Source: Stictocephala bisonia
Taxonomy: Eukaryota > Arthropoda > Insecta > Hemiptera > Membracidae
Assembly: GCA_035578905.1 (NCBI GenBank)
Contig: JAQJVL010000155.1
Coordinates: 62,001 to 126,000 of the forward strand
Reading direction: 5' to 3'
Length of the DNA stretch: 64,000 nucleotides
The notes beneath the pieces were generated by a model, which was not told the origin of the DNA, made no database searches, and was given only the letters and a program-made list of their open reading frames with translations. The translations under genes were made by a program, and so were the position numbers. Shown here one piece after another: positions 1 through 64,000 of this stretch (the stretch's first letter is position 1; every line of letters begins with the position of its first letter).

Positions 1-982
1 GTTTAAACAAGAAATAGGCAACACGTTAAAAAAATGTTCTTAGTCGTGTTTAATAATATTTATGAATTGATTAAAACCTCACAGATAAACGTGGTTTTGC
101 CTTTATACCTATTAAATTAAAAATGTCAAGTAATATTTACATCAATAAGTAAATGTGTTCCCTTGATACACAATCTTCTTCTTAGAGCAAGGTTAGCATA
201 AATATTAAAAGCTTTTAAGTTCATAACTGTATTAATGATAATTTAATAGAGCAATAAATATAATAATTTTCACCATTTTTAAGATACTTCATAATAATAA
301 TGGAAATAAATTTTTGTTTGGTAAATGATTTAACAAAATAAAGCTATTAAGAACTGGATATAAATGTGAAATGATTTCCTGCTCATTATAATGTTTTATG
401 ATAGTTAAGAAATATTTGAGAAAAAGTCATCATTTTTATGTATTTTTCAGCCTTTTCCTGCCAATAAATCTAATAAGGAAATCCATTTAGCGAACAAATC
501 CCGGCATTTTAAGACAATTTCTCCGGAATAGGACGGGAAATATATTTTATGGGTATATTACAATTCGGGCCTATATTTAACTAACAGTAATGTGTATTTA
601 ATACCGCTTTTCCGTGGTGGAAGAAAATATCTTAGTTCGTTTTACTTAGAAACAGCCTCCCCCTTGTTGGCTGCCTTCCAGATCAAATCAAATAACCTTT
701 ATTGTTACATTACATTACTGCATAATTGCGTCATGTACATAGTACATAGTATACTTGGTAACAAAAATGTCAATAATAAAATTAAAACTGCTAAAGATAT
801 ACTTTAATCTTATCATAAAATAAACAAAAACATTATGAAACTGACTGGCACGTCAGGAATTCCTGAATACTATAGAAGCAGTGCATAATGGTCAATATGA
901 AGTTGCATAAAGTTCCACTCTTTAAGTTCAATACCACTTTACGTGCATGGGCGGGTGGGCGGTAGTCATATTCCATGCCACT
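1..982. other. AT-rich DNA without recognisable genes
   Basis: Low-complexity AT-rich sequence. A 71-codon open frame at 592-807 has no recognisable motif and looks like chance. A short G-rich scrap around 946-962 resembles one unit of the dispersed 36-bp minisatellite seen at 5.6-7.7 kb. Nothing else stands out on either strand. Confidence 0.6.
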
Positions 983-1162
983 AATCGTATAACTCTGGTT
1001 TGTTAATGGAGTCAATATAGCGAGAGTAATTAGGAGACCAGACCACAGAGGCATATTCCAGGACAGGTCTTACAGTGTCTTGTATAGTGTCAGGATATTA
1101 AAAGTGGACTGAAAGTCTCTGGATGTTCTTAATATGAATCCTAGCAAGGAGTTGGCTTTATT
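983..1162 (-). pseudogene. LINE reverse-transcriptase remnant, C-terminal part
   Basis: Read on the minus strand, this stretch encodes a pattern typical of the region after the catalytic palm of insect LINE reverse transcriptases: KANSLLGFILRTS, then LYKTL, then (after a one-base frame change) VRPVLEYASVVWSPNYS. In intact elements this block reads roughly 'kA..mLGfi.R...f.....l..LY..LVRp.LEYas.vW.P'. The frame is broken and no catalytic motif is present, so it is a dead fragment. It differs in sequence from the LINE remnant next door at 1.3-2.6 kb and probably belongs to another family. The family call rests on motif recognition only. Confidence 0.7.
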
Positions 1163-1329
1163 ACATTTTTGGGATTTTCACATGAATTAGAATCGAAACT
1201 GTTGGATAAAAATTTGTATACAAATGTAAGAATGGATGCATGATGTAACTAAGGAAATAATCTTTTAGTTAGGCCTACGTTAAATTATGATAACGTACAT
1301 TTTTTAAAGTATACAAAGTGTTTAATCTT

Positions 1330-2580
1330 ACAGATTTATAACAACACTTTTTGAAACTTTTAGAAAACACATTCGCTTCACGTTCTGCTTTGAGTGAGGC
1401 TGGCAATGCGTTAAATACTGTAGTTTGATCCCATTAAACAATAGATGTTTTTCGAAGAAGTGCGTTTTATGTGGAAGTGTTGTTGTGTTCATGCCTGATC
1501 TAATATCGTATTTATGTACGAGTTTGTCTGCTTTTAAAATGTCTTTTAAATGTGCACAAATAGGAGGACTCTGCTGATGAAAATTGATGGAAATATAAGT
1601 ATATTATTATCGTTAAAGAGAGATCTACCAAAAAACTCCTTACGCTTACCGAATATAGTTCTAACTGCCCTCTCTTGCAATTTGAACAAAAAGTTAGTTT
1701 CTTTGCACTCATGCCCCCAGATTTGAATTCCATTAGACAAAACAGGATAAATTAGCCCATACTATACAGCAAGTAAAGTCTTACCATATCTATCCATGAT
1801 AGATAAAGCATTTTATTTCACAAAATAATAATGACATTGTACAGATATCATTATTGTACAGATAAACGGTGGAAATAGTTCCCCTCATGCGCACATGCCT
1901 GTGAGAGGGGAACGGGCCACTACCAGCCGGACGTAAATAAAATAAAAATATAACTTTTATATAATCAAATAAAAATGAAATAAGCATATAAATAAACTTA
2001 TGTTTCATAAACAATTGTTGCTTAAATCTATAAACAATACAAAGGCACACTTTTATAAACTAAATTTCCTAACAACAAATAAAATAAAAAACATAACAAT
2101 AGTAAAATAATAATAAAGGGGTACTGGAATCCGCTAAAAAACTAAAACATAAAAGAACCTTTACATAAAAGAAGAAAAACTTTTCAACACAAATATTCCT
2201 GACCCGACTTTTTTACATACCAAGTCATTGTGTGATTTAAATTTTAAATGTTTATCAATACTAATACCCAAAAATGTTGTTTTATCAGAGGAATCGATTT
2301 CCTGTTCATCGAAAACATATGACCCTCTCGATTACTTATTAAAAACTCAATAATACTAAGTTTTTTTATCATTAATACATATTTTGCTGTCATTAGACCA
2401 TTGTAAGAGTATATTAGCCTACTTGAACACCTCCACCTCAAGTTCCGAACAACTGGGGCTGAGACAGAGAGTGAGGTGTCATCAGCGAACAAGCAGACTT
2501 TACCTTGTGTAACATAAGAGGGCAAGTCATTAACAAAGAGTAGGAATAAGATGGGGCGAAGGATCGATCTTACTCCAATA
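1330..2580 (-). pseudogene. LINE reverse-transcriptase remnant, interrupted
   Basis: On the minus strand the order of motifs follows a non-LTR reverse transcriptase. Near 2,576-2,515 lies a degenerate version of the PQGS block (GVRSILRPILFLLFVNDL). Next comes the catalytic box CLFADDTSLSVS, whose two aspartates match the YADD/FADD motif. A block near 2,290-2,180 resembles the thumb region (FLGISIDKHLKFKSH in one frame). After an interruption come LLAVYGLIYPVLSNGIQIWG, FKLQERAVRTIFG and a C-terminal tail ending near 1,330. Frameshifts and stops are frequent. The same motifs occur in the better-preserved LINE at 34.9-36.6 kb, so both are probably from related families. Everything upstream of the PQGS block is missing; the break coincides with the start of a dispersed repeat at 2,577. 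Confidence 0.75.
1795..2165. mobile_element. Insertion-like block inside the LINE remnant
   Basis: The LINE reading frame is lost between about 2,165 and 1,795 and resumes afterwards, so roughly 370 bp appear to be extra. The block is AT-rich with one GC-richer patch at 1,875-1,935 (inverted-repeat-like around cccctcatgcgcacatg...gtgagaggggaa). No coding potential was seen. I could not identify target-site duplications or terminal repeats, so it may be an old insertion or simply diverged LINE sequence. Confidence 0.35.
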
Positions 2581-2737
2581 TAAAGTGGAAGTCTGTAAGA
2601 GGCCTCAGTTCCATAAGATTAAGCAAAGGCCAGTAGTTATTGGCGGCCCTGAGACGTCGAACAGGATTTACGTGATTGGCAGGACTATAGTCCTTATGGG
2701 AATACAATTAACTCGGCAATCTTCTACTGATCCTTGT
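2577..2737 (+). repeat. Dispersed repeat, copy 1 of 2
   Basis: About 160 bp nearly identical to 15,870-16,021 in the same orientation. Shared blocks include AATATAAAGTGGAAG, GTAAGAGGCCTCAGTTCCAT, AGATTAAGCAAAG and CTTATGGGAATACAATTAAC. No open frame of note and no obvious tail. One end coincides with the truncation point of the LINE remnant, which suggests that its insertion or a linked deletion removed the rest of that LINE. Confidence 0.8.
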
Positions 2738-3689
2738 GTAAAGGTAGCTGAAAATTATTCAATTATAACTGAGAATTTTAAAATTTCACAATACTAATTT
2801 TTGGTTTTTTTTCATTCCTGTCTAATTGATTAGAATAAACTCAATTATATTTCCTATTAAAATGATTAAGACACTTTGGGGTTTTTCCTTTCATTACATA
2901 CAACATACTTATTCATTAATCGTTACGTTCCGTATTTTACTTTGTAAAACATCAAATTAAATATCACTTAATTTAAAGGTGCTTTCTTTAATTACAGTAA
3001 CTCAGTTTTTACATTACTTTAAATTGGTTCTAACATATTACCTTACACATTAACAATAATAAATACGGTTCTTTGGCAATCGCACGAGCTAAATCAAAGG
3101 CGACCCGTGTTTTGGCCAAACAAACGTTTGAACATGTGCAAAATACATTTATCAAAAGGTGCGTTACTCTACAATTACAACAGCGTTAAAACAGAAACAT
3201 AAACTTATACACAACATATGTTGGGGATTGATTCAGAAAACTTAAGTACGTAAATTGATATTTTCATAAATACTACGATAAAAATTATCATATGATTTTT
3301 TTTAATCTGTACAACAAATTCTCTCCTTTATTCCATACATCACATTGCAATAGCCACTTTTATTTGTATGTAGCTTCTTACAGCCAATCATTTACCTCTT
3401 AAAGCCAATTACCAAGTACACGCTAATGAGTTATTCCTTCCCTCATAGCTCGTTTCATAGTGTTATTAGATGGCTTCCAACTATACCTCAATAAACAAGA
3501 TGAGTCATATTTCACAGAAGTAGGCTCGTGAGAAACCTTTGTTCATCAGAGCAAACATCATAAGGGAATTACTAATTTCTGAACAATGATATGCAGTACT
3601 TAAAATCCATGAGCTTACGTACTAAAGTTCTACAATTAATTAATAATTAAATAGGGCCTATATACTATGGATAACTAGCCATTTGGTGT
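2738..3689. other. AT-rich DNA without recognisable genes
   Basis: AT-rich sequence containing only the short dispersed repeat at 3,065-3,150. No coding signal, SINE or satellite was recognised in the remainder. Confidence 0.55.
3065..3150 (+). repeat. Dispersed 85-bp repeat, copy 1 of 2
   Basis: Matches 17,458-17,543 in the same orientation: CGGTTCTTTGGCA, then AGCTAA, GCGACCC, TGTTTTG, AAACGT, TGAACRTGTGC and AATRCAT, with scattered substitutions. GC-richer than its surroundings. Class unknown; the short length and lack of a visible tail leave it unassigned. Confidence 0.75.
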
Positions 3690-5290
3690 TACCCGAGTTG
3701 ATCACAGGCACTACCCGAGTTGATCAGAGTTCTACCCAAATTGATCCTGGGCACTACGCAAGTTGATCCTGGCCACTACCCAAGTTAATTAAGGTACTAC
3801 CCAAGTTGATCCTGGCCACTACCCAAGTTAATTAAGGTACTACCCAAGTTGATCCTGGCCACTATCCAAGTTAATTAAGGTACTACCCAAGTTGATCCTG
3901 GGCACTACGCAAGTTGATCATGGCCACTACCCAAGTTGATTAAGGTACTACCCAAGTTGATCCTGGCCACTACCCAAGTTAATTAAGGTACTACCCAAGT
4001 TGATCCTGGCCACTACCCAAGTTAATTAAGGTACTACCCAAGTTGATCCTGGCCACTACCCAAGTTAATTAAGGTACTACCCAAGTTGATCCTGGCCACT
4101 ACCCAAGTTAATTAAGGTACTACCCAAGTTGATCCTGGCCACTACCCAAGTTAATTAAGGTACTACCCAAGTTGATCCTGGCCACTACCCAAGTTAATTA
4201 AGGTACTACCCAAGTTGATCCTGGGCACTACCCAAGTTAATTAAGGTACTACCCAAGTTGATCCTGGCCACTACCCAAGTTAATTAAGGTACTACCCAAG
4301 TTGATCCTGGCCACTACCCAAGTTAATTAAGGTACTACCCAAGTTGATCCTGGCCACTACCCAAGTTAATTAAGGTACTACCCAAGTTGATCCTGGCCAC
4401 TACCCAAGTTAATTAAGGTACTACCCAAGTTGATCCTGGCCACTACCCAAGTTAATTAAGGTACTACCCAAGTTGATCCTGGCCACTACCCAAGTTAATT
4501 AAGGTACTACCCAAGTTGATCCTGGGCACTACGCAAGTTAATTAAGGTACTACCCAAGTTGATCCTGGCCACTACCCAAGTTAATTAAGGTACTACCCAA
4601 GTTGATCCTGGCCACTACCCAAGTTAATTAAGGTACTACCCAAGTTGATCCTGGCCACTACCCAAGTTAATTAAGGTACTACCTAAGTTGATCCTGGCCA
4701 CTACCCAAGTTAATTAAGGTACTACCCAAGTTGATCCTGGCCACTACCCAAGTTAATTAAGGTACTACCCAAGTTGATCCTGGCCACTACCCAAGTTAAT
4801 TAAGGTACTACCCAAGTTGATCCTGGGCACTACCCAAGTAAATAAGGTACTACGCAAGTTGATCCTGGCCACTACCCAAGTTAATTAAGGTACTACCCAA
4901 GTTGATCCTGGCCACTACCCAAGTTAATTAAGGTACTACCCAAGTTGATCCTGGGCACTACCCAAGTTAATTAAGGTACTACCCAAGTTGATCCTGGCCA
5001 CTACCCAAGTTAATTAAGGTACTACCTAAGTTGATCCTGGGCACTACTCAAGTAATTAAAGTACTACCTAAGTTGATCCTGGGTACTACCCAAGTTAATT
5101 AAGGTACTACCTAAATTGATCCTGGGTACTACCCAAGTTGATCCTGGCTACTAACCAAGTTAATTAAGGCTCTACGCAAGTTGAACCTGGCCACTACCCA
5201 AGTTAATTAAGGCACTACGCAAGTTGATCCTGGCCACTACCAAAGTTAATTAAGGTACTACCCAAGTTGATCCTGGGCACTACTTAAGTT
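3690..5290 (+). repeat. 43-bp dimeric satellite, about 37 copies
   Basis: Tandem array with a 43-bp period, made of two related half-units of 21 and 22 bp: one contains CTACCCAAGTTAATTAAGG and the other CTACCCAAGTTGATCCTGG. The start (3,690-3,790) and end (5,030-5,290) are more diverged, with half-units in irregular order, whereas the core is almost homogeneous, as expected when homogenisation acts mainly in the middle of an array. The half-unit similarity shows that the dimer arose from a ~21-bp monomer by higher-order amplification. No coding frame. A diverged fragment of the same satellite occurs at 7,731-7,801. Confidence 0.97.
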
Positions 5291-5640
5291 AAGTTTGGGG
5301 CGAGCTGAGACTATTTGCTCAAACAGTGCAAGCTAGTGAGAGATAGAGAGAAAAATGTCTGTTGCTTAGCCAATTGTACAATTTACACTTTTTCCTCGGC
5401 TGCAGTGATCTGACAAGTATGATGTCGAACAATATGCATTTTCTTTTTATATTAACTCACTAGTTAAAATCATCTTGCCATATGAGATCTATGAGATCAA
5501 TTGTAACCCCATAAAAACGATTACATATAAACAGGGGAACGTTTTTTTCTTTAGATAAAAAAGAAAAAATATATAGGTAAAACAAATTTAAACACAAGTA
5601 ACATACCACCTGTCAATACAATATCTCAATATGCCGTACC
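5291..5640. other. Unique spacer between two arrays
   Basis: About 350 bp of non-repetitive AT-rich sequence between the 43-bp satellite and the G-rich minisatellite. No genes, SINE heads or inverted repeats were recognised. Confidence 0.5.
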
Positions 5641-6590
5641 TGTAAGGGTGGGTGGGTGGGTCAATACCACTGTATGTGTACGGGTGGCCCGGTGGGTCCA
5701 AAATAGTAAACGTAAAGGATTATGTAATATTTGTTGTTACTTGATATTTGTTTCAGATTGTAACCAAACAACCATCAACCAACACATACACATACACGTA
5801 CATAGGTATTGACCCAACCACCCACCCGTACACATACAGTGGTATTGACCCACCCGCCCACCTACACACGTACAGTGGTATTGACCCACCTGCCCACCCA
5901 TACACGTACAGTGGTACTGACCCACCCGCCCACCCACACACGTACAGTGGTATTCACCCACCCGCCCACCCACACACGTACAGTGGTATTGGCCCGCCCG
6001 CCCACCCACACACGTACAGTGGTATTGATCCACCCGCCCACCCACACACGTACAGTGGTATCAATAGCAACTGTTCTTGTATGGGCGGGTGGGTGGGTCA
6101 ATAGCAACTATTCTTGTATGGGCGGGCGGGTGGGTCAATAGCAACTGTTCTTGTATGGGCGGGCAGGTGGGTCAATAGCAACTGTTCTTGTATCGGCGGG
6201 TGGGTGGGTCAATAGCAACTGTTCTTGTATGTGTGGGTGGGTGGGTCAATAATAACTGTTCTTGTATGTGCGGGTGGGTGGGTCAATAGCACTGTTCTTG
6301 TATGGGCGGGTGGGTGGGTCAATAGCACTGTTCTTGTATGGGCGGGTGGGTGGGTTAGGTTAGGTCCCCACCGTGCTTGTATTGGGAGGTTGGGTGGGTC
6401 AATACCACTGTACGTGTATGGGAGGTTGGGTGGGTCAATACCACTGTACGTGTATGGGTGGGTGAGTGGGTCACTACCACTGTACGTTTATGGGTGAGTG
6501 AGTGGGTCACTATCAAACCCGATTTGAGGATCATTACCGCTGTGCGTGTATGAGTGGACGGGTGAGTCAATATCACTTTAATGGTCATCA
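5641..6590. repeat. 36-bp G-rich minisatellite, strand-switching block A
   Basis: Units of about 34-37 bp built on a core that reads CACTGTACGTGTATGGGTGG followed by GTGGGTCAATAC. The plus strand is G-rich at 5,641-5,695, C-rich at 5,810-6,062 and G-rich again from 6,063 to about 6,560. The junction near 6,062 joins opposite orientations head to head, so arms of up to ~250 bp could pair. Because 36 is divisible by 3, all frames stay open for long stretches and give repetitive threonine/proline/histidine- or glycine/valine-rich translations; I do not call these genes. Runs of GGGT and GGGCGGG give G-quadruplex potential. Confidence 0.93.
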
Positions 6591-6704
6591 GCAGTCAAGA
6601 TGGCATCAAAGGATGAAAGGTGGAAAACATCCAAACTAAACATAGAAAATAAGAATCAGCTAGTAGTGTCATAGAAATTCTGCTATACAACTAATAGCCA
6701 CTAA

Positions 6705-7190
6705 CACTTTATGTTTATGGGTGGATGGTTGGGTTACTAACACCGTATGTGTATGGATGGATGGGTGGGTCACTAACACTGTATGTGTATGGATGGATGG
6801 TTGGGTTACTAACACCGTATGTGTATGGCTGGATGGGTGGGTCACTAACACTGTATGTGTATGGGTGGGCGGGTGGGTCACTAACACTTTATGTGTATAG
6901 ATGGATGGGTGGGTCACTAACACTGTATGTGTATGGGTGAGTGGGTGGGTCACTAACACTGTATGTGTATGGGTGGGTGGGTGGGTCACTAACACTTTAT
7001 GTGTATAGATGGATGGGTGGGTTACTAACACTGTATGTGTATGGCTGGATGGGTGGGTCACTAACACTGTATGTGTATGGGTGGGCGGGTGGGTCACTAA
7101 CACTTTATGTGTATAGATGGATGGGTGGATCACTAACACTGTATGTGTATGGGTGGGCGGGTGGATCACTAACACTTTATGTTAATGGGT
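6705..7190 (+). repeat. 36-bp G-rich minisatellite, block B
   Basis: About 13 units with an exact 36-bp spacing, core GTCACTAACACTGTATGTGT followed by ATGGGTGGGCGGGTGG. All are in the same orientation (G-rich on the plus strand). The unit is a variant of block A (CTAACACT in place of CAATACCACT). Open frames across it are by-products of the 3n period. Confidence 0.95.
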
Positions 7191-7344
7191 GGATCACCAT
7201 TGAATACTACGTTCTGTACCCACTGCGGGTGGGTTACCACTGTACTTCTATATTTAAACCCTAAAAACACCCCCAAAACTGCTAAAAACAATACTTCTAG
7301 GACGTTAAAATAGCAAAATTTTATTTTGCAAAAATAATGAATGT

Positions 7345-7690
7345 GTTCCCACCCGCCCGCCCATACACATACAATGGCATTGACCCACACGCCCGCCCAT
7401 ACAAATACAGTGGCAGTGACCCACCCGCCCGCCCATACACATACAGTGGCATTGACCCACCCGCCCACCTATACACGCACTGTGGTATTGACCCACCCGC
7501 CCACCTATACACGCACTGTATGTACCACTATCAATATCACTGTACGTGTAAGGGCGGGTGGTTGGATCATTACCATTGTACGTGTACGGGTGGGCGGATG
7601 GGCCAATATCACTGTACGTGTACGGGTGGGTGGGTGGGTCAATATCACTGTATGTGTACGAGTGGGCGGGAGGTCAATAATCACTGTACG
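7345..7690. repeat. 36-bp minisatellite, inverted block C
   Basis: C-rich units on the plus strand at 7,345-7,525 (GACCCACCCGCCC type), then G-rich units at 7,535-7,690 (ACGGGTGGGTGGGTCAATAT type). The two halves face each other across about 10-20 bp near 7,525-7,540, forming a second inverted-repeat junction in the cluster. Ends in a short CACACAAACA run at 7,689-7,720. Confidence 0.9.
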
Positions 7691-7730
7691 CACACAAACA
7701 CACACAAACACACACAAAATATTAAAAATC

Positions 7731-7801
7731 CAAGTTAATTAAGGCACTACGCAAGTTCATACTGGCCACTACCCAAGTTAATTAAGGTACCTAAGTTGAT
7801 C
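7731..7801 (+). repeat. Detached fragment of the 43-bp satellite
   Basis: Roughly 1.5 units: CCAAGTTAATTAAGGCACTA, GCAAGTTCATACTGGCCACT and ACCCAAGTTAATTAAGGTAC. It lies in the same orientation as the main array that ends 2.4 kb earlier. The simplest reading is that the minisatellite cluster at 5.3-7.7 kb was inserted into, or amplified within, one original satellite array. Confidence 0.9.
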
Positions 7802-9755
7802 ATACTTTTTTAGAAACTTGGACCAGTCAGTAAATGATACTCGACTTTTAAGTTTATATGTATATTTATGAAGCTATTTAATGTCTCTGATTTATTATTT
7901 CCATTTGTGATTAAACTATTAAGTGAAATCAGTAAGAAAACCAACTTAAATTTACATAATTAGATTAGCAAAAATGATAGCTTGCAGATGAACAAGTTTC
8001 CTTAATAGATGGTTGAATAATATTATAAGACAAGTTTTTTATAGCTCGTGTTCCCTACAATTTTTCACCATTAAATTGCTCCGGAAACTACTAACCTAAC
8101 ACTTTTAGTTAGATGGGGTAACTTCCTCTGTGACGATAACGTATCATACATCCATCAACATTAGTAGCAAATGAGTCTAAATAAGTGCAAGTACATATTT
8201 CCGTTTAGTTTTCTCATAATCAGTAGAAATTACAGAATCGTAAATAGTGACACAGGGCTCAGCATATAAGATGACTGGTTTTACGGATATATCACCCTCC
8301 TAACGAACAACTATATCATTACATCATAAACATCCAAAAATTAGGTCCAAATATTTAAAAATGTTTAGTAAATTTTTAGAATATTTCTATGTTCTATGTT
8401 ATTCGAAATGTTTTAATAAGCATAGTGATTGGGTAAAACTGTCACATTTCTGAAACCTGTCATAACGGCTGAAAATATTGAAATATATTTCTTATAACAG
8501 GTTTTACTACTATGTAGTTTATTTCTGACGCAATCATAAACAAGGATTCAAATATCATTGAATTGTCAGTTTTTTTCATTTTCAAACTATTTTCAAACAT
8601 TAACGTATTTCGTGAAATTAGTTAATATAGGAATATATTTTACTGTTATCAAAATAATTAATGTTGTGCCTCTTTAATGTTTTTCTAATATACAAATGGT
8701 TATAATTTCGTGTTACAAATTAATAAAAATATGTGACGGATGAAATCGGAAGATAAGAAGATAAAAATATCAATATAGTTAATATATTAAATGTAGCAGA
8801 AAGTCTAGTGGAGTCACGATGAAAATATGTTGTATGTTGTGTGGGTGAGGGCACTTGAGCGTCACAGAAATGTTCAAGAGAAAGGTAAGTTTCCACCTAG
8901 CTCCATCTCGAAGGTCCACTCAGCTATGAAATAATGTTTGTATGTTTCGTTCGGTTACAATTTTGTGTTGGAGGTCTGGAACAAACAAAATATTACAGTT
9001 GTGTTTCAATACTTTATGTTATTTTAGCTTTATTACAATCACAATTAAAACTATTGATAATTATTGATATTAAAACAATTGATATTAAATCTATAATCAC
9101 ATATAAAAATGTATTAATCACATAAGTATAAAGTTATTGTTTTTGCCGCATTAATTAATTGTGTTGCCTATTTTTCATAAAAAAACATTCAATCTTATAA
9201 AAACTATTCATTTTAATAAACAAGTTAAAATATAACATTGTTTCATGTCATCTTTATAGTATAACAGTAATTTATATTTGTATTCTCAATAAAAACGTTT
9301 TACACGCATAAAACCATTTACTATAAAAGAAACAAACTGAAAAAGTAATGTACTGTGTTTGCTGAAGACACGCGCCTGTGCTCCTATCTAAAAATGAGTA
9401 GTTTTCAATAGGTGCTCGGACGACTATTTTGCGTGCTATTAGCTCAGATTTTATAAAAACTTCTAGTCACTTGAGCATTTGCTGGAGAAGAGAGAGAGAG
9501 ACAAAGAGAGGAAGACCGCAGGCGCACACTGGAAGAGATAACAATAACTAATTTCATAGGACAGGAAAGTTGGCTTCATGTGACCCATATGAGTGGAACA
9601 GTTTTCATGTTTCTATGGTCAATGCTACAAGTAATATAATGTAGTTTACGATTCTATTACTTCCCTAATAAAAATAAGTTCATAATTTCTATCAACAGCT
9701 AGCTTTACACTTCTGGTGAACCCATTCAAACTGACTTTTCGGTTGTGAAAATTTG
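7802..9755. other. AT-rich DNA without recognisable genes
   Basis: About 1.95 kb of AT-rich sequence. A short purine-rich (GA) tract lies at 9,490-9,512. The 63-codon frame at 8,934-9,125 has no recognisable domain. Nothing supports a gene, RNA or mobile element here. Confidence 0.55.
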
Positions 9756-9885
9756 TTTTTTTTTTTTATGAAAACCTTATTCATCAAGTGAAGTACTGAC
9801 CGTTAGGTCAGTTGGGAATTCGAACCTTGGAACTTACCCTCCGCAGTCAGAACCCTTAGCCACTGAGCCACCATGCTGGCAAACC
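9756..9885 (-). mobile_element. tRNA-derived SINE, family 1 copy
   Basis: Read on the minus strand from 9,885: a tRNA-like head with an A-box-like TGGCTCAGTGG and a B-box-like GGTTCGAATTCC about 40 bp later, a short body, then a poly(A) tail corresponding to the 12 T run at 9,756-9,767. This is the layout of a pol III-transcribed SINE moved by LINE machinery. The B-box has one extra base compared with the canonical GGTTCGANNCC. A related copy lies at 34,450-34,568, sharing AAGGTTCGA, CCAACTGA/CGAACTGA, TAACGGT and ACTTCACTTGA. It cannot be a functional tRNA: no cloverleaf 3' half or acceptor stem was found. Confidence 0.75.
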
Positions 9886-10606
9886 ATAATTAATCAGCAG
9901 GGATCCTACTCAATAATTTGGGGTTGGAATAGATCAACTATTAGTAGGTTAACAGTCGTAGTGGAGGGACATGAAGGGTTGTCTGGCATGTCGTGTTTAA
10001 ACTCCGGTTTGAATTCTAATCGACCTACCGTTTTCCCTTCTGTGTATTGACTATACTACTTTTTTAATTGTTTAAAAAAAATCTTATGTATTAGCATAGA
10101 CAAATCAGTCTTTCCATTCGTTAGTTTACTTTTTTTTAAGTTTTCCTGAATATTTTATTGATGTGTATAGTATTGTTATTACTAATATAACATACCAACC
10201 TTATTAATAAAATTACTTCATCTATGCTAATATCTTTGAAGCACTATACAAAAGAGGCTGCGTGCTTTATGGTACTTCCAAGCCAACAGATAACCTGAGA
10301 GGGACATCTTGTAGTGGACGAACTTAAACTAGTGTGTGAGGCTTCTGTTGCATATCTTAAAGTTCTAAATATTTATTACACGTTAAAATAATTTTAAAAT
10401 ATCTTTAAAAATATATTAACAGCTAGAGAGAAGAATACAAATGAGTTTAGTCTAGCAAAGACGTATGTACTATTAGGTAAATTTACTATACAGCACTGTA
10501 GTGTCCCACTAACACAAATTTATAGTTAATAAATCACATAATTACATTTCGATAGAAAAACAATAGACATGAACATCACATAAAACAAATAAATCGATTA
10601 AAATTT
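9886..10606. other. AT-rich DNA without recognisable genes
   Basis: No coding, RNA or repeat signal recognised apart from short homopolymer runs. Confidence 0.5.
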
Positions 10607-10711
10607 CAGTACAAAATGTGCAAATATCAGTACAATATGTGCAAATATCAGTACGAAATGAGCAAATATCAGTACAAAATGTGCAAATATCAGTACAAAA
10701 TGCGCAAATAA
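10607..10711. repeat. 21-bp tandem repeat, five copies
   Basis: Five near-identical 21-bp units of the form CAGTACAAAATGTGCAAATAT. A single unit of the same sequence (AGTAAAAAATGCACAAATAT) lies at the matching place in the Penelope-like terminal repeat at 19,601-19,620. The array directly abuts the terminal-repeat segment at 10,712, so it looks like a local expansion of that element's end. Confidence 0.88.
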
Positions 10712-10790
10712 CATGGTAATTTTCGAAAACCACGTTTACCGTCCTCAGATTAAATGGATTCACAAGAGAATTTAAAGGACGAAAATCACA
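10712..10790 (-). mobile_element. Penelope-like terminal repeat fragment, decayed hammerhead
   Basis: Same family as 19,571-19,709. On the minus strand: the core CTGAGGA (10,748-10,742), one extra base, stem GGTAAAC, loop GTG, then GTTTTC and GAAA (10,724-10,721). One position of stem II is mismatched, and the bases that would form stem III and the cleavage site are changed (ATT where the best copy has TCGATC). I expect no self-cleavage activity from this copy. Confidence 0.7.
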
Positions 10791-10891
10791 AGCCATATAA
10801 TTTAAAGATTATAAAATTCCTAAAAATACCAAGCATAGTTTAATATATTGCTGCCCAATATTTTGAACAACAACAACAACATTTAAATCGC

Positions 10892-11130
10892 GGGCCGGAA
10901 GCTGTGTGGTGCTCTACTCAGTTATTGAGCTCGGTGTCCCAGGCTCGATTCCCGAGGTGGTGAAGGGTAAAATTGCTCTTCAAGTTACCCGATGTTGACC
11001 CAGCATCGTGAAGCAATTGCAAGCAGCTGCGACTTCAGTAGCGAATCCTGGTAGCGAACGCTGGAACTAATGGTGTCGTGACCCGATGTACTAACAATTT
11101 ATTTTCGAGCCAAAACGCCATTAAACATAC
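10892..11130 (+). mobile_element. tRNA-derived SINE, family 2
   Basis: GC-rich island in AT-rich DNA. The first 70 bp look tRNA-like: GGGCCGGAAGCTGTGTGGTG start, a B-box-like GGCTCGATTCCC at about 10,942-10,953 and a weak A-box. A body follows (GTTACCCGATGTTGACCC, GCAAGCAGCTGCGACTTC), and it closes at CGCCATTAAACATAC, an ending common in insect SINEs. No second copy occurs in this window, so the family assignment rests on architecture. Confidence 0.6.
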
Positions 11131-11792
11131 ATGATCATAATTGGCCTAGTTACAGATTATTATGTTATTAAATTTAAGGTATAACTTTACCATCGGAAAT
11201 GACAGTTTGACGCTTTTATAATGCATGTTAAAATTAAGTACAGCCTCGCCTTAGACAGTAAAATGTTTTTTCTCTTTTGTTAATAGCCTGTAGAATATAT
11301 ATACTAGGGGACTTTATTTATTTATTATTTTTTTAAATATTATTGATATGTCATTTTCATTTGAAATTACAGTCATGTGTTATACCAAGGCATTAGTGTT
11401 TGTGACTCCCTCCAATTGAATTACATTTATCATTATAATTAATTATATTAGCAGGAATTAAATTAAGTCTTGAGTTTGCATATGACACAACTAAAATAAA
11501 ACTATTGTAATGGTTAAGAAATTATTTAATTCTCTATCTTTCATATTACTGATAAAATAACTTTAAATTATGATGTTTTCTTCCAAATGTATTATTCCAA
11601 AACATCCGTCAACACTTTATAGTAACCGTGTTTTAATTAGTTAAAATTAGTTTTAGTCCGCAGTCAATTCATTCTGTAAATAGCAGTAGCTGGGTCGACA
11701 TTTAATAGTGGTTTTATAACCCTAATCCTCTGAGTCCGTAGGAAGATGAAGCCTGAGGTCATTTGAGTGCGTCAGCGGAAATGTGAAGTTGC
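11131..11792. other. AT-rich DNA without recognisable genes
   Basis: AT-rich sequence; the last 100 bp (11,690-11,792) become GC-richer and may belong to the RT-like remnant that follows. Nothing else recognised. Confidence 0.45.
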
Positions 11793-12095
11793 CGCAACGC
11801 AATGAATATCAATGGGCCGATAACGCTACCTTGCGTCGCGCCGCACATGTCTGCATCACATATTCAAGGGCACCACGCCACACCGCTGCCAAACCGTAAC
11901 CACGAGAATGAATCACAAGTAGAATCTACCCGTTGGGGTCATCTCGTGGATTTAGATGGAACTCAGCAGGAAATGACTCAGGGGCATAATGACATAGCCG
12001 TAGCTGAAATAATTGCAGGTCCAACAATCAGTATTTGGTAGGCGGTACATCCTGTGAAATTTCTGCCGAGTCGGAAAGACCATTAGTAAACAAGG
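11793..12095 (-). pseudogene. Possible reverse-transcriptase scrap
   Basis: GC-richer patch. On the minus strand near 11,850-11,803 one frame reads CGATQGSVIGPLIFIA, very close to the (G)xPQGSxLGPLLF block shared by non-LTR reverse transcriptases. The sequence upstream on that strand contains stops and no clear RT motif, and no aspartate box was found downstream. A 79-codon frame on the plus strand (11,802-12,041) overlaps it and is probably its antisense shadow. Kept at low confidence because only one motif supports it. Confidence 0.4.
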
Positions 12096-12149
12096 TGTGG
12101 ATGTGTGAAACATTTTTAATGTTTTATGTTTCTAACTTACCAGATTTTT

Positions 12150-12722
12150 GAAATCTATCCTGGGTCTACTGTCTGAAATCTACTGAAATCTATCCTGGGT
12201 CTACTGTCTGAAATCTACTGAAATCTATCCTGGGTCTACTGTCTGAAATCTACTGAAATCTATCCTGGGTCTACTGTCTGAAATCTACTGAAATCTATCC
12301 TGGGTCTACTGTCTGAAATCTACTGAAATCTATCCTGGGTCTACTGTCTGAAATCTACTGAAATCTATCCTGGGTCTACTGTCTGAAATCTACTGAAATC
12401 TATCCTGGGTCTACTGTCTGAAATCTACTGAAATCTATCCTGGGTCTACTGTCTGAAATCTACTGAAATCTATCCTGGGTCTACTGTCTGAAATCTACTG
12501 AAATCTATCCTGGGTCTACTGTCTGAAATCTACTGAAATCTATCCTGGGTCTACTGTCTGAAATCTACTGAAATCTATCCTGGGTCTACTGTCTGAAATC
12601 TACTGAAATCTATCCTGGGTCTCCTGTCTGAAATCTATCCTGGGTCTACTGTCTGAAATCTATTGAAATCTATCCTGGGTCAACTGTCTGAAATCTACTG
12701 AAATCTATCCTGGGTTTTTGAA
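12150..12722 (+). repeat. 35-bp satellite, about 16 copies
   Basis: Highly homogeneous 35-bp unit made of TGAAATCTAC, TGAAATCTAT, CCTGGGTCTA and CTGTC. The first two decamers are themselves a near-duplication. The last three units are diverged (one lacks a decamer, and substitutions occur at 12,620-12,720), marking the array edge. No coding frame is maintained. Confidence 0.97.
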
Positions 12723-12904
12723 ATCTATACATCTTGGGTCCCTACTTATTTTGCAAATGTGTTGAATCATTACTTTTCTCATTTCGCTATAATGGTTGCT
12801 ACGTACATTGCTCTTAAATTTCAAATTTAGTTAGAGTACAAACATTCAAAAGTGGAAATACTAAGTTATAGAAATGTATAAATAAAACACACACACATTA
12901 ATGA

Positions 12905-13015
12905 ATCTCTCTTGTCTGAGGAACGTAAACGCGGTTTACCGAAAGCGATCACCATAATATGTAAACAGTTCGTAATTTTAATGTAATACATTTGTGACGT
13001 TCACTTGTAATGTAA
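12905..13015 (+). mobile_element. Penelope-like terminal repeat with hammerhead-like core
   Basis: Same family as 19,571-19,709 but inverted relative to it. From 12,916: CTGAGGA, bases AC, stem GTAAAC, loop GCG, stem GTTTAC, a C, then GAAA (12,941-12,944), GCGATC and ACCA. Stem II (6 bp) is perfect and its sequence differs from the 19.6-kb copy on both arms, so pairing is kept while bases change. The stem I strand TTGT pairs only partly with ACCA, and stem III has a G where the best copy has T. Downstream GTGACGTTCACTTGTA also matches the 19.58-kb copy, confirming the family. Flanking body of the element is absent. Confidence 0.75.
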
Positions 13016-15869
13016 CAATATAACGTTTTCTACATATTTTACAAACTCGTTAGACTATGATTAGAAATGGGTATATTAATATGCATAATATTATCTACGT
13101 GTTAAAGTCACATACAACTGTATTAAATTTACAAAAGCGTCTTCATAAATGTTTCATTCAACCTAAAACGTTACATTCCCATAATTCTCTGCATTAATTT
13201 TATTTGTGATTTGTAGAAAAATCTATATTATAACAATAGTCTTTCCCTTAAGGTTGCAGAAGAAATAAAATGTGAAATTATTACACAGTTAGTTTGAAAT
13301 ATATTTAATTAGAACCCATTAAGCCACACTGTTAATTTTTTTTTAATGTATACATAAAGTTTAATATATATATATATATATTCTTTATTTATTTTTAAAG
13401 GTTTGTTTGTTGTTGAAACATTATAAATATTAATTACTAAACATTATAATGATTATAAATAAATAATGCTTTCAACCCCTTGGAATTTATATTCTTGAAT
13501 TGTCGTTGCAAGCTGCCATTTAGCAATAATTACTCTTAACACTCATTACTAATACAACTTTAGGTTGTTACAACTTGCGAGAGTTATTACTTACCATTCC
13601 ATTTTTATATAGTTAAATAAGAATGAGGATTTGATCATCGATCTGAGCTTAAAAAATATCAATTTTTAAATTTCATCTACCATAATAGAAAAACTACAAG
13701 AATCCCTGAGTGAATCAGTTAACTTTCGTGGTGTGAACATACCGTAGTATATTCCATAATGCAATACATATGGATGGAGTTTTACAACTTCACCAAACCG
13801 TATATCTTCCATTTTATGGACTCGACCATTATTTATGTTTAATTAACTGAATATTTACTTAGCAGCTAAACAAACTAAGTGCAGCTTTTAACATTCGTAA
13901 TAAAATGTAATCAGCACCTATATAACGTGGTCTTTTACATATATTAAGTAAATCTAATTAAATAAGCAATAAAATTCAATCAGGATAAGATGCAATTAGA
14001 ATAACATTACTGGAAAATGTCCTTCGATTATAATAATTAAACTTCGTATGAAGAAATCACTTCATAATTCCGACTTTATTATTGTTAAGAAAGATTCTCT
14101 AATGATATCAGACATTTTAGATTTAGCTGGTTTAATGGACCAAACTTAAATAGGCAATTAGGGAGAGGTATAGAAAGTTGTATATAAAATACGTCCCTTC
14201 TGACGTGAAGACACTTTTGCAACATTAAAGTTCAAAGTTCAAACGTCGATGACGATAAAAACTGGAACCTATTTACCTTCAATACCTTCAAAAAAAGGTT
14301 ACAACAATTAAAAATAAGAATTAGTACTTAGATACCAAGATTCACTCAGTTGAATTTTGCAAACTGAAGAGGTAGCATCCATATCTCCCAGAGAATCCTT
14401 AGGATCGTTTGTTGTTGTTCTACCTTGTAGGTTACATTTTGTTCCGGAGGTCTTCCGCGTTTACTTTTAGACCCTATGTGGAACTCAGCCGGCGGCCTCA
14501 CCAAGGCACTCTGATACAGTCCCATTTTTGGATCTCGGCATATCTCACCTCGTGAGGAAGATCGGTCTTCGGCCTCGCCAGGATTCTTAAGCAGTATGAC
14601 AATGAATTATGGTAAACATAGTCTTTTCTAAACGATGAATGTATATTAGCAACTAAGAGACGAATGCCTTTAATTTGATAACCCACTTGGGTGTATTAGT
14701 TTAACATTACCTATTTTTGGGTTTTTGAGCATATATTTTATTTCGGGGGGGGGGGCGGAGCTCTTAAGTGTTGTCTCTTCTAAAATGTAATGGTATAATG
14801 TCATTTGGGAGATAAATACCTATAGTTCGACACCCCACTTTCTGCTAGAAGTCGACAATACATACGTAGGAGCCTCTGGGGCAGAAATCAGACTTTTCCC
14901 AGGATTGAGACTGGTGCCAATCGATTTCTCGTGGTCGGAAACCCCCCAAAAAATTAAAAATCCTCGGAGCAAAAACATTTCATCAAGACGTGGCTTCTTT
15001 TATATAATTATTTTTTATAGAAAATTTTCTATAAAAGTTATGAGTAAAAACATTTTTGTTTCAGCCATACCTAATATTTTCGTAATACTTAAATATATAT
15101 ATATATATATACTTTGTCTCTCCCATTTTATTACAAAGCTAAGAATAAACGTTAATGCTCTCTTATATACTGCGGGTCAGTGGTCACATGCACACGGAAA
15201 AGTTCAATTGAAAAACAAGACATTTATATATGATTTACGATAGACACTTAATTTACTATGAAAACTGTACTCACAATTTATTAAAATTTGCTGTCGATAA
15301 ACAATCAGTATGTTCAAAACTCCATCAAAAGCAGTATAATCTGCTCTAAAATAAATGTATTTTGCTTTTAAAAAATCATCTCTGTATAGCTATTTACTAC
15401 TCTCTAACTATTTTTCGACTACTTATATAGCCAGCAAAACACCAGCATTTTGAATTATTCCTTTCTAGTACAATAAGAAAAAAATGCTTTTTTTACTTTA
15501 TAATTGGACGAAAATAGTCATTTTCAATGGGAAAAATTGTATTACCCTGGCTGGTAATAAATATTATTAATAGATACAAAACAAAAGCATAGTGTTATTT
15601 TTGTTTCCCAAATTTTTTCTTTCTTTAAATTTTTGTGTAATAGAGCTACAAGTACTATTATAAATATTATTATTTGGCGCTTGCTAACTAAGCCAGCCAG
15701 TAGGGCTTGTAAGGCACAGCCTGACTCCGGCCACTCTTTAATATCGTGCATTAATTATAAGAGTAGCTTAATCGACAGATCTAGTAAACAGCACATATTC
15801 CTGTAAAGGAGGAATATAATTTAGTTTGTTTTATTGTAAACAGCACCACTTGTTGGCGGCCTTCCAATA
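13016..15869. other. AT-rich DNA without recognisable genes
   Basis: Mostly AT-rich. Minor items: (TA)n at 13,366-13,381 and 15,095-15,110; a G10 run at 14,746-14,755; a GC-richer patch at 14,440-14,580 (GGCGGCCTCACCAAGGCACT and CTCACCTCGTGAGGAAGATC) that has no clear reading frame and that I could not assign. The 112-codon frame at 14,905-15,243 and the 69-codon frame at 15,542-15,751 show no domain. Confidence 0.45.
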
Positions 15870-16021
15870 TAAAGTGGAAGCCTGTAAGAGGCCTCAGTTC
15901 CATAAGATTAAGCAAAGAAGAAGTTATTGGCGGCACTGAGATCGAACAGGACTTACATGATTGACAGGACTACAGTCCTTATGGGAATACAATTAACTCG
16001 GCGATCTTTTACTGATCCTTC
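15870..16021 (+). repeat. Dispersed repeat, copy 2 of 2
   Basis: Second copy of the repeat at 2,577-2,737, same orientation, with a small internal length difference (AGAAGAAGTTATTGGCGG here against AGGCCAGTAGTTATTGGCGG there). Starts right after GGCGGCCTTCC and ends near TACTGATCCTTC. Class unknown. Confidence 0.8.
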
Positions 16022-16494
16022 AGGTAACTAAATAATTTCCCCTTGTGGATCGTATGATTTGTTCCCTGAATCGGAAAAATGTGAACATGCTAAACAAATA
16101 TTTCTTACAGTTCATAGATTTCACTTTGAAGTGGGAGATATTTTATCAGTTACAATTTTCATCCGACGATTACAATAATGAAATATAAGAACACTATATT
16201 GACCGTACACTGCTTAGAGTTTACACGTTGCTTAAACCGGATAAACCGAAACAAGTCGTGCCTAAATTTTTGTCTGTCACTTCATTTGTTCATTTTTTAT
16301 AGCAAAAAGAGAGTTGGCCCATCGTTAGGAATATTTATGTCTTAATTCTGTTCAGGCATGAACTCGGGGCGTTTTTGTACATGGGGTGGGTGAGAAGGCC
16401 ATTAACTTGGGAACAGTTTATATATAAAGCGAGTAGGAGGTCCATAAATTTGGGACGTGTGTGTATGTAGGGTGGTTGAGATACCCATCAACTT

Positions 16495-17050
16495 CATAAT
16501 AACGATGATGATGGCACTCATACACACCTTCACATTTATGATGATAAAGGCACTTCTACACACTATTACGCGTACGATGATAATATTACACCTACAAATT
16601 CTTACGCTTACGATGATGATGGTGGTGGTGATACTCCTACATGTTCTCACATTTACGATGATGTGTGTGAGAGCATGTAGGAGTATCTTCAACATAAACT
16701 CATACTTACGATTTTGACGTCAGCACTTTTACTCACTATCACACTTACGATGTTAATGACAGTTATAAACACTCTCACACCATCGTAAGATGATAATGCC
16801 ACTCTTACATACTTCGCACTTAAGATGATGATGATGACACTCTCACACAACCTCAGACTTACGATAATGATGACATTCCTACATGATGTCACACTTACGG
16901 TGATAATGTCACTCCTGCAAACTTTCCTCACACTTTCATTGATGATGATGATGATACTCTTACACAGTATCACACTTACGATGATAATCGCACGCATACA
17001 AACTATCGCACATATGTTCATGGTGATACTCCCACACACCCTCACCTGCT
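16495..17050. repeat. Diverged 36-bp array (ACGATGATAAT type)
   Basis: About 15 imperfect units of roughly 33-36 bp, each with ACGATGATRAT, a run of A/C, and CTCNTACACAN or CACACTTACG. Most of the 3n-length units are open in several frames, which explains open frames of up to 118 codons on both strands; translations are repetitive and I do not call genes. Divergence is much higher than in the other arrays, so it is older or less homogenised. Confidence 0.85.
16630..16687. repeat. Hairpin-forming inverted repeat in the array
   Basis: Arms GATACTCCTACATG (16,630-16,643) and CATGTAGGAGTATC (16,674-16,687) are exact reverse complements. Pairing continues inward with TTCTCACA / TGTGAGAG-type bases, leaving a short centre around ACGATGATG. 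It is the only unit of the array in inverted orientation. Confidence 0.85.
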
Positions 17051-19034
17051 CAATATTGATAGATATAAGTATAAAGATAAATTGGATAATTTCTCCTGTT
17101 TATAAACCTACACATTCTAATGCTATATAGTTAGAAGTTCACGTAAGATATACGTATGGATTGATTTTAAACCTAATCAAACTTAAATCTAAAGCTTGTG
17201 TTGCTTAACAAAGATTAAAGGTGAATTTTCTAATTTTAATTTTTTAGTTACGTAAATTCGTCTTTCAAAATTAGTATGGTAAATAACTGTACATGGTTTA
17301 GGGAACAATAGTTTTTGTACATATTGGAAACATTGTTTATTGTAAAATTTAAAGCACGATAAGCATTGGCCATTCTTATTTAAGATTTATTCTGTGAAAC
17401 AATACATTGAAACTGGTTTAAGGTCCCATCTAGCGCTGCCTCGTGAACAACTGTCAACACGGTTCTTTGGCAGCCGGTCAAGCTAATTCGTTTGCGACCC
17501 TTGTTTTGCCGAAATAAACGTCTGAACGTGTGCGCAATGCATCCTCCCGCCTCTAATTTATTACAATAGTGGGACTTTGATAATTTATCTCTGTATTTAG
17601 AGTGCAGACATACCGCAGGTTACTGTTGAAACGTGTCTTAAATCCCACGTAGTAGTAGGCTACTTCTGACAGATTTGACGAAATATATGAAAAATCGAAA
17701 ATAAACTGATTTTTGTGTACATACTGTTTTTTTAAATATATTTTTGTTAAATGTAACGCAACATTTTAAATCATATGCGAAAACCCGCAAGTATAAAGCT
17801 ATTCTTGCAATGCCTGAATATTTTATCATCTTTTGTTGATTATTGACATTTATTGAACATTTCTGAACTATAATAACTTAAAAACCGATGGTTAGATGTG
17901 TGTTAAGCATTACTTTGAAAAGTTTTAAAAATTAACAAAAGTTTATGTATGTTTTAAGGAGATCATTTCCCTCCTCGAAAAAACCTGAAACACGAGTTTT
18001 AATTAATTAATTTATTTATTTATTTTTATTTAAACGATTCGGTTCGTAATCATTATAATAACGTAACACTTGAAGTGTCATTTGAAAGGGGAAGACCTGT
18101 TCTAGTGGACCATAAGTTGTTTTTTGTAATATATTGAGTATTGTAATACTTTTTCATTATTAAATATTTGAAATGTCATTCTTAGGATTTTACATTTAAA
18201 ACCCATAATACCAACTTTCCACGGTTAAATTGTACGTCAATTACAGGGCTGTCTACTTCCCGGCGGAGACTTGGTGGTTTGGGTAAGAAGCTACTAAAAC
18301 ATACTCCCCGTCAGAAAATTATAGGGCGTCAAAATGCCATACTCCGTAATCACATCAAAAAGGCATAAAAAACCGCAATCACATTAATAAAACGCACTTC
18401 ACAAATTTTCTAAGCTATTTAATCGTGTTTTCAAATTATTTTAAACTGACGCAAAATCGTATCAATGAAAACTCACCTAAAATATATGTCTACGTGTTAT
18501 CTACCGCAATAACATATTTAGTGTGTTTAAACAGGGGCCTATTTCACAAAGCACTCAAGAACATACAAATGGTATGCTGACAACTAATAATTTCTAAGAA
18601 AACGTTTAACTCATAAATATTCTATTAACTTTAGTAAACAAGAGGTTGCTGTACATACTTTAGAAAGTTTGGTGACTCAGACACGATATTCGCTATTAGG
18701 TGTTCCGGGAACTATTACCTCGTCACTGTTACTGACGAGTCACGTTATATCCTCTGTCGTTTCACTAACCTGTAATTTATTTATTTTAATTGTTTTTCTT
18801 TTTACTAAATATTTAAGAGGTAACAGCCATTTATAGCATTTAAATTTTTTTTTAACTCCTTAAAAAACAAAGAAAATTAAGTAAAGTAAATAGAGTAACC
18901 AGTGAATTCTTACTCTTACATATAAAACGTTGACAACTTTGTGCGTATTTTAAGGAATATGTATTATTACATGAGTGTAATATGACATGTGTAGTCTGGT
19001 TACTAACCGAGTTAAATTTATGCTCAGTAAGGAC
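17051..19034. other. AT-rich DNA with one short dispersed repeat
   Basis: AT-rich, holding only the 85-bp repeat at 17,458-17,543. No frame with a recognisable domain; the 63-codon frame at 17,638-17,829 is unremarkable. Confidence 0.5.
17458..17543 (+). repeat. Dispersed 85-bp repeat, copy 2 of 2
   Basis: Matches 3,065-3,150 in the same orientation with about one change in five to six positions by eye. Preceded by GCTGCCTCGTGAACAACTGTC, which has no counterpart at the first copy, so the family boundary is close to CACGGTTCTTTGG. Confidence 0.75.
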
Positions 19035-19135
19035 CATTTATTAATAGCCCAATAACCAAGGCAAGTAAGGGGCCTACAGCATTACGTGGAATCCGAACCA
19101 TGTTATGTTAGTCTGATTTCAGCTGATTAACAAGT
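19035..19135 (-). repeat. Dispersed repeat, inverted relative to the copy at 31 kb
   Basis: The reverse complement of this stretch matches 30,968-31,110: TGGTTCGGATTCCACGTAA, GCTGTAGG, CCTTA.TTGCC and TGGCTATTGGGCT are shared, with further weaker similarity on both sides. No coding potential; class unknown. Confidence 0.8.
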
Positions 19136-19570
19136 AGGATACTCGGTTCTCTCCCCTATGCAACATCCGAACACTGACTAGCACCCCATGTGGACACTAT
19201 AAGTTTCTCTATTAATGTCTACACCGATAGCAACCATTAAGCGTACGGCATGTTGGTAGTCATAGGACTGAGCATAGAACCTATCGAATTAAAAAAAGGT
19301 TCATTTTGATAAATCATTTGTTATTTATTTTATTTTTTTTTTTTTTTTCATAAGAATCCATTTCTTTATCCAAAATAGTTAACCAGGCTTTATGTTATCT
19401 TTCTTGGTAACTCAATAAAGAAGAAAGATCACTTGATAAACTCAATATTGTGACATTACGTAACTAATTAACATAGTTAAGACTGTAATATCAATCTGTA
19501 ATGATATAATAAAATATAGTTTTTTTAATTAGCATAATACGTGTTGGTACAAATACAGTACAAGTGAACG

Positions 19571-19709
19571 TCACACAGCAAAAATATATTATAATACAAG
19601 TAAAAAATGCACAAATATTATGGTGATCGATTTCGGTGAACCACGCTCACCTTCCTCAGACCAGAGGGATTCACATAAGAACGGACAATGATGTTCAACA
19701 ACTCAATTA
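19571..19709 (-). mobile_element. Penelope-like left terminal repeat
   Basis: Forms an inverted pair with 20,710-20,835: TGTTCAACAACTCAATT here against AATTGAGTTGTTGAACA there, plus GAGGGATTCACA/TGTGAATCCCTC and GGTGATCGATTT/AAATCGATCACC. Penelope-like elements are known to carry long-terminal-repeat-like ends that can be direct or inverted. This copy retains the full hammerhead-like segment; the right-hand copy has lost about 14 bp of it. Further decayed members lie at 10,712, 12,905 and 21,090. Confidence 0.85.
19621..19663 (-). ncRNA. Hammerhead-ribozyme-like motif (type I layout)
   Basis: Read on the minus strand from 19,663: stem I strand UGGU; catalytic core CUGAGGA, fitting CUGANGA; one unpaired A; stem II GGUGA, loop GCGUGGU, UCACC (5 bp, perfect); core GAAA; then UCGAUC, in which A-U and U-A pairs close a two-base CG loop as a minimal stem III and UC fits the required UH cleavage site; then ACCA, which pairs with UGGU to close stem I. 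Predicted scission is between 19,625 and 19,624. The very short stem III is a known feature of hammerheads in Penelope-like elements. The single extra base between the core and stem II departs from the textbook fold, and the same extra base occurs in the other two copies. Activity is inferred, not shown. Confidence 0.7.
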
Positions 19710-19734
19710 ATTGTCACCCCTTAATTGTCACCAG

Positions 19735-20583
19735 CAGAAGCTTACATTTACCAATGAACTTGAATCTATGAATTAAATCTACTTTTTGAATCTAAAAATA
19801 ATTCGTCATCGTAACAAACTTTCCATAAAGAATTTTCAGAAAACCTACTCAAACCAATTGTACAATAAATAACAGTTCTATCCATCCCCCGTCTCACAAA
19901 ACAGCTAGCTTCAGAAGTATGTTATATAGGGCGTATTCAATACCATTAAATGTTGCAGATAGAAAACAGGACATAAATGTAATAAAATCAATAGTTATTG
20001 CAAATGGATACAAAGCATCAATCATTGATGAAAATGGAAGTAGAATAGAAAAGAAAATAGAAAATAAAGTTCGAGATGATAAATGAACAACACTTAAAAA
20101 GAATAATATGATAAAGAACGAAATAAGTATGAATCCCTCCACTACAATGGACCGTTTACACAAAGAGTTGGTAATAGATTTAAGAAATTCGATTTATCAA
20201 TAGCTTTTAAGACTTTTAATACTATGTCCAATATTTTACATCCGAATATTGAAAGTGAAGATAAATTCAATAATTTGGAAATATTTAAGATTAACAGTAA
20301 TGGTTATAATATCTTTGACATAGGTCAGACTGTACATTTTAACAAAATATATAAAAAAAAACTATGTCTCTGCTTTTAAAAATAAGAAACCTGAAAGATC
20401 TAATGTAGCAAAACATCTTCTGAGCTGTACCCTCAGTTTTAATAAAATAGACGAAAATGTAGATATGCTAAAAAATTGTAATTAGGGTAGGATTATGAAT
20501 GCATGGAAAGAGTTATTTATTTTTAAAGAAAAATATAAGGATCGAGATAAATTAATTAATGAACAGGTTAATTTTGATTCCTA
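19735..20583 (+). pseudogene. Penelope-like element ORF remnant: RT C-terminus plus GIY-YIG
   Basis: Plus-strand frames, broken by stops and small shifts, encode the C-terminal part of a Penelope-like protein. In order: FLNLKI near 19,785, then a Y/F-R-K-P-T block near 19,840, HP..HK.ASFRSMLYRAYSIPLN near 19,880-19,950, an NGYKASIIDENG block near 20,010, then a GIY-YIG-type endonuclease remnant with YNIFDIGQT at 20,305-20,331, SNVAKHLL at 20,399-20,422 and GRIMNAWKELFIFKEKY near 20,485-20,535, ending at a TAA at 20,581. In this family the RT copies the element and GIY-YIG cuts the target. The catalytic RT palm is absent, so the copy is 5'-truncated. The inverted terminal repeats on both sides support the assignment. 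Confidence 0.82.
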
Positions 20584-20709
20584 AATAGTTGTTAATAACG
20601 TATTTTCAGTGATTAAAAGAACAGAAGTAACAGCCAATAGAAATTAGCTAATCACAGCAGCCGTTTTTTTGACATTTCAAGCCAATAGTGTCACGTGGTT
20701 GTAGGCCTA

Positions 20710-20835
20710 TAAATTGAGTTGTTGAACACTATTTTCATTCTTTTGTGAATCCCTCTGGTCTGGTTCACCTAAATCGATCACCATATTTGTACTTGTATTT
20801 TAATATATTTGTGCTTTTCGTGCTTATATTGTAAT
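20710..20835 (+). mobile_element. Penelope-like right terminal repeat, ribozyme core deleted
   Basis: Reverse complement of 19,571-19,709. The stretch that should read CTGAGGAAGGTGAGCGTGG before TTCACC is shortened to CTGG, removing most of the core and one arm of stem II, and GAAA is changed to TAAA. This copy cannot form the fold. Confidence 0.85.
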
Positions 20836-21089
20836 AAAAAATATAATGTTTGGCTTTAATGGCATGCCAACATAAAGTTGATTAACCAGGAAAAATTTAA
20901 CTATTTAATGTTGATCACAAATATCTAATTTTAGTGCAATTGAAGAATGAAAATTGAAGCTAGTTGATATTTGGTCCGTTTTGTGTAAGTCAGCACTTTC
21001 CTTAGTGGCCGTAAGTTTTCGTTAAATAAGTTTGGTTAAGTTCCCCTTTTTGTTACAAATATTCTTTAGCGTATTATGTGGGTATAAAA

Positions 21090-21200
21090 CAAATTAAGGG
21101 AATATCACACATACAAATGTACATCAATGTAATTGCAAAAATATTGGCAAACCACTTTAACTAGTCCAGAGACTCTCACAAACAATTACAAGTATTGTTT
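21090..21200 (-). mobile_element. Strongly decayed Penelope-like terminal repeat
   Basis: ATTGGCAAACCACTTTAAC, TAGTCCAGAGACTCTCACA and nearby TGCAAAAATATT align with GGTGAACCACGCTCACCTT, CAGACCAGAGGGATTCACA and TGCACAAATATT of the 19.6-kb copy. Core bases are lost. Similarity is by eye and modest. Confidence 0.45.
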
Positions 21201-22241
21201 CTTGGTTTTACGTCATCAATCATCATAGTATTTTTATACTTATACTGCCATAAATAAATTGTGTTGCGTGACGTTCATTTTTCTGTAAAATAGAATTTCA
21301 TTCAGTAATATAATATTCTTAACAGTAATCAACTTTACCTTTCGAATGTGTAATAATCATTTTGCGTAACTGTTTCAGAGGGAATGTGGGCCTAGACTCG
21401 ACCACAAGGGTTGTTATAAAACTGCCATAAACATCCTTACCACATTAGCTCTGCCAACATTGGTCACACTCTTCTGCGGATGGGGTTTGAAACCTTTTAG
21501 CTTTTATAATTGTTTAACCGTAGTCTTACCTGAATTTAAAAAAAAATCACTTATACATAGAAATATATATTTGTTTGTAGTCTGATATTTTGAATATATC
21601 ATTATTTTACATTTGAAACATTTGACTATCTTAAGCAACATTTATGCGAGTTGAATTTAATTCAAAAGATTCAGGAGAGTTGAAATGTCAAAAAACACAT
21701 ATTAAAACAATTTTTTTTATTTCGTATAGGATATTAAACTCATTAAAGCAACAATACTTTTATAATTGTATATTTTCTTTATGTTATTAAATTTGTGTTT
21801 TATAATATTTTTGAAGTTGATTGAATTATGATAAATCATTATGATTTATGATTTTTATTTATATTCTGTTATCTTAGTTATAATTCAGTTTAATATAGAA
21901 TATAGGTATATTATTTCACAAAACACAAGTTATGTAAATTTTATAACTTATCAGTATGACAATGTAATGTTACATTTATTTCTGTTGTTCTATTGATGTA
22001 ATCGGATATGTTTATTTTAATATGTTTTAATAAATATATAAAAAATAGTGTCATATTACATTTAAAATTATTATACTAAATCCACACGAAAATAAAAAAT
22101 GAATTTGTAGAAAATACGATGTATATTGTTACTTTCATATTATTTACATCTATATAGTTTTGTTTAGCGATATGATAAGCAAAATGGTATCACAATCAGA
22201 TGTTAGCTAGAGTGACAGTGTCATAAATACATTAAATGTAA
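21201..22241. other. AT-rich DNA without recognisable genes
   Basis: About 1 kb of strongly AT-rich sequence. A GC-richer patch at 21,375-21,495 has no coding or RNA signal that I recognise. Confidence 0.5.
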
Positions 22242-22265
22242 TCTATATTTATAAAAGAGGATGTT

Positions 22266-22330
<65 letters not shown>

Positions 22331-22716
22331 GTTTATGCGTTGCCAAACCATCCAACCGATCGGCATGAAACTTTAGGATGTTGTCCTGTATACTCCCGAG
22401 ATGGTTCCTGTGAAGTTTGATGCAGATCCGTCCACAGGGTCCCGGCTCACGGGCTCCTAAAGATCCCATGTTATTCAAATGGAGAATCTGAATTGTTTAC
22501 AAAAAACATATGACTGTGTGATTTAATGTAGTTTCACATGCCATAAGCAGATTGAAGTTCTCACAACAACAGTACTGTATATGTTTTGATTTATTGTAGT
22601 TCTACATTTCACCTTGAGAGTGAAGCATGGTTTTTTTCTATAATTCTTTTTATTGCTTTATTTTGGTATGTCAATGAAAAATTAAAGGCGAGACAACGTC
22701 CGCCGGGTTCAGCTAG
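22242..22716 (+). mobile_element. Non-autonomous Helitron-like element
   Basis: Helitrons start with TC, end with CTRR, carry a small hairpin just before the 3' end and sit between A and T without duplicating the target. Here the element starts TCTATATTTATAAAAGAGG with an A just before it at 22,241, and ends ...GGGTTCAGCTAG with a T just after it at 22,717. A short stem GGCG/CGCC encloses AGACAACGTC just before the end. The interior has a (TA)n tract (about 22,268-22,330) and the block GCCAAACCATCCAACCGATC, a pattern I recognise from widespread insect elements of this type. At about 475 bp with no protein it would rely on a helper. Confidence 0.72.
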
Positions 22717-22754
22717 TTGATCTCTAAAAATATTTGATTGATCTGTTAAGTAAA

Positions 22755-23010
22755 ACCTTTAAGTAAAACGCCTTATCGTTTAAGTAAAACGCCTTATCAT
22801 TTAAGTAAAACGCCATATCATTTATGTAAGACACCTTATGAGTATAAGTAAAATGCCATATCATTTAAGTAAAACGCCTTATCATTTAAGTAAAACGCCA
22901 TATCATTTATGTAAGACACCTTATGAGTATAAGTAAAATGTCATATCATTTAAGTAAAACGCCTTATCATTTAAGTAAAACGCCTTATCATTTGAGTAAA
23001 ACTAATATAT
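22755..23010 (+). repeat. 21/22-bp array with 85-bp higher-order unit
   Basis: Units such as TTTAAGTAAAACGCCTTATCA alternate with variants (GCCATATCATTT, ATGTAAGACACCTTATGAG). The variant block starting CGCCATATCATTTATGTAAG occurs at 22,811 and again at 22,896, showing an 85-bp higher-order period of four monomers. About 11 monomers in total. Confidence 0.9.
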
Positions 23011-23569
23011 GTCATAACTCAAAATTTAGTATTTTAATATATTTTTTAATGAAGTAAAATAAATAATTACAACTTTAATTTATTACGAGGAACTTAACTG
23101 TGACCTTTTCCTGGTAAAATGGCTGACAGTATAAAATCAGTTCATCTGCAATATATCTAGCTAGCAGCCATGATAAACGACAGAGTTTCCAAGGAGCAGT
23201 ACGTCATACTAACAAGCAGAATGGTAGCCGTGAATAGTATTAATATTGTGTGCCCATATCCTTGGCCCAATTAGATTGCGGCTTTCCGTGGACAGAGGAC
23301 ATTCTAGATCTGTACTAGAATACTAATGGAAACAAGATAAGATCTTACTGGGTATTTCAGTAGTAATAACTCTATGAAAGCGGCCAATGCTGGATAGTGG
23401 TCAATCCAAAGTATAAAACGTTGGCAATGCTTGTAGCAAATTTAAAAATAAATTGTAGTTTATTCTTACGGTTACTTGTAAATTGTATTCACCTAAGTAA
23501 GTAATTAAGAGGACTAGAATGATGATATGAAAAAGTGGAACTAAGCAATACGTGAAAAATGTAGATTTC
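23011..23569. other. Unassigned sequence
   Basis: Moderately AT-rich, no repeat or gene recognised. Confidence 0.45.
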
Positions 23570-23830
23570 CTTAACAATTTTCTCTAGTGAGTTTTGTCAC
23601 ACTCGAGCCTCCAACTCTCTTTAGAACTACAAGTAACTCTCTGGACTAATAGAAAACCGGTTGTCATCTGTCCGTCCCTCTCCAAAACATTGTGTGATCT
23701 GAACAGTCGTGGCAGTCGACTCTCCTTCCCCACTTTGCTTCCAGGCAGCGCCAGTTACCTGTAGCTGACGCCCACGTTGTGTAGTTGAACATTACTTAAT
23801 TTGAAAACGTTTCGCGCTTACATTATTTAA
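23570..23830 (+). repeat. Dispersed repeat, inverted relative to the copy at 29.7 kb
   Basis: The reverse complement of 29,650-29,880 matches it along most of its length: GAACAGTCGTGG, TCGACTCTCCTTCCCC, CCAGGCAGC, TGACGCCCACG and AAAACGTTTCGCGCTTAC have clear counterparts. GC-richer than the surroundings. No terminal repeats or tail were identified. Confidence 0.8.
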
Positions 23831-24759
23831 CATATTTATTTCCAATTTTGATTTTTGTTTGATTAGTGCTCCCTGGAATCACATTTTTTCTACTGGTTTT
23901 GGGTTATATAGAAACGATTTTGAAATAGAACAATTGTTATTTTTATATAATTTTTTTTAACTATGGAATACAATCAAAATTTCTTTTCAGAGGACACTAC
24001 ACAATAGTGTAGTCTTTCAAAAAGGAAATGTCATATATATAGTTTTTTTAAATTAACATTTGTCGTTTGGAGAATTAATGCCAATATGACCCATTTCTCA
24101 ATTCATGCAGATTTTTCTGCTAAAATAACGGCATTGTTTACTCGCCCACACACCCATTCACGCACGGTGATATCAGTCGTAAATTAGTCGTAAACGTTGT
24201 TATGATGATAAACACCTCTGAAATATAGTTCTACACTACAAAAGTAGTATAAATACATCACATATCACAAGATATCGTACAAATATAACATATTTCTCAA
24301 CTAACCTCACAGAGAAATTAAGTGTGTTCTGATTCAATAAATTGGAAGCTCCTAGTTAGTTTACCATTCCCGTGTCAAACAGTACTTATAATCCACAAGG
24401 AGTGGAAGCACATTACATCCTAAGCCCATGTGCACAAACACAATAGACGACGCTGACCTTGCTCTGGACACGCCATCAATTACCATAACAACAGTGGTTA
24501 CCATTAGCCGGTAGGCAGGTAACCGGTGGACGGTAGGTCTGACCGGTTCTGATCGGTACGGGATATGGATTTGACGTAGTTCAGTATAAAATAAATACCC
24601 ACCCGCCTTTGGTTAAGCGCTGTAATGATTTACTATCAGTTGTTAAAAAATAGTATATGAAGACTCATGTCTAAGTGAAGAAATAACAGAGCGAAATAAA
24701 ATAATTTTATTCAAAATTTAAACAAATATTGCATATTAAGCTGACTGTATCAAATACAG
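23831..24759. other. AT-rich DNA without recognisable genes
   Basis: No gene recognised. A C-rich scrap at 24,142-24,170 resembles one unit of the 36-bp minisatellite family. The patch 24,500-24,560 (GGTAGGCAGGTAACCGGTGG, ACCGGTTCTGATCGGTAC) is a cluster of ACCGGT-like words without an obvious role. Confidence 0.45.
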
Positions 24760-25000
24760 TTCAGGGGAGGCATGGAGAAAAAGAAACAAAGGTTATTCCT
24801 TACGGCCGCAGCGAACGTCTCAGTGGCAGTCATAAGTAGATTACAACTGGTGTAAATGTTTGTACATCTGTAGTAATAATTACTGCATTTACCATTGGGG
24901 ATTTTGGGGGAAATAAGAGAGGGACTGACAAGGTGCTGGTCTGCCATCCACGGGGGCAAACTGGAGAAACAACTTCTCATCACACTCAACGTAGGCCACC
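24760..25000 (-). repeat. Dispersed repeat family R3, copy 1 of 3
   Basis: Shares with 54,585-54,800 the words GGCCGCAGCGAACG, CTCAGT, CATTACAACT-type blocks, GGGAAATAAG and GAGGGACTGACAA; 53,715-53,950 carries the reverse complement (CTTGTCAGTCCTTCCCTTTA). On the minus strand copies 1 and 2 translate to similar short peptides (VSPSLIS, ATETFAAA / ATEAFAAA). The two peptides agree no better than the DNA, so this looks like shared descent of a non-coding repeat rather than selection on a protein. Confidence 0.78.
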
Positions 25001-27113
25001 CATTAGATGCGAATTATGTTTCTTTCTTCTCTGTGGGGGAGACAAGAGTGACAAGAAATTCTGCTGACTTCTCACCCCTTTTTTGGCCGGAGTCTATTAT
25101 CGTTAAGACCAATGCAAAATTCTCTCAAATAGATCAAACATAGGTCCAAAATTAGTCCTTGAAGAGTGTCTGTTTACTAATATATTTTAACTATTTAAAC
25201 TTGATTATTTTTTTGTACAAATTTGTTTTGTTGATGGCCTTTTGGGTTATTTTTAAATTTCGTGTTGTTTTATTTCAAATAATTTACTAAATACAGCAAT
25301 TTTAAGTATATAAAATATAATAAAAGTACTAAACAAGCAACATTGCTCATCATAATACCTACAACATACCATAATACCTACGTCAAACCAAACATGAATT
25401 GATCAGAAAAATACGTACAACATCGGCTTCACCTTTCAATATTGATATTGTAGTGTATATTCAAAGCTTATCAAGAAAATTTCGAAGATGGCCGATGAAT
25501 CAAGTCCCGACCCCTTAAGTTGCAGCAACATATCCCTGAAAAGCAACCGAAATTAATCTTCCCCTTACAATCAAATTCAGAGGACACCTCATCACACCAC
25601 TGTTTAGTGATAAAAGGAAATTCACAGGTTTAGTTTAGGGTGTCTGCAGCCCCCGCCATTATCCAACTCTGCGTTCACACTTAGTTGGAGTAATGGTGTG
25701 GCCATGCCTGAGTATTTCAAAAAGTTTCCGCACTATTAGAAATTAATACAAATCTCCATAAGAAGTGCAGACCCCATGATATAAATACGTCCTGGCGCAG
25801 AGATTGAAAAATGCTAGTTAGATCATTGGCCGGTAGATTGTGTGGATCTATCTAGAGGAGACCAATACTCTAGTCAGTATTGGTGAGAGATAAAGCATTA
25901 ACTATATATGTCTTTGTTGCACCCTCTGCTGATTATCTCTGTCTCTATCGCATTTCCTTTACTCGGAGCATAGCAGTAAAGAAATTTTCTTGGCGACTTA
26001 ATGAACCTGAAGAAAATAGGCTGCATTTCACCCTAACATCTGCTCTTCTCAGAGGGATTTGTTAAACTTAAAAAAACTCATAATTGTTCAGTCAGATTAG
26101 CATTCATAAGTCAGCTATTGACATTGAACACATTTGCAATTTGGTTGTTGTTTCACCTCTCTCGCATCTGTTTTATTACTAATATTTGTAAATTACCATA
26201 GTTTGACGTAGGAATATTGTACGTACAAAAACGTATATTCGCCTCTGCGTATTTTTACTTTGTTACAATTTTAAATTAAATACAAAATTCAAAACAATAA
26301 AATAGTTTCAAAAGTAGTACTTATAAAATAAATGTGGTTAAACTTTAATAAATGAGTATAAGAGATGTTTGAAATCCATAGCATCGTTAGAGAGAAATTA
26401 TAATTATTAAGTGTTTTATTGGACTTATTGGATTTCTTTGGGAGAATAAACAAGAGGAGTTTCTTACCTCACAAAACGTCGTCTAGTTATAAAAACCTGA
26501 CTCGTTGGAAAATTCCGGAAAATACGGAAATTAGTGAAAAAGGTCTACTAATCTAGCAATACATTTAGAGCTGTTTCAAGTTCTGTTTTTTTTTATAGGA
26601 GTTTGTAATAATAAACTAAATCAACAGTAATTGATTTCAATTTGTTGGTTTTAACTAATTATAAAACAAAATTATAAGCACCGTTACTTGAGTTCAATGA
26701 TTGTTGATACAGTATATAATTAGGAAAGGTAGTAGTTCAGCAGCTCTTCATAGCTACTTTCTCCAACTAATTGTGAACAGAGAATAGTTTAAGTAGGAGT
26801 TTGAAACTTCAAGACCAAGTTAATTCTAGTTTAATTAAACATTTTGTATAAAAGCTAAGAGAACTATAACGAACTATTTATGCACTTGAATTATAATTTA
26901 TCGTCTTTATTTATTGAACTTGAATTATTTAACAGTTCGTAATTAAAATTATAGGTCAATAGTCTTTTCCAACATTTTAAGTAAAGGAGTTTTTCTAGTT
27001 TAATCCACAGTTTATATATTTTCCTACTTCGCTAACATTATCTCCATATTAAGCGTGTATAATGTTATTACATGAATAAGATTCTTTGGTCAAAATTAGT
27101 TAACTAGTCTATA
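25001..27113. other. AT-rich DNA without recognisable genes
   Basis: About 2.1 kb. Modestly GC-richer between 25,480 and 25,860, with an in-frame ATG at 25,488 that opens nothing long. No domain, repeat or RNA recognised. Confidence 0.5.
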
Positions 27114-27689
27114 CTAACCCTACGAATACTAATCCAGACATTTTAAAGTGGAAATACCAATTTCTACAAAAATATTTTTTTGTATAATTTTTACTCCAAA
27201 AACTATGTATATGACATTAATATTCGTAATATTCCCTCCTAAAGACGAACATGATATCCATTTATGTCTTTTATAAATAAAAATTTAAATACTTAACAAA
27301 ACTGTTTAGGTTAGATTATATTTGTTTGTAAGGTTAGGTTAGGTTAAGTTAGGTTATGTTATGTTAAGTTAGGTTATGTTATGTTAGGTTAGGTCAGGTT
27401 AGGTTAGGTTAGGTTTGGTTAGGTTAGGTTAGGTTAGCGATTTGTAATCATAGTCAACAAACCTAACCTAACTAACTTAACCTAACCTACATGTTGTGCT
27501 GAATGTTTCAGTTACTATTCGTAGTATGAATGTTTCTATTTCATTTTCGTGTTCAGAAAAAAAACTGCATAAAATTAATTTAATTTACAAAGATGTTTAG
27601 TAAAAATGTGTGTGTTTTATTTTTTCCCATTTTTGGTTATAAATCTGTATTTCCACCAAACAATATATGGATTCATTATCGTGGGGTTA
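27114..27689. mobile_element. Inverted-repeat element with TTAGG core, copy A
   Basis: The left end (CTAACCCTACGAATACTAAT..., with GTGGAAATACC further in) and the reverse complement of the right end (TTAACCCCACGATAATGAAT..., with GTGGAAATACAG) match over roughly 45 bp, giving a MITE-like frame. Inside are degenerate TTAGG repeats on the plus strand at about 27,303-27,437, followed by their reverse complement (AACCTAACC) at 27,460-27,492. No protein. Its sequence also aligns with the element at 60,240-61,829 (TTTTACTCCAAAAA and the TATTCGT...CTAAA block are shared). Target-site duplication not determined. Confidence 0.75.
27303..27492. repeat. Interstitial telomere-like (TTAGG)n tract
   Basis: Contains runs such as GGTTAGGTTAGGTTAGG mixed with TTAAG and TTATG variants, then the complementary AACCTAACCTAAC after about 20 bp. 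TTAGG is the ancestral insect telomere repeat. The tract is internal, short, degenerate and of both orientations, so it is not a chromosome end. Confidence 0.9.
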
Positions 27690-29289
27690 ATTACAATATA
27701 ATATATTGTACTCGTTAAAACATAGAAAATAATGATGATTGGGTGGGACACCTATCTATATTTCCATATAAACTGATTATTTTAATGTATTTATATTACA
27801 GTACATTATATTTTCTCAACTGCCGTAAATACTAGGTTTTACCATCATATTGCCTCAGATACAAAGACTGGATTATTGCTGTTTCTGCTACGTTATTAGC
27901 CCAGGAAGCGAGCGACACAGTCAGTTGGCCAGAGGGCGGGCGGGCAATGGGCCTGGGCTGGGCGGACCTGCCCGCGGGTGTTAATGCCTACAGAACACGC
28001 AAGCTGATCGTAAAACAAGGTTAGAGATAAGTAATAACAACACAAACAATACTCACCGACACACAGCATTCATTTTTACAGCACACGTGTTTGAAAAAAA
28101 TAGTTGTCTGTTGAATTTTCATGAAGCAAAGTACATAGTTAGTTGCCGTGTGATATCGTGGACCCACTAACATTTACTTTACACCCTGCTATCATATGAT
28201 TGCCGCTATAAATATATTTAACACTGTGGTGGGATGATTGAAACGGAAATCTCCAACGACACGCACGCCTTTGTAGACAGACCACCTGCCAGCCGTCTTC
28301 AACATATTAGTTAGGACGTCAGGTCAATGTTTTCTGAAAATACATTTGTCTCTAATTGTAAATATTTGTCAGCCACTGGAGTCCTTAAGTCCATCTACCG
28401 GCGGTTTCTTAATTTTGATGTAGTGTTAGTGAATTTGTTGTGCAATGAATTTGATTAGTATAATATTTTATGAGTTCCAATGTTAGCATTTGTTTTCTGA
28501 GGCTTTAATGTTTCGTATGTGATAGTATATTCAATAAGTGTTAACTATTTAATAACGCTTGTGTCTACTTTATAATTATAATATAATATAATATTACTAA
28601 TCCAATTATAATAACCTAAAAATCATTATATTGAATTGGAGAAGACATAGTTTTAAAAAATGGAGTCATAATTTTTTCGTAAATAATTGTCTAAAAAAGA
28701 CTACACAAATACGTATATAGACTACACAAATACGTAGCATGACATGTATGAAATGTACTATTATTTGGAAAAATACATTTTTACATAGTATACAATAACT
28801 TTCAAATATATCTTTTGATTGCTAGCTTTAAGTAGAAGCGTTTTTCTAAAGTTCAATTAAATTGATTACCCTTTTATGTCATGCCTGTAAATAATTGTTT
28901 TAATGTATAAAATTCCTATATATGTAGGCAAGTTTGGTGTGGTAATGCATCAAACATATAGACAATACTTTTAGATTTCGTATAGAGGTTTCAAAGGTCA
29001 ACATTCTCATGGACATGGTGGACCAAATAAGGCTAACGTTTGCCCATGTTAAGAGACTGCTACACTTGCCGCCATATTAGATTTCATTCTCTATAAGGCC
29101 AATGTTTCCAATTATACCAATACCAATTCAAGTAAAGATTATAGCTTTATTTATGAACGTAAAATTTCAAACTTGATTTTTAGTTTAAGAGAACACAATT
29201 TTCTAGAGCCATATGGGATCAGATTTTAATTTTATTCGTCGATTTATCTTATATATAGTAATAACTATTGTTCTAATAACATATATTTG
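27690..29289. other. AT-rich DNA with one GC-rich island
   Basis: Mostly AT-rich. The island at about 27,895-28,015 (GGGCGGGCGGGCAATGGG, CTGGGCGGACCTGCCCGCGG) is the most GC-rich non-repetitive patch in the region; it has no reading frame that I recognise. It could be a regulatory island or old SINE/TE debris. A 21-bp duplication (AGACTACACAAATACGTA) occurs at 28,698-28,738. Confidence 0.45.
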
Positions 29290-29357
29290 AAAGCTCTAAG
29301 GATCTTTCCGTTAATTCACTTCCACTACTTTTTCCGTTAGTTCACTACCACTTGATA
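29290..29357. repeat. Relic of MITE terminal repeat
   Basis: Two direct copies of the terminal sequence of the MITE at 54,827-54,993: TTTCCGTTAATTCACTTCCA and TTTTTCCGTTAGTTCACTACCA-like blocks. No inverted partner nearby, so it is a partial or rearranged copy. Confidence 0.65.
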
Positions 29358-29649
29358 AAGATTCTATTGCTCTAAAAACAAGATTCTGGGAACAAAGATT
29401 CTATTGTTCCCCAATCATTTTTACGTCCACTGTGGTTTTCCTTACCCGCTAAGAATCCGATATCGTTTGCCTTAACTTATCGCTTACCAAGCACTTACAC
29501 ACGGAGAGCGCATTCGGTTGCAAGTAAATCATTGGATTTACCAGTTTACGATGTACTGAAAAATTATGGCTCAAGGAATTATGTCAAATAGTACACTTAT
29601 CCTAAAGAGCGTGTTAAAATTTGATATACAGGTATTGAAAAACGTAAAC

Positions 29650-29880
29650 GTGAAACGTTTCTAAGTGAAGTACAACTGAAAAAAACGCGGGCGTGAGTTA
29701 CTGATAAATGGTGCTGCCTGGTAGCCAAGGGGGAAGGAGAGTCAACCTCCACGACTGTTCAAATACACATTGGGACGAACGGACTTGACAGGCCGATGGA
29801 CTCCCAGTCAAAACCAGGTAGAGGGTCGGAGAATTGAGTAAAACGTGTTCACTGAAGAAGACCAAGACTGTTTTTGATTA
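29650..29880 (-). repeat. Dispersed repeat, inverted partner of 23.6 kb
   Basis: Contains GAAACGTTTC, GCGGGCGTGAGTTACTG, GGTGCTGCCTGGTAGCC, GGGAAGGAGAGTC and CCACGACTGTTC, the reverse complements of blocks at 23,570-23,830. The two copies lie in opposite orientation 6 kb apart. Confidence 0.8.
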
Positions 29881-30613
29881 CTGATTACTGATGACGAAAA
29901 ACAGGTAGAATACTGATTTTGACCCTGTTTTAGAAGGGAGTGAGACACAAGATTGTAAATTTTTAATCAAATTTAGAACTACAACATAAATGGAAGTGTG
30001 GTGTAAACCAAATGCCACAAGAACCTTTCACCACCGGCTGCCCTTGCCACTTGACTTTTAATAATTGGATCTTTTTAATAGAAAAATAAATCTTAGCAAC
30101 AAAACTACACAGCTCATCCATGCCATCTCACTCACTTTATTATAACTTCCCACAGTCGTTCAAAAAGACACTTCAACTTTTGTTTACATCTAATATATAA
30201 ATTAAAATTATTTTATACCGATACTTGAGTTTCAGTTAGGGAACTAAGCGTTTTTCCACGCTTCCTTCCAAATTTCTAATCTAAGTAACATACATTTAGA
30301 TCTTTTACTTTATTCCTCTTCATTTTAAAAAGGATGTTCAAAGTATTGAAAAATAGAATTCGTTGATTTATAAGCAAATCCCCCTATCACAGCTGCCCAT
30401 AAACTTGACTTTAAGCCATTTATTACTGTTTTTAGTAAAATAAGAATACAACACAAACATGTTAGTAGTTTACCAATTTTTTTTAAATTAAATTGTAGCT
30501 TTACTTACTATTTTGTTCACCAAGCTACTTCAGTCTTATGCCACCAGTTTTATGCTCAGTCCATTATATTAATCAACATGATATCCGCTTAATGGTTACC
30601 GATGTGGACACTA
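29881..30613. other. AT-rich DNA without recognisable genes
   Basis: Nothing recognised on either strand. Confidence 0.5.
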
Positions 30614-30811
30614 CTAGAGAAGGTTGTGTGGTACTAGAAGGTTCAGATAACGTATAGGGAAGAAAACTGAGCCATTTTTGAAGAAATAGTAGATTCCGCA
30701 TAACTTAATTTTTTTTAATGCTTTGCCCAAAGGTATTTTAATGACGATTGGACGGTAATTCTTTACTTCGTTTTTGGGTCCATTTTTGTACATGGGCTCA
30801 GCAAATTCCAT
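30614..30811 (-). pseudogene. LINE reverse-transcriptase fragment, N-terminal palm block
   Basis: Minus-strand frame of 65 codons containing NEVKNYRPIV followed by LGKALKKI. This matches the first conserved block of non-LTR reverse transcriptases, which usually reads KKGD....NYRPISLL....K..E+I. The rest of the RT is missing. It starts at an internal methionine, which has no meaning for a fragment. Short but the spacing of the motif (KNG..NEVKNYRPI) is characteristic. Confidence 0.65.
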
Positions 30812-30967
30812 TAAGTTTTAATACAATCATACAGAAAAATTCTTTACAATATCGGAATGTGTTTCAGTTACATCCATAAAATTATGTTAAATTATGATGA
30901 GGTTACATTATTAGTAGTTATCAAAGAAAAACAGTTACTTTTGTCTTATTTTAAATATTCCATTGGC

Positions 30968-31110
30968 TTTGAGTTAGCTGAAAATCAGACCAAATAAATA
31001 AGTGGTTCGGATTCCACGTAACGCTGTAGGTTCCTTAGTTGCCCTGGCTATTGGGCTTCTAGTAAATAGCTCTTTCTGAGGAACAGTTGAACTTAGCTAG
31101 TGACAATGAC
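30968..31110 (+). repeat. Dispersed repeat, partner of 19 kb
   Basis: Matches the reverse complement of 19,035-19,135. Includes GTGGTTCGGATTCCACGTAA, CGCTGTAGG, CCTTAGTTGCCCTGGC and TATTGGGCTTCT, with weaker similarity continuing to about 31,110. Confidence 0.8.
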
Positions 31111-33112
31111 TACATTCGTTCCTCATATTCGCCCATATCTCTACACGATCGGCGTGTTACTTATGAATAGTAATAATACCAATAATGTTTATTTCAAATT
31201 TATTTATGTTATATGTTAAATTCATATTTAATGCAGTAAAATTTCCAGAAAAATCAGAGTAGATTCAAATTTAGTTCGCGAATGATCAAGAGTGTATCAC
31301 AAATAATTAAATGGGCAATTGGTATATTTTCTGGGACGGAGCCAGTCTAGAGGTAATGTCAGTTGTTGGATTGGACTATTACATTCCCCCAAGAGTAGTT
31401 GAATAAAAGATACCCATCTTGCTGACCAATTGGTGTATCCCATTGAACTTTAACTTCCTAACTGCCTTTTTATTGAGGTTATATGTTACATATCCAATGT
31501 CTACATTACAATAACACGCTATCAGTCTTGTTTGCTATTTGTTGGGTGGGCGGGGAGTGCACGGAGTTAACTCGGCGCACGTATTGCCTTTTTAAGCTTT
31601 AAGAAAGCTTATTGCAATTTAAATTTCTATGCACATTTCACCAGGTCTAATTCTTTCGTGTTAAAACAAGCTTTGAAAACGATTCTAAGTCTTAAGTTTT
31701 GCGTGATGAAAAGCCTTGAGAATAAACTTTGAGAACACGTTAAAAATGTTTGCACAAGTAGAAAGCAATATAATACATGTAAAATTGTAACATATTAAGT
31801 TTTTATATTACTAGTCCAATAGTGTGTTTTTTTAAAGTTATTTGTTAGCATTGGACTGTTCATGATTGGTAGATAATGATTGGTGATTTCCAATACTTCA
31901 AGTGTTTTAAGAAACAAACACAACGTTTCGACAGGTATAACAAACTCCTGTCATCTTCAGGGGTTACTTAAGATCTTAGCCTACATTTACATCTAGTTTT
32001 TTTTTTTTTTTTTATCTCCTTAACTCATAATGATAAAATAACACTAAAAACGACATGCTATGGACTACAGTTGATTGTTAAGAAAGTCACACGTTCTTAA
32101 AAAGTATCACACATATACGAACTCTATGACCCTGTCTCCCGTTCTAGTGGAGTTGGAACGCTGGTTGGATAAGTTGAATATTTTTTCTATTTAATAATCT
32201 GCTCTCTGTATTTTTTAACAATTTCATACTTTGAATTTCTGTTGTATTTCATATTCTGTTTTACTTTTGCTATCATTGTGTGATAAACACGTAACTTTCT
32301 TAACAGTCACTGTAGTTGGAATCATAACAAGACAACGATATGTAGGTAAGAATAGCTGTGTAAATGGAATCTAAAAAGCAATCAGTGGTCAGATACGACT
32401 CACCTACTTATGAATAAATTAAAGTTGACGACCTTCCTTCGACTGATAACGTCGTAAACGAAAGTTAAGTATGCATAAAATATGAATAACAGGCAGTCGT
32501 GTAAAAATTACCATATACGTCCTAATTGAATATATATGCTATAGATTCTTCAAACGCTAAAAATTACTTAAGCAAAGAAAAGGAAATTAAAAATAATGTA
32601 CCGTCCATCTTGCAAGTTGAATATTTTTGTGAAAAATTGACTCGAACACGTTTTTCTCATAAAGCCGAGCATAAATAGGAAGACACCGTCTACAGCTGTA
32701 AATTCGCGAGCGTTCTGGAGCCAATGCCGGCCCACCACTTTACGATGCTATTTTAAACGAAACTTTCTTTTAATGGCTGACCGCCAAAATTTACGAGCTG
32801 CATTATTCCAAGAAACCGACGAACGAGCTTTTTCACCCCGGACGGATCTCCCAAGACGTGTCCTCACGGCATCGCTCTGGTCGACAGAGACAAACTGCTA
32901 ATAGACACTCTTTGCCCAGCCTCTTTGAGACATTCACCAATGCAAGTCATTATTCTCAAGTATCAGTTTTAGATTTTGAGATTCCGTCACAGCTTGTGCT
33001 TATTAAGGCAATTATGGTTGATTAATTAGTTATAGATGACTTGTGTAGACTTATTACTAACTGAGTTCGTATCTCCAGTATCTCGTAAAGTCCTATCTCC
33101 GGTCATAAAGCT
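31111..33112. other. AT-rich DNA with one GC-richer patch
   Basis: No gene recognised. The patch 32,690-32,935 (GAGCCAATGCCGGCCCACCA, CCGGACGGATCTCCCAAGAC) is GC-richer without a long frame and could be an old repeat. A poly(T) run lies at 31,999-32,015. Confidence 0.45.
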
Positions 33113-33240
33113 TAGTCCAATCCATCGAGCCATTTATGGTCTGCCTCACTGATTCTATTGGCTAACTCCTCCGTAATAGAGCGCAATAGGGGGCACTCTG
33201 TAAATATGTGATCCATTGTTTGGATAGACTCCCCGCAATC
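33113..33240 (-). pseudogene. LINE C-terminal tail remnant, copy 1
   Basis: Minus-strand frame reads DCGESIQTMDHIFTECPL and continues about 25 codons to a TAA at 33,115. The spacing C-G...QTxxHI...CPL is the cysteine-histidine tail found at the C-terminus of many insect LINE reverse transcriptases, thought to act in RNA or target recognition. The frame upstream contains a stop. A second, similar remnant lies at 62,850-63,008. Confidence 0.8.
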
Positions 33241-34449
33241 ACGTGATCAATCTCCATTTATACTTTCAGTGTCCGTTCCCTACGAGGGAGGTTCGCGTCC
33301 TCAGTAACTTTAAAGCTGTACATACACCCTGGGTAGTTGTAAATGAGCTACAAATCTGTTAGTTGGTCTGTCAAGATTTTCCGATCTTCTAGCTATGGCA
33401 GCTACCACACAAAATAAATAAGACTAATGAAAATTTTATAGAAATTGAAAAAAGTCACTACGGTTCATAAATTACAATTTAGTATCATCAGTAAAAATGT
33501 TCACAACGGCATCACTGCATTTAATAAAAATATGTCTAACCCATATCAGCTTTGACTTCCAATTTCTTTGTAAATACCTAATAAGTATACAAATAAAATA
33601 TTTATACATAAAAAATCTATTTAACTAATGGCATGCAAATGCCATAAATCATATAAGTTGCTGCAAACGTGAGCACAGTTCCACTTCTTTACTTGGGCGT
33701 GAAGAAAACATTATAAATGTTTCATGCCGAGTCGATATCCGGAGATGTGTAGCCGGAATAAACATGACAAAACAAGGGAATGACTCTCCATACAACTTGT
33801 TTACCTCCAGCTTCACAAGCCGTTTCTACGAGGCTATTTTCATAACATTTCCGTTTCCTAAAGTTGTTTTCTTTCAATGACCCGGCCATTGTGAAATAAT
33901 CCTCATAAAATTATCATATTTGATCGTTTTAAGTTTGGTTGGCTATGTATATAATTTCCCATCCCTTTTGTAATTTAATATCATATTTCAACATATTAAT
34001 TTAAAGACTTCCCTTGGCCAAAAAGGTTTAATACATTCCACTGATATACGCAAGCGTCTACTACTGTTTTAACAATTGTTACAGATTGTTGGATTTTTCA
34101 CAAAAATGTTCTTCGTGTTGGCATAAATCCCAAGAAGTTTCATCCCTGACTTATATGCAAGATTATTCCCTCCTCACGAGATTGGGATGTAAGATGTCAC
34201 TTGGAAAAGTCTTGCTGATAGTCATATCTTCAAACAAGGAATAATTCGTCAGCATTATATCCTGACATCAATAATCTGGAGGTGAGGAAATTTCACTTCC
34301 GGAAAACATGATCTAGATTGATTTGAAGATAAGACAAATTGGAACCTAGGAACCAAATCTGAAAAGGTCAGATTGATATTGATTATTCACACTGTTATTA
34401 AAAAAATTTGTTAGTAAAAATTTTTCTCTCAAATTCACATGGGCCTGAA
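33241..34449. other. AT-rich DNA without recognisable genes
   Basis: The first part may include more decayed LINE sequence upstream of the tail, but no motif was recognised. The rest holds nothing that I can support. Confidence 0.45.
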
Positions 34450-34568
34450 GGCTTCTATGGGAATTTTATTCAAGTGAAGTAACAACCGTTACCTCAGTTC
34501 GGAAATCGAACCTTGGAAATTGACCCACCACGGCTCAGTGACAACTTAACAGTGAGATGCCTCTACTC
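34450..34568 (-). mobile_element. tRNA-derived SINE, family 1 copy
   Basis: On the minus strand: AAGGTTCGATTTCC (B-box-like), CGAACTGAGGTAACGG and TACTTCACTTGAATAA match the copy at 9,756-9,885. The head is more diverged (GTCACTGAGCCGTGG rearranged), and the poly(A) tail is not clear. Probably an older copy. Confidence 0.65.
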
Positions 34569-34779
34569 CAGAGAACCAAATTTATGAATACAGACAGCTT
34601 GCCATTAGTTGACAAATAATTTGATGATTAAAGAGTTGAGTAGAAAAGATGGGAATCTCAGTAAAATTAGTTTGCTTCCAACTTTGTCATCGTCGGATGT
34701 ATATCTCCATGTAAATTGTTACAGTTTCAATATAGAAGAAACAAGCAAGGCTTCTGGATAGAAATAATCGTTTAGTCAG

Positions 34780-34871
34780 ACAGTTAACCATCACCAGAAA
34801 GATGCCATCATAAGTGTTCACTCTTCGGTTAACCACCAGTAGGAAGATGTCATCATGAGTGTTCACTCATC
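34780..34871 (+). repeat. 45-bp satellite, left segment
   Basis: Two units of the type GGTTAACCACCAGTAGGAAG plus ATGTCATCATGAGTGTTCAC. The array breaks off at 34,871 in the middle of a unit (after ACTCATC), where the LINE begins, and resumes in register at 36,634. Confidence 0.93.
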
Positions 34872-36633
34872 CAGTTTTCCTTCTGCACCTCAAGCCTATG
34901 GAGTTTTTCAGGGTGTTAGCTCCTCTTTGTTTCTGTCACCAACGTCCAATAATGAAGTTTTAGAAGTTATTAAGTCTCTTAAACCTGGCAACTCGGCTGG
35001 AGCTGACGGAATCTCATCCAACACTTTAAAATCATGAGCTGACCTCCTCGTTCACCCTCTCACCCACTTGGTAAATGCCTCCTTTGAACATTGTGTTTTC
35101 GCTCAACGGCTTAAAAAAGCAACTGTCAGGCCTCTGCTAAAAAAAGGTTCTCCTCAAGATCCCGAAAATTATAGACCTATAGCAATACTTTCTACCTTCT
35201 CTAAAGTCTTAGAGAAGCTATTTCTCTTGCGCTTGGAATCATTTTTAAAATCTAACAATGTAATCTACCCGCAGCAGTTTGGCTTTAAAAAGAATGTTTC
35301 AACATCGGACGCAATATTTAATTTTATTTCCAATATCACATTTTCACTCGACAATCATGAGCACACATGTGCCTTGTTCTTAGATCAAAGCAAGGTTTTT
35401 GATGTTGTTCCTCACAACCTCCTTATTGAGAAACTCCGGAATCTCGGATTAAGGGGGAAGGCTAGTGATTGGATTTCATCTTTCTTACTTGACCGTAAAC
35501 AAACGGTTCCCTATATTGACGACTCAGGCTGTTTCTCAAGGATGTGTTCTAATGAACAAACAACCATGACGGGAGTACCACAAGGTTCCGTTCTTGGGCC
35601 GGTACTCTTCATCCTTTTCATTAATGACATATCATCTTGCATAACCGGTGGAAATTTATGTCTATTCACAGATGATACTTCGTTTAGCGTTTCTAATGTG
35701 GACCAGTATAAACTGGAGGTAGAATTATTTCTACAAGGAAGCTCAATATTGCAATGGCTGAGTGAAAACAAGTTATTTGCAAATCCTGGTAAAACACAAC
35801 TTATTGAGTTCTACCTTAGGTCGTCTAAGAATTCTGACTTTGACTGTTTTGATATCTTCCTCGGCGAATCAGTTCTGAGCCCGAGTTATAGCACCAATTT
35901 TATAGGTATTCAAATAGATGCAAATTTAAATTTTCACCTTCATATCGAAAAAGTTACCAAAAAATTAAGCAGCAGCATTTTCTTACTTCGTAGGCTAGCC
36001 ACTTTTACAGATATGAATTCCTTGCTTTTAGCATATTATGGTTGCTTCTATCCGTTCATGACGTATGCCATTATTATCTGGGGCCACGAGACCACAAGAA
36101 CTGGTTCTGTATTCAAACTACAGAAAAAGGCTATTAGAATCATACTTGGCCTTTCAAAATCTCAGTCATGTGTTGGTAGTTTTAAACAACACAACATATT
36201 ATAACATTCACTAGCTTATATATTCTAGAATGTGCTGCTTTTGTTTATAAAAACAGACACATTTTTCCGGTCCATAACTCCATTTATAAACTCCGTCATC
36301 CTGATATTATCCCCATTCCTAAACATAGAACTACCTTTTTTGAAAAACAAGCATTCTTTTCTTGTATAAAAATATACAATAAACTTCCACAAATATATAA
36401 AGTTTCTAAAGACCTAGTGTCATTTAGGTGAAATATGAAAGAGTTTTTGTTGAGGAGAGAGTGTGGATGATTATTTTTATGATGAGACATGATTTTATTT
36501 ATCTATGTTCTCTTTTGTATCATTGTACTCTATATTGTATTACCCTATAGTTTTTACACTTAGTTTTTAAGGAATTAACCTTTGTTAATGCAATTGAGTT
36601 TGTCAACAGGAATAAAATATTTTGACTTTGACT
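34872..36633 (+). mobile_element. 5'-truncated LINE inserted into a 45-bp satellite
   Basis: A 1.76-kb block interrupts the 45-bp array. It contains the RT ORF (below), a short 3' UTR and an end in tandem TTTGACT units, a 3' end style shared by several LINE clades. No endonuclease or ORF1 part is present, so the copy is 5'-truncated, as happens when target-primed reverse transcription stops early. The array stops after ...CACTCATC and resumes at TTAACCACC, so only about two bases (GG) are missing and no target-site duplication is visible. Motifs are jockey-superfamily-like, but the clade cannot be fixed by eye. Confidence 0.9.
34890..36431 (+). pseudogene. LINE reverse transcriptase, one stop and one frameshift
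   Basis: Copies element RNA into DNA at the nicked target. The frame opens in the interrupted satellite; the first LINE-type block is LKPGNSAGADGIS (about 34,979-35,017). An in-frame TGA at 35,035-35,037 follows, then 378 open codons from 35,068. Counting from there: NYRPI at 34-38; catalytic-block aspartate D106 in FLDQSK (usually LDLSKAFD); PQGS at 171-174; FTDD with D202 and D203 (usually YADD/FADD); thumb block IWGHE near 331. The frame is lost near 36,190-36,204, and another frame continues with SLYILECAAFVYKN and KQAFFSCIKIYNKLP to a TGA at 36,429. All catalytic aspartates survive, so decay is recent, but the copy is dead. Confidence 0.92.
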
Positions 36634-37190
36634 TTAACCACCAGTAGGAAGATGTCATCATGAGTGTTCACTCATCGGTTAACCACCAGTAGGAAGATGT
36701 CATCATGAGTGTTCACTCATCGGTTAACCACCAGTAGGGAGATGTCATCATGAGTGTTCACTCATCAGTTAACCACCAGTAGGAAGATGTCATCATGAGT
36801 TATGAATTATGAGTCACTCATCAGTTAACCATCAGTAGGAAGATGTCATCATGAGTGTTCACTCATCGGTTAACCACCAATAGGAAGATGTCATCATGAG
36901 TGTTCACTCATCAGTTAATCACCAGTAGGAACATGTCGTCATGAGTGTTCAGTCATCGGTTAACCATAGTAGGAAGATGTCATCATGAATGTTCACTCAT
37001 CGGTTAACCATCACTAGGAAGATGTCATCATGAGTGTTCACTCATCAGTTAACCATAGTAGGAAGATGTCATCATGAATGTTCACTCATCGGTTAACCAC
37101 CAGTAGGAACATGTCATCATGAGTGTTCAGTCATCAGTTAACCACCAGTAGGAAGATGTCATCGTGAGTGTTCACTCATTAGCTAACCAT
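36634..37190 (+). repeat. 45-bp satellite, right segment, about 12 copies
   Basis: Continuation of the array at 34,780-34,871, in register. Unit GGTTAACCACCAGTAGGAAG, ATGTCATCATGAGTGTTCAC, TCATC. One unit near 36,795-36,815 has a 13-bp direct duplication (GAGTTATGAATTATGAGT); others vary at CAGT/CAAT/CACT. Contains no coding frame. Confidence 0.95.
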
Positions 37191-38944
37191 CGTCATCACA
37201 TAATTCGGTCGTCACATTCGGTAGGTATCGTGCAAATGTGGACTTATCTTTTTTAAAAGGCAAATTACAAAGCGAAGGTGATTTAATCATTTAGCAGTAT
37301 TTTCCACTTATATTTTAATTTTAATGAACAGTTTAAAGATGCCCTATTCTGATAAAACTTTCATAAGGTATCACTCACCAAAATCCAAATCTTTAGTATT
37401 GAAATTTAATAATTACGGTTTACTTTTGAATACATCTAAATTTTGAGCTTTCTGTCTCTCCAAAATAAAAACATTTATTTATCAAACCAGATTAGGATTT
37501 AAATTATACAATGTATCTGTATATATTATATTAGGATTTAAATCTGTATCTGTATATTAGGATTTAAATTATACAATGTTTCTGTATAAATTTAATACGT
37601 CAGTTATATTCCTAAACTACCTATAAAGTAAAATTATTCACATATTCCTATTTTTAATTCAAAGTAAATACATATAAACATACTTGCTCTATTCATTTTC
37701 AAATATTATTGCTGTGATCAGTTATAGATCAGTAAAGTAGGTTGATTTAAAGTTGGTTCCAATCAACAGCTCCAATTGGTGCTAAATTCACAACGTTTTT
37801 ACCAAAGTAATGTTCGGACAGTTTACCCAATGGCCTTCCGTTGTCATAAATTGATATGGTCCATCAATTGAGGCTGTTTATAACCTTATTACGTTGCATT
37901 TACAAACAGTTGTTTTTAATTCTGCGCCATGTATAAACCATAAAATAAGAGAAATCATAAATCCCCTACCTCCCTCCCTGCATTGATTCGACAATAAATT
38001 CGCATTGCACATTTGCCAAACCACAGCAATATATTCCAATTTATTCACTATTTTTGCATTATAATGAAGTGGTTGCATTTATAATGTAATTTTCCAAATT
38101 GTGGACACAATTAATTCAGAAAATGTTTTTCCTTAAAATGCATAATCATTGTGGTTTTAATTTACACAGTCAACCATAATGGAGTATTATTACTGTTATT
38201 AATGATACCAACATAAGCGAGCATGTTAACTATGCTCACTAACGTTGGCAACTAACGTTAAAGTAAGTTTTGCCAACTTACGTTCAAAATGTATTCCTTC
38301 AATGCAGGAATTTAAAATTTTGAAAAGCCCATTCGTAAAGTTGACCTCATTAGTACGAGTCGTTTTTTTCATCAGAATTTTTCTTTAACATATAATTACT
38401 AAATTATTTTTGAGTACTAATCTTTTATTTTTCATAAACTGTGAAAGAAGAATATCTATTTCTTTAACAGCTCATTTTAACAATGTATTGTTATTGATTT
38501 TGTAATAAAGCTCCTTTATGTAATACGGTTATTTTTTTAGTTTAAATCAATTATGCAAGTATAAACGTAAAAGTATTATAAATTTTACATATTCTTAGAT
38601 ACCAATCGTCAATATATAAGTGATTATAGATGCCAAATGAGAGTGATGTTTGTAGATGACTGAATGTTGTGATTGTTACAAACTATGGCTGACTATTCCT
38701 TAGAAAGTATCACAATTAATTAGTAGCCCAACTATAAATTAATAGCCAATAGTTATTATCTGATACCTTTCAAAATTTGATACGATTGTAATTGGTTTGA
38801 ACTGAGAACCTTTACGATATAGGTGATCAACTATTAGACCATGAGATCACTCGTCGAGTGATCCAATATACTTGTGATGAACCGATCTTATGTTGTAAGG
38901 TGATAAAGTTTTTATTTGTATATATGTAATACAGATTGCTCTTT
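37191..38944. other. AT-rich DNA without recognisable genes
   Basis: Three direct copies of TATTAGGATTTAAAT at 37,488-37,570 form a small local duplication. A minus-strand frame near 37,878-38,078 contains KLEYIAVVWQ, which faintly recalls the LINE 'LEYASVVW' block, but nothing else around it fits. Otherwise featureless. Confidence 0.45.
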
Positions 38945-39405
38945 AATCGCAACTCTAAACACAAATCACTTCGTAATCTAATTATCAGGCACATCATAAT
39001 CAGTTCATCTGATTGTGACTGAAATCGTGGCTCTAAACACAAATATGTTTGTAATCTCTAACCTTTTGTCAAATCAACCATAATCAGTTCATCTGATTGT
39101 GACTGAAATCGTGGCTCTAAACACAAATATGTTCGTAATCTCTAACCTTTTGACAAATCAACCATAATCAGTTGACCTGATTGTGACTGAAATCGTGGCT
39201 CTAAACACAAATATGTTCGTAATCTCTAACCTTTTGTCAAATCAACCATAATCAGTTGACATGATTGTGAATGAAATCGTAGCTCTAAACACAAATATGT
39301 TCGTAATCTCTAACCTTTCGTTAAATCAACCATGATTGTGACTGAAATCGTGGCTCTAAACACAAATCTCCTCTTAGTCTCTAACCTATTGTCTAGTGAA
39401 CCACT
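38945..39405 (+). repeat. 84-bp satellite, about 5 copies
   Basis: CAGTTCATCTGATTGTGACT recurs at 39,001, 39,085 and 39,169, fixing the 84-bp period. Each unit also holds GTGGCTCTAAACACAAATAT, GTTCGTAATCTCTAACC and AAATCAACCATAAT. The first and last units are diverged or shortened. Confidence 0.93.
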
Positions 39406-39829
39406 CTCGCCAGCCAGTCACTCCAGTTAACTCCCCCTCATCACCAACTGACCACTCATCGTCCAACTCATGCTGGATAACCGAATTATAATTGAGTTAC
39501 TGACCTAATACAATAGGTTCCCGCTTGAGAGTTGTTTCATGACTAGTATTAAACCTACATGACATTTTAATTACGTTGGTAATGTTGTTACTTTCTTTTT
39601 AGAAGACTTTTTTTAAATCATGATAGTAGTAGACTTTGTTAATTGTCAAATTTTTAGAAACCCCATTAGTGAAATCAAAATTCGTATATTTTTAGAGTGA
39701 GGTGTGGACCAGCTATGTCACTCGTGTAAGTATGTTGTACATATAAAATTAATGTAGTTTTATGGTGTATTATGTGATTGAGCGGAATTTCCTTATATGA
39801 CTAACAAATCATAACGTACTACAGTCTTA

Positions 39830-40270
39830 TAACATTACGTTACATATAGTTGCCTCACAGCTGACTCCGTGTGACGTACAACTGTCATATTATGGCTAAC
39901 AACACATAAGTTATGATTCAATTTTATATCTAACACCATGTGACATTGGCAAATATATATATATATATATATGTTTATGTCACTGTACTCATAATGGAAA
40001 ACACTAGTGACGAAAGATTGTCTTATTATATGCAACATGTGACACACAGCTGTGATATAGTATAATGGCAAACATTAAGTGATACACAGTTTACTGTATT
40101 ATCGCTAACACCATGTCACATACAGTTGGAATATAATGAAAAATATCTGTGTATGTCACTGTACATATAAAGGGAACTATGTGATGTAAGATTGTTATCC
40201 TATATCCAACATGTGACACATAGCTGCCACGATATTATGGCTAAAACTACGTGGCCTACTATTGTCACAT
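39830..40270 (+). repeat. Degenerate ~177-bp repeat, 2 to 2.5 copies
   Basis: GTTTATGTCACTGTACTCAT...AACATGTGACACACAGCTG at 39,973-40,057 reappears as GTGTATGTCACTGTACATAT...AACATGTGACACATAGCTG at 40,150-40,225. A partial earlier copy (GCCTCACAGCTGACTCCGTG, ATATTATGGCTAACAA) starts near 39,845. A (TA)n run lies at 39,953-39,972. Confidence 0.75.
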
Positions 40271-40484
40271 GAGTAACAACATAAGACGTAATTTTATCAT
40301 GGTTTTGAGCTAAGTGACGAAGAATAAATAATCCGACACACCTTAATGAATCACCACTAATAACTGCAAATATTACATTATCTTTTAACGTATTGTCATA
40401 ATCGTATCTCTTTTGCGTTAAGGTAATGATCAGTTTTTATTCCTATTTCTCGTAAGGAAAGCCACGGAATAATACTGCTTGTAC

Positions 40485-40690
40485 TACCACTGTACGTGTA
40501 TGGGTGAGTGGGTGGGGTCACTATCACTGTACGTGTATGAGTGAGTGGGTGGGTTACTATCACTGTAAGTGTATGGGTGAGTGGGTGGGTCACTATCACT
40601 GTACGTGTATGGGTGGATGAGTGGGTCACTTCCACTGTACGTGTATGGGTGGGTGGGTAGGTCACTACCACTGTACGTAGGTGGGTGGGT
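40485..40690 (+). repeat. 36-bp G-rich minisatellite, small array
   Basis: About six units of the 36-bp family (CACTGTACGTGTATGGGTGA, GTGGGTGGGTCACTATCA). G-rich on the plus strand. Its minus-strand frame is open only because the period is a multiple of 3. Confidence 0.92.
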
Positions 40691-42527
40691 GGGTAAAATT
40701 GAATTCTAGAGTTTACATTATGAAATACTATTAGAAACAATAAAGTTTTACTTGTTCATCTTGCTTTTTACTACTGTAACCCCTCTAAACAAGTTGCATA
40801 ATAGTTGCTTTAAGTTCGTTCAACTTTGGAATGTACATACTATATTAAAGAAATAAATATCACGAGCAATTAGCCTATCATTGCACTATACTAGACCGTA
40901 GCCAACTCGGGTACAAATAGAGATAATTGTAATGGTAATGTATTCCACCTACCATGCTTATACAACTAATATTGTACTCTGTGGTGCATATATTTAAATA
41001 GACTAGTAACACAGACCGTTAAATCGTGCATAATAATCTTTTTAATGGTAAATTTATTTTTAACCTACCAGAAACAAGTTATACTAAGTTAAATTCCACA
41101 TAAATGCGGTCCTTTACAATTGTTCACTCTCTAAACACTGTATCAACTTAAATAATTCAACAGGTTTTCATCTATTTGGAGGCCATAACCTTTAATATAT
41201 ATTTTATACTTGACTGACAAATTGGTACGTGCTGTTTATTCTTTTACACTCCTAACTTTAAGGAATTTTTACTTAAGCCTAATTTAAGCACCATCTCTAG
41301 CATAACTTCATCGAAAAATTGTATGCATATATTTAAAATATATTTTGAATACTTTCTAAGTTATCACAATAACATTTCTTGCACAAAATGTAATTTTTAT
41401 ATATATATATATATATATATACATAAATATTTGAGAATTACAGTTGTCCAACATTACTAACACTACCAAGTACAGACTTAGGGGATAGACTCTTACAAAA
41501 AAAACTAAATTGTTCAATATAGTCAGAATTTTTCCATATTTTCCTTTGTCTTAAAACTGAATGTTAACAAACAAATCAAAACACAATATACCCCATCGAA
41601 ATACTGTAACATTATTAGACAATAATTCTCCTTCTGTAAGTCGTACACAATGAAAAAACTGTTTATATCTCATCCATGGTCTTGTTTAGTTTGTTGGTTA
41701 AAAATATATTTAATGAAAGAACTACTCTTATATGAGAATTCATTATCGTTTAATAGTAAACAAGTTTTTGGCTAAAATCAAGGGTTAAATTACTTTGTCA
41801 TAATGTTTCATATCACTCCCAGTACAACAACAGAACACTTTATGTATGTGTATCACCTCTAAACACTCTTGTAGTAACAAAATTACGAAAAAAATAAGTG
41901 CTAGAGGAGATTCATAAGTTGTTTCTGTGGATATATATGTATAATTTCATAATAATGTCAAGAAACATGGCATGGCCTCAAGTTAGTGGGGAGTTCGTTC
42001 ACAAATTGGTACCACTTAAGTATGTTGTCCACGCTTGTTATTTTGGGCGATATTCGGAATGTGGAGGGTTGGCAGATTTACAGAGCATCATTTGGCACTG
42101 GTGGAGCAATGCGGTTTTCAATTCGGAAATAACTGTGAACGCAAAGTTCCTCCTAGTCGGCAGTTATTTGGCTCCCTGACCAATTGGTGACTCAGCTGCG
42201 ACCCTTAGCTGAGACCGAAAGTGGTTTCACTCACATTATTGGATTTATTTATGGTTGCTTCTAGAAGCCAAACGATTACCTTTGATCAACTTTTATTATT
42301 TGTAGGCTAATACATTTCATATTCATATATGTTCATTATCGATCACTTACACTTTATGTATCATAAAATGTTTTAAATGTCATAGCTATTGTATGTATAC
42401 ATAATGTAACCTTTATTTGTACATTTTTTTAGAATGCCGTAAACTTTGTATATCTACAAGATTTTTCAACCAGAGGATCCGAAACTAGCCTTATTTCCAT
42501 GCATGTCTTATGTGTTTACCTTATGGT
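40691..42527. other. AT-rich DNA with one unassigned open frame
   Basis: (TA)n at 41,398-41,420. A 93-codon plus-strand frame at 41,898-42,179 lies in a GC-richer patch (41,965-42,230). It has no motif that I know and no neighbouring exon or promoter signal, so I leave it as an unexplained ORF rather than a gene. Confidence 0.4.
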
Positions 42528-42572
42528 TTTTTTTTGTTTTTTGTTTTTTGTTTTTTTTTTTTTTTTTTTTGT
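42528..42572. repeat. Poly(T)-rich tract
   Basis: TTTTTTTTGTTTTTTGTTTT-type tract with a 20-T run, directly before the SINE head. Could be the reversed tail of another retroposon that the SINE landed in, or a microsatellite. Confidence 0.8.
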
Positions 42573-42594
42573 GTGTTTTTCCGTTTATGCAGCG

Positions 42595-42790
42595 GAGCGG
42601 CCGTAGCTAAGGGGTAAGGCGGTGGCCTGCCACGAAGCTGGCCCAGGTTCGAATCCCAGTTGTTACACCTGTGGCCACCCCTGCAGTTCTGAAGTAACGT
42701 CAATCCTCGGTGGCCCAACGAGTCTACAAAACATAAATGGGCTCGTCCAAGCAGAAGAGGACCTGTGTCTTAATTAGGCATCTCTTCCTA
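42595..42790 (+). mobile_element. tRNA-derived SINE, family 3
   Basis: Best-preserved SINE head in the window: A-box TAGCTAAGGGG at 42,604-42,614 and canonical B-box GGTTCGAATCC at 42,646-42,656, at a spacing normal for a tRNA gene. The surrounding GGCCGTAGCTAAGGGGTAAG resembles a tRNA 5' half. The body (CTGCAGTTCTGAAGTAACG, AAATGGGCTCGTCCAAGCAG) is not tRNA-like. A clear 3' tail was not seen. Pol III promoter activity is possible but unproven. Confidence 0.8.
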
Positions 42791-43739
42791 CTAAAAGGTT
42801 TTCCAAGAGGACAGTATTTCATGAAACTTTGTACCAAAATCATATTCCTACGCAAAACGTTTTAAGGTTATTCATCCCTTGAGAATGCATCTTAAGGCTA
42901 CGCCCTCAAATGTTACTTGGTTACCTGTCACTATTAAGATAAGCATTGTAGAGTTTTGAATATTTAAATATTTAGTTAATAAATATTATTGAGTTATTGT
43001 AGAGATTTACTTAGTTAGTTGATAAGACGTATATTTGTAACAGTTTGTTTTAACAAGTAAAGGTGTCAGTAAGGGCATTGTAGGGACGAAAATACGACGT
43101 GACGTCGGGTTAGACTTGTACTTGTGCACAGAGGTAGAATGGTGCTACTCGCGCACAACCTTCTACCTGTAATCCGGAAGATGTTTGAAGCACATGTGAA
43201 CTGCCATAGATATATTAATCCAAGTTGCGTGCACACAATAGTTCCGATTTCAAAACTCTACTAAAAAATAAACATAACGAATGAAAACAAACTATGTATT
43301 CTTATATTTTTGTTGTGTCCTCGTTTAAAACAACAATTTTAAAATCTCTTCATTGCTAATGGAAAGAAGTTAATTAAAAAAAAGTTCTTTATTGTAAATG
43401 TAAGTGAACTTGAAAATTGTAGATTGTAATAAATAAAATTTATAAAGGCATGCCATAAAACTGTACATATAGAGGTACAATAATTGTATTGTATTGTATA
43501 TTGATAGGTTATAAGAAAACAATTTCAAGGTATATGCACTCGATAAAAACATATAAGAGTCCAAAATGATTAGTATTAAATCCTATAAAAATATTATGAA
43601 TTACTTTATTTATTATTCTCAAAATGTAATCATAAAACATGATGCAGTATAGTGATGTTTCAAACAATAAGCTTGGTAAATCTTGAAATTATATGAAAAA
43701 AAATAAAAATCTATACGACAGGTTCATTATGTGGATATA
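42791..43739. other. AT-rich DNA, source of mixed sequence at 44.5-44.9 kb
   Basis: No gene. Several words here (GAATTACTTTATTTATTATTC, GTAGATTGTA, TATAGGTTATAAGAA-like) recur in altered form at 44,500-44,880, inside the 48-bp array gap. Confidence 0.5.
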
Positions 43740-44400
43740 ATAGTCTAAAAAAAATGTTAGTGCAGAGTAGCCTATACTGAGACATGGATATTTTTAGTCT
43801 GAAAGACCGTCACTGCAGGATATACTTAGACGTGGATATTAACAGTCTAAAAGACCCGTTAGTACAGTTTATACTGACATGTAGATAGTACAGTCAACCG
43901 TGCGTGTATTCTTAAACATAGTTGAATTTAATTTTGTAATAACGTTATATTCAATTTGAATAAATGATTTTTTATTTGGTTTGATTTAATATTGTCTAAA
44001 ATACCCGTTAGGTCACAGTATACTGAGACGTGCGTATTACAGTATAAAAAGCCCGTTAGTGCAGGGTATACTGAGACGTGTGTATTACAGTCTAAAAGTC
44101 CCGTTAGTGTAGGATATACTGAGACGTGTGTATTACAGTATAATAGACCGGTTAGTGCAGGATATACTGAGACGTGTGTATTGCTGTATAAAAAGCCCGT
44201 TAGTGCAGGGTATACTGAGACGTGTGTATTACAGTCTAAAAGACCGGTTAGTGCAGGATATACTGAGACGTGTGTATTACAGTATAAAAAGCCCGTTAGT
44301 GCAGGGTATACTGAGACGTGTGTATTACAGTCTAAAAGACCGGTTAGTGCAGGATATACTGAGACGTGTGTATTGCTGTTTAAAATAAGCCGTTAGTAGG
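43740..44400 (+). repeat. 48-bp satellite, block 1
   Basis: Unit CGTTAGTGCAGGGTATACTG, AGACGTGTGTATTACAGTCT, AAAAGACC. Diverged copies at 43,740-43,885, a 100-bp spacer, then about 8-9 regular copies from 43,994. As 48 is a multiple of 3, long frames with a repeated 16-residue period appear (for example SAGYTETCVLQ); I treat these as array artefacts, not a protein, because they carry no upstream gene structure and alternative frames are equally open. Confidence 0.95.
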
Positions 44401-44879
44401 CAGGGTAATACCTGAGACGGTTAGCTTGTATTGTACAGATAGATTAAAACCCCGTAATGCGAGTGTTACACTGAGAACGATGATATATTAATCCAATGCG
44501 GACCATAGTTCGTTCAAAATTACTAAATAAACTAACGTAATGAAAAAAAAGTATCTGTTAGTGGGCTGTAAAACAAAATTGTAAAATATTACAGTCTAAA
44601 AGAAGTTTAAGTTGCATTGTAATAAGCTGAACTTGTTGTAGATTGTATATATAAAAAAGCACCGTTAGTGAGGTAATATTGAGTATTGGTAATTATAGGT
44701 TAAAAGAACATTTCAGTCATATCACTGTAAAACATTGTATGAGCTGATTATAAAATCCCTTATAAAGTATTATGATACTTTATTTATTATTCTAAAATGA
44801 CATCTAGTGCAGGATAGTATGTAAACATGTTGGTATTGACATAATAAAAAACAAAACGTTACGCAGGTTACTGATGTGT
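44401..44879. repeat. Scrambled gap in the 48-bp array, possible consensus error
   Basis: The first 90 bp follow the 48-bp unit but with many single-base insertions (GTTAGTAGGCAGGGTAATAC, CTGAGACGGTTAGCTTGTAT). The rest blends 48-bp words (ACAGTCTAAAAGA, GTTAGTG) with words from 43.2-43.7 kb. Such a mixture is not typical of either mutation or gene conversion and is more like a poorly corrected long-read consensus. Confidence 0.6.
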
Positions 44880-46485
44880 AGATGTGTGTATTACAGTATA
44901 GAATGCCCGATAGTGCAGGGTATACTGAGACGTGTGTATTACAGTCTAAAAGACCGGTTAGTGCAGGGTATACTGAGACGTGTGTATTGCTGCATAAAAA
45001 ACCCGTTAGTGCAGGGTATACTGAGACGTGTGTATTACAGTATAAAAAGCCCGTTAGTGCAGGGTATACTGAGACGTGTGTATTACAGTATAAAAGACAC
45101 GTTAGTGCAGGGTGTACTGAGACGTGTGTATTACAGTATAAAAAGCCCGTTAGTGCAGGGTATACTGAGACGTGTGTATTACAGTCTAAAAGACCTTTAG
45201 TGCAGGGTATACTGAGACGTGTGTATTACAGTCTAAAAGACCTTTAGTGCAGGATATACTGAGACATGTGTATAACAGTATAAAAAGCCCGTTAGTGCAG
45301 GGTATACTGAGACGTGTGTATTACAGTATAAAAGACACGTTAGTGCAGGGTGTACTGAGACATGTGTATTACAGTATAAAAGACACGTTAGTGAGGGTGT
45401 ACTGAGACGTGTGTATTACAGTATAAAAAGCCCGTTAGTGCAGGGTATACTGAGACGTGTGTATTACAGTCTAAAAGACCTTTAGTGCAGGATATACTGA
45501 GACAGGTGTATAACAGTATAAAAAGCCCGTTAGTGCAGGGTATACTGAGACGTGTGTATTACAGTATAAAAAGCCCGTTAGTGCAGGGTATACTGAGACG
45601 TGTGTATTACAGTCTAAAAGACACGTTAGAGCAGGGTGTACTGAGACGTGTTTATTACAGTCTAAAAGACACGTTAGTGCAGGGTTTACTGAGACTTGTG
45701 TATTACAGTCTAAAAGACACGTTAGTGCAGGCTGTACTGAGACGTGTGTATTACAGTCTAAAAGACACGTTAGTGCAGGATATACTGAGACGTGTGTATT
45801 ACAGTATAAAAAACCCGTTAGTGCAGGGTATACTAAGTCGTGTATATTACAGTCTAAAAGACCAGTTAGTTAATGTAGGGTATACTGAGACGTGTGTATT
45901 ACAGTCTAAAAGATACGTTAGTGCAGGATATATTGAGACGTGTGTATTGCAGTCTAAAAGACCTGTTAGTGCAGGGTATACTGAGACGTGTGTATTACAG
46001 TCTAAAAGACCCGTTAGTGTAGGATATACTGAGACGTGTGTATTACAGTCTAAAAGACAAGTTAGGGTAGGATATATTGAGACGTGTCTATTGCAGTCTA
46101 AAAGACCCGTTAGTGCATGGTATACTGAGACTTGTGTATTACAGTATAAAAACCTGTTAGTGCAGGGTATACTGAGAGGTGTGTATTACAGTCTAAAAGA
46201 CCTGTTAGTGCAGGGTATACTGAAACGTGTGTATTACAGTATAAAAAGCCCGTTAGTGCAGGATATACTGAGACGTGTGTATTACAGTCTAAAAGACCCG
46301 TTAGTGCATGGTATACTGAGACGTGTGTATTACAGTCTAAAAGACCTGTTAGTGCAGGGTATACTGACACGTGTGTATTGTAGTCTAAAAGACCCGTTAG
46401 TGCAAGGTATACTGAGACGTGTGTATTACAGTCTAAAAGACCCGTTAGTGCAAGGTATACTGAACCGTACAGCGTACACCTTTTA
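44880..46485 (+). repeat. 48-bp satellite, block 2, about 33 copies
   Basis: Same unit as block 1, with exact 48-bp spacing (for example CGTTAGT at 45,004 and 45,052). Single- and few-base indels in some copies shift frames. The longest frame, 335 codons at 45,485-46,492, crosses between two reading phases of the unit, which a selected protein would not do. Ends at GTATACTGAACCGTACAGCG. Confidence 0.96.
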
Positions 46486-47205
46486 TAAGTGAAATAAACA
46501 ATGAGGGTTCACATTTTAGGCTTACTGTTTATAAAACAAACTTTAATTACTTACAAATCCATAAATTTTGTTGATATAACAGTTTTGTTTTTATGGGTAT
46601 TTTATAAATATTTATTGATTATTGTTAGAAGAACTTTCCCAAAGTAATAGAAGAATGAAGAAACATCATAAATGTATCATCAATTACTTCCTTCAACATT
46701 TTGGTGAAAGAAGATAAAGTTACCAAACCAAGTAAACCTTTCACAATTACTGTCAATCGGTTGACAAGCCTGTAGGAGGCTGTAAGTGATCAGGTACAAG
46801 GACAGTGTTCGTCAGCGACTCCTTATGGCCCATTTGGCCGCGGGTCCATCATCATTACCGGGACCATTGGGCAGGCCTTCCGACTCCGCTGGGCTGGACA
46901 GTTCGCTTTTTCACCTCCTTCCACTCAACTAGCTCGGTCAGCATCTGTTTCGCCAAGATTGGTGACCTCTTTCCCTTCCCCCAACCCCTTTACTCCATCG
47001 ACATTTCTCTAGAAGTAAATTGAATTTACCACACTCAGTCTAGAGTTGATCATCGCCCTCTCTTTACTAGTAATGCAACAAACATTTTTCCTATTTCTTA
47101 ACACCCAAATGTAATTATTAAATAAATATACCAAAAAACTGCTACATGAAATGATTATTTATCGTCACATCCCGGTTGGCTCTTGACAACTGTCCTGTGT
47201 CTTTT
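46486..47205. other. Unassigned sequence
   Basis: AT-rich, then a GC-richer patch at 46,800-47,020 with a 72-codon plus-strand frame (46,805-47,023) lacking recognised motifs. No support for a gene. Confidence 0.4.
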
Positions 47206-47640
47206 AGTAAGAGATGGCCTAAAGTCCATGAACATCGACAGATTGCTGTAATGCGTCTGTGTTTACAACCTAGTCCAGACACACCATCTAGACACAAAAT
47301 TCTCCAGCAACAAGTAATTCCAAGCCGTCAAGTAAGAGATGGCCTGAAGTCTATGAACATCTACAGATTGCTGTAATGCGTCTGTGTTTACAACCTAGTC
47401 CAGACACACCATCTAGACACAAAATTCTCCAGCAACAAGTAATTCCAAGCCGTCAAGTAAGAGATGGCCTGAAGTCTATGAACATCTACAGATTACTGTA
47501 ATGCGTCTGTGTTTACAACCTAGTCCAGACACACCATCTAGACACAAAATTCTCCAGCAACAAGTAATTCCAAGCCGTCAAGTAAGAGATGGCCTGAAGT
47601 CTATGAACATCTACAGATTGTTGTAATGCGTATGTACTGT
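47206..47640 (+). repeat. 125-bp satellite, about 3.5 copies
   Basis: AGTAAGAGATGGCCT recurs at 47,206, 47,331, 47,456 and 47,581, an exact 125-bp period. Units differ by only a few bases (CTAAAGTCCATGAACATCGA in the first against CTGAAGTCTATGAACATCTA in the others), so the duplication is recent. Confidence 0.95.
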
Positions 47641-48149
47641 ACTTGCAACTAAGTCGAAAAACACAATTTTTAAGCACAAAGAAATCGTCTAGTTTATCAA
47701 AATTGCATCAAATTATGCGTCTATTATGTTTGCGACCAGGTCTGGAAGTTTTCACCCACTTTAACTGTTCTGAATCCACCTCTTCTTGCCCATGAACGTC
47801 CCCTGACTCTGGAATCCGTGAAGGTCGACCGTTTCGTCAAGCCCGTTTGTGTGGTCTAGTAAACTGGCCTGGGAATGGTGTCCAACACTGCTTCTCTCAA
47901 CTTGTTACCACTTTTTTCTTACCTTCTTAAAAGCCAATGCTACTCGTGTAAAAAAGGTCCCAACCCACAACCTTGCCTATTCACATGATATTAAAGTTGG
48001 GTTACAGTGCAATGAGTCGGTTCTGTTTTGTAACTGATTAATGTGAAATTGCTAATTTCATTTCTGGTATAAACTATACTTTATTTGACTTTTAAAGATT
48101 TTTTAGCTTTAGAAGAGATTAAACCGTTAGCCTTTTATTGTTAAACCAT
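47641..48149. other. Unassigned sequence
   Basis: About 500 bp, moderate GC at 47,730-47,960; no motif recognised in the 62-codon frame at 47,849-48,037. Confidence 0.4.
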
Positions 48150-51110
48150 TAATCTTAATTGTACGTGTATGGGAGGATGGATCAATACCACCGTACGTGT
48201 AAGGGAGTGTGGGTGGGTCAATACGACCGTATACGTAAGTGAATGTGGGTAGGTCAATACCACCGTGCGTGTAGGGGAATGTGGTAGGCCAATACCACCG
48301 TGCGTGTAAGGTAATGTGGGGGTCAATACCACTGTACGTGTAAGGGAATGTGGTAGGCCAATACCACCGTGCGTGTAGGGGAATGTGGTAGGCCAATACC
48401 ACCGTGCGTGTAAGGTAATGTGGGGGTCAATACCACTGTACGTGTAAGGGAATGTGGGGGTCAATACCACCGTGCGTGTAGGGGAATGTGGTAGGCCAAT
48501 ACCACCGTGCGTGTAAGGTAATGTGGGGGTCAATACCACTGTACGTGTAAGGGAATGTGGTAGGCCAATACCACCGTGCGTGTAGGGGAATGTGGTAGGC
48601 CAATACCACCGTGCGTGTAAGGTAATGTGGGGGTCAATACCACTGTACGTGTAAGGGAATGTGGTAGGCCAATACCACCGTGCGTGTAGGGGAATGTGGT
48701 AGGCCAATACCACCGTGCGTGTAAGGTAATGTGGGGGTCAATACCACTGTACGTGTAAGGGAATGTGGTAGGCCAATACCACCGTGCGTGTAGGGGAATG
48801 TGGTAGGCCAATACCACTGTACGTGTAAGGGAATGTGGGGGTCAATACCACTGTACGTGTAAGGGAATGTGGTAGGCCAATACCACCGTGCGTGTAAGGT
48901 AATGTGGTAGGCCAATACCACTGTACGTGTAAGGGAATGTGGGGGTCAATACCACTGTACGTGTAAGGGAATGTGGTAGGCCAATACCACCGTGCGTGTA
49001 GGGGAATGTGGTAGGCCAATACCACCGTGCGTGTAAGGGAATGTGGTAGGCCAATACCACCGTGCGTGTAGGGGAATGTGGTAGGCCAATACCACCGTGC
49101 GTGTAAGGTAATGTGGGGGTCAATACCACTGTACGTGTAAGGGAATGTGGGGGTCAATACCACCGTGCGTGTAGGGGAATGTGGTAGGCCAATACCACCG
49201 TGCGTGTAGGGGAATGTGGTAGGCCAATACCACCGTGCGTGTAGGGGAATGTGGTAGGCCAATACCACCGTGCGTGTAAGGTAATGTGGGGGTCAATACC
49301 ACTGTACGTGTAAGGGAATGTGGGGGTCAATACCACTGTACGTGTAAGGGAATGTGGTAGGCCAATACCACCGTGCGTGTAGGGGAATGTGGTAGGCCAA
49401 TACCACCGTGCGTGTAAGGTAATGTGGGGGTCAATACCACTGTACGTGTAAGGGAATGTGGTAGGCCAATACCACCGTGCGTGTAGGGGAATGTGGTAGG
49501 CCAATACCACCGTGCGTGTAAGGTAATGTGGGGGTCAATACCACTGTACGTGTAAGGGAATGTGGGGGTCAATACCACTGTACGTGTAAGGGAATGTGGT
49601 AGGCCAATACCACCGTGCGTGTAGGGGAATGTGGTAGGCCAATACCACCGTGCGTGTAGGGGAATGTGGTAGGCCAATACCACCGTGCGTGTAAGGTAAT
49701 GTGGGGGTCAATACCACTGTACGTGTAAGGGAATGTGGTAGGCCAATACCACCGTGCGTGTAGGGGAATGTGGTAGGCCAATACCACTGTACGTGTAAGG
49801 GAATGTGGGGGTCAATACCACTGTACGTGTAAGGGAATGTGGTAGGCCAATACCACCGTGCGTGTAAGGTAATGTGGTAGGCCAATACCACTGTACGTGT
49901 AAGGGAATGTGGGGGTCAATACCACTGTACGTGTAAGGGAATGTGGTAGGCCAATACCACCGTGCGTGTAGGGGAATGTGGTAGGCCAATACCACCGTGC
50001 GTGTAAGGGAATGTGGTAGGCCAATACCACCGTGCGTGTAAGGGAATGTGGGGGTCAATACCACTGTACGTGTAAGGGAATGTGGTAGGCCAATACCACC
50101 GTGCGTGTAGGGGAATGTGGTAGGCCAATACCACCGAGCGTGTAAGGTAATGTGGGGGTCAATACCACTGTACGTGTAAGGGAATGTGGGTGGGTCAATA
50201 CCACCGTGCGTGTAAGGGAATGTGGGTGGGTCAATACCACCGTGCGTGTAAGGTAATGTGGGGGTCAATACCACTGTACGTGTAAGGGAATGTGGGTGGG
50301 TCAATACCACCGTGCGTGTAAGGGAATGTGGGGGTGTGGTTCAATACCACCGTGCGTGTAAGGGAATGTGGGGGTGTGGTTCAATACCACCGTACGTGTA
50401 AGGGAATGTGGGGGTCAATACCACTGTACGTGTAAGGGAATGTGGGTGGGTCAATACCACCGTGCGTGTAAGGGAATGTGGGTGGGTCAATACCACCGTA
50501 CGTGTAAGGGAATGTGGGGGTGTGGTTCAATACCACCGAGCGTGTAAGGTAATGTGGGGGTCAATACCACTGTACGTGTAAGGGAATGTGGGTGGGTCAA
50601 TACCACCGTGCGTGTAAGGGAATGTGGGGGTGTGGTTCAATACCACCGTGCGTGTAAGGGAATGTGGGGGTGTTGTTCAATACCACCGTACGTGTAAGGG
50701 AATGTGGGGGTGTGGTTCAATACCACCGTACGTGTAAGGAATGTGGGGGTGTGGTTCAATACCACCGTGCGTGTAAGGAAATGTGGGGGTGTGGTTCAAT
50801 ACCACCGTGCGTGTAAGGGAATGTGGGGGTGTGGTTCAATACCACCGTGTGTGTAAGGGAATGTGGGTGTGTGGTTCAATACCACCGTGCGTGTAAGGGA
50901 ATGTGGGGTGTGGTTCAATACCACCGTACGTTTAAGGGAATGTGGGGGTGTGGTTCAATACCACCGTGCGTGTAAGGAAATGTGGGGGTGTGGTTCAATA
51001 CCACCGTGCGTGTAAGGGAATGTGGGGGTGTGGTTCAATACCACCGTACGTTTAAGGAATTGTGGGTAGGTCAATACAACTGTGCGTGTATGGAAGTGTG
51101 GGTGGGTCAC
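48150..51110 (+). repeat. 34/35-bp minisatellite with 104-bp higher-order repeat
   Basis: Same core family as the 36-bp arrays: TACCACTGTACGTGTAAGGG and TACCACCGTGCGTGTAGGGG followed by AATGTGGTAGGCCAA or AATGTGGGGGTCAA. Monomers of 34 and 35 bp combine as 34+35+35 = 104 bp; the same positions recur at 48,530, 48,634, 48,738 and 48,842. From about 50,150 the unit changes to a ~40-bp variant with GGGGGTGTGGTTCAATACC and the higher order is lost. The edges at 48,150-48,280 and 51,040-51,110 are diverged. The minus strand has dozens of overlapping open frames, all products of the repeats. Confidence 0.96.
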
Positions 51111-53714
51111 CACTATAACTTTTACACGGGTACCAGAGTTGTGGATAACACTCTACACCTGCCCGTATAGAATGTATGTTGTGATTAAATACCACTGTAT
51201 TGTCATGTCAATTGTTGTTTAAATCTAAGTTATAATGGAAAATTGCATTTATTTTTTAAGTAGTAACTTAGAAAAAAAGCCGTCTAGTTAGGTTAAAATT
51301 CTCACTTATTTAGAACGTTTTGCATTTCATATTACTGCACTGAAGAAAACATCAAAAATAAATTTCACTCAATTTTGGAGAATCTTTGAAACGACAAATT
51401 TTTCAGGCCGATATTAATGTGAATCTATATAGCAGTACGTAATACATCGGTGTAAGAAATATGAGGTTATAAGAAAACAGCAAGACACATTGAGAGCATT
51501 CATTTAAACTGGAGTCTGGCCAGAGATACAGACTGATAGCATCTCTTGACAAACGGGCTGACATTTACATTGAACCATGATTTGTAACATCGGCTACATA
51601 TTTCCAAAGAATAACTATATTTTATTAATGTGTATATGACTATAACGAATAATTAAACTAATAAATAACTTGTGTATTTTTAATAGTTACTACGAAAATA
51701 TATGTCAATACATTTGATTTGATTTTGTAACTGTATGTTTTCAGGTGTGTAACCAAAAAGTAAAATAAGTGGTTTATGCTATCAAATGTATACTTAATAA
51801 ATAAAAGAGTTTACTTTTCATATAGATTTTGTTTACTTATGTATGTTTTACTCTTCATTGTATGTTTTATATTAGACTTAATTTTAAAGTATGGATTAAT
51901 TTTTTTAGTTTTATATTTTTTAATTTTATTTCCAAAACACCTCATCATTTAGCACAGTTTTTTTTTTTAACTTTTTAGGCTTATCAACAGGGACCATTTT
52001 AATATAATACAATTCAAATAAGTGTGTTATTTATTGTATATTATGTCTGGCACATAAAGGGTAGTACTGTAACTAAATATAAAAATGTCACTGTATATTT
52101 ACCTTAGTATTTCCAACAAAATATTTACATTGCTATCTTGGATCCTTTGCTATAACTTCTGTGAAATGGACGGGTTGGCTAAACTGAGTTACTATTCTCT
52201 TTTAAAAAACCTATCAGCTGTTTGTCGGTGTTCAATTTTTAAAAAAAACTGTAAGGAACGCATATTTACGCGTCGTGAAGTTTAATGTTTGGTGGTTAAT
52301 ATACAACGTACGACTGTGAGTCTAAAATTCGTGTAACTAGTTTTCATAATTTTTTTGTTTTGTTTTGGGTCTCGTCAAAAAACACTAACTTAAATAATAA
52401 AAATAAAAAAACAATCTAATAAATGAAATATGTGCTAAGATGACCCAATGATTACTTTTTATTACCACACTAAACTTGATTTCCATGGTGTCTTCGAGTA
52501 GCTAATGGATTTCTATAAATTTTTACTAGACCTTTTAAACTTAAATCACTAAATATAAATTGTTACTTTGTGTATACTAAATTTATTTTGGAGGCGAGTT
52601 ATATCGTGGACACAGGTAAGGATGTAACTATAGCAAAACTGACATTTATTGGTCTTTTTTTATACGGATTAAAGATTATGTAAGATAAAATTTAATTTTC
52701 TGTCGTCATTAAATAAATCCCCGACTGATCGTTCTTACTTTATCTAAAATGGAGTAATTTCATTGGGAATATAAAGATTAAGACAGTTTCTCGTCAACGA
52801 TTTAACCCCCAAATTTAAAATAAAAAAATGGAGTGCACACGTGGTAAACGGAGTAAGAAAGTAAATCATGTTGGCAGCCATGTCAATAAGATCAGCTGAC
52901 ATTTGTCCTCCAGCTGACTCAGCAACTATCTATTCAGTCGCTATGGTGGTCATTTTCTTGATCAGCTCATTCAAAAATTTTGATTTTCCGTTGTTAAGAA
53001 ACTTGATAAAGATTATTTAATCAAGTGATTAATTTAGGTATCTATGATGGAAGATAAAAACCCTCATATATTAATAAATATATATTTAAACATTCGTTGA
53101 AAAATATTGTTTTAATGAAGAAAATATTAGAACATAACCTTATTTGTGAATCAAGCTAATCCATTATAATAGCTGCTATTAAATTTTTAAACTAACTTTA
53201 TGTCTATACAATTTAAATAATAATAACAAGTCACTGTTACCTAACAGTGAAATTTTACGAGATTTAGAAACATATGTCCAAGTTAATTACGCGCAGCCAT
53301 ATGGTTCATTATACTTTCTATAGACCTATTATGTTCCACCTCCATTGCTGATTCTCTTTACGTTTATGCTACGCAACCTTGAGCAGATTGGTGCAATCTA
53401 TACGCTAAACACTAGATAAAACCAACGACCATAAGATCTGGAGTTATTCAGGGCAGTGGAGATTGGCTGCCTTGTCTGTGAAATATAAGACATATACATG
53501 TGTATGGAAATAATGCGTTCAATATTAAACAGCGATGCACAGTATTGGACCAACCGTTTTTAGATGCAGTGTTGACTATATTGAGTCGGATAAATTGAAG
53601 CTTTCGGTCGATTAAAAGATCTTCTGCCCAATGCAACAAAAATCAAGTTTAAATGTACAAATTAGGGACATGTACAATCAAGGAACAAACTGAGGTCGCA
53701 TATAATAGTGCACT
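51111..53714. other. AT-rich DNA without recognisable genes
   Basis: About 2.6 kb. Frames at 52,085-52,285 and 53,448-53,639 (minus) are short and without motifs. No repeat recognised. Confidence 0.5.
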
Positions 53715-53907
53715 AAATATTTGGTGAGTAGTTATTTCTCCAGTTTCCCATGCGGACTAGAGGTCCGGCACCTTGTCAGTCCTTCCCTTTATTACTCCAA
53801 ATCCTCAAGGAAAACTACAGTAAGTTTTACTACATGTACGTTAGTAGTAACCTATTTACAACTCCCACTAAAGTATTCTCTCCCCCTCAAATTCAAAAGT
53901 GACCACT

Positions 53908-53946
<39 letters not shown>

Positions 53947-53950
53947 CTAT
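53715..53950 (+). repeat. Dispersed repeat family R3, copy 2, ending in poly(T)
   Basis: Reverse-complement relation to 24,760-25,000 and 54,585-54,800: CTCCAGTTTCCCATG, CACCTTGTCAGTCCTTCCCT, CTACATGTACGTTAGTAGTA, CAACTCCCACTAAAG. It ends in a run of about 36 T (53,910-53,946). If the family is retroposed, the T run would have to be its own tail on the other strand, which does not fit a simple poly(A) model for this orientation. Confidence 0.72.
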
Positions 53951-54584
53951 GGTAGGCTACACGCCTTGAACTACAAACTAGGGTTAATTATCTGTAGAGT
54001 GTGATATTTTAGTATGTTATCGAATTTCATATTTAAAGTTGAATTTAGATTATTAAATATGAGGAAGGGAGATTTTACCATGCAGAAGATCCGACTCGAA
54101 TCCATGATGGAAGGAAGGTGCCGTCGAAGTATTCCACGATAGCAAAATTCTGCCTGGAAACGAGCGGTATAATCGTTAATGTGAATGAATTAAAGGGTGG
54201 TGAATGCAATCATTATCACCAAGTGTCAACTGAGTTATTTTAGTGAGAACATTGTTTAACACTATCGTTAATTATGGTATTAGTTTTAAAAAGATTTAAA
54301 AAAAACTCAAGATGTGTAAAATACATTTAGAACCATAATAATATACTTATATTTGGTCATGTATTACTAAATTAATTTATTTTGGATGGTTCTCGGCCTG
54401 TTTATTGATTTTTTCTATTTAATTGAAATTAGTTTTATAATATGTAATAGGTCTAATAAAAAAACAGATTAATAATTTTTATTATTAGTTTTTCACATAT
54501 ATCCCAGTTTTAAACAATAGACGCATCCAGGTCCAAACACGTGAAACACAACAATTATTTGAACCGTTATTTTTAAGTTAGCCA
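53951..54584. other. AT-rich DNA without recognisable genes
   Basis: Nothing recognised between the two R3 copies. Confidence 0.5.
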
Positions 54585-54800
54585 CAGAGAAAAAAGAAAA
54601 AGAGGTCACTTAACTATGGCCGCAGCGAACGCCTCAGTAGCAATTAAAAATATATTACAACTAATGTACGTCTTTATAAATCTGAAGTAATGATTACTAC
54701 AAGATTTGTGGGAAATAAGGGAGGGACTGACAAACTGACAAGGGAGAGAAATAAAGATGGCGAACTGAATCACATAGCAAACTAGAGAAATACTGATCGG
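54585..54800 (-). repeat. Dispersed repeat family R3, copy 3
   Basis: Opposite orientation to copy 2, only about 640 bp away. Words shared with copy 1: GGCCGCAGCGAACGCCTCAG, ATTACAACT, GGGAAATAAGGGAGGGACTG and AAACTAGAGAAA. The close inverted pair with copy 2 could form a long hairpin, although divergence is considerable. Confidence 0.78.
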
Positions 54801-54826
54801 CACACATTTTGTGCACTTTTAGATAT

Positions 54827-54993
54827 GACGGATCTTTTCCATTAATTCACTACCATAACCATAACTTAGGACAACCAAACCAAATCTAACATGATATAAC
54901 TAAATCTAACATAACAACCAATCCTAACATAACCAAACCAAACCTAACATAAACTAACCAAAGTAGTGGTAGTGAATTAACGAAAAAGGTCCG
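54827..54993. mobile_element. Small MITE with terminal inverted repeats
   Basis: Left end CGGATCTTTTCCATTAATTC, continuing ACTACCA; the reverse complement of the right end gives CGGACCTTTTTCGTTAATTC, continuing ACTACCA. About 27 bp of terminal inverted repeat with three mismatches in a 167-bp element. The inside is rich in AACCTAACATAACCAAACC-like words, a degenerate relative of the AACCT telomere strand. No ORF. Target-site duplication uncertain (ATGA-like bases on both sides). A partial relative lies at 29,290-29,357. Confidence 0.85.
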
Positions 54994-57856
54994 ACATGAC
55001 CTGTTTTTTTTTTTTTTTTTTCTTCTCCGCGATTCTGCCTAGTGAGTTACCATACACTGTATCCCACCCAAGCCTTATACACAAAACATATCAGTCCATA
55101 TCTACTCTTGAGATTTATTCATGTTATTTGATCCGTATAAGTTTTATATGATAATATTAAGAGTACAAGAATATTACTATTTCTTCTTAAAATGCTAAAA
55201 TGTTACAACTTAGTGTTTCCGATGTCAACCACGTTTCATATATATTCACCATTTGGACATATTGTTCTTAAATTTCTACTACGACAAGATGTAAATGTGT
55301 TTTTTTATAACCAGCAAAGACGTTATATTTTTAGCTAAAGCTGTACACACTTAAATTTGTTTTATGACGCATTTGACATCGGTGGAGTGTAGGAGTACTA
55401 TGTAGCCTATATTAAACAAAAAACACACAAACAAATATATATATATTTCAATTGCAAATAAGCTTTATTTCCAATAAAACATTCATATAAAAAATTGTAA
55501 ACTCCATGATTATTTATATTAATTATCACACAATTACCAGTGGTATGAAAAATAAACATAGCAAAAAAGTAAATTAGAATATATGATCCTTAGTACTTCT
55601 ATTTAAAATATTACGGCAATCTGAAATAGGTCACAACTTTCTTGTTTAGTAATAGCTAGTCAAATCCGAGACATAAAACTATAAAGCAAAGTACAGTTCC
55701 TGTAGTAGCCAATTGTGGAGGTGTTTATTTATTTTTATGATTATACCCTGAAGAACCAGAGCTAAAATGTCTCTTAGCCAATTTCTTTTTCCCTAACAAT
55801 TTCACTTTCCTCCCTCTAATAACCTGTTCCCCTCACAATTCCGGATAGGACTTTTTTTCCATTCCACGCGATTGAAATTAGCTTCCGTTTCTGACAGTTT
55901 TTACTTTGTCTTTTTACGTATAAATCATGTTCATTTCCTATTTATTGACTTGTTATAGTTAGGAAATGGATGGAAGGAAACTATTCAATGACAATATAAA
56001 TTAAATAGTCAATTAACACTATTTCAGGACAAGGCCAAAATCAACAATGAAAGACAACATGCAACAATAGTATTAAAACTGAAGTTATTAATAATATAAC
56101 AATTAACTAATATGAGACATTACAATTAGCATTATTTTTGTATTCATTCTATATTTAACTGGCAATAATTAATAAAAATACAGTAATTAATTAGTAAATT
56201 ATTGGTAATTTATAAATATTTTACTTATTTACTGCAATTTTAACTACCTTACAAAATACAATGATATTTGTATGGATAAATAAATTACAAAATTAGAAAA
56301 CTATATTTGCTTACTGTATTTTACAGTTTTTAATTATAGGGTAAATATCTTCGTTCTCAAGATTGATTTGAAAAACTAGTCCAGCGATTTTTCATTATGA
56401 GGTGGAGTAGGTTCAGAGGAATTCATAAGAACAACTTATGGACCATTATTATAATGGACGTTTAATATTATACAGTGTCCAGTATTACCTATAATAATAA
56501 TGAAATGAATCGTACAGTTGACATTTAAAATCATGTTTCAGCTCACTGATGGTAAGATTGTATGGATATTTTTTTTTAAGGGTTGTCGCCTTTCCAGCGA
56601 TGGCTTGTGAGTTTGGGAAACTGCCATCTTAAGGGCCAAATACCTGCAGAATATCTGTCAGTAAGTAAATTTATTATTTTATTTATTTTAATTTTTTATA
56701 TTTTTCGGGTTCCTCTCTGTAAAGTTGCTAGAAAATACGAAACATTATAGGCTCTAATGCGCTTCCCTGAGGTGTCTTTGGCCTATACTATCAAGCACGA
56801 AGAAATGTAGAATCTACTCCTTCCCAAATTGTTGCATACATTAATAAAATATAAATAAAAATTATGTAATTTTTCGTAACATTTACATAAAAATTTACTA
56901 AAAATATGTTATCATTCATCTTTAATCACTGTCGTTATACTGACAAGTACAATAATTCACCATACAACATTGTAAGCGGTATTAATGTCAGTGCCAATGC
57001 CACACGTGGCCAGAGCCCTTCACGGCGAATGCAAATGTTTCCACAAATGTGTCATAATAAATTACCCTCATACCCGTATGTACAGTGCGTTGCCACAGCG
57101 CGGACCTTGGACACAATCCGGGCCGACTGCCACCAACACACCCTAATTAGGATTATGTTCCCTGCCGGCCACACGTTTAACAAACCGTCACACACACTCT
57201 TGCCTCTCTCGGATGTGTTTTTACTAAGTTATTACTTTTCCTCAGTTTCGAGCATGTCATATTCATGCTGTAAAGATTTAAATAACTTTCAGTCTAGTGG
57301 AAATAATGTTTTTCATTTGGCTAGTAAAACTTCTTTAAAAATAATAGAAAAATGTTCGTTTTCCTTATATCCTTATTATTAAAATTCTTACTTTCAATGT
57401 AAAATGTTATTTTATTCCAAAATGATGTCTTTTTGATGTTTTTTTTCTTTGACAATATATATAAAGCACAAAAAAATATAATAATAGTTTTTATTGTATG
57501 ACAAATTTAACATATACTGTAATGCAATATTAGGAGTTTTGTGGTTAAAATATAACCTTCACACACACTAAGGTCACAGACATACATACAAAATTGTTAC
57601 ATTCATTACCTTCTCGTTCATTCTGATTTTATCCTCTAGCCTCACTCGGAAAAATTTGGTTGCGCAGTCTCCAAATCACTTGCGAAAAACTCTTCAGAGT
57701 TGAATCAGGTGATTAGCATTTTTTCGAGTGGTCGATGCATTTTTAAATAAGTTTTGCGGACTGTTGACAATTATAAGTACTGCGTGTGAGGGCTATGTTC
57801 GGTAACTCTAGCTGCCTTTAGCAAAAAAGACTGTGGTTTCTTAAAAAATATAGGCC

Positions 57857-57921
<65 letters not shown>

Positions 57922-58684
57922 ATATATATTATGGATCAGAGCTGACGACTAATATATTTTGAAATTAATTTAAGGTAAGTACTGAGGTTGATATATGCTG
58001 ACGTAAAGACTGCGTTAACCCTAAATGTATGCGAAAAACAAGTACAATATTTACACTCTAATTTTTAGAGTAAGTGTAGATTGACCAACGATTAACGATA
58101 TTCGTATAAGTGTCGTATAATAAGTGCTATCTTTGTTCTTACTTCTTGAAGCGTCGCAATCCTTTATATATATTGTTTACTAACCCATTTTAGTGACAAA
58201 GTAGTCAGATATCACATTTTGTTGTGAAAGTGGATTATTAATTTACTCATTTATTTTTCTCAGCGTGATTATGTGTCAAGGGACCCGACTCATCCAGCTA
58301 AATTTAGTGTAACCTTCCGGGATTTAACCTATTAATCTCTTCATGCAGCCAGGAGAGCTAACACTAGGTTTTTATTTATTATTGAGCTACAATATAAACG
58401 TTAAAAATGTTAGTGTGTTTTGACATGAATGTGATTTAAGTACAAAAGCATTCATATTCAAACATGCAAATAATGTATGAGCCTTGAAAATACATATGTA
58501 GCTTTAACCTTTGATCTGCTTTGTAACGTTATGCTTCCTTATTATGCACATTTGAACATAAATCAAAGTAAATTGTACGACTATTCTTTCTGTTTATTGT
58601 ATTGTTTGTGTTTGTTGTCATACTACAATTATTTTTAATGTTATTTACTAACATATCTTTTTTCGGTCATTACTTTTTCGTATC
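54994..58684. other. AT-rich DNA, one unassigned open frame
   Basis: Poly(T) at 55,002-55,021 and a (TA)n microsatellite at about 57,860-57,916. The plus-strand frame at 56,906-57,382 (158 codons) is the longest in the window outside repeats and transposons, and its middle (56,980-57,240) is GC-richer. Its translation (for example VSANATRGQSPSRRMQMFP) matches no family known to me, and I see no splice or promoter evidence, so I do not call a gene. No repeat families recognised. Confidence 0.4.
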
Positions 58685-58920
58685 ATCGTATGTATGGGTG
58701 GGAGGGTTATCACAACCCTATGTGTATGGGTGGATGGGAGGGTCATCGCAACCCTATGTGTATCGGTGGGTGGGAGGGTCATCGCAACCTTATGTATATG
58801 GGTGGGTGGGAGGGTCATTTCAACCCTATGTGTATCGGTGGGTGGGAGGGTCATCGCAACCTTATGTATATGGGTGGGTGGGAGGGTCATCACAATCTAT
58901 GTGTATTTCATCGCAACCCT
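58685..58920 (+). repeat. 36-bp G-rich minisatellite, small array
   Basis: Six units with exact 36-bp spacing (GGTCATCGCAACC at 58,741 and 58,777), core GTATGGGTGGGTGGGAGGGT followed by CATCGCAACC. Related to the other G-rich arrays through GTATGGGTGGGTGGG but with its own second half. Alternating GGTCATCGCAACC / TTATGTATATG variants hint at a 72-bp dimer. Confidence 0.93.
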
Positions 58921-60239
58921 ATTTAATGCTTTAATTGTATTTTTTCACGTCATTAATATTTTCTAGTTACATATTTACTTATTTTATATATTATTTACCA
59001 AACTCTAAAATAGTTTTTCTTGTTTATATGAATCATTATATGTATTTATCATAGTTTCAATACAAAAAAACTACTTTGGAACACAGATTTAGAGTTAAGC
59101 TTATTTTCTTTCTACATTGCAAAATTCAGGTTTTTGTCTCGTCGGGAAGTGCTGTAAAGATTATGTTAAATAGTGAAGTTGATGTCGGAGACAGCGTCTA
59201 ACTTAATAACATTACACTGGATAAACAAAACAAATATATTTTTAATTACTTTTTAATTTAAGTTAGGTTTATTACAATTATTTTATGTGTTCTTTTTGAG
59301 GATTATCTTTTTTGCTCATCTTAAGAGAATTATACATTTTACATTTATGAAAAATTGGGAATAATATATTAATAGTGTCTATCAGTGACAATCAAATTGT
59401 CAAAAGGATCTAACTATTATTTAACCAAACATCCTGTACCCTTTAACGAACTACACTGACGTAATTTGATGAGATATCGGTGTTACTGATAGTAAAAAAT
59501 AAACATAAAATAACAAATATACGCAATTCGAAGCATAAAGACCACAAATAACGAAATGACAAACTCTCCAAACATAACTAAACACACTAGCAATTATTTC
59601 GATAGCAGATGTATACACAAATGTGAGGCAAACGATGTTTGTCTCGTTTCCACAATCAACAAAAACACTTCAAACACAATTCAATACCAAATATTGTGAA
59701 ATCATTTGCTGTTCAGTTCCACATCTGGTGGAGTTAATCATTATATGCACAGCCATTAACTAGCACATGGACAAACAACTTCCCACACAAAGGATAATAA
59801 ACAAACTACTGTGTGCAAGAGGTAATTCACCACTTGTTTAAAACTCGAGTCTTTCTTAATGCAAACGCAAGAGGTCTTCCACTGCTTGAGTTATCTAGTA
59901 GAAGTTAAGGTTGTAATAGTTAAAAAAAACCTACAATTTACGTACAAACGTTTATGTCAAATAGTATTACGAGGGCATTTTCAATGTTTCAAAACTATTA
60001 GCAATGGTTACTTAAAAATAAATAAAAACAAATAAATTATTTTAATGAAAAAAATATTTTAGTTGCAATAGAATGAAAACGTTCGTACAATGATTAATAC
60101 ACTTATACGTAAACATTTGTATTGTATACTTTCAAACAAGCTGGAGACAAATTATATTTTATTGAAAAAAAAATAGGTAAATAAAAAAATATAGGTCACA
60201 CCCAATGTTAAACATTTTTTTCTTTTAAATAAGTCAATA
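58921..60239. other. AT-rich DNA without recognisable genes
   Basis: About 1.3 kb, nothing recognised on either strand. Confidence 0.5.
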
Positions 60240-61829
60240 TTAACCCCACGAATACGAATCATTAATTTTTGTGTGTAAATATTGATTTGTACCAATAAAC
60301 TTTGATAATAGGAAAACATTTTACTCCAAAAAACGTACGTTAAATGTTGTATTAGGTTATGTTAGGTTAGCTTAGGATAGTTTAGGTTAGGTTATATTAC
60401 GATAGGGTTGATCAGGTTAGGTTAGGTTGGTTAGTTAGGTTAGGTTAGCTTAGGATAGTTTAGGTTAGGTTATATTACGATAGGGTTGATCAGGTTAGGT
60501 TAGGTTGGTTAGTTAGGTTGGGTTAGCTTAGGATAGTTTAGGTTAGGTTATATTACGATAGGGTTGATCAGGTTAGGTTAGGTTGGTTAGTTAGGTTAGG
60601 TTAGCTTAGGATAGTTTAAGTTAGGTTATATTACGATAGGGTTGATCAGGTTAGGTTAGGTTGGTTAGTTAGGTTAGGTTAGCTTAGGATAGTTTAGGTT
60701 AGGTTATATTACGATAGGGTTGATCAAGTTAGGTTAGGTTGGTTAGTTAGGTTAGGTTAGCTTAGGATAGTTTAGGTTAGGTTATATTACGATAGGGTTG
60801 ATCAGGTTAAGTTAGGTTGGTTAGTTAGGTTAGGTTAGCTTAGGATAGTTTAGGTTAGGTTATGTTACGATAGGGTTGATCAGGTTAGGTTAGGTTGGTT
60901 AGTTAGGTTAGGTTAGCTTAGGATAGTTTAAGTTAGGTTATATTACGATAGGGTTGATCAGGTTAGGTTAGGTTGGTTAGTTAGGTTAGGTTAGCTTAGG
61001 ATAGTTTAGGTTAGGTTATGTTACGATAGGGTTGATCAGGTTAAGTTAGGTTGGTTAGTTAGGTTAGGTTAGCTTAGGATAGTTTAGGTTAGGTTATGTT
61101 ACGATAGGGTTGATCAGGTTAAGTTAGGTTGGTTAGTTAGGTTAGGTTAGCTTAGGATAGTTTAGGTTAGGTTATGTTACGATAGGGTTGATCAGGTTAG
61201 GTTAGGTTGGTTAGTTAGGTTAGCTTAGGATAGTTTAGGTTAGGTTATGTTACGATAGGGTTGATCAGGTTAAGTTAGGTTGGTTAGTTAGATTAGGTTA
61301 GCTTAGGATAGTTTAGGTTAGGTTATGTTACGATAGGGTTGATCAAGTTAAGTTAGGTTGGTTAGTTAGATTAGGTTAGCTTAGGATAGTTTAGGTTAGG
61401 TTATGTTACGATAGGGTTGATCAGGTTAGGTTAGGTTGGTTAGTTAGGTTAGCTTAGGATAGTTTAGGTTAGGTTATGTTACGATAGGGTTGATCAAGTT
61501 AAGTTAGGTTGGTTAGTTAGATTAGGTTAGGTTAGGATAGTTTAAGTTAGGTTATGTTACAATAGGGTTGATCAGGTTAGGTTAGGCTGGTTAGTTAGGT
61601 TAGGTTAGCAATATGCATTGACGGTCAACATATACTAACTTAAGCTAACCTGAAACGTATGAATAAGTTGATGTCATATTCGTGTTTAGGAGACAAGGCT
61701 ACATAAGATTCGGTGCATACATAGCTTTTGTTGTAAAAAAACCTTCTTTCTTAATTTTAGATTTTTTTCATATATTGGTTTCCAGTTTTTAAAGGATTTG
61801 TGGTCATGGGCCTAGTATTGGTTGGTTAA
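60240..61829. mobile_element. Inverted-repeat element with TTAGG core, copy B (expanded)
   Basis: Left end TTAACCCCACGAATACGAAT; the reverse complement of the right end gives CTTAACCAACCAATACTAGG, a decayed match. The inner flanks match copy A at 27,114-27,689: TTTTACTCCAAAAA on the left, and on the right CATATTCGTGTTTAGG, the reverse complement of A's ATTCGTAATATTCCCTCCTAAA region. Between the flanks the TTAGG-like core has been amplified into the 78-bp array. No protein, so a helper transposase or pure amplification would have been needed. Confidence 0.65.
60350..61612 (+). repeat. 78-bp higher-order array of TTAGG-like words, about 16 copies
   Basis: GCTTAGGATAGTTTAGG recurs at 60,370, 60,448, 60,526, 60,604 and 60,682, a 78-bp period. 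Each unit has several GGTTAGGTTAGG stretches plus TATATTACGATAGGGTTG and ATCAGGTTAGG. Later units use TATGTTACG instead of TATATTACG, and a few lack five bases (TTAGG), giving 73-bp variants near 61,215 and 61,445. It ends at ...GGTTAGCAATATGC. It is not a telomere: it is interstitial, with a complex unit. Confidence 0.95.
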
Positions 61830-62304
61830 GAAGAAAAGAAAATGTGTTCCTTTTTTATTTATTTATAATTTGTTCAATTTAATAACATTTGTAACAGATT
61901 TATATTAGTATAATAATGGGTACAGAACAACTTACGTTCATTGTTGTATGTCTTTTGATTGAGGTCCTACTTGTTGTTCAAATTTGAATAAATTATGAAT
62001 AAAAGCTTGTGTTTTGGGGTGAGGTGATCTTCTTCTCCCCTAGGGTTAAGTCCGTTAATAAACAGCTACCTTAATATTTATAGTTGTATTTACTCATTTA
62101 ACTATTTAATTTGTAGAAGAAATTTTGGCAATAATTCCTCATTTAGGTCAAGCAATAGCAACACGACCAACAGTATTCTTTTTTATAATAACTGTTTTAG
62201 CGATAATTCTCTATTTAACACTGAATTTCGTCTACTTAAGACCACATTTGTATATCAGGGTTTAACAAAACTCTCTATACAAACTTTAGGATATTGTTCT
62301 TTGG
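61830..62304. other. AT-rich DNA without recognisable genes
   Basis: Nothing recognised. Confidence 0.5.
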
Positions 62305-62456
62305 GTGAAATGAAGCAAAGAAATGTATGCAACCAATGGTCTATCTCATTCTGGTTACTTTCTTTTTTTTTTTTTTTTTTTTTTTTTGTGAAATGTAGCA
62401 AAGAAATGTATGCAACCAATGGTCTATCTCATTCTGGTTACTTTCTTTTTTTTTTA
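62305..62456 (+). repeat. 83-bp tandem duplication with poly(T)
   Basis: GTGAAATGAAGCAAAGAAAT...GGTTACTTTC occurs at 62,305 and, with one change (GTAGCA), at 62,388. The copies are separated by a long T run (62,361-62,387), and the second is followed by a shorter T run. Recent, by its near identity. Confidence 0.93.
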
Positions 62457-62498
62457 TATATATTTAAAGTGTTGAAACTAGAATAAAAAAACAAGAGT

Positions 62499-62757
62499 CA
62501 AGATATGTTGTAGCTAGTACTTTTAATACGGATTTAAATAATATTTTATTTTTGAAAATCATATAACAAACACAGAATATACAATCATTTTTGTAAGACT
62601 CTGTACAGCCTCATGGGCAAGTGTAGGTTAATAAAACAAAAATTAATGGTTTTATGAAAAAATACCAAGATATGTAATAGTGCTTGCAATACGAATTAAA
62701 ACGATGCCTTGTTTTTGAAAATCAAACAATAAAATGAGAATTTACAATTTTTTGTGT
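62499..62757 (+). repeat. Old ~167-bp tandem duplication
   Basis: AAGATATGTTGTAGCTAGTA... at 62,499 and AAGATATGTAATAGTGCTTG... at 62,667 share TTTTTGAAAATCA, TACAATTTTT and order, with many differences. Two copies only. Confidence 0.65.
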
Positions 62758-62849
62758 GTGACCATGTATATCGTATGGTTTGTTGTCAGCTACCATTTGT
62801 TAAAAACTCGTATAAAGCTGCGATGTATATTTTGATAAATATCCAAAAG

Positions 62850-63008
62850 TCATTGATTATAAGATGTAAAGTGATCTCCTGTCACAAAGCTATCGAGCCA
62901 TCTAACACCTGTATCACTGATTCTGTGTATGCTGACCAATTCCTCCGTAAAAGAGCGTAGGGGGCACTCTGCAACTATGTGATCCATTGTTTGGATAGAC
63001 GCACCGCA
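62850..63008 (-). pseudogene. LINE C-terminal tail remnant, copy 2
   Basis: From 63,008 on the minus strand: CGASIQTMDHIVAECPLRSF, then TEELVS, WLDSF and a TGA at 62,852. It matches the tail at 33,113-33,240 (QTMDHIFTECPL, EEL, WLDG). The Q-T-M-D-H-I...C-P-L core is intact in both, though the rest of the element is absent here. Confidence 0.8.
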
Positions 63009-64000
63009 CTGTGTGACACTGTACAGTCTAGAATGGACTCATAAATAAGTATGTTTATTTTGTATATTTCACATTACCCTAATAATGCACTAAGAGTTTA
63101 ATCTGCGACTATTCAACAAAAACAAATGAAATAAACACGTTACAAATAGACTAAGCAATATCCTATACTAATAAATAGTTAACAACGCAAGTAGTGTGAG
63201 TGAGATACTTTAATATTGTGATTTTACGTTTTACAGATAATCTACTATTATTTATAGTCAAAGTCACATGCCGAGGCTGCAGGCCGAGGTATATCCAGCG
63301 CAACGAGAGCTTGCAGGGGTGTCCCCTAGTACTAAATATATTTTCTGAACAGCCCAACACGTAATTCAATAATATTCACTTTGATGGACATGTGCAGGGA
63401 CAGTACACAGTGAAATAAGTTCCATTTATGATATGGCAGTTAAACCAGGCCGATGTTGAATATCAGAACAGTAATAACGCAAATATCGAGTAACGGCAGA
63501 TTGTGACGTGGCGATTGTAAATCGGGGACGTCGCTGTGCTGTTTTAGTGCTCTCGACATAACGTTTAACGGACGTCACCGCAGCATCCATAACCCCAGCA
63601 TACATCATTTCACTGGTTATTGTCTATGTGTTTTGCTCTGGCCTAATGCTAGTTCCGTATTTATGATTATGAACTAGTTGACAGGATATATGTTGTGTTT
63701 GATGTGCCTGCTGAATACCAGTGTAGGCGTCGATATATGATCTTGTATATAGGATGTAGTTAGTGGAATTGTTAAATATCAGAAATTATGAAATAAACCC
63801 GTGACTAGAAAATTTTTTTTTCTCTAACTACGCACTTTATAGACGCCTCCGAAAGTACGATTTTTTGTTGAAAAACTGGTGAAATATGAGTTTATTATTT
63901 TAATTCTTAAGGAGGTTGTTTTTAACGGAAAATTTTTTTTACCGAAAAATAAAAACCTAGTTTTTTATGTAATAGTAAAAACCCAACTTTCTTAAAATTT
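63009..64000. other. AT-rich DNA without recognisable genes
   Basis: A 60-codon minus-strand frame at 63,426-63,608 lies in a GC-richer patch but has no motif that I recognise. Nothing else to report up to the window end. Confidence 0.45.

Follow-up and report, generated by a model that had tools for sequence, protein, structure and literature searches.

Hammerhead ribozymes in Penelope-like elements are established knowledge, as the first-pass annotation of this locus had assumed, and PMC6155905, PMC7761336 and PMC11167929 already cover their minimal form, the tandem arrangement of units and insertion from uncut RNA. The first two papers characterise these hammerheads as minimal and mostly devoid of helix III, with a possible action as dimers; PMC6155905 also describes minimal Penelope forms without a tertiary contact between loop I and loop II, and PMC7761336 calls the role of hammerheads in Penelope-like elements still a mystery. 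Poseidon PAc of Anolis, as portrayed in PMC11167929, has a ribozyme at the boundary of pseudo-LTR and ORF and tandem units with reverse transcriptase and GIY-YIG domains, and its insertion uses uncut RNA with reverse transcription beginning inside the transposon RNA, features that the family described here appears to share. The PAc frame starts inside the ribozyme, whereas in the unit of the present family that we examined the first ATG follows the cut site by 120 nt and a TATA box precedes the ribozyme by 49 nt. The satellite and retrozyme hammerheads of newt and axolotl likewise have a helix III of one or two pairs; PMC7229834 mentions a palindromic tetraloop in one axolotl form, describes the amphibian forms as weak as monomer and efficient as dimer, and places them, unlike the motif studied here, in ~330-350-bp repeats described as non-autonomous.

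The minimal Penelope-like hammerheads of Cervera and de la Pena (2014) and of Lunse, Weinberg and Breaker (2017) reportedly have the same type I order as our motif and a short or missing stem III, and they also share with it the pseudo-LTR location, the tandem arrangement of elements and a likely dimeric action. The present family may differ from these minimal hammerheads by one extra base between CUGANGA and stem II, which is found throughout. The motif occupies 43 bases of the window, by which we mean the whole 64,000-nt stretch of Stictocephala bisonia DNA analysed. Read on the minus strand from 19663 to 19621, it runs UGGU-CUGAGGA-A-GGUGAG-CGUGG-UUCACC-GAA-AUCGAU-C-ACCA, and contains all elements of a type I hammerhead in the right order: core, stems I-III, A15.1-U16.1 and C17. 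Both the CUGANGA core and GAAA are present, stem I comprises four pairs (UGGU/ACCA) and is open towards the flanks, A15.1-U16.1 and H17 precede stem I, and cleavage is predicted between 19625 and 19624. Stem II consists of five Watson-Crick pairs plus a closing G-U, with the 5-nt loop CGUGG, and stem III is formed by two pairs inside the palindrome AUCGAU, whose six bases make up stem III and its loop. Re-reading of the sequence bore out the coordinates, strand, order of parts and UGGU/ACCA stem I given by the first-pass annotation; its 5-bp stem II stood as well, refined by the closing G-U. Judged by these features, the 43-mer is an intact type I hammerhead of a Penelope-like element, a setting in which such motifs are already known.

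The motif is embedded in a short, broken, head-to-head insertion spanning 19516-20838 (Table 1). Since its two arms match the family unit L028 in opposite orientation, the insertion is a short head-to-head copy, in which the right arm contains the end of the polymerase part, the linker, the endonuclease and the 3' pseudo-LTR, up to the leader of the next unit. Pfam searches with short pieces of the broken endonuclease region returned nothing relevant, and the link was made through P0001, an endonuclease relative that carries PF01541. The proposed location in a Penelope-like terminal repeat was confirmed by the adjacent endonuclease pseudogene and by tandem open-frame copies carrying the identical 43-mer, with the correction that the ribozyme sits on the arm that is inverted relative to the neighbouring endonuclease remnant. 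Both arms begin in the leader downstream of a ribozyme and continue across its cut site, which implies that their RNA templates were apparently uncut there and that cleavage would be neither complete nor required for insertion. In the genome, 5,748 places are continuous across the cut site in an exact match (GATC directly followed by ACCA). For the element, the window copy has probably lost any function.

Table 1. Coordinates of the predicted hammerhead, its parts, the surrounding insertion and further family ribozymes in the window.
Feature	Position	Strand	Evidence or remark
Predicted minimal type I hammerhead, 43 nt	19621..19663	-	Same sequence as in open-frame family members
Stem I, 5' side UGGU, pairing with ACCA at 19621-19624	19660..19663	-	93.8% of cells paired in 28 distinct copies
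Catalytic core CUGAGGA (CUGANGA)	19653..19659	-	Motif reading
Extra A between core and stem II	19652..19652	-	Base kept in 27/28 distinct copies
Stem II and loop CGUGG	19635..19651	-	G-C to A-U double change in divergent copies
GAA and stem III/loop III AUCGAU, palindrome	19626..19634	-	Two copies could pair in a 6-bp helix III
C17, nucleotide 5' of the predicted cleavage	19625..19625	-	Position in motif
Left arm, pseudo-LTR with ribozyme to just past the start codon	19516..19711	-	80% identity to L028 2098-2323
Right arm, 5'-truncated Penelope-like element	19720..20838	+	87% DNA identity to L028 1108-2255
Endonuclease pseudogene, frameshift 20355/20357 and internal stops	20125..20605	+	tblastn with P0001, 53-64% identity
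Second ribozyme of the same insertion, most of core and stem II deleted	20756..20783	+	19.1 bits, E 0.0018
Divergent family ribozyme with GCGA as loop III and a single mismatch in each of stems I and II	12912..12954	+	60.5 bits
Decayed family ribozyme, C as extra base, most of stem III lost	10714..10752	-	39.8 bits
Possible target-site duplication AAAATATA, 8 bp, AT-rich, weak	19511..19518 and 20838-20845	.	Sequence repeat

Four homologous ribozyme copies were identified in the window, at 19621-19663 (-), 12912-12954 (+), 10714-10752 (-) and, with a deletion, 20756-20783 (+). The copy at 12912 keeps the full core and five of six stem II pairs, one of them by a compensatory change from G-C to A-U. 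The sequences at 12912-12954 and 10714-10752 were part of the family model with which the window was searched, and the one at 20756-20783 was not. Weak matches to this model at 86-98, 14915-14971 (E 0.058), 30964-30992 and 33364-33407 were not taken as copies. Other repeats were noted in passing: a 21-bp unit is repeated about six times at 10580-10734, on the downstream side of the decayed ribozyme; 35-bp units, several of them identical, stand in tandem across 12044-12742, ending 170 nt before the ribozyme at 12912; and long, minisatellite-like repetitive stretches open in several frames cover 43928-46508 and 48141-50340. A short array of GGTTA/TTAGG-like repeats at 27317-27456 resembles arthropod telomere sequence and is the one hint bearing on the insect-like context that the first-pass annotation had read from the sequence. 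The window also holds, at 35038-36204 (+), an open stretch of 388 aa with an RVT_1 match (1.1e-32), for which tblastn shows no relation to the Penelope-like element.

The source genome of the window (1.68 Gb) contains a large family of such copies. The core pattern CTGANGAN{12,20}GAAANCGATCACC matched at 3632 places on one strand and 3610 on the other, 7,242 altogether, and the reversed-pattern control matched at none on either. A search of the genome with P0001 gave 150 scored matches out of 13,345 candidates, many of them in frames above 850 aa that are arranged in head-to-tail arrays with a period of ~2.76 kb, and also in head-to-head pairs. Within eight array stretches searched with up to 10 mismatches allowed, 24 ribozymes were found, all identical to the window 43-mer and all on the strand of the neighbouring coding frame; such an identity of array copies could partly be an assembly effect. 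These ribozymes sit between coding frames, and in C8265 the stop-to-stop frame reaches into the ribozyme. When loci were selected by their endonuclease and the ribozyme was ignored, 29 of 30 carried the ribozyme or a close variant, many of them sharing arrays and hence not independent. At least two units with open endonuclease frames, in C8265 near 8002-8151 and in C9029 near 9233-9381, have no ribozyme at the expected place.

Unit L028 encodes RVT_1 (8e-12) and GIY-YIG (1.9e-05) in one unbroken stretch of 670 aa, and thus has a reverse transcriptase followed by GIY-YIG in a single frame, of which the window copy is a broken relative. Together with the head-to-tail arrays, whose tandem units give pseudo-LTRs, this domain order identifies the tandem family units as Penelope-like elements. 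Among 48 distinct family segments, the window copy differs from the majority at 8/98 flanking bases and at 0/43 motif bases, a comparison that does not amount to a test of selection because the window copy was picked as intact and the segments were found by similarity.

The first-pass annotation had reported that the extra base between core and stem II is common to three copies and had suggested a family trait rather than decay. The base is indeed present in the window copies at 12912-12954, 10714-10752 and 19621-19663, as A in two of them and as C in that at 10714-10752. The alignment model A3, built from nine copies, aligned 73 matches in 47 sequences, some overlapping the same place; the 43-mer was identical in 46 of these 73, and 28 copies were distinct. 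A base is kept at the extra position in 27 of the 28 distinct copies (26 A, 1 C), the exception being a copy without the core. Concordantly, 93 of the 100 genomic matches listed out of 7,242 have the standard length, and all 93 keep the base (A in 91, G in 1, T in 1); among the same 100, four are one base shorter and three one base longer, and 50 equal the 38-base core of the window copy. As the base is retained in 27/28 distinct copies and in 93/93 listed matches of standard length, it is a family trait and not decay. The hammerhead of Chrysanthemum chlorotic mottle viroid has an extra nucleotide in its core; it is likewise a natural example, but belongs to a plant viroid and not to a retroelement. 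Stem II of our motif does not directly adjoin A9, as one extra A intervenes throughout the family, and this does not exclude the motif from the class because, according to PMC10085705, known hammerhead alignments include members with one or two nucleotides inserted beside CUGAnGA. For the same reason the extra A beside stem II is probably tolerated.

Folding energies and covariation contribute little to the structural argument. In isolation the 43-mer has its energy minimum in another hairpin, in which core bases are paired, at -15.1 kcal/mol compared to -8.1 kcal/mol for the hammerhead, the latter scored without stem III and both ignoring the tertiary core of the hammerhead; the greater stability of this rival hairpin counts against easy folding as a monomer. 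With the same neglect of the tertiary core, a double hammerhead reached -19.7 and the best dimer fold -36.9. Folding energy was also discarded as support, with a z of -0.46 for 91 nt and of -2.56 for the 43-mer, but in the latter case for the other fold. Standard pairs fill 93.6% of the pair cells in the 28 distinct copies, compared with 93.3% in shuffles, of which 102 of 500 were as high, and one pair shows a double change from G-C to A-U, equalled in 177 of 500 shuffles, in an alignment that was itself fitted to the structure. The nine-copy alignment gave the same covariation outcome, and the same stem II pair is A-U in four distinct 38-mers among the matches listed. Covariation, which rests mainly on one young family and does not exceed shuffles, was too weak to serve as proof of the stems. 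The youth of the family limits what a comparison of copies can contribute on structure.

A chance resemblance within an AT-rich repeat has, in our judgement, a negligible probability. The motif is short, and bare core patterns do arise by chance: a looser core pattern gave eight matches in the window, three of them family copies, with a mean of 1.94 expected from shuffles, and many such patterns occur in viral and prokaryote collections. Those latter matches look like chance, with a stem II of at least three pairs possible in 11 of the 132 listed; relatives of the family endonuclease were found in neither collection. In contrast, the strict descriptor (CUGANGA, stem II of at least 4 pairs, GAA, A15.1-U16.1, H17, stem I of at least 3 pairs) matched once in the 64-kb window, whereas 300 dinucleotide shuffles together gave 4 matches (mean 0.013); the hammerhead-like motif announced by the first-pass annotation is real and correctly placed. 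Moreover, 7,242 genomic matches stand against 0 for the reversed pattern, and five 10-kb stretches at preset genome positions yielded no family-model match above 12.1 bits. The family evidence already refutes chance. The covariance-model search that had been proposed as a check went the other way and gave the result named in one half of the refutation proposed by the first-pass annotation: Rfam recognised no hammerhead in the window at gathering thresholds, none at E<=10 whether 6 kb or 171 bases around the motif were searched, and none in three other loci of the Penelope-like family. In the 171 bases the only match, rejected at 14.3 bits and E 3.2 with a cut-off of 39, was UPD-PKib, a plant-virus-type pseudoknot, over 19623-19651; mir-297 and similar relaxed-threshold matches in the 6 kb are AT repeats. 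We infer that this silence marks a limit of the Rfam models and not a refutation, likely because helix III is nearly missing and a base is inserted.

A non-autonomous retrozyme or satellite carrying a canonical type I hammerhead is a highly improbable alternative to a Penelope-like element. PMC7229834 does report type I hammerheads in the tandem repeats of animal retrozymes, but the unit here measures 2.76 kb with RVT_1 and GIY-YIG domains, not 150-450 bp, and the same insertion contains an endonuclease remnant; the coding units already disfavour this reading. Unlikely, yet deserving more weight, is descent from an active hammerhead that no longer cleaves in this family and is kept as part of a promoter or 5' leader, the loss being attributed to the extra A, the almost absent stem III and the stronger competing hairpin. 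The more stable competing fold of the 43-mer and the silence of the Rfam hammerhead models on the family are consistent with this, as are the two window arms and the 5,748 genomic places that run across the cut site and the two units without a ribozyme in C8265 and C9029. For a lizard relative, PMC11167929 reports that cleavage was unneeded for insertion in vitro and that no RNA ends lay at the cut site. An inert remnant is harder to reconcile with 43 bases unchanged across arrays and with the more diverged 12.9-kb copy, in which the full core and 5/6 stem II pairs persist, one of them compensatory; furthermore, relatives of similarly minimal layout are reported to cleave as dimers (Lunse 2017).

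We therefore regard it as very probable that the motif is the type I hammerhead of a young Penelope-like family, unchanged in a short dead insertion. In the family the ribozyme occurs about once per tandem unit of ~2.76 kb, on the coding strand and in the interval that separates one coding frame from the following one. The usual spacing from a TATA box places the transcript start about 20 nt before the ribozyme; transcripts are predicted to begin there, and read-through of an array would produce a transcript with about one ribozyme per unit. By analogy with the known class, the RNA would fold into the hammerhead and cleave after C17, most likely between 19625 and 19624, which would cut read-through transcripts into unit-length RNAs beginning ACCAUAAUAUU. 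Given a stem III of only two pairs and the self-complementarity of AUCGAU, a double hammerhead is possible, in which two ribozymes, on one array transcript or on two RNAs, would pair via a 6-bp helix III and swap stem I strands; this double hammerhead through AUCGAU is probably the likelier active form. Minimal Penelope hammerheads are reported to cleave as dimers (Lunse, Weinberg and Breaker 2017). PMC3088659, in connection with an Aedes hammerhead, points out palindromic sequences in stem III/loop III and describes weak stems III as common.

The least expected part of the results is the frequency of head-to-head pairs. Among 100 places listed of 7,242, all on contig C1, 21 neighbours lie less than 250 nt apart, 20 of them head-to-head, one direct and none tail-to-tail; beyond 250 nt, a tail-to-tail neighbour occurs at 666 nt among the matches listed. 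Seven head-to-head pairs were inspected (L003, L006, L007, L008, L050, L053, L066). In four of them at least one arm stops 11-19 nt short of the ribozyme, close to where the RNA 5' end is expected, and in the other three both arms are longer. In L008 the pair gives rise to a long hairpin, whose matches to miRNA-precursor models stay below cut-off; the mir-2513-like Rfam matches at this locus fall on that hairpin and were rejected. The inspected arm ends, few as these junctions are, fit two cDNAs joined at the 5' ends of two uncut RNAs. A mechanism that we put forward tentatively, and consider rather doubtful, is that both cut target strands prime cDNA on uncut RNAs, that the cDNAs are joined at the RNA 5' ends and that the palindromic stem III pairs the RNAs. 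The palindrome would lie within ~20 nt of the likely RNA 5' end and so may help joining. The start of both window arms inside the leader downstream of a ribozyme fits this mechanism, as does the report in PMC11167929 that a relative cuts and extends both target strands.

Copies in this genome number in the thousands, arrays are identical, and at thousands of places the sequence continues unbroken over the cut site. With such copy numbers, sequence alone can address the use of cut versus uncut RNA, the position of RNA 5' ends and the formation of inverted copies. An extra core base throughout a young family constitutes a ready natural test of the tolerance of the hammerhead core to lengthening. 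If the proposed origin of the head-to-head pairs were true, the hammerhead would act less as a cutter than as a site of RNA dimerisation.
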